The notes beneath the pieces were generated by a model that searched no databases, was not told the origin of the DNA, and was given only the letters and a program-made list of their open reading frames with translations. Positions 1 through 33,230 of a DNA stretch of 33,230 nucleotides are shown here, one piece after another (the first letter of the stretch is position 1; every line of letters begins with the position of its first letter). The translations under genes were made by a program, and so were the position numbers. Source of the DNA: a virus; IMG/VR virus record IMGVR_UViG_3300022538_000580, positions 1-33,230 of that record, one strand, 5' to 3'.

Positions 1-1
1 A

Positions 2-145
2 CAACCAGATTTGTCAACTATGAAGAAGAGAGAGCTTCTTGAACTTGCCGAGAAAAGAGGAATCGAACTTCCCAAGAAAATCACAAAAAGGGAGTTGATT
101 GAAAAACTAAAAGAAAGTGACAACAAGGATTCGCAAAAAGATTAA
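2..145 (+). CDS. C-terminal end of a head-region protein (cut by window edge)
   Basis: Only the last 47 codons are inside the window, so the start and the main domain are unknown. The visible tail is rich in Lys and Glu and contains two helix-turn-helix-like half-repeats, KKRELLELAEKRGI and TKRELIEKLKE. This is the pattern of SAP/HeH or Rho-N-like minidomains, which often sit at the ends of phage head proteins. It stops 27 bases before the next gene on the same strand and is probably co-transcribed with it. The function of the whole protein cannot be judged from this fragment. Confidence 0.6.
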   Translation, partial: QPDLSTMKKRELLELAEKRGIELPKKITKRELIEKLKESDNKDSQKD

Positions 146-172
146 ACGACGCAAAGTCAAAAGGAGAACAAA

Positions 173-1060
173 ATGAGTAAAAGAAATCTTGCGACTATGG
201 ACACCGATATGTTTACGCCTATCGGTCGTCTACTGCAACAAGCGATGGCGCACGGTATCACCAATGATATGGTTTATGGTGGATTACTAACAGGGCAAAC
301 AAGTTTGCAGGGATTACACGTAAAACAAACAACCCAGAACTGTTCGATTGGTACTCGCAGAGTAACTTGGGATGGCCGTGTTTTTCGGTATGGACTATGT
401 GGAGCAGACCTTACAAGTATGAAGTTTTTCGTTATCAACTATAATCCGCTGGTAATGACAGTAGTACAAGGTGCCAGTGCCGTCGCTGCTGCTTCCGCAG
501 GTGCAACATCGCTGACACTTAGTTTTAGTTCTGGTGAAATTGGTGTATTAGGAACTGGTGCAGTTGCTGCAAACGAACTTTATGGAGGCTACATTTCCTT
601 ATACAACAGCTCTTCTGTACGAGACCAGAGGATGATTCTCACCAATACTGTCGTTGCTACAGACGGTGATGAGATGACAATTACGATTGATGATGGGATA
701 TCCGCTGCTGTAGAAGATGACAATTGTGAGATTTGTGCTAATCCCTATAGTGATTTAAGGAGTAATACTGATGGCACATCTCCAGCAATGGGTATGCCTG
801 CTATAGATGCAGATGCTGATGATTATTTCTGGAGTCAGACTTGGGGAATTTGTAGAGTTACGCCCGATTCCAATCAACATTCCGGATTCGTAGATGGTTG
901 TCATCAGTTCTGTCTTGACCAGTTTGGTGTAGCACAAAGGGATGAATCTTACGATCAGACGGAAGCGAATATGCAAAATGTTGGATTTTGTGTTTCTCGC
1001 TCGGATGCTGCTACCTACACATCCGTTGCTCCATTCGTTATGCTGCAGATTAGTCCGTAA
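173..1060 (+). CDS. phage virion structural protein (head/decoration-like)
   Basis: A 295-residue protein preceded by a good AAAAGGAG ribosome site. The N-terminus (to about residue 75) is followed by an Ala/Gly/Thr/Ser-rich beta-type middle (about 100-180; AGATSLTLSF, then GGYISLYN), and then a segment with WSQTWGICRV near residue 225. This layout resembles abundant phage structural proteins encoded next to the capsid gene. There is no signal peptide or membrane segment. The position directly before the connector genes supports a head role. It could be the major capsid protein itself or a decoration/fibre protein; the sequence alone does not settle this. A strong hairpin follows the stop codon. 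Confidence 0.6.
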   Translation: MSKRNLATMDTDMFTPIGRLLQQAMAHGITNDMVYGGLLTGQTSLQGLHVKQTTQNCSIGTRRVTWDGRVFRYGLCGADLTSMKFFVINYNPLVMTVVQGASAVAAASAGATSLTLSFSSGEIGVLGTGAVAANELYGGYISLYNSSSVRDQRMILTNTVVATDGDEMTITIDDGISAAVEDDNCEICANPYSDLRSNTDGTSPAMGMPAIDADADDYFWSQTWGICRVTPDSNQHSGFVDGCHQFCLDQFGVAQRDESYDQTEANMQNVGFCVSRSDAATYTSVAPFVMLQISP

Positions 1061-1081
1061 GTTAAAAACTGAAAGGCTTTA

Positions 1082-1108
1082 GGGAGTTGAGCCTGATAAT
1101 CAACTCCC
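1082..1108 (+). terminator. strong hairpin after the structural gene
   Basis: A perfect 9-bp stem, GGGAGTTGA / TCAACTCCC, with a 9-base loop begins 21 bases after the stop codon. No run of T follows (CATATTTG), so it may be a weak terminator or an mRNA-stabilising or processing hairpin that keeps the upstream message abundant. Confidence 0.5.
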
Positions 1109-1131
1109 ATATTTGAAAAGGATTAAACAAA

Positions 1132-1353
1132 ATGCCCGACGACCCCAGAACAATGAATATAGTAAATCCTGAGTTGCGTGGTATGCCTGAAAGAGATTAC
1201 AGAGAAGAACTGAACAGGCGCTCGCATAAAGCAGGACACACCACCAGAAATGGTGGGCCTGTACCTATTAAGTGTGCAATAGTTGTACCCTTTGGTAAAG
1301 AAAGATTGAATATATGGGCAAGAGATAAGCACGGTAACTTAATTGAGGATTAG
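1132..1353 (+). CDS. small hypothetical protein in the head region
   Basis: A charged 73-residue protein with no recognised domain. The start is supported by an AAAAGG site just upstream. The N-terminal half is rich in Arg, Asn and Pro (MPDDPRTMNIVNPELRG), and the C-terminal half contains a short beta-like stretch, PIKCAIVVPFG. It lies between the structural gene and a homing endonuclease, five bases before the latter. It is probably a minor head component or a small late protein; nothing allows a firmer call. Confidence 0.5.
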   Translation: MPDDPRTMNIVNPELRGMPERDYREELNRRSHKAGHTTRNGGPVPIKCAIVVPFGKERLNIWARDKHGNLIED

Positions 1354-1358
1354 TATAA

Positions 1359-2081
1359 ATGCCAAAAGGACAATTTACAAATCCAAAAGAAAGAGCAGAA
1401 AAGATAAGCAAAGCTCTAAAGGGTATAAAAAGAGGGCGTCCTTCTGAAGAACATAGAAAGAAAATAAGCGAGGCTCTTAAAGGTCGTCCAGGCACCATGA
1501 AAGGCAAACATTTTTCGCTTGAAACACGAGAAAAAATGAGGAAGGCTGCGACAGGCAGATGTGTTTCAAATGATACACGTAAAAAATTAAGCATAGTGAA
1601 TAAAGAGAAACATCTTTCAAAGACACATAAGAAAAAATTAAGCATAGCAAACAAAGGAAAACATCTTTCGGAAGAAACAAAGAAGAAAATTAGTAAGTCT
1701 CTTAAAGGAAGAAAACAACCCATTCGTTCTAAAGAAACTAAGAGAAAAATAAGTGAATCAAAAAAGGGGAAACCTCCTTGGAATAAAGGTATTATCGGAG
1801 AAAAAAGTCATTTTTGGAAAGGTGGCATTTCATTTCTTCCTTATGCTTTTGATTTTGATGCAGAATTAAAAAAACTCATTAAGAAACGAGACAAATATAT
1901 TTGCCAACTTTGCCAGAAAAGACAAATAGGCAAAAATCTTTGTATACACCATATTGATTATGATAAACAAAATTCTTCTCCAGACAATTTAATGTCTTTA
2001 TGTTGGAGTTGTCACGGAAAAACTAATAATCATCGAAAATCGTGGATAAGATTCTTTAATCAAAAATTAAAATTTGCATAG
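1359..2081 (+). CDS. HNH homing endonuclease with NUMOD3 repeats
   Basis: The 240-residue protein has two parts. Residues about 10-150 hold roughly seven copies of a short Lys-rich motif of the type SEETKKKIS...KG, which is the NUMOD3 DNA-binding repeat found in GIY-YIG and HNH homing enzymes. Residues about 165-230 form an HNH nuclease: CQLC, then HHIDYD, an Asn, and LCWSCH supplying the zinc ligands and catalytic His. It is a free-standing selfish gene inserted between two head genes and is expected to cut phage DNA lacking it. It is more A-rich than its neighbours, consistent with recent arrival. Confidence 0.88.
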   Translation: MPKGQFTNPKERAEKISKALKGIKRGRPSEEHRKKISEALKGRPGTMKGKHFSLETREKMRKAATGRCVSNDTRKKLSIVNKEKHLSKTHKKKLSIANKGKHLSEETKKKISKSLKGRKQPIRSKETKRKISESKKGKPPWNKGIIGEKSHFWKGGISFLPYAFDFDAELKKLIKKRDKYICQLCQKRQIGKNLCIHHIDYDKQNSSPDNLMSLCWSCHGKTNNHRKSWIRFFNQKLKFA

Positions 2082-2092
2082 GAGATTAAAAA

Positions 2093-2332
2093 ATGTCGAG
2101 AATAGATGAAGTAGCAGTAACAGGCGGTGTCTGTGAAGGAGATTATCTTACTTATAAATGTCCTCATACAGCTGACTCACAAAAAGAGCACAATTGGTTG
2201 CTTTTCTTTTTGACTGAACTGCTGAAAAATCACAGTAGCGGCAGTTTCAAATTACCGCTTAATGTGGCTGGCACTGATTATTTGGTTGTCGATAGGGCTT
2301 CAGTAACCAGCATAACCGTAACGTTAAGTTAA
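2093..2332 (+). CDS. small head-region protein, paralog 1
   Basis: A 79-residue protein preceded by AGGAG. It is a paralog of the next gene. Both have a central CP(H/Y) motif followed by a polar stretch with W/F and LL/LA (here KCPHTADSQKEHNWLLFFLTELL), and both end with a Y-(L)-x-DR-x-S/V-x-S-V/I-T-x-T motif. The predicted content is beta strands around one amphipathic helix. Its place among head and decoration genes suggests a small virion protein, but the family is not one I can name. Confidence 0.6.
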   Translation: MSRIDEVAVTGGVCEGDYLTYKCPHTADSQKEHNWLLFFLTELLKNHSSGSFKLPLNVAGTDYLVVDRASVTSITVTLS

Positions 2333-2344
2333 GGAGAAATAAAA

Positions 2345-2590
2345 ATGTCAAGTCCTGGAAATATAACAGAAATCAATATCACTTCGACACAAGCTAAGAC
2401 GGGTAACTTTAGCAAATATTGTCCCTATAACAGTGGAACAAGTGAAAGGCGTGCTTGGTTTCAACGCTTAGCGGCTGAACTTGCCAGACCAGGAGGAGCA
2501 GTAGGTAAAACCTTTAAGTTAGTGTGTAGTAACGAAACATACTACCTTGACCGTAGTTTAGTCAGTTCGGTAACAATAACTTATACATAA
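2345..2590 (+). CDS. small head-region protein, paralog 2
   Basis: An 81-residue tandem paralog of the preceding gene, 12 bases away, with its own AAGGAG site. It shares the KYCPYN motif, the amphipathic helix AWFQRLAAELA and the ending YYLDRSLVSSVTITYT, but the rest has diverged, so the duplication is old. It is likely a virion protein with the same fold as its neighbour. Function unknown. Confidence 0.6.
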   Translation: MSSPGNITEINITSTQAKTGNFSKYCPYNSGTSERRAWFQRLAAELARPGGAVGKTFKLVCSNETYYLDRSLVSSVTITYT

Positions 2591-2602
2591 GGAGATTAAA
2601 TT

Positions 2603-2950
2603 ATGGCTCTGCAATCCAACGTAGGCCGTGATGGCTTCGGTAATTTGATAAAACAAAAATACGTTACAAAATCCACTGCAGCTACGCACGAACTAATTGG
2701 GGCAACAGCAGGAAAACGCATTAAGATTATAAGGCTTGTTGCTTCTGCTGGAGGAGCCGTAACCGTTGCTTTACTTTCTGATACAGATGACATTATGCGT
2801 CTTGATTTTACAGCAGATAATCTTTTTGCTAATCTCGTCCAGACTGATGGTGTCTGTGTCGCAATAACTAATGTAGGCAAAGCCTTGCAGGTAACATTAG
2901 GAGGAGCTGTAGCTGTGTATTTTTACATACAATACGTGCTGGTGGATTAG
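2603..2950 (+). CDS. small beta-rich virion protein (decoration/fibre-like)
   Basis: A 115-residue protein with an AAGGAG site. The sequence alternates short hydrophobic strands: KRIKIIRLVASAGGAVTVAL, then a loop with a putative charged turn (DTDDIMRLDF), then a final GGAVAVYFYIQYVLVD. This resembles small head-decoration or spike-like proteins encoded near phage connectors. There is no signal peptide and no catalytic motif. The placement between small head proteins and the connector supports a structural role; the specific role is inferred. Confidence 0.55.
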   Translation: MALQSNVGRDGFGNLIKQKYVTKSTAATHELIGATAGKRIKIIRLVASAGGAVTVALLSDTDDIMRLDFTADNLFANLVQTDGVCVAITNVGKALQVTLGGAVAVYFYIQYVLVD

Positions 2951-2954
2951 ACCA

Positions 2955-3056
2955 ATGACTGAAAAGAAAAAGCCAAAGAAACCAAAAAAACCAAAAGAAC
3001 CCCAAGACAATGAAGGCCCAAAATGGGCGGCAATGAGACGAGCAGGAAGGCTATAA
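2955..3056 (+). CDS. 33-residue Lys/Pro-rich protein
   Basis: A very short gene starting with ATG four bases after the previous stop and ending three bases before the connector start. The first half is a KKPKKPKKPKEP repeat and the end is PKWAAMRRAGRL. The tight packing between two genes in the same direction, and no better use of the gap, are the main support. Such basic mini-proteins occur next to phage connector genes, but no function is known to me. Confidence 0.45.
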   Translation: MTEKKKPKKPKKPKEPQDNEGPKWAAMRRAGRL

Positions 3057-3059
3057 AAA

Positions 3060-3917
3060 ATGGCAGCAAGCGGCAATTACATAGTTGAATCTGATGTAGA
3101 CAATTGGCCTGATGGGTACTCAGAAGCTCAGAAGCAAGCGGCGATAGACAGGGCAGAAGATTTGATTGAGCAGACAACGCACGATTACTTCTACGCAAAA
3201 ACTTTTACCGATACATTCGATGGCAACGGCAAAGATAGACTGTTTCTTAATTATACTCCCGACATTTTGAGCATAACTGAAATTACAATTAGCGGAGTAC
3301 TTATGAGTAGCAGTTTATATGCTTACGATAAAAATGCGGTTTTTCAGGTTGCCGTAGCTACGGCTCAATGTAAAGCAATTGAAGGTATCACTCTTTCCAG
3401 TACTAACCCCGTTTCAATCAATCTTACCGCTCACGGATTTATTACAGGCGAGACAGCACGATTAGTGTTAGTAAAAGGAATTAGTCCCTCTTTAGATGGA
3501 GAATATGTAACTACAAAAACCGATGCAGACAATTTTACTTTGAATGGCACGGACAGCAGTGATTATAGCGGCTCATTCACTTCAGGCACTGCTTGTTTTG
3601 CTATGTTGGCAGAGCTGCACTACTTGATGGGGGCGGAGCTTGGTATATTTGCCAAGGGGCTTAAGAACATCCAGATAACCGGAACATACGGTTGGGCAAG
3701 CTGTCCGGCAGCAATAAAACAAGCAGCGATACTTCTTTGCAAGGCGGAGAATGACCCCACGTTATATTCGCAGTATAGCAGTGCCTTGAAGTCCGAAAAA
3801 CTCGGAGACTACAGTTATACTCTGGCGGATGGTGGGAAACAACTAACCGGCATCGATAAAGTTGATAAGCTAATTCTAAATTATATCAGGCGAAAGCTCA
3901 TGCTGGGTGCAGTCTAA
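3060..3917 (+). CDS. gp6-like head-tail connector with an inserted FCCH-like beta domain
   Basis: At 285 residues this is about twice the usual gp6-like size. Residues 1-100 match the connector start: DVDNWPDGYSEAQKQAAIDRAE, an amphipathic helix, then the beta hairpin of the head-tail connector fold. Residues about 115-180 hold a separate beta domain, with INLTAHGFITGETARL and DADNFTLNGTDSSDYSG; this is the E1 FCCH-like fold often found in phage virion proteins. The connector helices resume at about 210 (CPAAIKQAAILLCKAEND). It sits beside the adaptor and gp10-like genes in the standard neck-gene order. Confidence 0.75.
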   Translation: MAASGNYIVESDVDNWPDGYSEAQKQAAIDRAEDLIEQTTHDYFYAKTFTDTFDGNGKDRLFLNYTPDILSITEITISGVLMSSSLYAYDKNAVFQVAVATAQCKAIEGITLSSTNPVSINLTAHGFITGETARLVLVKGISPSLDGEYVTTKTDADNFTLNGTDSSDYSGSFTSGTACFAMLAELHYLMGAELGIFAKGLKNIQITGTYGWASCPAAIKQAAILLCKAENDPTLYSQYSSALKSEKLGDYSYTLADGGKQLTGIDKVDKLILNYIRRKLMLGAV

Positions 3918-3919
3918 AA

Positions 3920-4234
3920 ATGGAGCATTTATTTATTAGCAAGGTGGATGTTAAGAGGATTACCAGGGCCTCTGACGGCATGGGCGGCTGGACCGAAACT
4001 ACAACCAGACTCCACAAGGATTTGCCCTGTCGAATCAACTGGGTCAAGGGTAGTGAGAAGATTATGTTCGACAAGGTGACTTACTATAGGGACGGAAAGC
4101 TGTTTTGTAAAGTCATTAATGTAACTACAGACGATATAATCACTTATAGCGGCAAGGACTACGATATAGTCGATGTCAGTAATGTGGACAATTTGAACAG
4201 ATTTTTGGTTGTAGATATTAAACTGATTGAATAA
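3920..4234 (+). CDS. head-tail adaptor (head-closure, SPP1 gp16/HK97-type)
   Basis: A 104-residue protein with the layout of the phage head-tail joining family. The N-terminus has DVKRITRASDGMGGW, typical of the loop that reads as a DGxGG turn in this family. The protein then has LPCRINWVKGSE and a C-terminal IITYSGKDYDIVDVSN beta segment. It acts in the virion neck, closing the portal after DNA packaging and forming the docking surface for the tail. The start is two bases after the connector stop, and its stop codon overlaps the next ATG (TAATGG). Confidence 0.8.
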   Translation: MEHLFISKVDVKRITRASDGMGGWTETTTRLHKDLPCRINWVKGSEKIMFDKVTYYRDGKLFCKVINVTTDDIITYSGKDYDIVDVSNVDNLNRFLVVDIKLIE

Positions 4235-5424
4235 TGGCCAAGATAATCGACCATTCCAAAGACGTTCTTGATGAGGCTGACAGGCTTTTCCAGCAGGGCT
4301 TAACAAAAGCCACACTGCTGGTCGAAAGGTCGGCGAAAGAAAAGTGTCCCGTCAAAACCACAACTTTGAGACGCAGTATAACTCACGACATTGAAGGCAG
4401 GACAGCAAGGGTTGGCAGTAATGTGGAGTATGCCTGTGTAGTTGGTCGACAGAATGTTTATGTTCCCGAACAAAAAACAAGCTCTGCTATAAGCAACTTT
4501 GCTTTTGATAATGTATTATCCAAAGACGGTAACTCACACAAAATTACAGCGAAATATCGCTTTTCGCCTAATAATTATAATGCGGTTTCCATTGTCACAA
4601 GAAAGGGTAGATTGCCATTGATTGTAACAGAAAATCATTTGGTCTTAATCTTACGTAGTAATACTTTAATGTGGGAAAAAGCTAAAAATATTATTCAGAC
4701 CGATAAGGTATTTGGCAAGCGTAGTCGTAATGCAATTGTAGATGATTCAAACAAAACCAAATTTATCTGTCCTTGTGGAGAGGAATTTTGGGTTTTTAAC
4801 TATGAACTTAAATTTCGCACGCCCAAATATTGTTCGTCTGATTGCCGCCATAAATTTGGTCCTCACGATTTTACCACAGGAATGTCTTGGTCGTTAAGTG
4901 AAGAAACTTGTAAAAAACGTAGGGGACAAAATAATCCTCAGTGGCGAGATGGTTCTTGTAAGAAACCTTACCCAAGAGAATTTAACGGGAGATTAAAAAG
5001 GATTATATTAGAGCGAGATGGTTTTTTATGCCAACAATGTCATCAGGATATTGATTTGATAGTGCATCATCTTAATTGGGATAAAACGAATAACACTGAA
5101 GAAAATCTTGTTACCTTATGTAGGCCTTGTCATGGAGCATTAAATCGTCTTGATTGCGAATTGCCAACTGTAAATATGGATATGTTTGTCGAAAAACCAA
5201 TTCTTAAAATAGAGCAATATACTGTTATTCGACGAGGCAAAATTAACATACCACGATTATATGATTTTACAATTGCAAGAGAAAATTCATTTATGGTGTC
5301 TGGCGTGTTAGTACATAACAGTTATGTCGAATTGGGAACAAGTAAATGGGCAGGCAAGCCCTTTTTGAGGCCTGCATTGCTGGCTAACGTCAGAAGAATT
5401 AAACAATTGTTCAAAGGCAAATGA
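4234..5424 (+). CDS. HK97 gp10-like neck/tail-completion protein containing an intein
   Basis: The translated product is 396 residues, but residues 1-67 plus 363-396 alone make a typical ~101-residue HK97 gp10-like protein. The N-extein ends GSNVEYA, and the C-extein begins SYVELGTSKWAGKPFLRPAL, which is the family's best conserved stretch. Between them lies an intein. The first extein ends right before a Cys and the last intein residues are His-Asn followed by Ser, as needed for protein splicing. It lies in the expected place between the head-tail adaptor and the tail terminator, and overlaps the next gene by four bases. Confidence 0.9.
   Translation: MAKIIDHSKDVLDEADRLFQQGLTKATLLVERSAKEKCPVKTTTLRRSITHDIEGRTARVGSNVEYACVVGRQNVYVPEQKTSSAISNFAFDNVLSKDGNSHKITAKYRFSPNNYNAVSIVTRKGRLPLIVTENHLVLILRSNTLMWEKAKNIIQTDKVFGKRSRNAIVDDSNKTKFICPCGEEFWVFNYELKFRTPKYCSSDCRHKFGPHDFTTGMSWSLSEETCKKRRGQNNPQWRDGSCKKPYPREFNGRLKRIILERDGFLCQQCHQDIDLIVHHLNWDKTNNTEENLVTLCRPCHGALNRLDCELPTVNMDMFVEKPILKIEQYTVIRRGKINIPRLYDFTIARENSFMVSGVLVHNSYVELGTSKWAGKPFLRPALLANVRRIKQLFKGK
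4435..5319 (+). other. intein with HNH endonuclease domain (295 residues)
   Basis: The intein runs from Cys68 to Asn362 of the gp10-like protein. Splicing block A starts CVVGRQNVYV. Block B carries VTENHLVLI with the T-x-x-H motif. Block F and G read YDFTIARENSFMVSG and then VLVHN, followed by Ser+1. The usual block F His is replaced by Ser (ENSF). The central part has a CPCGEEF...CSSDC zinc motif, a NUMOD3-like SLSEETCKKRRG, and an HNH nuclease (CQQC, HHLNWD, LCRPCH). It is a homing element inside an essential morphogenesis gene. Whether it splices is inferred from intact motifs. Confidence 0.9.
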
Positions 5425-5879
5425 AAACACTTTTTGAATCAATTTATTCAAGATTTGCCGATGACACTGATTTATTCGGCAGTGTCACTGATATGTACAA
5501 TACCGAAGCACCGCCAAATGCTGTTTTCCCATATATTGTATTCTCACTTGTCAGCGATGTACAGGATTTTGATAGTGATAGTGTTCTGGAAGATGCGCTG
5601 ATACAGTTTAATATTTTTAGTGATGAGCCTTCGTCTTCTGAAGCGTGTGATATTTTTGAGTACCTAAAAGGAATCACTGTTGAAGGAACTGGTTACGATT
5701 TTTATGAACTGACAATTGATAATTACACGACGCTTGTACTAAAGCGTGATACAGCACTACTTATTAAAATTGAAAAAGTATGGCAATATAACGTTACTTA
5801 TCACTGTCTATTAAATTACACAGGAGAGGTAGCTATAGAAAAGTTTTACGGGAATTTATATGCGCTATTATCAATTTAG
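5421..5879 (+). CDS. tail terminator/completion protein (DUF3168-like)
   Basis: A 152-residue protein starting in the ATGA overlap with the gp10-like gene. The pattern AIYxxL...D, then the PYIVFSL beta strand, LEDALIQFNIFSDEPSSSEA and the later LTIDNYTTLVLKRD fit the DUF3168 fold. Proteins of this family cap the tail tube or join it to the neck. Its place between the gp10-like and tail-tube genes is the standard one. The C-terminal 25 residues (TGEVAIEKFYGNLYALLSI) extend slightly past the usual end. The family is assigned from layout and partial motifs. Confidence 0.7.
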   Translation: MKTLFESIYSRFADDTDLFGSVTDMYNTEAPPNAVFPYIVFSLVSDVQDFDSDSVLEDALIQFNIFSDEPSSSEACDIFEYLKGITVEGTGYDFYELTIDNYTTLVLKRDTALLIKIEKVWQYNVTYHCLLNYTGEVAIEKFYGNLYALLSI

Positions 5880-5896
5880 ATATTAGGAGAATTATC

Positions 5897-6268
5897 ATGG
5901 CTGTTTTCCACGGGAAAACTGCAAAAATTGAAGGTCTTGGATTAACACCAATTCCAGCAACACTTGGATGGTCCTTGACTACTTCAGGAGATACAGCAGA
6001 AGCTACTGATATGGGAGATACGTTTCAACTCTTTGAAGTTGGTTTTGATGATGCAACTGCAACAGTTGAAGGCAATGCTCGCACTGAAGTCGACTATACT
6101 TCCCTGATTGGAAATAGTGCAACACTCAAATTGTATATTGATGCCTCTCACTATTTTAGCTTCACTGCAATTTGTATAGGCATTACCGAGACGGCTTCCA
6201 AAGATGATATCGGAAAAGTAAGTTTTTCTTTTGAAATGAATGACGCTTCAGGCGTCAGTTATACTTAA
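5897..6268 (+). CDS. tail tube-like protein, type A copy 1
   Basis: A 123-residue beta-rich protein preceded by TTAGGAG. It begins MAVFHGKTAKIEG and has the block FEVGFDDATATVEGN and, near the end, ITETASKDDIGKVSFSFEM. These are shared almost unchanged with the gene at 6737. The size, beta content and place between tail terminator and tail chaperone fit a phage major tail (tube) protein, which would polymerise around the tape measure. There are four related genes in a row here; which one forms the tube cannot be told from sequence. Confidence 0.65.
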   Translation: MAVFHGKTAKIEGLGLTPIPATLGWSLTTSGDTAEATDMGDTFQLFEVGFDDATATVEGNARTEVDYTSLIGNSATLKLYIDASHYFSFTAICIGITETASKDDIGKVSFSFEMNDASGVSYT

Positions 6269-6289
6269 TAATTAAAGGAGAGCTGAATT

Positions 6290-6706
6290 ATGTCTGAAGA
6301 TATTTATCACGGTAAATCTTCATGGGCTACCTGGAAGGATGGTGGGACGTTCACTGCTCTCGTTAACGTTATCGAATGGAGCTATACGTTAGTTTGTGCT
6401 ACAGCTGAAAGTACAGTGATGCATGCCTCTGATACCGGTAAAACAAGAGAAGCCGGTTTTGTCGGTGGTACTGCTACAGTTACTTGCAACTTAGCAGGAG
6501 ATGTAGCGATTGATGAAGGTGACGTTGGAGATTTGCAACTGTTGCGTGGTGCTACTGACGCTATGAAAGGACTTGCTACTGGAGCCGATGGTGCAATTTG
6601 CACTGGAGTAGACATTGGTGTGGATAAAGATGGCATTGAAACTGTCACATACGCATTCCAGCTAACTGGTACTTTAACAGGCACGGTAACAGAAGGGACA
6701 CCGTAA
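6290..6706 (+). CDS. tail tube-like protein, type B copy 1
   Basis: A 138-residue protein with an AAAGGAG site. It opens MSEDIYHGKSSWATW and carries TAESTVMHASDTGKTREAGF, GGTATVTCNLAGDV, and the C-terminal GVDIGVDKDGIETVTYAFQ. It is closely related to the gene at 7149 and distantly to type A (shared HGK, AESTVM, xxGFxxxTATV). It probably shares the tail-tube fold. Possible roles are a second tube subunit or a tube-decorating protein. Function is inferred from position and relatedness. Confidence 0.6.
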   Translation: MSEDIYHGKSSWATWKDGGTFTALVNVIEWSYTLVCATAESTVMHASDTGKTREAGFVGGTATVTCNLAGDVAIDEGDVGDLQLLRGATDAMKGLATGADGAICTGVDIGVDKDGIETVTYAFQLTGTLTGTVTEGTP

Positions 6707-6736
6707 CAATACTATAAAATACAAGGAGGCCTTATT

Positions 6737-7117
6737 ATGGCTGTCTTTCATGGAAAAACGGCAACGGTTGTTTTTACAGGCGGTGCTGGTACTATTACGG
6801 CAGTTACTGGTTGGAGTTTATCTGCTTCGGCTGATGTCGCAGAGTCGACTGTTATGCAATCTTCAGGATTCTGGCAGGCTTTCGAAGTGGGATTTGACGA
6901 TGCAACTGCAACTATCGATGGTAATGCCAGAAAAACCAGAGACACAGTGGCACAAATCGGTTCTGAAGCGTCACTCGAACTCTATATTGATGATACAAAT
7001 TATTTTAGTTTTAATGCTCTTTGTACGGGCATCACCGAAACTGCTTCAAAGGACGATATAGGTAAAATTTCATACTCGTTCGAAATGGATGATGCAGCGG
7101 GAGTGCAATATAATTAA
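6737..7117 (+). CDS. tail tube-like protein, type A copy 2
   Basis: A 126-residue paralog of the gene at 5897, with an AAGGAGG site. It keeps the start MAVFHGKTA, the FEVGFDDATATIDGNAR block and ITETASKDDIGKISYSFEM, while the segment after residue 10 is different and carries ADVAESTVMQSSG, a motif otherwise seen in type B. It therefore links types A and B. It is predicted to be a tail-tube protein or tube-associated subunit. Confidence 0.65.
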   Translation: MAVFHGKTATVVFTGGAGTITAVTGWSLSASADVAESTVMQSSGFWQAFEVGFDDATATIDGNARKTRDTVAQIGSEASLELYIDDTNYFSFNALCTGITETASKDDIGKISYSFEMDDAAGVQYN

Positions 7118-7148
7118 AAATAAACTTTGAATTTGAAAGGATAGAATT

Positions 7149-7592
7149 ATGCCTGAATCTGATTATCATGGAAAAGCCGCTAATGCTTTTTGGGGTCTTG
7201 ATACTGATGGAACTGTAGCAGCTCTTGGAGCACTTACTAATGTTATAGAATGGACTGCTAATTTAATTGCTGGCACAGCCGAAAGCACAGTAATGCATGG
7301 TTCCAGCACAGGTAAGATGCGAGAAGTAGGTTTCAAAGGTGGTACTGCTACAGTTACTTGTCATTTATCAGGAGATGTAGAAATTGATGAAGGTCAAGAA
7401 GGAGCGCTTGAACTATTGCGTGGACCTCTTAATGCTGACAAAGGATATGTTTTTGGCACAGTTGGGGCAGCAGGTAAAGGTGCTATATGTACCGGAGTTG
7501 ATTTAGGGGTGGATAAGGATGGAATAGAAACTGTTACTTATAGTTTTCAAGCTACAGGAACAATAACAACGACAATGACAAAAGGGAGTTAA
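7149..7592 (+). CDS. tail tube-like protein, type B copy 2
   Basis: A 147-residue paralog of the gene at 6290, preceded by GAAAGGAT. Conserved parts are DYHGKAANAFWG, TAESTVMHGSSTGKMREVGF, GGTATVTCHLSGDVEIDEG and GVDLGVDKDGIETVTYSFQ. The first 30 residues contain an extra Ala/Gly-rich insertion (DTDGTVAALGALTN). It closes the A-B-A-B series and is followed four bases later by the tail-assembly chaperone, as expected for a tail-tube gene. Confidence 0.6.
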   Translation: MPESDYHGKAANAFWGLDTDGTVAALGALTNVIEWTANLIAGTAESTVMHGSSTGKMREVGFKGGTATVTCHLSGDVEIDEGQEGALELLRGPLNADKGYVFGTVGAAGKGAICTGVDLGVDKDGIETVTYSFQATGTITTTMTKGS

Positions 7593-7595
7593 ATT

Positions 7596-8054
7596 ATGTC
7601 CATGGACTTGAGCGGTTTTGTGCGGAAAAAGGCAACAGTAGAAATTGGCTCCAAGAAATTTATTTTCACCGAACTTGACATGGCTGACCTTGCCGCATTC
7701 AAAAATTATTTGATAGAACAAAAGAAGAAAGCAAATCAAGAACACAGGGAAAGACTTGTGACTGATGCCAAAAAGATAGGCGACATCGACCCAATGGAAC
7801 TACTTAAACTGACGGATTCTTCCATATCCGAAGAAGAATTTGAAGAACAATTAGGCACGGTAGAGGGACTTTCTTATCTTGTTTATTTAAGTTTAAGATA
7901 TGCATACCCCGAAGTCAGCAGGGAAGACGCAACACATATAATGACGCCAAGTAATTCCGATGCCATTCTTGAAATAATGTTCCCCGAAACCAAGGGCGAT
8001 AAAAAAGGCGAGGTCAAAAAAAAATTGACCCCCAAAAGAAAATCTCCGAAATAA
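7596..8054 (+). CDS. tail assembly chaperone, short form (gpG-like)
   Basis: A 152-residue acidic/basic protein lying between the tail tube and tape measure genes, where phages encode the tail assembly chaperone. It has DLSGFVRKKATVEIGSKKFIFTELDMADLA at the N-terminus (split here across the start and a beta pair) and an acidic helix EEEFEEQL. The end is Lys-rich because it runs through the slippery A run. It binds the tape measure during tail assembly and is not in the final virion. The assignment rests on position, length and the frameshift signal rather than strong motif similarity. Confidence 0.75.
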   Translation: MSMDLSGFVRKKATVEIGSKKFIFTELDMADLAAFKNYLIEQKKKANQEHRERLVTDAKKIGDIDPMELLKLTDSSISEEEFEEQLGTVEGLSYLVYLSLRYAYPEVSREDATHIMTPSNSDAILEIMFPETKGDKKGEVKKKLTPKRKSPK

Positions 8055-8266
8055 CAGCAATAGCACTGCTTTGTAGGTTCTACGGGTTTAGTTTTAAGGA
8101 AGCGATGCATCTGACTTTACGACAGTTTGTTTCTTTTCTGGACGAAATTGGCAGCATACTCAAACTGGAGCTTGGGTCGGATATTACCGAACCCCGCTCC
8201 TTAACAGGTGAAGCCGCTCACAAAGCAGCGATGAGAATGTTTGGAAGTAAAAAAGATGGCAGTTAA
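7596..8266 (+). CDS. tail assembly chaperone, -1 frameshift fusion (gpGT-like)
   Basis: A -1 slip on the nine-A run at 8016-8024 (zero-frame codons AAA AAA AAA) joins the short form's first 143 codons to an open -1 frame of 80 codons. The added part reads IDPQKKISEITAIALLCRFYG, with later MHLTLRQFVSFLDEIG and EAAHKAAMRMFG; it ends at 8266, overlapping the tape measure start. Lambda gpG/gpGT and many other siphophages make the same pair at a fixed ratio. The -1 frame has no start codon or ribosome site of its own near the slip, which supports frameshifting as the route of expression. Confidence 0.8.
8016..8024 (+). promoter_or_regulatory. slippery site for programmed -1 frameshift
   Basis: Nine consecutive A residues in register with three zero-frame Lys codons, so A-AAA-AAA allows perfect re-pairing after a -1 slip. 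The next -1 codons are ATT GAC CCC. The zero frame ends 30 bases later. No ideal stimulatory hairpin is evident just downstream. Confidence 0.75.
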
Positions 8267-9902
8267 ATTATTTGAAGCATTCGTAGAAATCAAAGGGAAA
8301 TTAGAACCGCTCAAGAGAAGTCTGGCGAGGGCTAAGGCTACAGTATCCAAAGCCGTTGGAAAAATGAGTAGCATTATGAGCGGGATGTTGAAAATTACTG
8401 GTGGCATAATATCCAAAGCAGTCGGTGTGGTAACTGCAGTCGTGCGCAAAATGTTTAGCATCGCTAAAAAGGCTTTTATAGGCTTGTCTGCTCTTATGGG
8501 TTATGCCACTTACGCAGCGATAAAACAAGAGAAGGCAGTATTTATGTTAGCGGGGGCGTTGAAAATAGCGGGGGAATATTCGGATACCACAATGAAAAGG
8601 TTCGAAGAATTTGCCGCTGGCATCCAAAAGGTAACGGTCTACGGGGACGAAGAAATATTGATGCTGATGCAATCAATGAAGAGTCTTGGAGTCACAGCAG
8701 ATAAATTGGAAGAGGCTGCTAAACAGTCAATTGGTCTCGCAGCAGCAACAGGTATGGGTATTAAGTCAATGGCAATGTATATTGCACTTGCGAAACAAGG
8801 TGAATTTACAATGCTGCGAAGATACATTCCTGCTCTAAGGGCTACCACCGATGCTACAGAACAATTAAAAATACTAACAAAGTTCTGCGCAGAGGGATTC
8901 AAACTTGCCCAGAAAGAAGCTGAGACTACTGCTGGTAAATTGAAACAGATGAAAAATGCTTTGGGCGATGTTGCAGAGTATATTGGAGCTCCTTTTTTAC
9001 CAAGTATAAAAAGAATGGCCGACAGCATTAAGAAATGGTCAAAAGAAAATGAGATGGCCATTGCGGAATGGGCGGAGAAAACCGAAAGGATGCTGCGATT
9101 TGTTAAGGACATTCTCTGGAAGTTCATCAAGTGGCTAAGCACCGACTGGACGGCAAATATCAAAACGGCTTTACTTGCCACTGTGCCTTTGTGGCAAGCG
9201 TTGGGCCAGGCAATTGTAAAAATCTTCGATAAAGTCTGGAGTGAAGTTGAAAACAGGGCTTTCGTAGCAGCAGAAAGAGCATGGGCAAAATGGCGTGATT
9301 ATCGAAAAGAATATGCCCGAATTTATACCCGTGAATGGGGCATAAGAAAAATTACAGGACGAACAAGAGCGGAACAAAAAGCAATTGCTCGCAAGGAGGC
9401 ACGGGAGATAGTGGGGCGGTATGCTGAAGAGGGAATATATAAAAGACAGTTCCCTGTATTCAAAACAACGCCTTGGAGCACATTGCTTGCAAAGCTGAAA
9501 GAAAGCCTTGATGTGGCCCTGAAAAAATCCTTTTATCTTCTGCCCGAAGAAGTCAGGGACGTAATTACAACAAAATTCGAAGAGATGCGGAAGGACGTGG
9601 CCACAATCACCGAGAAATATAAAAAATTAGAGAAAAATGTTCTTGAAAAAGCGTTAGTACCAGGAGCACCGGGGGTGCCGGGAGCACCAGGGGTAAAGCC
9701 TGAATATAGAGTTGGCTTTGTCGGGATAAAGGAGGCGTGGCGAAAATTGAGCGAGAGTCTTGTAGTAAAAAATCCTTTACTTGACGAGCAGAAGAAAACC
9801 ACTCTTGAATTAAGAAAACTCAATGATAAAGAAAAAAGAATGATTGATGTTATGAATAGATTTGAAGGTGCAGCACGTGGATTAGGAACTGTAACTGCAT
9901 AG
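8256..9902 (+). CDS. tail tape measure protein (short)
   Basis: About 548 residues counted from ATG 8256, chosen because GGAAG lies eight bases upstream; a TTG at 8241 would add five residues. It has the composition of a tape measure: long Ala/Lys/Glu helices, a hydrophobic patch near residues 35-95 (GIISKAVGVVTAVV, then GLSALMGYATYAA), and a conserved-looking segment with EEFAAGIQKVTVYGDEE typical of phage tail-tip/tape proteins. A collagen-like PGAPGVPGAPGV lies at residues 469-480. By the usual ~1.5 angstrom per residue rule the tail would be around 80 nm. Follows the chaperone gene as expected. Confidence 0.85.
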   Translation: MAVKLFEAFVEIKGKLEPLKRSLARAKATVSKAVGKMSSIMSGMLKITGGIISKAVGVVTAVVRKMFSIAKKAFIGLSALMGYATYAAIKQEKAVFMLAGALKIAGEYSDTTMKRFEEFAAGIQKVTVYGDEEILMLMQSMKSLGVTADKLEEAAKQSIGLAAATGMGIKSMAMYIALAKQGEFTMLRRYIPALRATTDATEQLKILTKFCAEGFKLAQKEAETTAGKLKQMKNALGDVAEYIGAPFLPSIKRMADSIKKWSKENEMAIAEWAEKTERMLRFVKDILWKFIKWLSTDWTANIKTALLATVPLWQALGQAIVKIFDKVWSEVENRAFVAAERAWAKWRDYRKEYARIYTREWGIRKITGRTRAEQKAIARKEAREIVGRYAEEGIYKRQFPVFKTTPWSTLLAKLKESLDVALKKSFYLLPEEVRDVITTKFEEMRKDVATITEKYKKLEKNVLEKALVPGAPGVPGAPGVKPEYRVGFVGIKEAWRKLSESLVVKNPLLDEQKKTTLELRKLNDKEKRMIDVMNRFEGAARGLGTVTA

Positions 9903-9926
9903 AGAAAGTACAAAAGGGCCATAGTA

Positions 9927-10727
9927 ATGGCTATAACAGTACCATATGATAGAGTACCCGGTTATCCAAGGGAAGAATTTGCACCGGAGGGCATATCGGT
10001 CGTAGATAAATTTCAGTGCGACTATGCAGACCGTATAACATTGGCCAGGGAGATGTTAGGTTTCACGGTAGGTTCTATTTTGCACCCGCCCCACGAATAT
10101 GATGCAGTAAGTGAACGTCTTAGGGGCGTTTACGCCAAAAAAGCGGAAATAGAACCTCATGGCGGCATTGATACTAATGGGGATTATTCCAAGGCATTCG
10201 TAACTATTCATTACGCTACCACTGAATATGAGGAGGTAGGCACAATATATGTTACGGAAGGAATTGAACCTTCAGCCGAATTTATTACTCTGGGACGAAA
10301 AGGTTTATATTTTGGTACTGGAGCCACCAAGGTCTCCCTTGAAGATGCGAATGTAGAAGCACCTGCCCGGATTTTGCGAACACTTGACTGGATTTATACG
10401 ATACACAGGGCTCCTTACTTGCCAACCGCCATCTGGACACATATTGGCTGTGTTAATAACGCATGGGTATATTCTGGACCGCTTAATAAATTATTTCTCG
10501 CCGAAACTTTACTTTGTGGCAATCCCTCTCCAGAAAGGGAATTTACAAATATGGGAATACCTGTATGGACGATAACACTCCGATTCTCTTATAGGCCAGA
10601 GGGTTGGAATAAATTTCCAAGAACAGATAATGCCGGTGCAGGTGGAGTTAATTTTGAATCCATTACGGATGGGACGAACGCAATACCTATTTATCCTTTG
10701 GCGGATTTTAGCCAACTAATTTTATAA
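9927..10727 (+). CDS. tail protein downstream of the tape measure (distal tail-like)
   Basis: A 266-residue, mostly beta-type protein in the place of a distal tail protein. It starts MAITVPYDRVPGYPREEF and contains the HYATTEYEEVGTIYVTEGIEP strand pair. The C-terminal half has IPVWTITLRFSYRPEGWNKF, which looks like a tail-tip beta barrel. There are no enzyme motifs. The stop overlaps the next start (TAATGG), so the two genes are translationally coupled. Function rests mainly on gene order. Confidence 0.6.
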   Translation: MAITVPYDRVPGYPREEFAPEGISVVDKFQCDYADRITLAREMLGFTVGSILHPPHEYDAVSERLRGVYAKKAEIEPHGGIDTNGDYSKAFVTIHYATTEYEEVGTIYVTEGIEPSAEFITLGRKGLYFGTGATKVSLEDANVEAPARILRTLDWIYTIHRAPYLPTAIWTHIGCVNNAWVYSGPLNKLFLAETLLCGNPSPEREFTNMGIPVWTITLRFSYRPEGWNKFPRTDNAGAGGVNFESITDGTNAIPIYPLADFSQLIL

Positions 10728-12091
10728 TGGCAATTAAACCATTCAAAAGACTGATAGCTGGTAAAAGCAGGGTAGGTGCAAGTGATTATAACCGCATGTC
10801 AAGACTTGTCGAGAGCCTTATGAATTCCCTTATGCAAGATGGCATAGTCGATAGTACGGGCATATACATACGCAAGCGGCCTTCTCCACTGATACCTACT
10901 ACTCTAATGACAAATCTTGTGGGCTGGTGGCAGTTCAATAACACGGCCAAGGACAGTTCAAAAGAAGCAAACGATGGCACTCTGGTAGGCACTGCCAGTG
11001 TAAGCAGAAATGTTCTCGAACTTGATGGTAACAGTGATTATGTTCAGGTAGCCAGTCATTCGAGCTTGAATTTCGGGGCTTCAACTCATTTTGCAATCGC
11101 TACATCATTCAAGACAGCAAGTTCTACTACCCAGCTTGTTGTTAGCAAGGGAGATTTTGCTACAAATGGCTACAATGTTTGGATTACTGATGCAGGAAAA
11201 ATTAGTGCCAGAATAGTTGGTGCTGGGGGTACTGTTACCGCAGTTACGGCAACTGTAGGTGAGTTTAGCGATGGCAAATGGCATCGGCTTGTGGTTGTAT
11301 ACGACCGCAATGACATAATAACTATCTATGTTGATGGAGTCAGCAAGGCAACGTCGGCAAGTATCGCTACCGTAGGCAATATTGATAATACCGATGCTCT
11401 TGGCATAGGCGCTAAAATTGGTGGGGGCGTTGGATATTACTTTAACGGCCAGATAGATGAAGTAATAATTTGGAGCAGGAAGTTATCGCTATATGAAGTT
11501 TATCAGGTAAGTGGCCTCGAAGACCATAGATACGCACACTTCAATCAAATCTTCGGCTCCGCACGGATTTTTGAAGTTCAGTCAGTAGCAACCGGAGATG
11601 GGGTATATAACTGCTATGAGCAAACTTTTGATGCTACCGATTGGGCGGATACTGGCGGCGAGAATAAATTTCTTAACCTTAATGAAACAAGCGTTGAGGT
11701 TTTCAATCTTGCCGAATATGACCCGGAAGAAGAATACGTTGCGCATCTGGCGGCAGGGGATTTGATAGTCGCCTTCCGTGTCTGGGACGATGAAGGCAAT
11801 GCCCGATGGGTAGGCGTGCCGTTCAGGCAGGCGAATGCGGATAGGGCGAGAAAAGCGTATTGTAAAGTAGATGCTGGAGCGGGCAAGACAATAGCGTGTT
11901 ATCTTGATAAGGATGCCGGTAGCACTGAGATAACCGTCAATTGCAGCATTGCCCAAGGCGGAGCTAATTTAAATGAGGCCGTACCCCGATTAAAAGATGG
12001 TGATTTGATATTCGTAGAAAAAACAGGAGCTAATTGGTATTGCGCAACTGTATTTATGCCAAGCGAAGATTGTGATTGTTATACGGCTTAA
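10727..12091 (+). CDS. LamG-domain tail-tip protein/adhesin
   Basis: 454 residues. The first 60 are phage-specific (tail attachment?). Residues about 65-250 form a LamG/concanavalin-like jellyroll: GWWQFNNTAKDSS, ELDGNSDYVQVA, FSDGKWHRLVVVYDR, DIITIYVDGV, and YFNGQIDEVIIWSRKLS, all hallmark strings of the family. The remainder (about 280-450) is beta-rich and may fold against the tail. LamG domains bind carbohydrate, so the likely role is host-surface recognition at the tail tip. Confidence 0.8.
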   Translation: MAIKPFKRLIAGKSRVGASDYNRMSRLVESLMNSLMQDGIVDSTGIYIRKRPSPLIPTTLMTNLVGWWQFNNTAKDSSKEANDGTLVGTASVSRNVLELDGNSDYVQVASHSSLNFGASTHFAIATSFKTASSTTQLVVSKGDFATNGYNVWITDAGKISARIVGAGGTVTAVTATVGEFSDGKWHRLVVVYDRNDIITIYVDGVSKATSASIATVGNIDNTDALGIGAKIGGGVGYYFNGQIDEVIIWSRKLSLYEVYQVSGLEDHRYAHFNQIFGSARIFEVQSVATGDGVYNCYEQTFDATDWADTGGENKFLNLNETSVEVFNLAEYDPEEEYVAHLAAGDLIVAFRVWDDEGNARWVGVPFRQANADRARKAYCKVDAGAGKTIACYLDKDAGSTEITVNCSIAQGGANLNEAVPRLKDGDLIFVEKTGANWYCATVFMPSEDCDCYTA

Positions 12092-12093
12092 TA

Positions 12094-12564
12094 ATGGCTA
12101 TTTGTCATGATTACGGTAGTTATGATGTTTCATTCTCTGGGGTTCAACAATGTTCTGGAGCATCTTGGCCTTCCGACCTTAATAGTTTAGGTATAAATGT
12201 CCCTTGGGTTTGTACATTTGGTTGGGAGTGGTTTACTGCTGTATCTGCTGGTTGGCGTGTTACAGTTCTTTGTTATGGTAATGATATTTTTATTTGTGCT
12301 TCCGAGACAACTAATGAAAGAATTGCTTTTTCTGTGGAATCAACAGCCAGAATTGCTGTGCAATTTAATCCGAGCACATTGAAAGTACTTTATGACCCAG
12401 TAGCGAAAAAAGTACTCACTGGTATAAAGGCTATTTATGATAATCAAAACGTAGAAGCGAACTGTGGCAATACCGTGGCTGGTGCAAGAGCTTGTGGTGA
12501 ATCAGGAGTACGCGTGTGTATTGGCTATGGCGGTTCTTGTGTTCTTAAAAGGAAACCTACTTAA
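12094..12564 (+). CDS. Cys-rich small tail-region protein
   Basis: 156 residues from ATG 12094, which directly follows the LamG gene stop (TAATAATGG). It holds about eleven Cys residues in patterns such as VQQCSGASW, VPWVCTFGWEWF, NCGNTVAGARACGESGVRVC and GYGGSCVLK, and no membrane segment. The spacing suggests either disulfides outside the cell or metal binding. It lies between two tail-tip genes and could be part of the adhesion tip. I do not recognise a family. Confidence 0.55.
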   Translation: MAICHDYGSYDVSFSGVQQCSGASWPSDLNSLGINVPWVCTFGWEWFTAVSAGWRVTVLCYGNDIFICASETTNERIAFSVESTARIAVQFNPSTLKVLYDPVAKKVLTGIKAIYDNQNVEANCGNTVAGARACGESGVRVCIGYGGSCVLKRKPT

Positions 12565-12566
12565 AT

Positions 12567-12920
12567 ATGGGATGTTGTGGCAAAACAAAATCTGTTCTGA
12601 AAAAAGGTAAGCATATTGCTATCGGCTATACAAATTTAGCCAGAGGCAAGAAGTATGAATTCACGGACAGCCGAGTGCGTTTATGTCAGCTATGCGATGA
12701 TAATACCTGGCTTACTTTGAAGGAATATGCAAACTGGTTAAAACAACATGGCATTGAAGTTCTTACAAATTTCACTCAACTTGAGAAGTTGTCACCATTG
12801 CCGAAACATTCGTTAGATAACAAAAGGCGGAATTTATTTTGTCGATTATGCAAATGCTTTATTCCGGCCAAAGCCAAAGTAGAAAACGAAAAATGTCTAT
12901 TAAACAAATGGGAGAAATAA
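12567..12920 (+). CDS. small zinc-ribbon phage protein
   Basis: A 117-residue protein two bases after the preceding stop. It starts MGCCGKTKSVLKKGKHIAIGYTNLA and has two CxxC-type pairs: CQLCDDNTWL and, in the C-terminal third, CRLCKCFIPAKAKV, ending with ENEKCLLNKW. The latter is the CxxCxCFIxAKxxxxxxxCPxxKW pattern seen in small phage tail-region proteins, with Leu in place of the usual Pro. It probably binds zinc. Role unknown. Confidence 0.65.
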   Translation: MGCCGKTKSVLKKGKHIAIGYTNLARGKKYEFTDSRVRLCQLCDDNTWLTLKEYANWLKQHGIEVLTNFTQLEKLSPLPKHSLDNKRRNLFCRLCKCFIPAKAKVENEKCLLNKWEK

Positions 12921-12921
12921 A

Positions 12922-13899
12922 ATGGCAGTTAGAACTTGGGATTATGGAGCGTCTACAACAGTCTGGACAACTGCTGCTAATTGGTCTGGTGACACAGCGC
13001 CGGTTGCTACCGACGAAGTAATCTTTGACTCGACATCAGTAGTTGCTCCTTTAACAGGTATGGCAATAGGTGATACTGGTGGAGCAGATTTTGACTTGCT
13101 CCACTTCAAAAGTACATATACTGGTGGTATTGGTGCTACACAAGTACCATTGCATACTTCAGCACAGAAAATAGTTATCGAAGGTAGTGGTACATATTAT
13201 ATTGAAATTGCTGAAAACGCAACTGGCCAAGACCAAATAGTGCCCTTAGTAATTGTAAATAATAAAAATGCAACAGTGTATTTAAGTGGTGAGCAATGTG
13301 ATGCCAGTTGGGTTTGTGAAATAACAAATCTGTTTGTCCTTGCCGGTACAGTTTACATTGGCAACGATGGCACTGCTGAGAAAAGTTTGGCTGTAAAAAA
13401 TCTATATGTTTCGCCAAAAAATAACAAGGCCAGTAATGCAACAGTAGCTATACATAACGACTGTGAACGGCTGAAAGCCACTGCTTATGCAATGAATGTT
13501 TATATGGCAAACGGAACTGTAACATCAGATAGTGCTGTGGCTTTGATAGATATGTATAATGGCACATTTACTTATGGCACAGAAGGTGGAGGTGGCACAA
13601 CAGACCAACTAATTACACTTCTGCGACTACATGGTGGAACATTCAATTGGGTTCCGGAGTCGACTGGTGGAGCACCTGTGATTACTGCTGCTTATCTATT
13701 AGGCGGTTCGTTTGATGCAAGCTCTACAGTAAATGATGATGTAAGCAAGACAATTACTACAGCGTACGTCTTTGAGGGTGCAACATTGAATGTTCAAAAC
13801 AATATGGGCAATATCACTATAACAAATCTTTATAATCATGGTGGAGATATACGTGTAGACGAAGGTGCAAAACTTGCGATAACATACAACCAACCATAA
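12922..13899 (+). CDS. beta-helix-like tail fibre/receptor-binding protein
   Basis: 325 residues of strongly beta character. Asn, Thr and Gly recur every 18-25 residues, in strings such as NATVYLSGEQ, NGTVTSDSAVALIDMYNGTF and GGTFNWVPES, consistent with stacked beta-helix rungs. The N-terminus has TTAANWSGDTAPVATDEVIFDS, similar to the entry segment of beta-helix and autotransporter-like surface proteins. It is the last tail gene, where receptor-binding fibres usually lie. No endosialidase or hydrolase motif is visible, so enzyme activity is not claimed. Confidence 0.6.
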   Translation: MAVRTWDYGASTTVWTTAANWSGDTAPVATDEVIFDSTSVVAPLTGMAIGDTGGADFDLLHFKSTYTGGIGATQVPLHTSAQKIVIEGSGTYYIEIAENATGQDQIVPLVIVNNKNATVYLSGEQCDASWVCEITNLFVLAGTVYIGNDGTAEKSLAVKNLYVSPKNNKASNATVAIHNDCERLKATAYAMNVYMANGTVTSDSAVALIDMYNGTFTYGTEGGGGTTDQLITLLRLHGGTFNWVPESTGGAPVITAAYLLGGSFDASSTVNDDVSKTITTAYVFEGATLNVQNNMGNITITNLYNHGGDIRVDEGAKLAITYNQP

Positions 13900-13951
13900 C
13901 TTTTAGAGACCATTACTTATCTTAACTTAGTTTGAAGGATAAATTGCGAAA

Positions 13952-14266
13952 ATGGATTTGGACACAATCTACTCAAAGCTGGAAGTGGTAGATGGTAAGG
14001 TAGATAAACTGCTTATTTGGAAAGCCGAACACAGCAAGGAACACGAAACAATAGATAGGGACATTATAGAAGTTAGGACGGTCTTGTTTGAAAACCCCGG
14101 ACTCAAATCTCAAGTTGAGAGACTTTGGAACTGCAAGAAAGACGTAACAAATCAGAGAACGAAGTGGAGAGACTTCTGGATGTGGATTTTGCGATTACTT
14201 GTTGCAACTGGAATAATTTGGTTTGTTAGTTGGATGCTATCACTTTATAAGGCAGTTAGTGTGTAA
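13952..14266 (+). CDS. small membrane protein, possible holin
   Basis: 104 residues with a coiled-coil-like, charged N-terminal half (DTIYSKLEVVDGKVDKLLIWKAEH starts the helix; LKSQVERLW follows) and one membrane segment near the C-terminus (WILRLLVATGIIWFVSWML). A haemolysin-XhlA-like layout, helix first and one C-terminal membrane span, is used by some phage holins or holin partners. The position after the tail genes fits a lysis function, but no endolysin is visible. Its 3' end overlaps the convergent gene by 11 bases. Confidence 0.5.
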   Translation: MDLDTIYSKLEVVDGKVDKLLIWKAEHSKEHETIDRDIIEVRTVLFENPGLKSQVERLWNCKKDVTNQRTKWRDFWMWILRLLVATGIIWFVSWMLSLYKAVSV

Positions 14267-14669
14267 AGAAATTGATTCTCAGCTTTTGTGCTTTATGCAG
14301 TCTTTTCTTGAATCTGTCGAGTTTTGGTAACCTATCTTGTCGTTTTTTGTTAACAATATTCTCGAATACCCAAATAGCCTTTTCCAATACTCGAATCTCA
14401 TCATCTATTTGATTCCGTTTTCTATAAATTATTGCCAACCTATCATATGGATGATTTCCAATAAAATTTTCTGATATGTTTTGCTTATATAATTCAATGG
14501 CTTTATCTACATGCCCTTTTTTCTCTAACTCTATTCCTTTTAGATTTCGTTCTACTTGTTGTTTCTCCTCTTGTTGTGTGGGAGAAACGTCAAAAGAGAT
14601 ATGCCGTCTGCTGGCTATATAAACCAAGGTTCCAATTGCCACAACTCCAATGAGTGCTAAAATCCACAT
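14256..14669 (-). CDS. membrane-anchored TPR-like protein
   Basis: 137 residues on the minus strand. Residues 1-20 (MWILALIGVVAIGTLVYIAS) form a single membrane anchor, and the rest is helical with TPR-like repeats: GIELEKKGHVDKAIELYKQ, then YDRLAIIYRKRNQIDDEIR, with the usual small and aromatic residues in place. TPR proteins serve as protein-binding scaffolds. It is the last gene of a minus-strand operon with the pseudopilin, unlike the late genes that point the other way. It is probably cargo rather than a virion gene. No strong ribosome site is visible. Confidence 0.6.
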   Translation of the reverse strand: MWILALIGVVAIGTLVYIASRRHISFDVSPTQQEEKQQVERNLKGIELEKKGHVDKAIELYKQNISENFIGNHPYDRLAIIYRKRNQIDDEIRVLEKAIWVFENIVNKKRQDRLPKLDRFKKRLHKAQKLRINFFTH

Positions 14670-14727
14670 GCTAAATGCCTATACATACATAACTACTAAA
14701 ACAGCCTTTGCTTTTCTCTATGCCTCT

Positions 14728-15516
14728 TCAAATATGTACAATATAAGTAAATTGCCTGCCCCCTTTGAGAATTCCTTTGGAATCATACAATCGAAAAGTA
14801 AACCTGAAACCTCGTATTTGCGATTGTGGAATTTTGCGTACCCACGTTTTGCTGGTATCATCCCAACATTCAATCTTGAAATCACTGACGCCTTTTGCCA
14901 TATACAATTGAACTGTTTGGTTAAGATTGTTTTTCGTAATCGTAGACCTCTGAAACCAGATAGTTTTATCAAGTGGATTAGTTTTCCACCCTGCTAAAGA
15001 GTAAAAACAATATTCAGCCAAAGGAGCTCCAGGATTAACCAAACTTTTATCACTTGTCAGTATTGTTTCCCGTCTGGTTAGTATTTTTTTGCGGCATGTA
15101 TTTTCATCTTTGCTGTTCGGATTTGGCAACATAGAATGTCCATAAAATATTGCTGCTACATTGCCTCGGACAACTTTGATATCCTGCGTACCGTCTTCCT
15201 TTATATAATCATAAAGACCAAGCGAAGAAAAGTCACCTGTTGCAAAAAAAGCAATACAATCGGAATGCATATTGGGTTCTGGATTAACGAAGTGTATTGA
15301 CCAAGGTGCATCGATAATAAAGCCATCAAAATCTGTTTTTAATTGCGATGTAATGGCTCGTAATTTCTGCATAATTTCGATATTTGCACCTGCTGTGCGA
15401 TAAGAATCTACGCTGACCCTAAAAATTACACCCGCAAAGCCCATTACTACTGTCAGAATTGCAATGGCCGCAACCAATTCAACTAAGGTGAACCCGAATT
15501 TTTTTACCTTTTTCAT
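14728..15516 (-). CDS. type IV pilin/type II secretion-like pseudopilin
   Basis: 262 residues from ATG 15516, chosen because AAGGATAG lies just upstream; a longer upstream reading has no site. The start KKVKKFGFTLVELVAAIAIL is the classic prepilin signal: short basic leader, Gly-Phe cleavage by prepilin peptidase, Glu at mature position 5, and a long hydrophobic helix. The C-terminal part (about 80-262) is a beta-rich globular head, and contains Cys. Pseudopilins work in host pili or secretion machines and are not part of phage particles, so in this place it is a cargo gene, possibly of host origin. Confidence 0.8.
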   Translation of the reverse strand: MKKVKKFGFTLVELVAAIAILTVVMGFAGVIFRVSVDSYRTAGANIEIMQKLRAITSQLKTDFDGFIIDAPWSIHFVNPEPNMHSDCIAFFATGDFSSLGLYDYIKEDGTQDIKVVRGNVAAIFYGHSMLPNPNSKDENTCRKKILTRRETILTSDKSLVNPGAPLAEYCFYSLAGWKTNPLDKTIWFQRSTITKNNLNQTVQLYMAKGVSDFKIECWDDTSKTWVRKIPQSQIRGFRFTFRLYDSKGILKGGRQFTYIVHI

Positions 15517-15529
15517 TTTTCTATCCTTT

Positions 15530-15808
15530 TTATTCAAATTTTGCCCCGATTTTTTGAAACTTTGATTCGTTGATATTTTTATCAATTGAATTAAGTAAAA
15601 TTCGTATATCTTTTAATGTTTGGTTTAAGTTATTGAGTTCTTCTAAATTTTGAATTATTTTTGTAAGCCTCCTAATTATTGTATCAATTCTGAATACCCA
15701 ACGTAAAAGAATTACCCGAAATAAAAATAGCAAAAATAAAAACAGCAAAATCCAGACAAGAAAATGTCCCAGCACATCCAATATTATGTCTACGTATACA
15801 TAGTCCAC
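15530..15808 (-). CDS. small membrane protein with coiled coil
   Basis: 92 residues from GTG 15808. A long hydrophobic span (VWILLFLFLLFLFRVILL, residues about 18-35) is followed by a Leu/Asn/Ile heptad stretch, TIIRRLTKIIQNLEELNNLN, predicted to form a coiled coil. It is the first gene of the minus-strand operon, 13 bases before the pseudopilin start. It could tether a partner to the membrane. No named family is recognised. Confidence 0.55.
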   Translation of the reverse strand: MDYVYVDIILDVLGHFLVWILLFLFLLFLFRVILLRWVFRIDTIIRRLTKIIQNLEELNNLNQTLKDIRILLNSIDKNINESKFQKIGAKFE

Positions 15809-15882
15809 TAATTGCCACCGCCTATCTTACTTGCCTCTCCAAAATTTCCCACATTTAACTGTTTGCCTGTTAAGTATTTATA

Positions 15883-15911
15883 ATTATAAAACAACAGCGT
15901 CTTTGAGTCAA
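15883..15911 (-). promoter_or_regulatory. near-consensus sigma70 promoter, leftward
   Basis: Read on the minus strand: TTGACT (15911-15906), exactly 17 bases, then TATAAT (15888-15883). Only one base departs from consensus. Transcription would start near 15876 and lead into the small membrane protein, pseudopilin and TPR gene. Confidence 0.75.
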
Positions 15912-16002
15912 GGCAATTTATGCAGCATACATAATTTTCTTCTGGAGTCAAGTTCTATTTTATGGAGCTTTGGCTCTTTTTATATGACTTATCCGTACAA
16001 AT

Positions 16003-16015
16003 CTTATAGTATAAG
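16003..16015. promoter_or_regulatory. 13-base palindrome between divergent promoters
   Basis: CTTATAGTATAAG is a perfect 6+1+6 palindrome located between the leftward promoter (15883-15911) and the rightward promoter (16090-16118). Related ACTTAT or ACTTATA strings occur nearby at about 15987 and 16063. It could be an operator; the surrounding 15912-16089 stretch is AT-rich and shows no convincing gene. Confidence 0.35.
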
Positions 16016-16089
16016 TTTTCCTTATATATATATTAGCAGCCAGAAGTTGCGTTCACATAAGGACTTATAACTTTTTTTCAAAAAAAGAT

Positions 16090-16118
16090 TTGACTTTCCC
16101 TCAAGTTTGGTTTATACT
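16090..16118 (+). promoter_or_regulatory. near-consensus sigma70 promoter, rightward
   Basis: TTGACT (16090-16095), 17-base spacer, TATACT (16113-16118). Transcription would begin near 16125 and read first through the pseudoknot element at 16152-16233 and then antisense into the integrase 3' end. A weak 101-codon reading from ATG 16151 lies downstream but looks like a by-product of the structure. Confidence 0.65.
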
Positions 16119-16151
16119 TTAGACGATATAAGAAATGAAAGGAATCCATTA

Positions 16152-16233
16152 TGCTGTACCCGAATATAATCCGGAACTTTAGCCCAGCGGGGTTTTTCTG
16201 CACTTCTTCGGGTACAGCAGCCTCGTTGGGCTA
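16152..16233 (+). ncRNA. candidate H-type pseudoknot RNA or recombination-site element
   Basis: Two long stems interleave. Stem A: TGCTGTACCCGAA (16152-16164) pairs perfectly with 16207-16219 over 13 bp. Stem B: TAGCCCAGCGGGG (16180-16192) pairs with CCTCGTTGGGCTA (16221-16233) over 13 bp with two G-U pairs in RNA. The order A-B-A'-B' with a one-base junction between A' and B' is that of an H-type pseudoknot. A promoter lies 27 bases upstream of the expected start and no convincing ORF explains the conservation. It ends 14 bases from the integrase stop, so arm-type or attP-like DNA sites are the main alternative. Confidence 0.5.
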
Positions 16234-16246
16234 TTTATTTGAAAAG

Positions 16247-17047
16247 TTAATCGAGGCAGTCGGTAGCGCCTACCAGCTCATCGTCCTGCCAGTGGATATA
16301 AACGGTCTCTGTTATTGTAGTGCTGGCGTGGCCGAGGATTTTACTGATAACATCTATAGGCACTCTTTTGCGATGCAATTCAGTAGCGAAATAGTGCCTC
16401 AGGCTATGAGGCGAGAAATGAGGAATATCAGCGAGCTTGGCTGCTCGGTTACATAACCGCCACAGCCAGACTCGATTATCGCTCTTTAAAAAGTTCAGAT
16501 GAGGATTGTGTTTAAGAATTTGCTTGATGGTTTTATTGATGGGGACAGCACGGCGCTTATTGCCTTTGCCGACAACATAGATAAAGTTTTTTGTAATATC
16601 TTCTGGCCTTAAAGTCAAGAACTCTGAATTTCGCAAACCACTATTGGCCAGAAAGACAATACAATCTTTGACATGGCTTTCCGTAACCGCTAATACTTTT
16701 AGATATTCTGCTTTTGATAAAACCCGTTGGCGGGAAGGTGGGGCAGACAAGGGTCTAACTTTGCGGGCAATGTTGGGAATATCGTAGCGGATTTCCAAGT
16801 AGTTGTAAAACGACCGCAAGACCGATAAACGTAGATTGGCCGTCCTCGCCGCACAATTCAATGACAACAAGTAGCTTTCAATATGCTCAACCGTGATTTG
16901 ATGAACATATTGGGGTGCGGTTTTTAGAAAATCCCCTAAAACCCACCCATACATCTTTTGTGTGTTGCGAGTAAATGACGTCAGGAACTTGTCCACCGCA
17001 TCCTCGCTCAACATCCTTGTTGCGTATTTTACCACATAAAAGGCCAT
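16247..17047 (-). CDS. int: tyrosine recombinase/integrase
   Basis: 266 residues from ATG 17047. An SAM-like N-terminal domain (about 15-95) is followed by a complete catalytic domain: Arg139 in NSGLRNSEF, Lys161 in VGKGNKRR, His214 and Arg217 in HSLRHYFAT, His240 in ILGHAS, and the nucleophile Tyr250 in ETVYIHW. The compact length and sequence are XerC/D-like rather than lambda-like. It would integrate or excise the phage genome or resolve multimers. No excisionase is recognised beside it. TTG 17077 and ATG 17014 are other possible starts; none has a good ribosome site. Confidence 0.9.
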   Translation of the reverse strand: MAFYVVKYATRMLSEDAVDKFLTSFTRNTQKMYGWVLGDFLKTAPQYVHQITVEHIESYLLSLNCAARTANLRLSVLRSFYNYLEIRYDIPNIARKVRPLSAPPSRQRVLSKAEYLKVLAVTESHVKDCIVFLANSGLRNSEFLTLRPEDITKNFIYVVGKGNKRRAVPINKTIKQILKHNPHLNFLKSDNRVWLWRLCNRAAKLADIPHFSPHSLRHYFATELHRKRVPIDVISKILGHASTTITETVYIHWQDDELVGATDCLD

Positions 17048-17180
17048 TGAGCAACAGGAAATTGCGAAATGAAACAATATATCTGACTTGTTTCACTTCC
17101 TCTAATAATAACCCAGTTTACCACAATCCCCCAATTTGTCAAGAAGAATTTCCCTATTTTAACAGAACGGAGATTTTGCA

Positions 17181-17567
17181 ATGTGTTTAAGCACTATATA
17201 TTCAGAAACAGAGAAAAAAGCCATTTTGGCCAAGAAGCCCAAAAGGTTTGTAGTTTGGAAAGCGATATGCAAAAGCAAAAGTAGATTTTGGCCACCTTTT
17301 TATGGTCATTTTGGGTCTTATAGTGCAGGCGTAAATATCTCAGAATCCGGTCCTGGCTATTATTCTTTTTTACACAGAAAAGATGCTAAAGAGTGGGGAG
17401 GGCCGCAGATAAAAATCTGCCGTTGTGTCGTTAAGAAGAAAACAATCAAAAGAATAGGGTTGCAAGTATTTCGTAGGGGAGACGCACTAAACAACACAAT
17501 ACACGCAGAAGTCGCAGTTTCTTCATCGATTATAATGCCAAAATACATCGGGTGCGAGAAATGTTGA
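17181..17567 (+). CDS. phage early hypothetical protein (MCLxTxYS family)
   Basis: 128 residues with a GGAGA site before the ATG. It starts MCLSTIYSETEKKAILAKKP and continues KRFVVWKAICKSKSRFWPP, a layout shared by small early proteins of many phages. A beta segment IKICRCVVKKKTIKRIG and the ending IIMPKYIGCEKC follow; several Cys may bind metal. It is the first gene of the rightward early cluster, divergent from the integrase. Function unknown. Confidence 0.6.
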   Translation: MCLSTIYSETEKKAILAKKPKRFVVWKAICKSKSRFWPPFYGHFGSYSAGVNISESGPGYYSFLHRKDAKEWGGPQIKICRCVVKKKTIKRIGLQVFRRGDALNNTIHAEVAVSSSIIMPKYIGCEKC

Positions 17568-17674
17568 GAACAAGTCGTAAATACTGTTCAGTTTGCCATC
17601 ATAAAAAGAGAGGCAAAAATCACGAAGAGGGCGGCCATCACAAAAAAGCGGAAGCTGAAAGGGCCAAAAAATGA
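17561..17674 (+). CDS. 37-residue Cys/His mini-protein
   Basis: Overlaps the previous gene by seven bases and ends in the ATGA overlap with the next one, so it is translationally coupled on both sides. The sequence has CSVCHH followed by a His-rich stretch (NHEEGGHHKK). The CxxCHH and HH clusters suggest metal binding. Nothing else is known. Confidence 0.5.
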   Translation: MLRTSRKYCSVCHHKKRGKNHEEGGHHKKAEAERAKK

Positions 17675-17904
17675 GAAATCGCAACCCGCAGTATTATCAA
17701 CTGATTAAGGACAGACATATCATCGGTTTCAAACGAGTTGTAACTGAATACTTACCAGCTGGGGCCAACCAATGGCAACTGGAGCCAATCGGCCATGACG
17801 AAAGCTACCAATTGAGCGTGTTGCCAATGGGGATTGAAGGCTTGAAAAGGCCAAGTTTGAGACCAAAGGTAAAAAGCAAAGTTGAAAGGGTAGAAAGTGG
17901 CTAA
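17671..17904 (+). CDS. small hypothetical early protein
   Basis: 77 residues starting in an ATGA overlap. Its N-terminus, MRNRNPQYYQLIKDRHIIGFKR, and its Lys/Arg-rich tail (RPKVKSKVERVESG) are basic. No domain is recognised. It overlaps the next gene by eight bases, so it belongs to the same compact early operon. Confidence 0.5.
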   Translation: MRNRNPQYYQLIKDRHIIGFKRVVTEYLPAGANQWQLEPIGHDESYQLSVLPMGIEGLKRPSLRPKVKSKVERVESG

Positions 17905-18109
17905 CAACGATTTAATAAATCGTACCCATTGTAAGGAATTTGCCCTGCGGATTGCTCAAGAGATGCGACAGGGTTGGAAACCAAACCGGGTCAGCGACAA
18001 GGAATTTCTCGATGACCTCAATACCAGGGTTCGCAATATCATTACCAAATCTGTAATGCACCATCCGACCGTGGGCAAGACAATCAATCAAATATACCCT
18101 TTAATTTAG
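17897..18109 (+). CDS. small helical early protein
   Basis: 70 residues from GTG 17897 with AAAGGG nine bases upstream. It is mainly helical (HCKEFALRIAQEMRQGW; EFLDDLNTRVRNIITKSV) and net basic, a composition seen in small phage DNA-associated proteins. Family unknown. It is the last gene of the first early cluster; a possible terminator-like inverted repeat follows at 18221-18271. Confidence 0.55.
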   Translation: MANNDLINRTHCKEFALRIAQEMRQGWKPNRVSDKEFLDDLNTRVRNIITKSVMHHPTVGKTINQIYPLI

Positions 18110-18136
18110 CGTTTAAGGGGTCTGAGAGGCCACAGA

Positions 18137-18286
18137 ATGGACGAAAATAGAAGTCGCATACATACGAGCCATACGAGATATTTTGAGCGTAATTTTGACG
18201 GTTTCTTACACATAGTTTGTGGAGCGGGCGTCATGTCTTTTCCCCTTATTTCCGCCAAAACCGCCCGCTCCGTTTTGAAATGGTAA
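18137..18286 (+). CDS. possible 49-residue protein
   Basis: An ATG with GAGAGG eight bases upstream opens a 49-codon frame starting MDENRSRIHTSHTRYFERNF and ending AKTARSVLKW. It spans the 18221-18271 inverted repeat, so the repeat rather than coding may explain the sequence. There is no family and no coupling to neighbours. Kept as a low-confidence call because it fills an otherwise gene-free gap of 193 bases. Confidence 0.25.
   Translation: MDENRSRIHTSHTRYFERNFDGFLHIVCGAGVMSFPLISAKTARSVLKW
18221..18271 (+). terminator. 10-bp GC-rich inverted repeat
   Basis: GGAGCGGGCG (18221-18230) pairs exactly with CGCCCGCTCC (18262-18271) across a 31-base loop; GTTTTG follows. It may end transcription of the first early cluster, although the long loop and short T run are atypical. 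Confidence 0.4.
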
Positions 18287-18302
18287 TAAAGCTATAAAAC
18301 TA

Positions 18303-18566
18303 ATGTTGGCCATTCATAAAAATTTAAGTTTGCAAACACAGCAACGCAGAATACGGCATAGATGCGAGATTGAAAAATTCTGCGAAGCTATTGAAGAGTT
18401 ACCGGTCGAAAAGCAAATTTTGTTTAGATTGTATTTTCGCTATGGCTACTCAACTGGAGCGATAGCAAAGCTATGTAAAGTTCACGAAACGACTATTGCA
18501 AGACGCTTAAAAAGAATAGCGAAGGAAGTGGAAACTGTTCTTTCTAAAAAGGGAGTGGTTTTATAA
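18303..18566 (+). CDS. small helix-turn-helix (sigma region 4-like) regulator
   Basis: 87 residues. The C-terminal half, LPVEKQILFRLYFRYGYSTG then AIAKLCKVHETTIARRLKRI, has the helix-turn-helix pattern of sigma-70 region 4 and related phage transcription regulators. The N-terminal part is basic and helical. It could regulate phage late or early transcription, but there is no region 2, so it is not a complete sigma factor. No strong ribosome site is seen before the ATG. Confidence 0.65.
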   Translation: MLAIHKNLSLQTQQRRIRHRCEIEKFCEAIEELPVEKQILFRLYFRYGYSTGAIAKLCKVHETTIARRLKRIAKEVETVLSKKGVVL

Positions 18567-18574
18567 GCCACTCC
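18552..18574 (+). terminator. hairpin spanning the HTH gene stop codon
   Basis: GGAGTGG (18552-18558) pairs with CCACTCC (18568-18574) with a 9-base loop that contains the TAA stop. No T run follows. Terminator or processing hairpin. Confidence 0.35.
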
Positions 18575-18602
18575 TGAGCTCTCTTAAAAGTTTATGGGTA
18601 TA

Positions 18603-18735
18603 TGGCTGGCGGCGGCACGGCAAAGCCGTGGATAGCAACACGGTTGAGGTATGCGAAACATACTGCGTAGAGTTCAACACCTACTTAGGCTTGTCTGACC
18701 AAACAAGCTGAATAAGTTATCCTGCCCGCCAGCCA
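18603..18735 (+). ncRNA. structured RNA element E1 (new family, copy 1)
   Basis: A 133-base element closed by a perfect 10-bp stem, TGGCTGGCGG / CCGCCAGCCA. Inside, CCGTG (18626-18630) pairs with CACGG (18639-18643); its loop base-run GATA pairs with TATC (18718-18721) three to four bases before the closing strand, giving a pseudoknot. Two more hairpins follow, GTATG/CATAC and GCTTGT/ACAAGC. The near-5' GGCGGCGGC and 3' ATCCTGCCCGCC are shared with E2 and E3. CACGGC-AAA-GCCGTG is an alternative hairpin that competes with the pseudoknot. It ends 33 bases before a small gene. Confidence 0.55.
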
Positions 18736-18768
18736 AAGGAATAATACATAAGTAGAAAGGAAAGAAAG

Positions 18769-18948
18769 ATGAGCGAGCAAAGTCTTGAAAGAGCCGTCTT
18801 GGCAGAAGCCAAGGAAGTTACCGGCAACAAAAAACTCAAAATGAAAGACATTATGGAGTGGAGCACGGGAGAGGTTAATGCACAAGATGGTGAGAAGCTG
18901 TATTGGCTACCCGTTCTTGGCGTGAGTGTAGCAGTAAAAATTCAATAG
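18769..18948 (+). CDS. 59-residue hypothetical protein downstream of E1
   Basis: Starts at an ATG with the strong purine-rich site GAAAGGAAAG. The sequence begins MSEQSLERAVLAEAKEVTGN and ends LYWLPVLGVSVAVKIQ; the first half is helical and the end hydrophobic. It has no recognised domain. Its leader is the structured element E1, which could control its translation. Confidence 0.6.
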   Translation: MSEQSLERAVLAEAKEVTGNKKLKMKDIMEWSTGEVNAQDGEKLYWLPVLGVSVAVKIQ

Positions 18949-19019
18949 TGAATTTGGCCAGATTAACGATGGCTATTAAATCGCTCTCTTAAAACTAAAT
19001 AGCATATCTCCCTCCTCCT

Positions 19020-19049
19020 AAGCCAGAGCTTGTGTTTTGGCTCTGGCTT
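19020..19049 (+). terminator. 10-bp hairpin before element E2
   Basis: AAGCCAGAGC pairs perfectly with GCTCTGGCTT around a 10-base loop (TTGTGTTTTG). It ends 13 bases before E2. The lack of a T run makes it an uncertain terminator; it may also be a processing hairpin or part of the RNA array. The rest of 18949-19019 shows no gene. Confidence 0.4.
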
Positions 19050-19062
19050 TAGAAAGCTATTC

Positions 19063-19163
19063 TGGTAGGGCGGCGGCGTGGTAATGTTGGGGATTGGAAA
19101 GTAGGCCGAAGGGAAAGTTGCCATTACCTTGTAAGTGCTGAACCAATCCTGCCCGCCCTGCCA
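19063..19163 (+). ncRNA. structured RNA element E2 (new family, copy 2)
   Basis: A 101-base element closed by 11 bp (TGGTAGGGCGG / CCGCCCTGCCA, one G-U pair). GGTAATG (19080-19086) pairs with CATTACC (19122-19128), and the loop contains GGATTGG (19091-19097), which pairs perfectly with CCAATCC (19143-19149), three bases before the closing strand. This is the same pseudoknot order as in E1 and E3. It is preceded by GAAAGCTAT, repeated just before E3. No ORF of its own is evident. Confidence 0.6.
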
Positions 19164-19178
19164 GATATTGAAAGCTAT

Positions 19179-19323
19179 GCGAGGCGGTGGCGGAATAGGT
19201 AGACGCAGGTGAAGCAGGAAAGTCAAGTGCGAAACTGTGGTAGTGGGAATGGATTCGCGGCCGGACACACTACAAGCCTGATAAGTTGCAATCGTGTAGG
19301 GTGCAAATCCCTGCCCGCCTCGC
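19179..19323 (+). ncRNA. structured RNA element E3 (new family, copy 3; partly tRNA-Leu-like)
   Basis: A 145-base element closed by 9 bp (GCGAGGCGG / CCGCCTCGC). GTAGTG (19240-19245) pairs with CACTAC (19268-19273), and the loop's GGATT (19251-19255) pairs with AATCC (19306-19310), giving the same pseudoknot. The 5' part contains TGGCGGAATAGGTAGACGCA, very close to the D-arm of bacterial tRNA-Leu, and the 3' part contains a T-arm-like TAGGGTGCAAATCCCTG that would compete with the pseudoknot. No anticodon arm can be drawn, so it is not an ordinary tRNA. A small gene follows 39 bases later. Confidence 0.55.
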
Positions 19324-19362
19324 TTATTGAAAACGCTCTTTATGAGCAGAAAGGAAAACAAG

Positions 19363-19527
19363 ATGGCAAAGACCAAAGAACATTGTTGTCAAATAGATTG
19401 CGACAAAGATGCAGAGTGGGAAATTTATGCCGATGGCGTTCCAGATACAACAGCTTGCACTGAACACGTGGGAGAGCTATTGACTGACGCCAAGGAGCAT
19501 AGAGTATATCGTTTGAAGACTGACTAA
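19363..19527 (+). CDS. 54-residue zinc-finger-like protein
   Basis: The ATG is preceded by AAAGGA; an upstream in-frame reading lacks a site. It has HCCQIDCDKDAEWEIYADG, then TTACTEHVGELL: the spaced Cys/Cys and Cys/His pairs are the pattern of small phage treble-clef or knuckle proteins. It lies right after E3. Function unknown. Confidence 0.65.
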   Translation: MAKTKEHCCQIDCDKDAEWEIYADGVPDTTACTEHVGELLTDAKEHRVYRLKTD

Positions 19528-19528
19528 C

Positions 19529-19619
19529 GGGCGGCACTAAAACAGGAGACGACACTAAAAGAGCTTGGCTAAACGCTATAAACCAGCCCGCTGGCTTGTG
19601 GCTGGCGGGCAGGCCGCCC
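19529..19619 (+). ncRNA. structured leader E4 with inverted repeats
   Basis: GGGCGGC (19529-19535) pairs with GCCGCCC (19613-19619), enclosing a second hairpin GCCCGC (19586-19591) / GCGGGC (19605-19610). The 15 bases TGGCTGGCGGGCAGG at 19599-19613 are the exact reverse complement of E1's 3' arm. It does not carry the E1-E3 consensus and so is a relative at most. It is followed at once by AAAGAAAGG and the next gene. Confidence 0.4.
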
Positions 19620-19636
19620 AAAGAAAGGAAAGAAAG

Positions 19637-19930
19637 ATGACTATAAAAGAAATTTATGACAACGTAAGTAATTTCACAGACGAAAAGCGCGAAAAGTATG
19701 TAAAGGCTTTGGTAAAGCAATTTAGTAAATTCTCTATTGGTAGCTTGCAGGAGTTCCAAGCGAAGTGGAATCCTGATAAAGGCCCAATCGCATTTTTCAA
19801 AGAGCAAGCACAGGTAATAAAAACTTGTATAGATTTGGAATTATCAGCAATGGGCCAAGGTGTTCGTTCTTCCTTGGGACTTAATCCTCTTACTTGGGAA
19901 ACAGAAATTGGTGATAAGGCAGAACAATGA
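19637..19930 (+). CDS. 97-residue hypothetical protein
   Basis: ATG 19637 is chosen for the AAAGGAAAG site upstream; a TTG at 19565 would start inside the E4 structure. The protein is helical (TIKEIYDNVSNFTDEKREKY; VKALVKQFSKF), with FFKEQAQVIKTCIDLELSAM in the middle. No domain is recognised. The stop overlaps the next ATG (ATGA). Confidence 0.55.
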   Translation: MTIKEIYDNVSNFTDEKREKYVKALVKQFSKFSIGSLQEFQAKWNPDKGPIAFFKEQAQVIKTCIDLELSAMGQGVRSSLGLNPLTWETEIGDKAEQ

Positions 19931-20022
19931 AAACCGCAATCATACTGCTTAACATTTTGCTTTTGAGCACGCCGTTGCTTGCTTTGCTCTGGCTGCTCAA
20001 AAGTAGCTTTGGAGAGAAGTAA
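19927..20022 (+). CDS. 31-residue membrane peptide
   Basis: Translation is coupled to the previous gene by ATGA. Almost the whole peptide is one hydrophobic segment (TAIILLNILLLSTPLLALLW) with a basic/polar end (KSSFGEK). A single-span membrane peptide of this kind may modulate a host membrane protein, but no role can be assigned. Confidence 0.5.
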   Translation: MKTAIILLNILLLSTPLLALLWLLKSSFGEK

Positions 20023-20023
20023 A

Positions 20024-20380
20024 ATGGAACATTTGTTCAAACTGGGAAAAGACGGGAAAACAGTTGGGTATTTATGGATTAGAGATGGATATATTACATA
20101 TCACACTCATCCAGACGCACAACCAGAACCAAGCATACCAATTTGGGATGCCGCCCATCCTTTCGTTTGCCAAGACAAGAACGGCAAGAGGGTGTTTGAG
20201 GATGATAACGTCATTTATGGATGCCAAAGAGCCATTGTTAAACAGAACGATGGCGATTTTGGCTACCATTTAGAATTTATGGATTTACCTGTTATGGAGC
20301 CAATCAAAACAGGAAAAAAAGTAACTAATATATTGTATAGGGAGATGTGCAAAGACATTGAGCTTATCAAGGAGAAATAA
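20024..20380 (+). CDS. YopX-like small phage protein
   Basis: 118 residues from ATG 20024. The C-terminal half has FVCQDKNGKRVFEDDNVIYG, which matches the YopX pattern in which a D-x-N/G-K-x-x-F/Y-x-x-D stretch is followed by a beta strand and here FGYHLEFMDLP. Such proteins are common in temperate phage early regions, with unknown role. It sits two bases after the membrane peptide and two bases before the next gene. Confidence 0.6.
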   Translation: MEHLFKLGKDGKTVGYLWIRDGYITYHTHPDAQPEPSIPIWDAAHPFVCQDKNGKRVFEDDNVIYGCQRAIVKQNDGDFGYHLEFMDLPVMEPIKTGKKVTNILYREMCKDIELIKEK

Positions 20381-20382
20381 AA

Positions 20383-20640
20383 ATGCTTTTACGTGAAAGA
20401 TTAAATCAACTACCAAAACAATTAGGATATGTCAACAAACCCACGGACAAGTTTATTGATGCCCGTCTCGAAACGGCTGTAAAGGTTTTAGAAATTTTAC
20501 GAGACGATTTAGAGGAAGAAAACGAACCGCTTGCCATACAAACAATTAACAATTTGAACGAAGTAATCGACTATATTCCAGTGGACTGTGGTGAGGTTGC
20601 AGAAATTGACGAAGGAAGGGCAAAGCAAGAGGAGGAATAA
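20383..20640 (+). CDS. small acidic helical protein
   Basis: 85 residues, rich in Glu, Leu and Asn (RLETAVKVLEILRDDLEEEN), strongly acidic at the C-terminus (EIDEGRAKQEEE). It has an AAGGAG site and closely flanking genes. Helical small acidic proteins in phage early operons often inhibit or mimic host DNA-binding proteins, but there is no specific evidence here. Confidence 0.5.
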   Translation: MLLRERLNQLPKQLGYVNKPTDKFIDARLETAVKVLEILRDDLEEENEPLAIQTINNLNEVIDYIPVDCGEVAEIDEGRAKQEEE

Positions 20641-20642
20641 AA

Positions 20643-20951
20643 ATGAGACGCACTTGGAATCATCGAATTGCAAAGCTCATAGATGTGCCAGAGCAAGTTA
20701 AGAAATTTTATGGTCTTTCGCCTGCGTGTTCAGTAGCAAAATGCGACAACTCACCAGCATATTGTATTGAATATGATTACGTAACTGGCAAACGTGGGCG
20801 TGTTAGTTATGTAGTTCGTTTTTATTGTCAAAAACACGCCGAAAGTTTTTGTCGAAAGCACAATATCGACATAACTACAGCACCAGAAATGCCTTGGTCT
20901 GAACATTATTGTCCCAAACGAAATCAAAAATTTGCAATAGGGGGGAAATAA
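20643..20951 (+). CDS. Cys/His-rich small protein
   Basis: 102 residues, with GGAGGA before the ATG. CSVAKCDNSPAYC and YCQKHAESFCRKH give paired Cys/His ligands at about residues 30-40 and 60-75 with a basic region between them. A zinc-binding phage protein is the best guess. The next gene begins one base after its stop. Confidence 0.55.
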   Translation: MRRTWNHRIAKLIDVPEQVKKFYGLSPACSVAKCDNSPAYCIEYDYVTGKRGRVSYVVRFYCQKHAESFCRKHNIDITTAPEMPWSEHYCPKRNQKFAIGGK

Positions 20952-20952
20952 A

Positions 20953-21486
20953 ATGGTTCACGATGCGCTCAAGTCAACACCACTGTTTGATAAAAAGCAG
21001 CCGCCAGCAACTCGTAAAACCGACCCGCCGACAAGCAGAATGGCGGAAAAGCAGATTACCGAAAGCGGCCAGAGGGACACCCAATGTCGGCAGGTATTCG
21101 CGGCCTTGCAACGGCACGAGGGCAGAACGAGTCGAGAACTGGCGGATATTGGCGACCTTGACCGCTATATGGTCGCAAGGCGATTGCCGGACTTGGACCA
21201 ACGGCAGGGGTTGGTTATACAGGCCGAAAGTCGATATTGCGCACTAACCAAAAGCCAGTGCGTGACTTGGTATACGAAGAAATTCCTTATTGAAAACTGG
21301 AACGACTTTAGTCTGAAAGGGCGTATCAATTTAATTAAGCGACTCGGCGATGAAGTCCACGACTACTATACGCAGAGGGGCTATGCCTACTCGTGTATGC
21401 ATTGCCAGGTATATTTCAAAGAAAAGCCAGCGGACAATTGCCCAGAGTGCGGGCATCGACATATAGCAAGTCCTTATGAATGTTAA
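20953..21486 (+). CDS. winged-helix protein with C-terminal zinc ribbon
   Basis: 177 residues. Residues about 45-85, GRTSRELADIGDLDRYMVAR then RLPDLDQRQGLV, are a winged helix typical of phage regulators; a DPPTSRMAEKQITESG segment precedes it, as in related phage proteins. The end has CMHCQVYFKEKPADNCPECGHRH, a four-Cys zinc ribbon. It may bind DNA and act in early regulation or replication. It sits directly before the recombination genes. I cannot name a family with certainty. Confidence 0.6.
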   Translation: MVHDALKSTPLFDKKQPPATRKTDPPTSRMAEKQITESGQRDTQCRQVFAALQRHEGRTSRELADIGDLDRYMVARRLPDLDQRQGLVIQAESRYCALTKSQCVTWYTKKFLIENWNDFSLKGRINLIKRLGDEVHDYYTQRGYAYSCMHCQVYFKEKPADNCPECGHRHIASPYEC

Positions 21487-21498
21487 GAGAGGTGGAAA

Positions 21499-22380
21499 AT
21501 GGCACTTACGGAAAGACAAAAAGAGTTACGGCGAAATCATATCGGCAGCAGTGATATGGCTGCCATTCTGGGGCTTGACCCCTGGTGTAATGCTTATGAT
21601 ATTTGGCTTTATAAAACTGACAAAATAGAGGAGGCCCCGGAAACAATGGTGATGAAAAGGGGTAAGATATTCGAACCTGCGGTCCTCAGTTATGCAGAGG
21701 AACAGCTCGGCAAAATTAGCAGACGCAATACTTATCGGGTAGCCGAAGATAACCTGCCTCTTGCATCTAATCTTGACGCAAGCCTTGTGAAAACCGGCGA
21801 ACCCGTAGAAGCCAAAACAGTCGGCCTGTTTGCACCAGCAAAAGAAGATTGGGGCGATGCCGATACAGACCAGGTGCCGGACAATGTAATAATTCAGGTC
21901 CACGTCCAGATGTTCTGTGTCAAAAAAGGCTTATGCCATGTCCCTGCATTTATAGCTGGCCGGGGCTTTAATCTGTTCCGAGTGCCATACGACAAGGAGC
22001 TTGCGGAATTTATCGTTGAAAAGGCGATTGAATTTTGGGACAAATACGTCAAATCAGACCAGCCCCCTTCCGACATAGCCCCTTCTCTTAATGTAATCAA
22101 GCGTGTTCGACGGCAACCTAATAAGATTATTCAAATCGAGGATAGAATTATTGATAACTGGCAGCGGGGGAAAACTACTTTTAATCTTGCCAGAGAAGCA
22201 AAAGACCGCACGGAAGCCGAGCTTATAGCCGCCCTTGGTGACGCCGAAGGCGGGCAGTTTAGCGATGGTTTAGTTACATATTTCCAACAGCATCGCAAAA
22301 GTTACACAGTTAAAGAAAGTGCGTTTAGAGTTTTGAGAATAAAAAAGGAGAAAACCGATGGCAAAAAAACAAAAAAATAA
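21499..22380 (+). CDS. YqaJ-family recombination exonuclease
   Basis: 293 residues of the YqaJ/lambda exonuclease-like family. Visible motifs are HIGSSDMAAILGLDPW (16-29), RGKIFEPAVL with Glu59, ASNLDAS with Asp93, the catalytic EAK (Glu104, Lys106), and IIQVHVQMF with the Gln residues of the active site. It is a 5'-3' double-strand exonuclease making the ssDNA used by the RecT-like partner. Its last 23 bases overlap the RecT gene, so the two are made together. Confidence 0.88.
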   Translation: MALTERQKELRRNHIGSSDMAAILGLDPWCNAYDIWLYKTDKIEEAPETMVMKRGKIFEPAVLSYAEEQLGKISRRNTYRVAEDNLPLASNLDASLVKTGEPVEAKTVGLFAPAKEDWGDADTDQVPDNVIIQVHVQMFCVKKGLCHVPAFIAGRGFNLFRVPYDKELAEFIVEKAIEFWDKYVKSDQPPSDIAPSLNVIKRVRRQPNKIIQIEDRIIDNWQRGKTTFNLAREAKDRTEAELIAALGDAEGGQFSDGLVTYFQQHRKSYTVKESAFRVLRIKKEKTDGKKTKK

Positions 22381-23362
22381 TAAAGACAGACCGACAACAG
22401 CGTTAGCTGCTCGGCGGGAAGCGCTGCGGGATTTGCTCAAAGACCCATACGTCCGCGAAAGTTTGAAGGCAGTGGCGGCGAAACATTTGACACCGGAACG
22501 GGTTACGAAAATGGTTTTGCTGGCTGTTTCGCGGCAACCGCTGTTATTGCAATGCACCAAGGAAAGCATATTAAAGGCGGCCATGACCAGTGCCGAACTT
22601 GGCTTAGATTGTAGCGGCACTCTGGGACGGGCATATCTGGTGCCTTACAGGAACAACAAGACTAATACTTATGAATGCCAGTTCATAGCTGGTTATCAGG
22701 GGCTGAAAGAATTAGCACTGCGAAACTCAAGCGTTATCAAAATTGAAGCCCACACGGTTCACGAAAAAGATGTATTTGAGATTGAATATGGTCTTCACCA
22801 AAAATTGTGTCATCGACCCTGTCTCGATGCTGATAAAGGTAAAGTGAAAGCTGCTTATGCTTTTGCCGAACTACAAAATGGTTCAGCCTTGGTTGAGGTT
22901 ATGTCGGTAAGCGAGATAAACAAGATACGCCAACGCAGCAAGGCGAAAGATAGTGGCCCTTGGGCAACTGATTATAGCGAAATGGCACGAAAAACCACTG
23001 TTCGCAGACTATGCAAATACCTACCCACTTTGAATCAGGATTTGGAGAAAGCCATTGAGGCCGATGATAGCCAGTTTGACGGGGCGGTATTCGACATCAG
23101 TGGTGTATCTTCGGCTGAACAGCCAAAGTCGGGTGTAGAAAACACAAAAGCCAAAATTATCGGGTCGAAAGAATCGCCAAAAAAGACCGAAACAGAACAA
23201 GCGCCTGTGGCAGAGCCATCAGAAACTCAAGAAAAAGCATTGCAATATTCTTGCCGTGCTTGCAATCGTGATTTTGAGCAGCCTCGTGACAACAAATGCC
23301 CACATTGTTTTTCGTTGAAAATTGCAAAAAAAACAGAAACGATTGCTGAGACGCAAGAGTGA
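22358..23362 (+). CDS. recT: RecT-family single-strand annealing protein with zinc-finger tail
   Basis: 334 residues. The core (about 20-240) matches RecT: LTPERVTKMVLLAVSRQPLL, then CTKESILKAAMTSAELGLD, AYLVPYRNN, GYQGLKELALRN, and KDSGPWATDYSEMARKT. It anneals complementary strands exposed by the YqaJ exonuclease and so gives phage-borne homologous recombination. The C-terminus adds a Cys299/302/314/317 ribbon (CRAC...CPHC), not needed for the annealing core. Ribosome site AGGAG lies inside the exonuclease gene. Confidence 0.88.
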   Translation: MAKKQKNNKDRPTTALAARREALRDLLKDPYVRESLKAVAAKHLTPERVTKMVLLAVSRQPLLLQCTKESILKAAMTSAELGLDCSGTLGRAYLVPYRNNKTNTYECQFIAGYQGLKELALRNSSVIKIEAHTVHEKDVFEIEYGLHQKLCHRPCLDADKGKVKAAYAFAELQNGSALVEVMSVSEINKIRQRSKAKDSGPWATDYSEMARKTTVRRLCKYLPTLNQDLEKAIEADDSQFDGAVFDISGVSSAEQPKSGVENTKAKIIGSKESPKKTETEQAPVAEPSETQEKALQYSCRACNRDFEQPRDNKCPHCFSLKIAKKTETIAETQE

Positions 23363-23394
23363 TTTAACGGACTGGCTTATGGGAAAGGACTCTG

Positions 23395-24219
23395 ATGCGA
23401 ATAGCCCGTGTTTTCCCGACAAAAACTAAAATGAGTCCTACGGATGCGGATTGCTATTTCGGGTCGCCACCTTTGTGGACTCCCGAATACGATGAGATTC
23501 ATATCTCAACGGTATTTACCTGGGATTTGTCAAGAGCGGCAATGTTAGCAAGGCAGTGGCAGAGTTACGGCAAAATAAAAATCGGCGGTCCTGCCCTTGA
23601 TGCTCGTGGCAACGGCTTTCTGTCTGGGATATATGTTAAAAAAGGCGTTACCATAACATCGAGGGGGTGTCCGCATAACTGTCCATTTTGTTTTGTGCCA
23701 AAACGTGAGGGCCAAATTAGAGAATTGTTCATCCAAGATGGCAATATCGTCCAAGACAATAATCTGTTGGCTTGTTCCCCTCAACATATCAGAAAAGTAT
23801 TCGAGATGCTCCGCACACAAAAGCGTGTGGATTTCGCCGGTGGATTAGAGGCGGCCAGGATAACAGACGAAATCGTTGAGGAGCTGCGGAGCTTGAAAAT
23901 TTATCAGCTATGGCTGTCATTTGACCCACCCTATAACGAAAAGCCCATATTAAAGGCTGTAGAGAAGTTGAAACGCTATTTCCGGCGGGACCAGATTCGC
24001 TGCTATGTTCTCATCGGCTATTATGACGACACGCTCGAAAAGGCCGAGAATAGATTGAAGTGGGTATATGAAATCGGAACCTTACCCTTTGCTATGCGAT
24101 ACAGAACCCCGGAACCTAAATGGGATGGAACATTTCTATATAAAGAGCGGTCTTGGAATCTATTAACAAGACAATGGTCATGGCCAGCAATTATAAAATC
24201 AAGTATGAAAGGAACCTGA
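23395..24219 (+). CDS. phage radical SAM protein
   Basis: 274 residues with a clear RGCPHNCPFCFV, the radical SAM Cys92-x3-Cys96-x2-Cys99 that holds the 4Fe-4S cluster. An N-terminal segment (SPPLWTP, then KIKIGGPAL) precedes the barrel. C-terminal LSFDPPYNEKPILKAVEKLK and CYVLIGYYDDTLEKAENRL fit the partial TIM barrel seen in a group of phage radical SAM proteins. The reaction and substrate are unknown. It starts after GAAAGGA; the next gene follows after one base. Confidence 0.8.
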   Translation: MRIARVFPTKTKMSPTDADCYFGSPPLWTPEYDEIHISTVFTWDLSRAAMLARQWQSYGKIKIGGPALDARGNGFLSGIYVKKGVTITSRGCPHNCPFCFVPKREGQIRELFIQDGNIVQDNNLLACSPQHIRKVFEMLRTQKRVDFAGGLEAARITDEIVEELRSLKIYQLWLSFDPPYNEKPILKAVEKLKRYFRRDQIRCYVLIGYYDDTLEKAENRLKWVYEIGTLPFAMRYRTPEPKWDGTFLYKERSWNLLTRQWSWPAIIKSSMKGT

Positions 24220-24220
24220 T

Positions 24221-24736
24221 ATGGCTATTGTGGATTGCGAAAGATGCGGAGCTCATTGCAAGATAGCCACATTGCGAAGCTCAAATGCAAAGATGCTGCG
24301 CCACTCAAAGGAAGCCAAGGGTCTTTGTGTTAATTGTGCCGTCCACGACTGGCTGAGGAATACTTACCCGCCAAATATACTTCTTGCGAAATCAGGCCCG
24401 AAGGTTCTGCTCTATCCGCACATACAAAAGCAGTTCACGGAGATTATGCGAATTGGTTTCGCTGATGCCCAGCCCGATGAGATTGATTGGAACAAAATAG
24501 TTGAAAATTGGGATTTACCATTTCCGAAAAAGATAAAGCCAAGTTGCACTAATCCTTGTAGCCAACAAGAGCTCAATGAGATTGCGGCTGGGAAAAGACA
24601 AGGTTTTAGTCAATGGATTCCAACAAAGCCCGACCCGCTGGGTGGCAAGATGACAATTACGAGTTTTGAGGAATTAAACTTATTAAAACCGGGCGCAGGG
24701 GATGAGCTTAAAAGATGTTTGAGGAAACAGAAATGA
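24221..24736 (+). CDS. zinc-binding protein with DUF-like C-terminal part
   Basis: 171 residues. The N-terminus has CERCGAHCKIATL, then GLCVNCAVHDWLRNTYPPN: at least four Cys plus His, likely a zinc ribbon. The remainder contains MRIGFADAQPDEIDWNKI, a segment shared by phage proteins next to DUF5131 and radical SAM genes. Its ending overlaps the HNH gene by four bases. The role is unknown. Confidence 0.55.
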   Translation: MAIVDCERCGAHCKIATLRSSNAKMLRHSKEAKGLCVNCAVHDWLRNTYPPNILLAKSGPKVLLYPHIQKQFTEIMRIGFADAQPDEIDWNKIVENWDLPFPKKIKPSCTNPCSQQELNEIAAGKRQGFSQWIPTKPDPLGGKMTITSFEELNLLKPGAGDELKRCLRKQK

Positions 24737-25353
24737 GCAAATCGAATATCCCGTATTGCGATGAGTCATTGAACCCTATTAAAGTCAAGGGTGGCGGCTG
24801 GCGTGGCGGAAAGCATATAAGCTCACACGGTTACGTAAAAGTGCTTGTCGGCATAAAACATCATTTAGCTGATGGTGCCGGATATGCTTACGAACATAGA
24901 ATTATTGCTGAGAAAAAATTAGGCCGGCGATTAAAACCCAACGAGAAAGTACATCATAAAGACGGGAATAAGAAAAATAATGCGCCCGAAAATATAGAAG
25001 TTGTGATTGGTAATAAAGGCCATTCGTATAAGCATCGAGGAGCAGGTAGTAAATTGCGAGAACTTAATGAGCCGAATCTGTTGGTAGAATGTGAATGCGG
25101 TTGTGGGGCAGTATTTTTAAGATATGACAAGGCTGGTCGGCCAAGACAATATGTTTCCGGCCACAACCCACAACGAAGTATTACGCAGGATAAAATCCTA
25201 TGTATTCTTTCTCGTGGCGCTTTGACAACAAAAACAATTCGGGAATTACTTGGAATTTCAAAAAGCATAGCAAATGCTGCTTTGCGACGTCTACATAAAA
25301 AGCACAGGATTTGTCGAGTTCGCTGGGGTGTTTGGAGATTATTCGATGTCTGA
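24733..25353 (+). CDS. HNH homing endonuclease carrying a copied DUF5131 start
   Basis: 206 residues from the ATGA overlap. The HNH fold is clear: EHRIIAEKKLGRRLKPNEKV, then His74-His75 in VHHKDGN and Asn87 (N-x-x-x-V). A C-terminal CECGCGAVF...SGHN zinc knuckle and a helix-turn-helix (TTKTIRELLGISKSIANAAL) bind DNA. Its first ten residues, MSKSNIPYCD, copy the beginning of the next gene (MSDRSKIPYCD). It probably arrived by homing next to the DUF5131 gene; its 3' end overlaps that gene by eight bases. Confidence 0.85.
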   Translation: MSKSNIPYCDESLNPIKVKGGGWRGGKHISSHGYVKVLVGIKHHLADGAGYAYEHRIIAEKKLGRRLKPNEKVHHKDGNKKNNAPENIEVVIGNKGHSYKHRGAGSKLRELNEPNLLVECECGCGAVFLRYDKAGRPRQYVSGHNPQRSITQDKILCILSRGALTTKTIRELLGISKSIANAALRRLHKKHRICRVRWGVWRLFDV

Positions 25354-26170
25354 TAGAAGCAAAATACCATATTGCGATGCAACATGGAATGTAACTGGAG
25401 GATGTACTCATCACGGTCCGGGTTGTAAATATTGCTGGAGCGAACGACTCGTATCTACGAGATTCAAAGGGAACTCCAGATACGATGGCCTAACCAAAGA
25501 TGGTAAATGGACGGGCAAGATAAGGCTATATGAGGATAAATTGGAACAGCCATTACATTGGCGAAGGCCTCGCACAATATTTGTTTGTTCAATGAGTGAT
25601 TTATTCCACGAGCAAATGCCGTTTGATTTTATTGATGAGATTTTTGCGATGACTTTTGCGGCCCCGCAACATAAATATTTATTTTCTACAAAACGCATTA
25701 AAAGAGCCATAGAATATTTTAATTCACTTAACCGCCAGGCCTCATTGACGCTTTTGACACAAAATTATCTTGGCCTCTCCATCTCCACACAGAAAGAAGC
25801 TGATGAACAAATCCCCGACTTTTTGAAAATCCCCGGCCATCGCTGGCTTTCAGCAGAGCCGTTACTGGAGGACATAGATATTCCAAAAGAGGCATTTCAA
25901 ATGTTTGACTTTGGAAAGTATCCCTCTGGCAGAACGTGTTATGCTCAATACCCACAAGCGCCCAAACTTGATGGCATTGTTGTCGGTGCAGAGTCCATCA
26001 ACGGCAGGCCTGGCCGGGAATGTAAACTGGAGTGCATAGAAAGCATCGTTGACCAGGGTGATGCTGCTGGCGTCCCCGTATACGTTAAGCAGGTGCACAT
26101 AGCAGGAAAGCTCATTCGGGACATAGAGCAATTTCCTAAAAATTTACAAATTCAGGAGCTTATATGGTAA
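25346..26170 (+). CDS. DUF5131 (phage Gp37/Gp68-type) protein
   Basis: 274 residues from ATG 25346. The DUF5131 pattern is visible: SKIPYCDATWNVTGGC, GPGCKYCWSERL, FVCSMSDLFHEQMPFDFID, RWLSAEPLLEDI, DGIVVGAES and GVPVYVKQ near the end. The Cys20-x6-Cys27-x2-Cys30 arrangement resembles radical SAM Fe-S ligands, and the family is thought related to that superfamily. Substrate unknown; a role in nucleotide or DNA modification has been proposed for neighbouring radical SAM genes, but is not shown. It is hemmed in by two HNH genes. Confidence 0.85.
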   Translation: MSDRSKIPYCDATWNVTGGCTHHGPGCKYCWSERLVSTRFKGNSRYDGLTKDGKWTGKIRLYEDKLEQPLHWRRPRTIFVCSMSDLFHEQMPFDFIDEIFAMTFAAPQHKYLFSTKRIKRAIEYFNSLNRQASLTLLTQNYLGLSISTQKEADEQIPDFLKIPGHRWLSAEPLLEDIDIPKEAFQMFDFGKYPSGRTCYAQYPQAPKLDGIVVGAESINGRPGRECKLECIESIVDQGDAAGVPVYVKQVHIAGKLIRDIEQFPKNLQIQELIW

Positions 26171-26712
26171 ACGAAAAATGGCAACCAATTCCCAATTTTA
26201 ATGGCTTATATGAAATATCTAACAAAGGACGGATTAAATCTCTTTCAAGAGGCTGCATTTTGAAGGGCGGTAAATCATCTAAAGGTTATTACGGGGTACA
26301 GTTATTTAAAAAAAAGAAAGCCTATTCTTTTTTAGTGCATAGGCTTGTGGCATTTACGTTTTTGCCACCTTCTCTTTTTGGTTCCTATGTACATCACAAA
26401 GACGGGAATAAAGGCAATAATTCTGTTGCAAATTTGGAATGGGTTACGGCTTCAGATAACAACAAAGCTGCATATAAAATGGGACTAAAACCACCAATAG
26501 ATGTAAGTGGTGAAAAAAACGGTCGAGCAAAATTAACTTGGCCACAAGTGGCCGAAATACGTTTATTAGCAAAAACCAAAAGCCAAAGAGAATTAGCTCG
26601 GTTATATGGAGTTGCGCGCACAACAATCCAGTGGATTATCCAGGGAAAGCATTGGCGAATGGCCGGGAAAGCTGCGCAATGCAAGGCGGCTGGCCTGGCA
26701 GAAAGGCGGTGA
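26164..26712 (+). CDS. HNH homing endonuclease with NUMOD4 and HTH
   Basis: 182 residues, overlapping the DUF5131 stop by seven bases. NUMOD4 (WQPIPNFNGLYEISNKGRIK) is followed by an HNH nuclease: HRLVAFTFLPPS, YVHHKDGNKGNNSVANLEWV with the His pair and Asn, and the C-terminal HTH (KSQRELARLYGVARTTIQ). A second free-standing homing gene next to DUF5131. Its last codons are read in another frame by the following gene (GTGA overlap). Confidence 0.87.
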   Translation: MVNEKWQPIPNFNGLYEISNKGRIKSLSRGCILKGGKSSKGYYGVQLFKKKKAYSFLVHRLVAFTFLPPSLFGSYVHHKDGNKGNNSVANLEWVTASDNNKAAYKMGLKPPIDVSGEKNGRAKLTWPQVAEIRLLAKTKSQRELARLYGVARTTIQWIIQGKHWRMAGKAAQCKAAGLAERR

Positions 26713-26963
26713 ATGAGGTGGCGGGAGTTAAAAAAGTACGAGAGGGTCCAAAAGTATCTATTGAATTAGAATGTAGAGGATGTAACTATCTAAAAATATG
26801 GGCTGGTATGTGTGATGTCCACTTTGAATGCAAAAAAGGGGCTTGGCGTGGAATAAATTCAAGACGTCACGGTTCATCTATTATACCACCAGATAAATGT
26901 CCTTTTAGAAGAAAAGCAATAAAAGAGTTTGAGCAAGCCCTGAAGCAGAAAGGCGGCGAGTAG
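26709..26963 (+). CDS. 84-residue Cys-rich protein
   Basis: Starts at GTG 26709 in a four-base overlap with the HNH stop; an extended upstream reading would lie inside the HNH gene. ELECRGCNYLKIW and CDVHFECKK give a CxxC and a Cys/His group, so a zinc site is likely. A later Cys is in PPDKCPFRRK. Ends in a basic, helical tail. Unknown function. Confidence 0.55.
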   Translation: MNEVAGVKKVREGPKVSIELECRGCNYLKIWAGMCDVHFECKKGAWRGINSRRHGSSIIPPDKCPFRRKAIKEFEQALKQKGGE

Positions 26964-26965
26964 AG

Positions 26966-27427
26966 ATGAATGGAGAAAAAGCGATTACTAATCAAAAAGC
27001 ATTTGATTTTGTGGTTATGCTGCTCAACAGCGGCTTCATTTCGTTGGCGGTTTTCGCAGATGCAACTGGATTGTCTTACGAAGAGGCTGGAACATATCTA
27101 AAAGAGGATGCAGATATGATAAGCCGTGCCGAGCTTGAAAAGCCAAAACAGCCAGAACCAACAAGCGATGCAGTAAAGATACTATGCAAGCGTTACGGGA
27201 CATCGCTTGCAGAAATTGCCATAGATTTGGAGACCAAGAACGAGCGGCGGAAAGAGGGTTTTGAGCTCTATCTTGTATTGACAACGGAACAAAATTTCAC
27301 ACCTTTAGAAGTCCTCAAAAAGATAGAAATATTTCTGGGCAAAAGATACAACTTGAAAAACATAATAACAAACAGAGTTATCGGCAATATGAGAAAAGAC
27401 CTTGAGCAAGCCCTGAAGGAGAAATGA
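26966..27427 (+). CDS. hypothetical helical protein
   Basis: 153 residues. The first half has FVVMLLNSGFISLAVFADAT and looks helical; the second has KRYGTSLAEIAIDLETKNER. No recognised domain. Its last 20 residues, MRKDLEQALKEK, resemble the ends of neighbouring proteins (EFEQALKQKGGE; KQALKAKQNEKE), a sign of a shared short sequence element in this cluster. The next gene begins with one base between them. Confidence 0.5.
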   Translation: MNGEKAITNQKAFDFVVMLLNSGFISLAVFADATGLSYEEAGTYLKEDADMISRAELEKPKQPEPTSDAVKILCKRYGTSLAEIAIDLETKNERRKEGFELYLVLTTEQNFTPLEVLKKIEIFLGKRYNLKNIITNRVIGNMRKDLEQALKEK

Positions 27428-27428
27428 G

Positions 27429-27773
27429 ATGGCAAAAGAGATGACGGCGGAAGAAGAAAACGAGAAGTATCTAAAGCCCTGCCCGTATAACAAGAAAGTA
27501 AACTGCGTACAGTATCCGGCCTCCGATTGTGATGATATAGCTTGTGATGATTGTTCGGTGAAAATGGCAAAGTACAAAATTCACTTTTTAGTGCCAGGTG
27601 ATAATAATTTGTATTATAGAGCGTGTGATTCTTTCTGCACTTGGGTTGGCAAAGCAAAGCAATCTCTTTCTTCCCAAGATATTACTTGTAAAAATTGCAA
27701 AAAAACAACGATTTATAAGCAAGCCCTGAAAGCCAAGCAAAATGAAAAGGAATGCGATGACCGATGTGGATAA
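27429..27773 (+). CDS. Cys-rich small protein
   Basis: 114 residues with AAGGAG upstream. Ten or more Cys residues fall in CPYNKKVNCVQY, DCDDIACDDCSVK, RACDSFCTW and ITCKNCKK, giving several potential zinc sites. The stop overlaps the start of the methyltransferase (ATGACC...) and of the overlapping ORF that follows. Unknown role; the context is DNA-modification genes. Confidence 0.5.
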   Translation: MAKEMTAEEENEKYLKPCPYNKKVNCVQYPASDCDDIACDDCSVKMAKYKIHFLVPGDNNLYYRACDSFCTWVGKAKQSLSSQDITCKNCKKTTIYKQALKAKQNEKECDDRCG

Positions 27774-28983
27774 TACCGAAGAATTTAGATGCTTATCGCT
27801 TTGTTCAGGATACGGGGGGCTTGAACTTGGACTTGAGCGAGTTATCCCAAATCTGCGAACAGTCGCTTATGTGGAGGTCGAAGCATTCGCAGCGGCGAAC
27901 CTGGTTAGCAAGATGGAGCAGAGTCTCCTGGATGTCGCACCTGTCTGGACGGATATTAAGACCTTCAACGGACAGCCTTTTCGTGGAAAGATACACATCG
28001 TCACTGCCGGCTATCCCTGTCAAGGAGAGTCGGTCGCTGGCAAAAGACAGGGAGAACAAGACCCCCGATGGCTTTGGCCGCATATTGAGAGAATCATTGA
28101 GACAGTTGAACCTCTTTAGTTCTTCGGGGAAAACGTCAGCGGACACCTTACCCTTGGATTCCCCACAGTTTACAGAAGCCTACGAAATATGGGTTACGCA
28201 GTTGAGGCAGGACTATTTAGTGCGGCAGAGTGCGGAGCTCCACACAGACGGGAACGGCTGTTTATCTTGGCCTACAATAGCAACTGGCCGAGTTACTCAA
28301 CAGATGTCTCCAAGTCAGTTAAAAAGACACAGCCTAAATCTTGCGATGACAGTAGAGAAAATCAACTGGCCGACAATGGCGATGGGAACTCACGAAAGAG
28401 GGGCTTATGCTCACAGGGGAGTATGCAAAGCATTAAGACAGGGCAAGAAACCAAAAGTGCAGGAATTGTTGGTGGACAGGGTAACAGTCGAGGAAGAAAG
28501 AAACTGGCCGACACCAGAGGCACAGAACCAAGAAGGGTATCAGATTGTCAACGGAAAGAAAATCCCACGATTAGGTCATCAAGCCAAATGGCCGACTCCG
28601 AAAACACCAACAGGGGGCGGTCAGGGCGAAAGACAAACATCGGGTGGTGGTATCCGCAAATTGGAAGATGCGCTAATAATCAACAGTGGCCTGCTCGACC
28701 AGGGCAACCCCAATACGAATGGGAAGAGCCAAGAGTTGTGGCCGACACCAAACAATGCGGATTCAATTCGGGACGGAACACACAAGGCAGGAAATCCGAC
28801 ATTAGGCGGGAAAATACGGAAAATCCCACACGGCAAGAGCAAGGCAGGCAAGCTCAATCCCGACTGGGTAGAGCAACTTCAAGGACTTCCTGTAGGGTGG
28901 ACAGATTGCGGCTTCTCGGAAACGGAGTTGTCCCCCAACAGGCGGAAAGGGCATTCAGATACTTGATAAGGAAGTTTGAGTAA
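27757..28983 (+). pseudogene. C5-cytosine DNA methyltransferase with in-frame amber codon
   Basis: From ATG 27757 (AAAAGGA upstream) one frame reads motif I (LSLCSGYGGLELGL, 13-26), the catalytic Cys88 in AGYPCQGES, and 120 codons before a TAG at 28117-28119. The same frame then continues FFGENVSGHLTLGF (motif VI ENV), APHRRERLFI (motif VIII), a long recognition segment with repeated ADT/ADS strings, and RLRLLGNGVVPQQAERAF (motif X), ending at 28983. The amber stands where these enzymes usually have an aromatic or hydrophobic residue, so one TGG to TAG change would explain it. Either the gene is dead or the codon is read through. Confidence 0.8.
27764..28966 (+). CDS. 400-codon ORF overlapping the methyltransferase in another frame (WPTP-type)
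   Basis: Starting at ATG 27764, an ORF of 400 codons runs almost the whole length of the methyltransferase in the +1 frame. It has repeated WPTP segments (NWPTPEAQ, KWPTPKTP, LWPTPNNA), PQFTEAYEIWVTQLRQDYLV and, near the end, KLNPDWVEQLQGLPVGWT. Strings of this kind occur in phage methyltransferase loci in databases, to my recollection. In the other frame the same bases give LADT/VADT, so the two repeats are readings of one DNA repeat. It may be a real overprinted gene or only a long open frame imposed by the other protein. Confidence 0.45.
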   Translation: MWIIPKNLDAYRFVQDTGGLNLDLSELSQICEQSLMWRSKHSQRRTWLARWSRVSWMSHLSGRILRPSTDSLFVERYTSSLPAIPVKESRSLAKDRENKTPDGFGRILRESLRQLNLFSSSGKTSADTLPLDSPQFTEAYEIWVTQLRQDYLVRQSAELHTDGNGCLSWPTIATGRVTQQMSPSQLKRHSLNLAMTVEKINWPTMAMGTHERGAYAHRGVCKALRQGKKPKVQELLVDRVTVEEERNWPTPEAQNQEGYQIVNGKKIPRLGHQAKWPTPKTPTGGGQGERQTSGGGIRKLEDALIINSGLLDQGNPNTNGKSQELWPTPNNADSIRDGTHKAGNPTLGGKIRKIPHGKSKAGKLNPDWVEQLQGLPVGWTDCGFSETELSPNRRKGHSDT

Positions 28984-29013
28984 ATGGATTTACCAGTAAA
29001 TAAGATAATATGC
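28978..29013 (+). repeat. 36-bp direct repeat, copy 1
   Basis: Identical to 30485-30520. It covers GAGTAA, the ATG and the first ten codons of each methyltransferase gene (MDLPVNKIIC). The sequence diverges at the next base. Confidence 0.9.
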
Positions 29014-30150
29014 TTTAAGCAGGACACTGAAGAGCGCAGGCGATGGTTCAAGTCGGCCAGCTTCGCTCATCCGGCCAAAATGCACTTGGCTTTACAGCTA
29101 TACCTCATTGAGCATTACACCAAAAAAGGCGATACGATTTTAGACCCAATGGCCGGAAGCGGCACGATACTTGTCGGCTGCGCCTTGGGCAGAAATATCA
29201 TCTGCGTCGAACTGGAAGAAAAATTCGTCAAGATGCAGCAGGATAACTGGCAGAAGATTAAGTCGCTGGGGCCGATGCTGGGCTACCAGATGGGTAAAGC
29301 AATAATCCTTCAGGGCGATGCCCGCAATCTGGACGGCCTGCTGGCCGATAATATACTATTTAGTCCACCGTATGCAGAAGCTATGCAGGAACGTGGCGGC
29401 ACTCAACATAAGTTTGAACGAGAAAAAAAGATTGGAGTTCATTATTCACACCAAAAAAACAACATCGGCAACCTACCTTACGGCGAAATCTCGGCAGTTA
29501 TAAGCTCGCCACCACACGGAAATAGATTATCTGATGATGCGTGCAAGGATAATGACCCGCAAAGAATGAGCTATCGACAAGCATTAGCGAAGGCCGATGC
29601 CGTTATTGCATCGCCGCCGTATGAAGAATCAATGGGTAAAAAACACCACAGCCCCAGAGCCGATAAGCTCGCCAAAGAAAAAGCAAATCCCACAACCTAC
29701 ACAGGCAAGGCCGATTTAGATGAATCAGTTAAGCGCTTAAGAAATCACGGCAGGACAGACTCTAAAGCCGGCGGGCCTTATGGCCAGAGTTTGGCCCATC
29801 CATATTCAGGCGCCGCCGATAACATCGGTAATCTCAAAGGCGAAAACTATCTCCAAGCAATGCTCCAGGTCTATCGGCAATGCCATAAAGTCTTAAAGCC
29901 CGAAGGACTAATGGTTTTGGTGGTTAAGAACTTCATTCGTGATAAGAAAATCGTCCGGCTCGACCTCGATACTATCAAGATTTGCGAGAAGGCCGGATTT
30001 GCTTTAATAGAGCGGCTGAAAAGAAAGCTCACCCAGCAGAGCTTCTGGCGGATAATCTACCACCAAAAACATCCCAATGTGGAAAAGATTGAATATGAAG
30101 ATGTGCTAATTTTCAAAAGAGCAGGAGGCTGGGCAGCTTGGACTATTTGA
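28984..30150 (+). CDS. DNA N-methyltransferase with multiple SPP motifs
   Basis: 388 residues. Motif I is LDPMAGSGTILVG (53-65). The catalytic-type motif appears three times: FSPPY (126-130), SSPPH (174-178) and ASPPY (209-213), of which SPPH may be inactive. The C-terminal part, VLKPEGLMVLVVKNFIRD, is the usual motif before the SAM-binding end. Motif order I before IV marks it as different from the downstream enzyme. Its first ten residues match those of the downstream gene exactly, and the DNA at its stop is nearly identical to that gene's 3' end. It probably methylates adenine N6 or cytosine N4. Confidence 0.8.
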   Translation: MDLPVNKIICFKQDTEERRRWFKSASFAHPAKMHLALQLYLIEHYTKKGDTILDPMAGSGTILVGCALGRNIICVELEEKFVKMQQDNWQKIKSLGPMLGYQMGKAIILQGDARNLDGLLADNILFSPPYAEAMQERGGTQHKFEREKKIGVHYSHQKNNIGNLPYGEISAVISSPPHGNRLSDDACKDNDPQRMSYRQALAKADAVIASPPYEESMGKKHHSPRADKLAKEKANPTTYTGKADLDESVKRLRNHGRTDSKAGGPYGQSLAHPYSGAADNIGNLKGENYLQAMLQVYRQCHKVLKPEGLMVLVVKNFIRDKKIVRLDLDTIKICEKAGFALIERLKRKLTQQSFWRIIYHQKHPNVEKIEYEDVLIFKRAGGWAAWTI

Positions 30151-30163
30151 GAAAGGCAAATGA
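30118..30163 (+). repeat. 46-bp repeat at the end of methyltransferase 1
   Basis: Matches 31141-31186 at 44 of 46 bases. Here it is read in another frame (GGWAAWTI and stop) than in copy 2 (AGQLGLFEKGK and stop), so a frame change has happened on one side. Confidence 0.85.
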
Positions 30164-30324
30164 TGAGTAAATGTAATAAATGCGAATATTCCGAGCGCTA
30201 TGAAATAGGAATGGTTATATGCTGGCGTGACCCCGCAAATCCCAGGATAGTAAATCCCGCAGTAACGCATTTTTGTGATTATTACAAAACAAATGAAAAC
30301 CCGGAAGGGAACAAAAAGATTTAG
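30163..30324 (+). CDS. 53-residue Cys-rich protein, paralog 1
   Basis: ATG 30163 matches the start of its paralog at 31588 and has AAAGG six bases upstream. MSKCNKCEYSERYEIGMVIC, then WRDPANPRIV and a final HFCDYYKTN: four Cys in CxxC plus distant pair, a likely zinc knuckle. It follows methyltransferase 1 just as its paralog follows methyltransferase 2. Confidence 0.65.
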   Translation: MSKCNKCEYSERYEIGMVICWRDPANPRIVNPAVTHFCDYYKTNENPEGNKKI

Positions 30325-30490
30325 TAAGCCCAATAAGCGGCTGCCGCCCGAAGCCGATGATGGCAGGTGGCTTGCGCTGGATATAAACACCCGGCGTATT
30401 CAGGAGATAGAGGAAACGCTCCGCAAGGCGGGAGTTAAGCCCACTACAAACGGCTCAGCAGCCCTGGCGGATACTATAGAGATAGAGTAA
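30293..30490 (+). CDS. 65-residue basic protein
   Basis: Starts inside the end of the previous gene (ATG 30293, no good ribosome site) and ends exactly where methyltransferase 2 starts. It is basic at first (KTRKGTKRFSKPNKRLPPEA) and helical later (RRIQEIEETLRKAGVKP). No domain. The overlap and weak start make this uncertain. Confidence 0.4.
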   Translation: MKTRKGTKRFSKPNKRLPPEADDGRWLALDINTRRIQEIEETLRKAGVKPTTNGSAALADTIEIE

Positions 30491-30520
30491 ATGGATTTAC
30501 CAGTAAATAAGATAATATGC
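30485..30520 (+). repeat. 36-bp direct repeat, copy 2
   Basis: Identical to 28978-29013, placed at the same point of the second methyltransferase gene. Together with the 3' repeats it shows homologous ends around different central parts. Confidence 0.9.
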
Positions 30521-31186
30521 GGGGACTGCTTGGAAGTTATGAAAGACTGGCCTGATAATTGTGTGGGTTTGGTGTTGACTGACCCTGATTACAACGCCAA
30601 AGATATAGGTCCAAACAAAAGACAATACGATATTTACTCAATGCACAGAGATGATTATGCGGACTTTTGTTCTCAATGGTTTAAGTTAGCTAATCAGATT
30701 AGCAAGGCAATTGTTTTTACTCCGGGTATATCAAATACACATTTTTACCCCGCGCCTTTTTGGCAAATTTGTTGGCATAAGCCGGCAGCAGTTTCTTATA
30801 ACCGTATGGGCGGGTTTAATGCTTGGGAGCCAATTTTTACTTATGGTGAAGTAACTAAGGCTCATTTGGGGCAAGATTATATTTTATGTAATACGTTAAA
30901 TCTTAAAAAAGGGCCTGAATCTGAGCATCCTTGCCCAAAACCAATACAGTTAATGCTCTATCTGGTTAAGCATTTTTCAGGCCCAAATGATTTAATCCTC
31001 GACCCTTTCTGCGGCTCAGGCACCACTTGCGTAGCCGCCAAGATGTTAGGCCGCCACTACATCGGCATAGATATATCAGAGAAATACTGCGACATCGCCC
31101 GCAAAAGATTAAGGGCGGTAGATACTGGTGTTCCTGTAAAAGAGCAGGAAGCTGGCCAGCTTGGACTATTTGAGAAAGGCAAATGA
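30491..31186 (+). CDS. DNA N-methyltransferase (beta-type) with DPDY motif
   Basis: 231 residues. Motif IV comes first, TDPDYN (30-35), and motif I follows near the C-terminus, LDPFCGSGTTCVAAKMLGR (170-188), with GIDISEKYCDIARKRL after it: a beta-class order. The usual DPPY/SPPY reads DPDY here, which may reduce or change activity. ECx-like segments such as HPCPKPIQLMLYL and the QLGLF ending fit small phage methyltransferases. The start and end segments are copied in methyltransferase 1. Confidence 0.85.
   Translation: MDLPVNKIICGDCLEVMKDWPDNCVGLVLTDPDYNAKDIGPNKRQYDIYSMHRDDYADFCSQWFKLANQISKAIVFTPGISNTHFYPAPFWQICWHKPAAVSYNRMGGFNAWEPIFTYGEVTKAHLGQDYILCNTLNLKKGPESEHPCPKPIQLMLYLVKHFSGPNDLILDPFCGSGTTCVAAKMLGRHYIGIDISEKYCDIARKRLRAVDTGVPVKEQEAGQLGLFEKGK
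31141..31186 (+). repeat. 46-bp repeat at the end of methyltransferase 2
   Basis: The partner of 30118-30163. In this reading it gives the common QLGLFEKGK ending of phage N-methyltransferases, so this is likely the original frame. Confidence 0.85.
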
Positions 31187-31407
31187 AAACAAAATACAAA
31201 TATATATATTTTGAAAAAAGCAAAGGCAAGTTTTCAATTAAGCCCTTTTACCTTTGCAAAAACAACAAGTCCAAGGGGTTATTGGGCGAAGTCTTTTATT
31301 ACGAACCTTGGCAGCAATATGTGTTTGGGCCGACGGACGATAATATTTTCTCGCATGACTGTCTCGCAGATATACAGGATTTTTTAAGGCAGGTGGAAAA
31401 TGAGTAA
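31183..31407 (+). CDS. small hypothetical protein
   Basis: 74 residues starting in an ATGA overlap with methyltransferase 2. It is rich in Tyr, Lys and Phe (KTKYKYIYFEKSKGKFSIKP) and then YEPWQQYVFGPTDDNIFSHD. No domain is recognised. The stop overlaps the next gene, so it is part of the same operon. Confidence 0.55.
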   Translation: MKTKYKYIYFEKSKGKFSIKPFYLCKNNKSKGLLGEVFYYEPWQQYVFGPTDDNIFSHDCLADIQDFLRQVENE

Positions 31408-31591
31408 TGAAACAGAAGTTAAGCATCCTATTGATAGCGAAGGTAAAGTCAATCATAAACGCAATTATTGTTATAGTTGTGGTGCCACAGTAAAAAACCA
31501 AAAATATTGCCATAACTGCGGACGAAAATTATTGTGGCCTGTTGAGCAAGCCCCCATAACAAAGCAACTACAAAAAGAGGCAGAAGAATGA
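31400..31591 (+). CDS. small zinc-ribbon protein
   Basis: 63 residues. CYSCGATVKNQKYCHNCGRK is a complete CxxC...CxxC ribbon with basic and aromatic residues as in nucleic-acid-binding ribbons. Overlaps both neighbours by four to eight bases. A small regulator or nuclease-associated ribbon is possible; no partner is known. Confidence 0.65.
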   Translation: MSNETEVKHPIDSEGKVNHKRNYCYSCGATVKNQKYCHNCGRKLLWPVEQAPITKQLQKEAEE

Positions 31592-31746
31592 GCAAATGTA
31601 ACAAATGCGAATATTCCGAGCGTTACAAAATAGGAATGTATATATGCTGGCGTGACCCAGCAAATCCCAAAGTAGTAACACAAGATGATGCAGATTGCGA
31701 TTATTACACGGAAAATGAAGCCCCAAAAAGGAACAAAAAGGATTAG
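31588..31746 (+). CDS. 52-residue Cys-rich protein, paralog 2
   Basis: Paralog of the gene at 30163: MSKCNKCEYSERYKIGMYIC, then WRDPANPKVV and DCDYYTENEAP. Four Cys are conserved in the two copies. It starts in an ATGA overlap and ends eight bases before the replication gene. Confidence 0.65.
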   Translation: MSKCNKCEYSERYKIGMYICWRDPANPKVVTQDDADCDYYTENEAPKRNKKD

Positions 31747-31754
31747 GCGGCAAA

Positions 31755-32441
31755 ATGGCAGAAGGCAGGATGCTAAAAAAGAGAATATCGCAAAGCCATA
31801 AATTTGCAACTTTGAAAAGCCATAATGCACGACTTTTGTATCTTATGTTAATCCCGCATCTCGATATAAAAGGTAGATTTGAGGCCGACCCTAAAATCGT
31901 CAAAGGCATCGTGGTGCCGCTGTTAAATTTTTCAAAACGTAAAATTTTGGAGTATCTGAGAGATTTGCACGCTTGTAAGTTAATAAAACTCTATAAAATT
32001 AACGACCAATGGTATTTAGAGGCAACAAAATTTGCAAATTTCCAAAGTTTGCGTGAAAATCACGAAGCCAAATCGCAATGTCCCGACCCAACCAACAATA
32101 ATACTACTCCAGATAGCCCATTTACCCCAAATACAACGCCCATATCAACTACAGACCAACTACAGGAGTTGGTTAGCCCAATTAAAGTAAAGTTAAGTAA
32201 AGTAAAGGAAAGTAAATATAGTGAGGAGTTTGAAGTTTTCTGGAAGAAGTTCAAAGGAAGATATGACCCTGACAACGATAGATATATCAAAGTTGGCAAA
32301 TGGCCAGCATTTGAGGAGTGGGAAAAACTATCCCCCGAACAACAGACTCATGCTACTGCCGCAGCCGATAGGGTGCGGGGCAAGTATGTTCCCGACGCCC
32401 GCCGATGGCTGAAAAACAGACTGTTCGATGATTTTACATAG
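31755..32441 (+). CDS. phage replication protein (winged-helix, DnaD/organizer-like)
   Basis: 228 residues. The N-terminal 100 (SHNARLLYLMLIPHLDIKGR, FSKRKILEYLRDLHACKLIK) form a winged helix of the replisome-organizer type. A Thr/Asn/Pro-rich linker follows, then EEFEVFWKKFKGRYD, the C-terminal segment WKLSPEQQ-type here with WEKLSPEQQTHATAAADRV and PDARRWLKNRLFDD, seen in phage replication organizers. It probably recruits host helicase to the phage origin. AGTAAA repeats in the linker could be an origin. Confidence 0.7.
   Translation: MAEGRMLKKRISQSHKFATLKSHNARLLYLMLIPHLDIKGRFEADPKIVKGIVVPLLNFSKRKILEYLRDLHACKLIKLYKINDQWYLEATKFANFQSLRENHEAKSQCPDPTNNNTTPDSPFTPNTTPISTTDQLQELVSPIKVKLSKVKESKYSEEFEVFWKKFKGRYDPDNDRYIKVGKWPAFEEWEKLSPEQQTHATAAADRVRGKYVPDARRWLKNRLFDDFT
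32184..32217 (+). repeat. AGTAAA direct repeats (possible iterons)
   Basis: AGTAAAG, AGTAAAG and AGTAAAT recur at short spacing, together with GTTAAG, inside the linker of the replication gene. Lambda-type phages keep their origin within the initiator gene, so this may be an initiator-binding site; low-complexity codons could also explain it. Confidence 0.3.
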
Positions 32442-32466
32442 CAGAGAAACCGAAAGGAAAGGCGAA

Positions 32467-32994
32467 ATGAGAATAAAAGTGGCAAAAATTAAACTTAACG
32501 TGCATGGCAGAGTAGGCGGCTCAGGCAGTAAAACTGTTTTCAGGACAAAACAGGCAAGCGGCAAGATGAGTTTTAATGTAACCCCCGCGTCTAAATATCA
32601 AAAACCCTGGATGGAAAGTGTGAAGTGGGCGTTTCTGCAAAAGTATAGTCAACACTTTATGCCTTACGATGGAGCGATAGTCTTCCAGGCGACATTTTAT
32701 CTACCACGCCCAAAAGGGCACTTTAAGAAAAACGGGGAGTTATCAAAAGAGGGACATCGACATCCCTTACCCGACAGAAGAAGTGCCCCCGATTTAGATA
32801 AGGCTGTACGAGCCACCAAAGACGCACTTTCGGGTTTGGTTTACAAAGATGACAAATTAGTTGTAGAACAACATGCCTATTGGCGTTGGCGAGACCAACC
32901 AGGAGCGGATATATCTGTCGGTTCATTACAAGAAAAAACTCAAAGAGTTGCTCTAAAACATTTTGGTAAATTTGCAAAAACTAATTTTAGTTAG
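32467..32994 (+). CDS. rusA: RusA-family Holliday junction resolvase
   Basis: 175 residues from ATG 32467 (AAAGGCGA upstream). The RusA layout is present: GGSGSKTVFRTKQASGKMSF with the basic loop, PWMESVKWAFLQ, FYLPRPKGHF, then the acidic centre APDLDKAVRATKDALSG with the Asp pair, and VYKDDKLVVEQHAYW with the third and fourth Asp. These Asp residues bind the metal that cuts four-way junctions. It works with the recombination genes to resolve intermediates. Confidence 0.88.
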   Translation: MRIKVAKIKLNVHGRVGGSGSKTVFRTKQASGKMSFNVTPASKYQKPWMESVKWAFLQKYSQHFMPYDGAIVFQATFYLPRPKGHFKKNGELSKEGHRHPLPDRRSAPDLDKAVRATKDALSGLVYKDDKLVVEQHAYWRWRDQPGADISVGSLQEKTQRVALKHFGKFAKTNFS

Positions 32995-33007
32995 GAGGTG
33001 ATGCCTA

Positions 33008-33088
33008 ATGCCAGGTTCAGACTTAACAAAGTCAGACCCTAATTTAGTGTTATGCGGGTGGCAGGGCGGGCAAAGAAAGGAGTTTTAA
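33008..33088 (+). CDS. possible 26-residue leader peptide
   Basis: A strong GGAGGTG site lies seven bases before ATG 33008, better than most in this window. The peptide is MPGSDLTKSDPNLVLCGWQG followed by GQRKEF and stops two bases before the next ATG. It could be a leader peptide coupling translation to the cut gene. Alternative starts at 33001 give a 13-residue frame. Confidence 0.35.
   Translation: MPGSDLTKSDPNLVLCGWQGGQRKEF
33059..33072 (+). repeat. 14-base reverse complement of E2's 3' arm
   Basis: TGGCAGGGCGGGCA is the exact reverse complement of 19150-19163. It is followed by AAAGAAAGG, as E4 is. A shared GC-rich element family in leaders is suspected. Confidence 0.5.
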
Positions 33089-33089
33089 G

Positions 33090-33230
33090 ATGGCAGAGAC
33101 AAAAATAGTTATCGAGACAAAAATCAAAAGCTGCAATGTCAAGTCAAATGGTGAGAGTCTTACTTTTGATGGCATCAGTCTTACCGAAGACCAACGCCAA
33201 AAGACCATTGATTTGGTTAAGAATCAAGAA
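33090..33230 (+). CDS. early protein cut by window edge
   Basis: Begins ATG after AAAGGAG and is open to the end of the window (47 codons). MAETKIVIETKIKSCNVKSN and later TFDGISLTEDQRQKTIDLVK are mostly polar. No domain can be assigned from this fragment. It follows the GC-rich leader element. Confidence 0.55.
   Translation, partial: MAETKIVIETKIKSCNVKSNGESLTFDGISLTEDQRQKTIDLVKNQE

Follow-up and report, generated by a model that had tools for sequence, protein, structure and literature searches.

Three RNA elements between small genes

The window, the whole 33,230-nt stretch of viral DNA analysed, carries three elements, E1, E2 and E3, interspersed with small genes on the same strand. The features are listed below, with the basis for each in brackets.

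18303..18566, + strand: sigma/ArpU-like regulator gene, upstream of E1 (phrog_36, E = 7.5e-8; PF08281, E = 4.7e-8)
18603..18735, + strand: E1, class II-like, membership unproven (resemblance to E2; fold z -4.1)
18613..18628, + strand: E1 D-arm-like hairpin CGGC-ACGGCAAA-GCCG (sequence and fold)
18630..18636, + strand: E1 strand GGATAGC, which can pair with GTTATCC at 18716-18722 (sequence)
19062..19164, + strand: E2, class II tRNA-like element, weak match (model R2)
19074..19089, + strand: E2 D-arm-like hairpin CGGCGU-GGUA-AUGUUG (minimum-energy fold)
19090..19097, + strand: E2 strand pairing with 19143-19150 beside the acceptor stem (minimum-energy fold)
19179..19323, + strand: E3, class I tRNA-like RNA element, core 19181-19321 (model R1)
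19181..19187, + strand: E3 acceptor 5' strand, pairing with 19315-19321; the stem extends to 19179/19323 (sequence, homologues)
19190..19206, + strand: E3 tRNA-Leu-type D-arm, stem 19190-19192/19204-19206, GG in the loop (shared motif)
19207..19295, + strand: E3 variable middle replacing the anticodon arm (candidate helices; support from homologues)
19296..19314, + strand: E3 T-arm, 6-bp stem 19296-19301/19309-19314, loop TGCAAAT (66 homologues)
19315..19323, + strand: E3 acceptor 3' strand (sequence, 66 homologues)

An earlier note on this DNA had described E1 to E3 as three copies of one pseudoknotted RNA. The closing stems that it reported were re-found: 10 bp in E1 (18603-18612/18726-18735), 11 bp in E2 (19063-19073/19153-19163; 13 bp in another count) and 9 bp in E3 (19179-19187/19315-19323). 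The same holds for its two shared motifs, GGCGG(C/T)GGC just within the closing stem and ATCC(C)TGCCCGCC on the 3' side. Complementary strands are present in E1 (GGATA/TATCC) and E2 (GGATTGG/CCAATCC). Compared with dinucleotide shuffles, the folding energy had a z of -4.1 for E1 (0/200 shuffles as good), -3.1 for E2 (1/200) and -1.4 for E3 (16/200). Small ORFs start at 18769, 33 nt past E1, and at 19363, 39 nt past E3, both preceded by repeated AGAAAGGA sites.

The Rfam 15 models detected no known family in the window, ROOL and GOLLD included, in line with the earlier statement that no named family has this layout. Up to E = 10, the only matches in 18550-19360 were mir-541 and TCL6_1, both under their own thresholds. 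An excerpt of one report describes the STAXI motif as a pseudoknot, usually in three tandem repeats, near DNA-handling genes (Weinberg 2010, PMC2864571), a picture that resembles the earlier description of E1-E3. The window elements differ from STAXI in their tRNA-like arms and in having no Rfam match in that interval up to E = 10. STAXI presumably has an Rfam model.

E3 and the class I family

E3 was securely identified as a class I tRNA-like element: model R1, built without the window, matched it with 71.7 bits (E = 1.8e-17). For R1, every second one of 143 non-redundant elements with middles of at most 85 nt was taken, up to 70, and 66 were aligned. The D-arm motif of E3 has exact matches at unannotated sites in phages phi3T, SPP1 and Ln-9. 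The T-arm at 19296-19314 has AATCC in its 3' half, and the pseudoknot GGATT/AATCC previously proposed for E3 fails because it clashes with this covarying arm. The same conflict led us to reject a single layout in three copies. The claimed compensating changes across three equivalent copies also fall, since E3 belongs to one class and E2 (perhaps E1) to another. The earlier note had overlooked that E3 has D- and T-arms like those of a tRNA.

Pattern scans found at least 120 class I stretches in viral contigs and 103 in bacterial genomes, and the unique elements from both sources together, which have two D-stem forms, numbered 287, that of the window included. Two loci, L159 (100% over 8163 bp) and L353, come from the phage that the window represents; L159 was excluded from the family counts, and L353 only from the count of 287, so E3 entered one further family tally twice via L353. 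When R1 was run on 20 named-phage loci, 16 scored at least 49 bits; these came from SPP1, phi3T, BUCT082, BUCT083, SPbetaL1, SPbetaL4, Ln-9, KLEB27-1, Gut-P1, 8014-B2, SBSphiJ2, Goe3, Grass, H1-Guo, Pd_22F and R24.2. The element is 109 nt long in SPP1 and 135 nt long in phi3T. In 10 genomes (150 first-look candidates scored in each), R1 gave 16 matches of at least 62 bits, the next scoring 40.9; a verified tRNA-Leu of phage S-CAM3 scored 36.4 bits. ARAGORN called neither a tRNA nor a tmRNA in 231 class I elements, and a scan of 64 loci with Rfam 15 produced no match on any element. In PMC, the literature source covered (preprints and most subscription papers lie outside it), no such family appeared among the matches listed, and a prior description is possible.

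The acceptor, D- and T-stems covary in class I. The earlier note had suggested a homologue search with a covariation check; for E3, the 66 aligned homologues had 98.1% of cells paired and a covariation of 0.671, compared with 0.182 when shuffled and at most 0.128 when slid. In these homologues, 96.8% of cells in the seven acceptor pairs were paired and 7/7 pairs had changed on both sides; for the T-stem, the figures were 98.7% and 4/6, the remaining two pairs and the TGCAAAT loop being fixed by the search pattern, which contained neither the acceptor pairs nor the outer T-stem pairs. The D-stem scan covered GTG/CAC and GCG/CAC and left out GTG/CGC (G-U pair); it found the doubly changed GTG/CAC in 78 stretches and the mismatched GCG/CAC in 7. 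Six of these 7 still have the acceptor and T-stem intact (13/13 pairs), which means that there is no strict requirement for the D-stem. Covariation and the absence of ARAGORN calls (0/231) ruled out an ordinary or broken tRNA-Leu.

Class I elements share with tRNA, and with tRNA-Leu in particular, a 7-bp acceptor, U8, a D-arm GGCGGAATAGGTAGACGC with GG and a T-loop, and they often lie in tRNA arrays. They differ in having no anticodon arm, a middle with crossing helices and no ARAGORN call; their T-stem is uniformly 6 bp with a TGCAAAT loop, whereas tRNA has a 5-bp T-stem and a TTCRANT loop. Class I also lacks a charging signature: the discriminator base is unconserved (A103 T67 G21 C17 across 208 elements) and CCA is encoded in 2/208, although CCA added later would be invisible. 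The alanine pair G3:U70 occurs in 8/208. The plan of tmRNA (RF00023) is a tRNA upper half joined to pseudoknots without an anticodon, and class I resembles it in this; unlike tmRNA, class I is much shorter, rarely has G3:U70, possesses a D-stem and received no ARAGORN or Rfam call. Plant-virus tRNA-like structures attain a tRNA shape via pseudoknots at the 3' ends of RNA virus genomes, whereas class I elements are encoded in phage and bacterial DNA and have no Rfam match in the loci scanned.

The class I middle is 41-101 nt long. In E3, the candidate helices UGCGAA 19228-19233/UUCGCG 19254-19259 cross GUAGUG 19240-19245/CACUAC 19268-19273; compared with shuffles, this single copy was not above chance (z -0.7). 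The 127 elements scanned for the family comprised 122 unique ones. When pseudoknots were tested without an anchor, against dinucleotide shuffles, the signal was weak (mean z -0.62, median z -0.83; 20% of the 122 had at most 2/40 shuffles as good), so the pseudoknot claim draws on an anchored test and an allele alignment. Merging similar middles reduced the 122 to 104, 4 of them without an anchored stem. With single-base shuffles, the stem ending right before the T-stem reached p ≤ 0.05 in 30/104 and the stem crossing it in 16/100. In one allele set of four sequences, three interlocked helices were all paired, a share biased towards the structure because this was read from the same four sequences. 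In that set 7/18 pairs had changed on both sides, and the 10 both-sides changes were more than any of 500 shuffles gave (mean 4.5) and more than sliding ever reached (at most 1). Interlocked pseudoknot helices are thus supported by compensatory changes in one allele set and statistically for the family, as far as sequence comparison can predict them.

The middle can be swapped whole between phages while the acceptor and flanks stay. The flanks of phi3T and BUCT082 are 92-93% identical, while their middles reach 0.52 (median for random pairs 0.49). Homologous flanks with unrelated middles were found in 7/35 pairs, or 5/33 after subtraction of 2 tandem copies in one contig. Middles of the phi3T type recur in Goe3 (0.80) and SBSphiJ2 (0.75), and the SPP1 type in Grass (0.81).

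E2, E1 and a second tRNA-like class

Membership of E2 in a second tRNA-like class (class II) is weakly supported by a covariance model. R2, built without the window from 44 of 48 references (L133, L175, one of L155 and one of L301 were dropped by eye), gave a weak match at 19067-19159 (26.3 bits, E = 9e-4), and elements of L164, L155 and L158 score similarly (26-30 bits). R2 members are 100% paired, partly a selection effect because a complementary acceptor and a T-arm were the criteria for choosing them; in an unselected comparison, 35 of 37 unique hits had 4/4 outer pairs, where shuffling gave 16.7 hits on average and 22 at most. The class II pattern scan hit 61 stretches, GC-rich coding sequence making up many of them. 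Within this set, 20 distinct sequences had at least 3 outer acceptor pairs, including E1 and E2 (as L159) and, judged by eye, some remaining coding sequences. CGGCGTGG opens the body in 37/50 class II candidates, E2 included.

It is plausible, though unproven, that E1 is a relative of this class, by resemblance to E2: GGCGGCGGC and ATCCTGCCCGCC are common to both, and E1 scored only 13.5 bits with R2, with filters off. The class I model R1 gave E1 5.7 and E2 4.6 bits. The minimum-energy fold of E1 shows an alternative CACGGC/GCCGUG instead of the CGGC/GCCG hairpin. The earlier reading as structured RNA holds, with homologues and covariation for E3; E2 is tied to class II by a weak model match and E1 by resemblance.

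R2 members have a 5-bp T-stem with loops that are partly TTCRAAT. E1 and E2 are without the 5' strand of the local class II T-arm GCAGG..CCTGC; their 3' strand can instead pair with bases 16-17 nt inside the body. E2, and with less certainty E1, may follow the same plan as class I, with the acceptor-adjacent strand able to pair far upstream instead of in a local T-arm hairpin. In E2, 19090..19097, 16 nt past the acceptor, pairs best with the 3' strand (p = 0.034 in shuffles); in E1, GGATAGC begins 17 nt past the acceptor. The long-range pairing claimed earlier can form in E1 and E2, and the E1 stem alone is not beyond chance (p = 0.149). The E2 stem GGTAATG 19080-19086/CATTACC 19122-19128, also proposed earlier, is excluded by the D-arm-like hairpin at 19074-19089. 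Three of 10 elements reached p ≤ 0.05 in the long-range stem test, one of them picked by a pattern already containing the stem; besides E1 and E2, the values were 0.004 for L164 and L359, 0.069 for L184, 0.159 for L151, 0.219 for L185, 0.254 for L158, 0.746 for L152 and 0.788 for L155. Of 33 stretches found in a scan for a T-strand far upstream, L359 was the single new one that lacked a local T-arm and whose acceptor passed the check.

In L164, a homologue of the regulator at 18303..18566 (42% over 62 aa) precedes the first of the class II elements, and this sigma/ArpU-like neighbour type is common to the window, L164 and some class I phages. Two relatives found via the gene at 20024 (L354 and L355) have a class II element at another place; an R1 search of both found nothing.

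Genomic context and possible function

A called tRNA lies no more than 500 bp away from 49/208 class I elements, compared with 8.4% of random positions, and all 49 share the strand of the nearest tRNA. In one array (L090), a class I element occurs together with a tmRNA and ROOL, and in L042 ROOL ends 13 nt ahead of a class I element. An excerpt of the literature describes ROOL and GOLLD as cage-forming phage or prophage RNAs of several hundred nt, with unknown function and often near tRNA islands (PMC12286853); class I resembles them in occurring in phages near tRNA arrays. In a simple ORF scan, the downstream ORF was on the opposite strand in 48/187 cases and the upstream ORF in 34/190. The proteins flanking 61 elements fell into 102 clusters, the largest with 7 and 6 members; one member of each of the top three was checked, giving late-transcription regulators (7, 6) and an HNH gene (3).

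E3 is best explained as a free-standing gene for a tRNA-like RNA, from a family overlooked by annotation. The RNA would be transcribed from phage operons and tRNA arrays, and its acceptor would be trimmed by host tRNA-processing enzymes. We infer that it does not decode and may act in trans as a tRNA mimic, engaging a host or rival-phage factor that recognises the tRNA elbow, while the swappable pseudoknot domain would confer specificity. This explanation as a whole, from the missed gene family to the processed mimic and its pseudoknot specificity, seems to us moderately probable on the sequence evidence. The likeliest purpose would be phage-host or phage-phage conflict, as a decoy or inhibitor, because the middle is variable, cassette-exchanged and shared among phages of one host; other specificity systems would match these features too.

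Other readings account for parts of the data. Joining a tRNA upper half to pseudoknots is the tmRNA plan, and class I occurs in tRNA arrays, one with a tmRNA; a tmRNA-type translation RNA that enters the ribosome or binds EF-Tu/SmpB as an anticodon-less tRNA is nonetheless unlikely, given no ARAGORN tmRNA among the 231 elements, the rarity of G3:U70, the unconserved discriminator and middles that leave little room for a putative tag frame. The class I acceptor and T-stem also total 13 bp, a length unfavourable for EF-Tu. We likewise doubt that the tRNA-like ends are punctuation marking RNase P/RNase Z cuts in a polycistronic transcript with the middle as filler: the window elements do lie between small same-strand genes, all tRNA-near cases follow the tRNA strand, and pairing is well conserved in acceptor and T-stem, but filler should not retain an anchored stem, crossing stems or compensated interlocked helices. 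Aminoacylation by leucyl-tRNA synthetase or another enzyme for use outside translation would fit the tRNA-Leu-type D-arm and the 36.4 bits of the S-CAM3 tRNA-Leu; with a discriminator A in just 103/208 elements, CCA so seldom encoded and a T-loop and T-stem that deviate from tRNA, it appears improbable. Decayed tRNA-Leu genes with inserted sequence, which the D-arm also recalls, are scarcely credible beside covariation in the acceptor, D-stem, T-stem and middle, a uniform 6-bp T-stem and middle types common to differently classified phages.

The positions of E1 and E3 ahead of small ORFs would suit cis-regulatory leaders, riboswitch-like or in tandem control of the following genes. The strand and tRNA-array context argues against such leaders: class I is not in fixed orientation ahead of a regulated gene, and the flanking proteins scatter. 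We therefore give this reading a low probability; of the earlier note's remark on small genes, the ORFs behind their AGAAAGGA sites stand, and action ahead of genes is unsupported for class I. Allelic exchange of cassettes at one locus, as specificity pairs show, would also suit a type III antitoxin-like or immunity RNA whose variable pseudoknot neutralises a matching partner encoded elsewhere, but no recurrent partner gene was seen among their neighbours, the top clusters being those named above, and we hold this to be rather improbable as well.

If the tRNA-mimic explanation is right, standard annotation overlooks RNA genes of a type common in phages, even in textbook ones such as SPP1 and in SPbeta-like and SBSphiJ phages, the latter two used in defence research, and RNA effectors would have a new architecture in which a tRNA body bears a swappable knotted domain. 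More tentatively, phages might hold a large unlabelled arsenal of anticodon-less tRNA mimics, each with a constant elbow docking on a tRNA-binding factor of the host and with its target set by an exchangeable pseudoknot domain, and unrelated phages that share a host would trade them against host defence or rival phages; we regard this as possible but doubtful. The family is not solely a phage device, because in the genus around Listeria cornellensis each of the 9 genomes gave one class I match (150 first-look candidates scored per genome) and the element of a locus from this genus (L204) adjoins azlCD, with no phage genes beside it.

Class I tRNA-like elements in phages and bacteria

The earlier note described three related pseudoknotted elements in tandem, each with a long-range stem. 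We re-read the sequence and found the three stretches as claimed, with real closing stems:

E1, 18603-18735: first element, resembling the second tRNA-like class (class II)
E2, 19063-19163: second element, weak match to class II
E3, 19179-19323: third element, match to class I

The predicted folds of E1 and E2 were better than those of shuffled sequences (z -4.1 and -3.1), and E3 had a slight advantage only (z -1.4). The comparison with Rfam that the note had called for gave zero matches in the window at Rfam 15's own thresholds; with E up to 10, the element region gave two matches only, both sub-threshold. ARAGORN found no tRNA in the window.

The element region was used as query in a sensitive DNA search against named phages. 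Short matches occurred in 21 records, and every one of the 20 listed lay inside E3. The 5' part of E3 matched both unannotated sites, such as those in phi3T and SPP1 (Bacillus phages) and Ln-9 (a Leuconostoc phage), and genes of Synechococcus phage S-CAM3 that are annotated as tRNA-Leu. The 3' part of E3 resembled a site in Lactobacillus phage 8014-B2. The matched sites shared one plan: an acceptor stem, GTGGCGGAATAGGTAGACGC or a near variant, a variable stretch, a T-arm holding GGTGCAAATCC, mostly with CAT just before it, and the second acceptor strand. We designated these elements, with a 7-bp acceptor, a Leu-type D-arm, a variable middle and a 6-bp T-arm, as class I. No class I element was called by ARAGORN on seven loci of the first matched sites or recognised there by Rfam. 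The records of Goe3 and SPbetaL1 place a "hypothetical protein" gene over part of the element.

A scan pattern built on the motifs of both arms, D and T, with acceptor and middle left free, matched at least 120 stretches in viral contigs and 103 in bacterial genomes (prophage or other copies alike). Judged by record title, the named bacterial carriers were mostly Firmicutes (Paenibacillus, Listeria, Bacillus, Lactobacillaceae), and some carriers were MAGs with other labels. Among 122 unique elements, each of the seven acceptor pairs formed in 109-119 and each of the six T-stem pairs in 116-122, with numerous pair types in the acceptor and outer T-stem. When 66 divergent elements were aligned with the window left out, 98.1% of cells were paired, and the covariation score was 0.671, versus 0.182 for shuffled and at most 0.128 for slid alignments. 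The D-stem was fixed by the scan pattern and was therefore tested separately. The double change GTG/CAC occurred in 78 stretches, and the mismatched single change GCG/CAC in only 7. All 13 acceptor and T-stem pairs were kept in 57 of the 76 unique GTG/CAC elements; together with at least 211 GCG/CGC elements, the window's included, these give at least 287 unique class I elements.

R1, the covariance model of those 66 elements, matched E3 with 71.7 bits (E=1.8e-17); with E allowed up to 10, it reported nothing else in the window. Run on ten bacterial genomes, it gave 16 matches of at least 62 bits (11 in the exact-pattern list, 5 outside it), the next best being 40.9 bits; a verified tRNA-Leu of S-CAM3 scored 36.4 bits. 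E3 is almost certainly a class I element.

Exchange and folding of the class I middle

For 35 pairs of class I elements the flanks were homologous on either side; the middles were similar (≥0.8) in 28 of these pairs and unrelated in 7. Two of the latter were tandem copies in one contig, and their removal left 5 of 33. The flanks of phi3T and BUCT082 were 92-93% identical and their middles 0.52 similar; for loci L033 and L285 the values were ~96% and 0.49. Random pairs of middles had a median of 0.49, with 95% at 0.57. The phi3T-type middle also occurred in Goe3 (0.80) and SBSphiJ2 (0.75), and the SPP1-type in Grass (0.81). By their records, all five phages have B. subtilis as host; phi3T is a Spbetavirus, SPP1 has no family, and the other three are Herelleviridae. 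SBSphiJ2 and Grass belong to one genus, yet their middles differ (0.58). One middle was common to loci L085, L089 and L094, the last with a different acceptor. A looser clustering divided 245 middles into 163 groups, 123 of them singletons.

ARAGORN called no anticodon arm, tRNA or tmRNA in any of 231 class I elements. Crossing stems were weak in a plain test against dinucleotide shuffles (mean z -0.62). An anchored test considered stems ending at most 3 nt before the T-stem, in non-redundant middles and against single-base shuffles. Such a stem was better than the shuffles (p<=0.05) in 30 of 104 middles, where 5 would be expected, and usually ended two bases short of the T-stem; a second stem, crossing the first, passed the same threshold in 16 of 100. 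In an allele set of four loci (L202, L049, L239 and L205), three helices that cross in a chain had all 18 pairs formed, 7 of them with changes in both strands; the whole structure had 10 both-side changes, versus 4.5 shuffled and at most 1 slid. For E3, UGCGAA/UUCGCG crossing GUAGUG/CACUAC is drawable, and alone is no better than chance.

Class II and the placement of E1 and E2

Class II was found with a pattern from E1 and E2 and then a looser one. Its plan is an acceptor with inner CGG/CCG, CGGCGTGG, often running on as GCGTG-GTGGGAA-CACGC, a variable middle and the T-arm GCAGG-TTCRAAT-CCTGC. Taken irrespective of pairing, 35 of the second pattern's 37 unique matches had the four outer acceptor pairs complete (shuffled mean 16.7, maximum 22). 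Several phages carry class II elements in tandem. R2, the class II model (44 members, window excluded), gave E2 26.3 bits (a rough E=9e-4) and E1 only 13.5 bits, and also matched E3 weakly; up to E=1 it did not report the ordinary tRNAs in loci L005, L006, L010 and L048. R1 gave no support for E1 or E2. We consider E2 a probable class II member; for E1 the chances are about even.

Both lack a 5' T-arm strand, and the 3' strand can pair 16-17 nt into the body. This long-range stem, proposed earlier for each element, was favoured in E2 (p=0.034), and in E1 it did not stand out (p=0.149). A comparable stem reaches 18 nt into the body in the first element of locus L164 (p=0.004); the gene directly before that element is homologous to the window's regulator (42% identity over 62 aa). 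In locus L359 the pairing lies 17 nt into the body (p=0.004), although the scan pattern that picked L359 already included this strand. For six more candidates with no clear local T-arm, the pairing lay at other places (p 0.069-0.788). The other stem proposed for E2, GGTAATG/CATTACC, is incompatible with the D-arm-like hairpin, and either may form; the second L164 element, scoring 48.4 bits with R2, has a comparable pair, GTGGCAG/CTGCCAC.

The E1 3' strand (18721-18735) has an exact 15-nt reverse complement at 19599-19613, within GC-rich sequence 863 nt further downstream. This copy could be a remnant or serve as an antisense site.

Genomic setting and possible role

Class I elements could be leaders of the following gene or independent RNA genes. 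The next downstream ORF in a simple scan around 208 unique elements was on the same strand in 139 cases and opposite in 48 (upstream, 156 and 34). A called tRNA lay within 500 bp of 49 of the 208, versus 8.4% for positions drawn at random from these loci, and all 49 shared its strand. Around 61 elements of viral loci, the flanking proteins formed 102 clusters, the largest, with one member each judged, being late-transcription regulators (7 and 6), the type of the window's upstream gene, and an HNH gene (3). Because of the tRNA proximity and strand, the mixed ORF strands and the scattered flank clusters, an independent RNA gene fits better than a leader. The discriminator base is variable and just 2 of the 208 elements encode CCA, which is evidence against a charged tRNA. 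Acceptor and T-stem together make 13 bp, the count of bacterial tRNA-Sec and one unfavourable for EF-Tu, which would agree with a non-decoding role.

Rfam 15 gave no match over elements of 64 further loci (57 class I, 7 class II), and no such family appeared among the PMC papers listed by literature searches, a scope beyond which preprints and most subscription journals lie. The closest known kinds are tmRNA, the tRNA-like structures of viruses, and ROOL and GOLLD, two RNAs of tRNA islands; every one of them either departs in a defining feature or gave no match. We regard the family as new in kind, although some may prefer to count it as a form of tRNA-like RNA. By comparison of sequences, class I shows a predicted tRNA-like upper half with no anticodon, an exchangeable knotted domain and an independent gene context. 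Such an RNA might be processed at the acceptor and act in trans on a factor reading the tRNA elbow, with the pseudoknot giving specificity. Its purpose could be conflict, a role we propose tentatively and think somewhat less probable than its opposite.

Among the 57 class I loci compared with Rfam, two had ROOL near the class I element. In L042 it (667-1248) ends 13 nt before the element (1262-1384), and in L090 (599-1208) it shares one tRNA array with a class I element and tmRNA. In the genus around Listeria cornellensis, each of the nine genomes searched had a single class I match (E<=1e-6). The one in L204 (4544-4673) is flanked by azlD and a DUF1361 gene; no phage genes were recognised in its vicinity, and it is apparently domesticated.

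Other tRNA-like or stem-closed stretches were seen in the loci. In SPP1, a very short one (~1605-1665 of locus L004) follows the class I element, with T-arm GGGTTCAATTCCC, closing stem ACGGAC/GTCCGT and no ARAGORN call. In L005 and L006, one with D- and T-arm separates the class I element from tRNA-Arg, and a pseudoknot of TCGGG/CCCGA crossing GTGC/GCAC is drawable. L158 (~7300-7850) carries successive acceptor-closed elements with a repeated TAATCTTTTGC spacer. L355, from a relative of the window's phage, has a ~60-nt stretch at ~3300 with a 10-bp closing stem, CAAGGCGGCT/AGCCGCTTTG, including one G-U pair. In Burkholderia phage FLC9, positions 798-846 of locus L350 hold a Leu-type D-arm followed almost directly by a T-arm, within a long stretch free of annotated genes.
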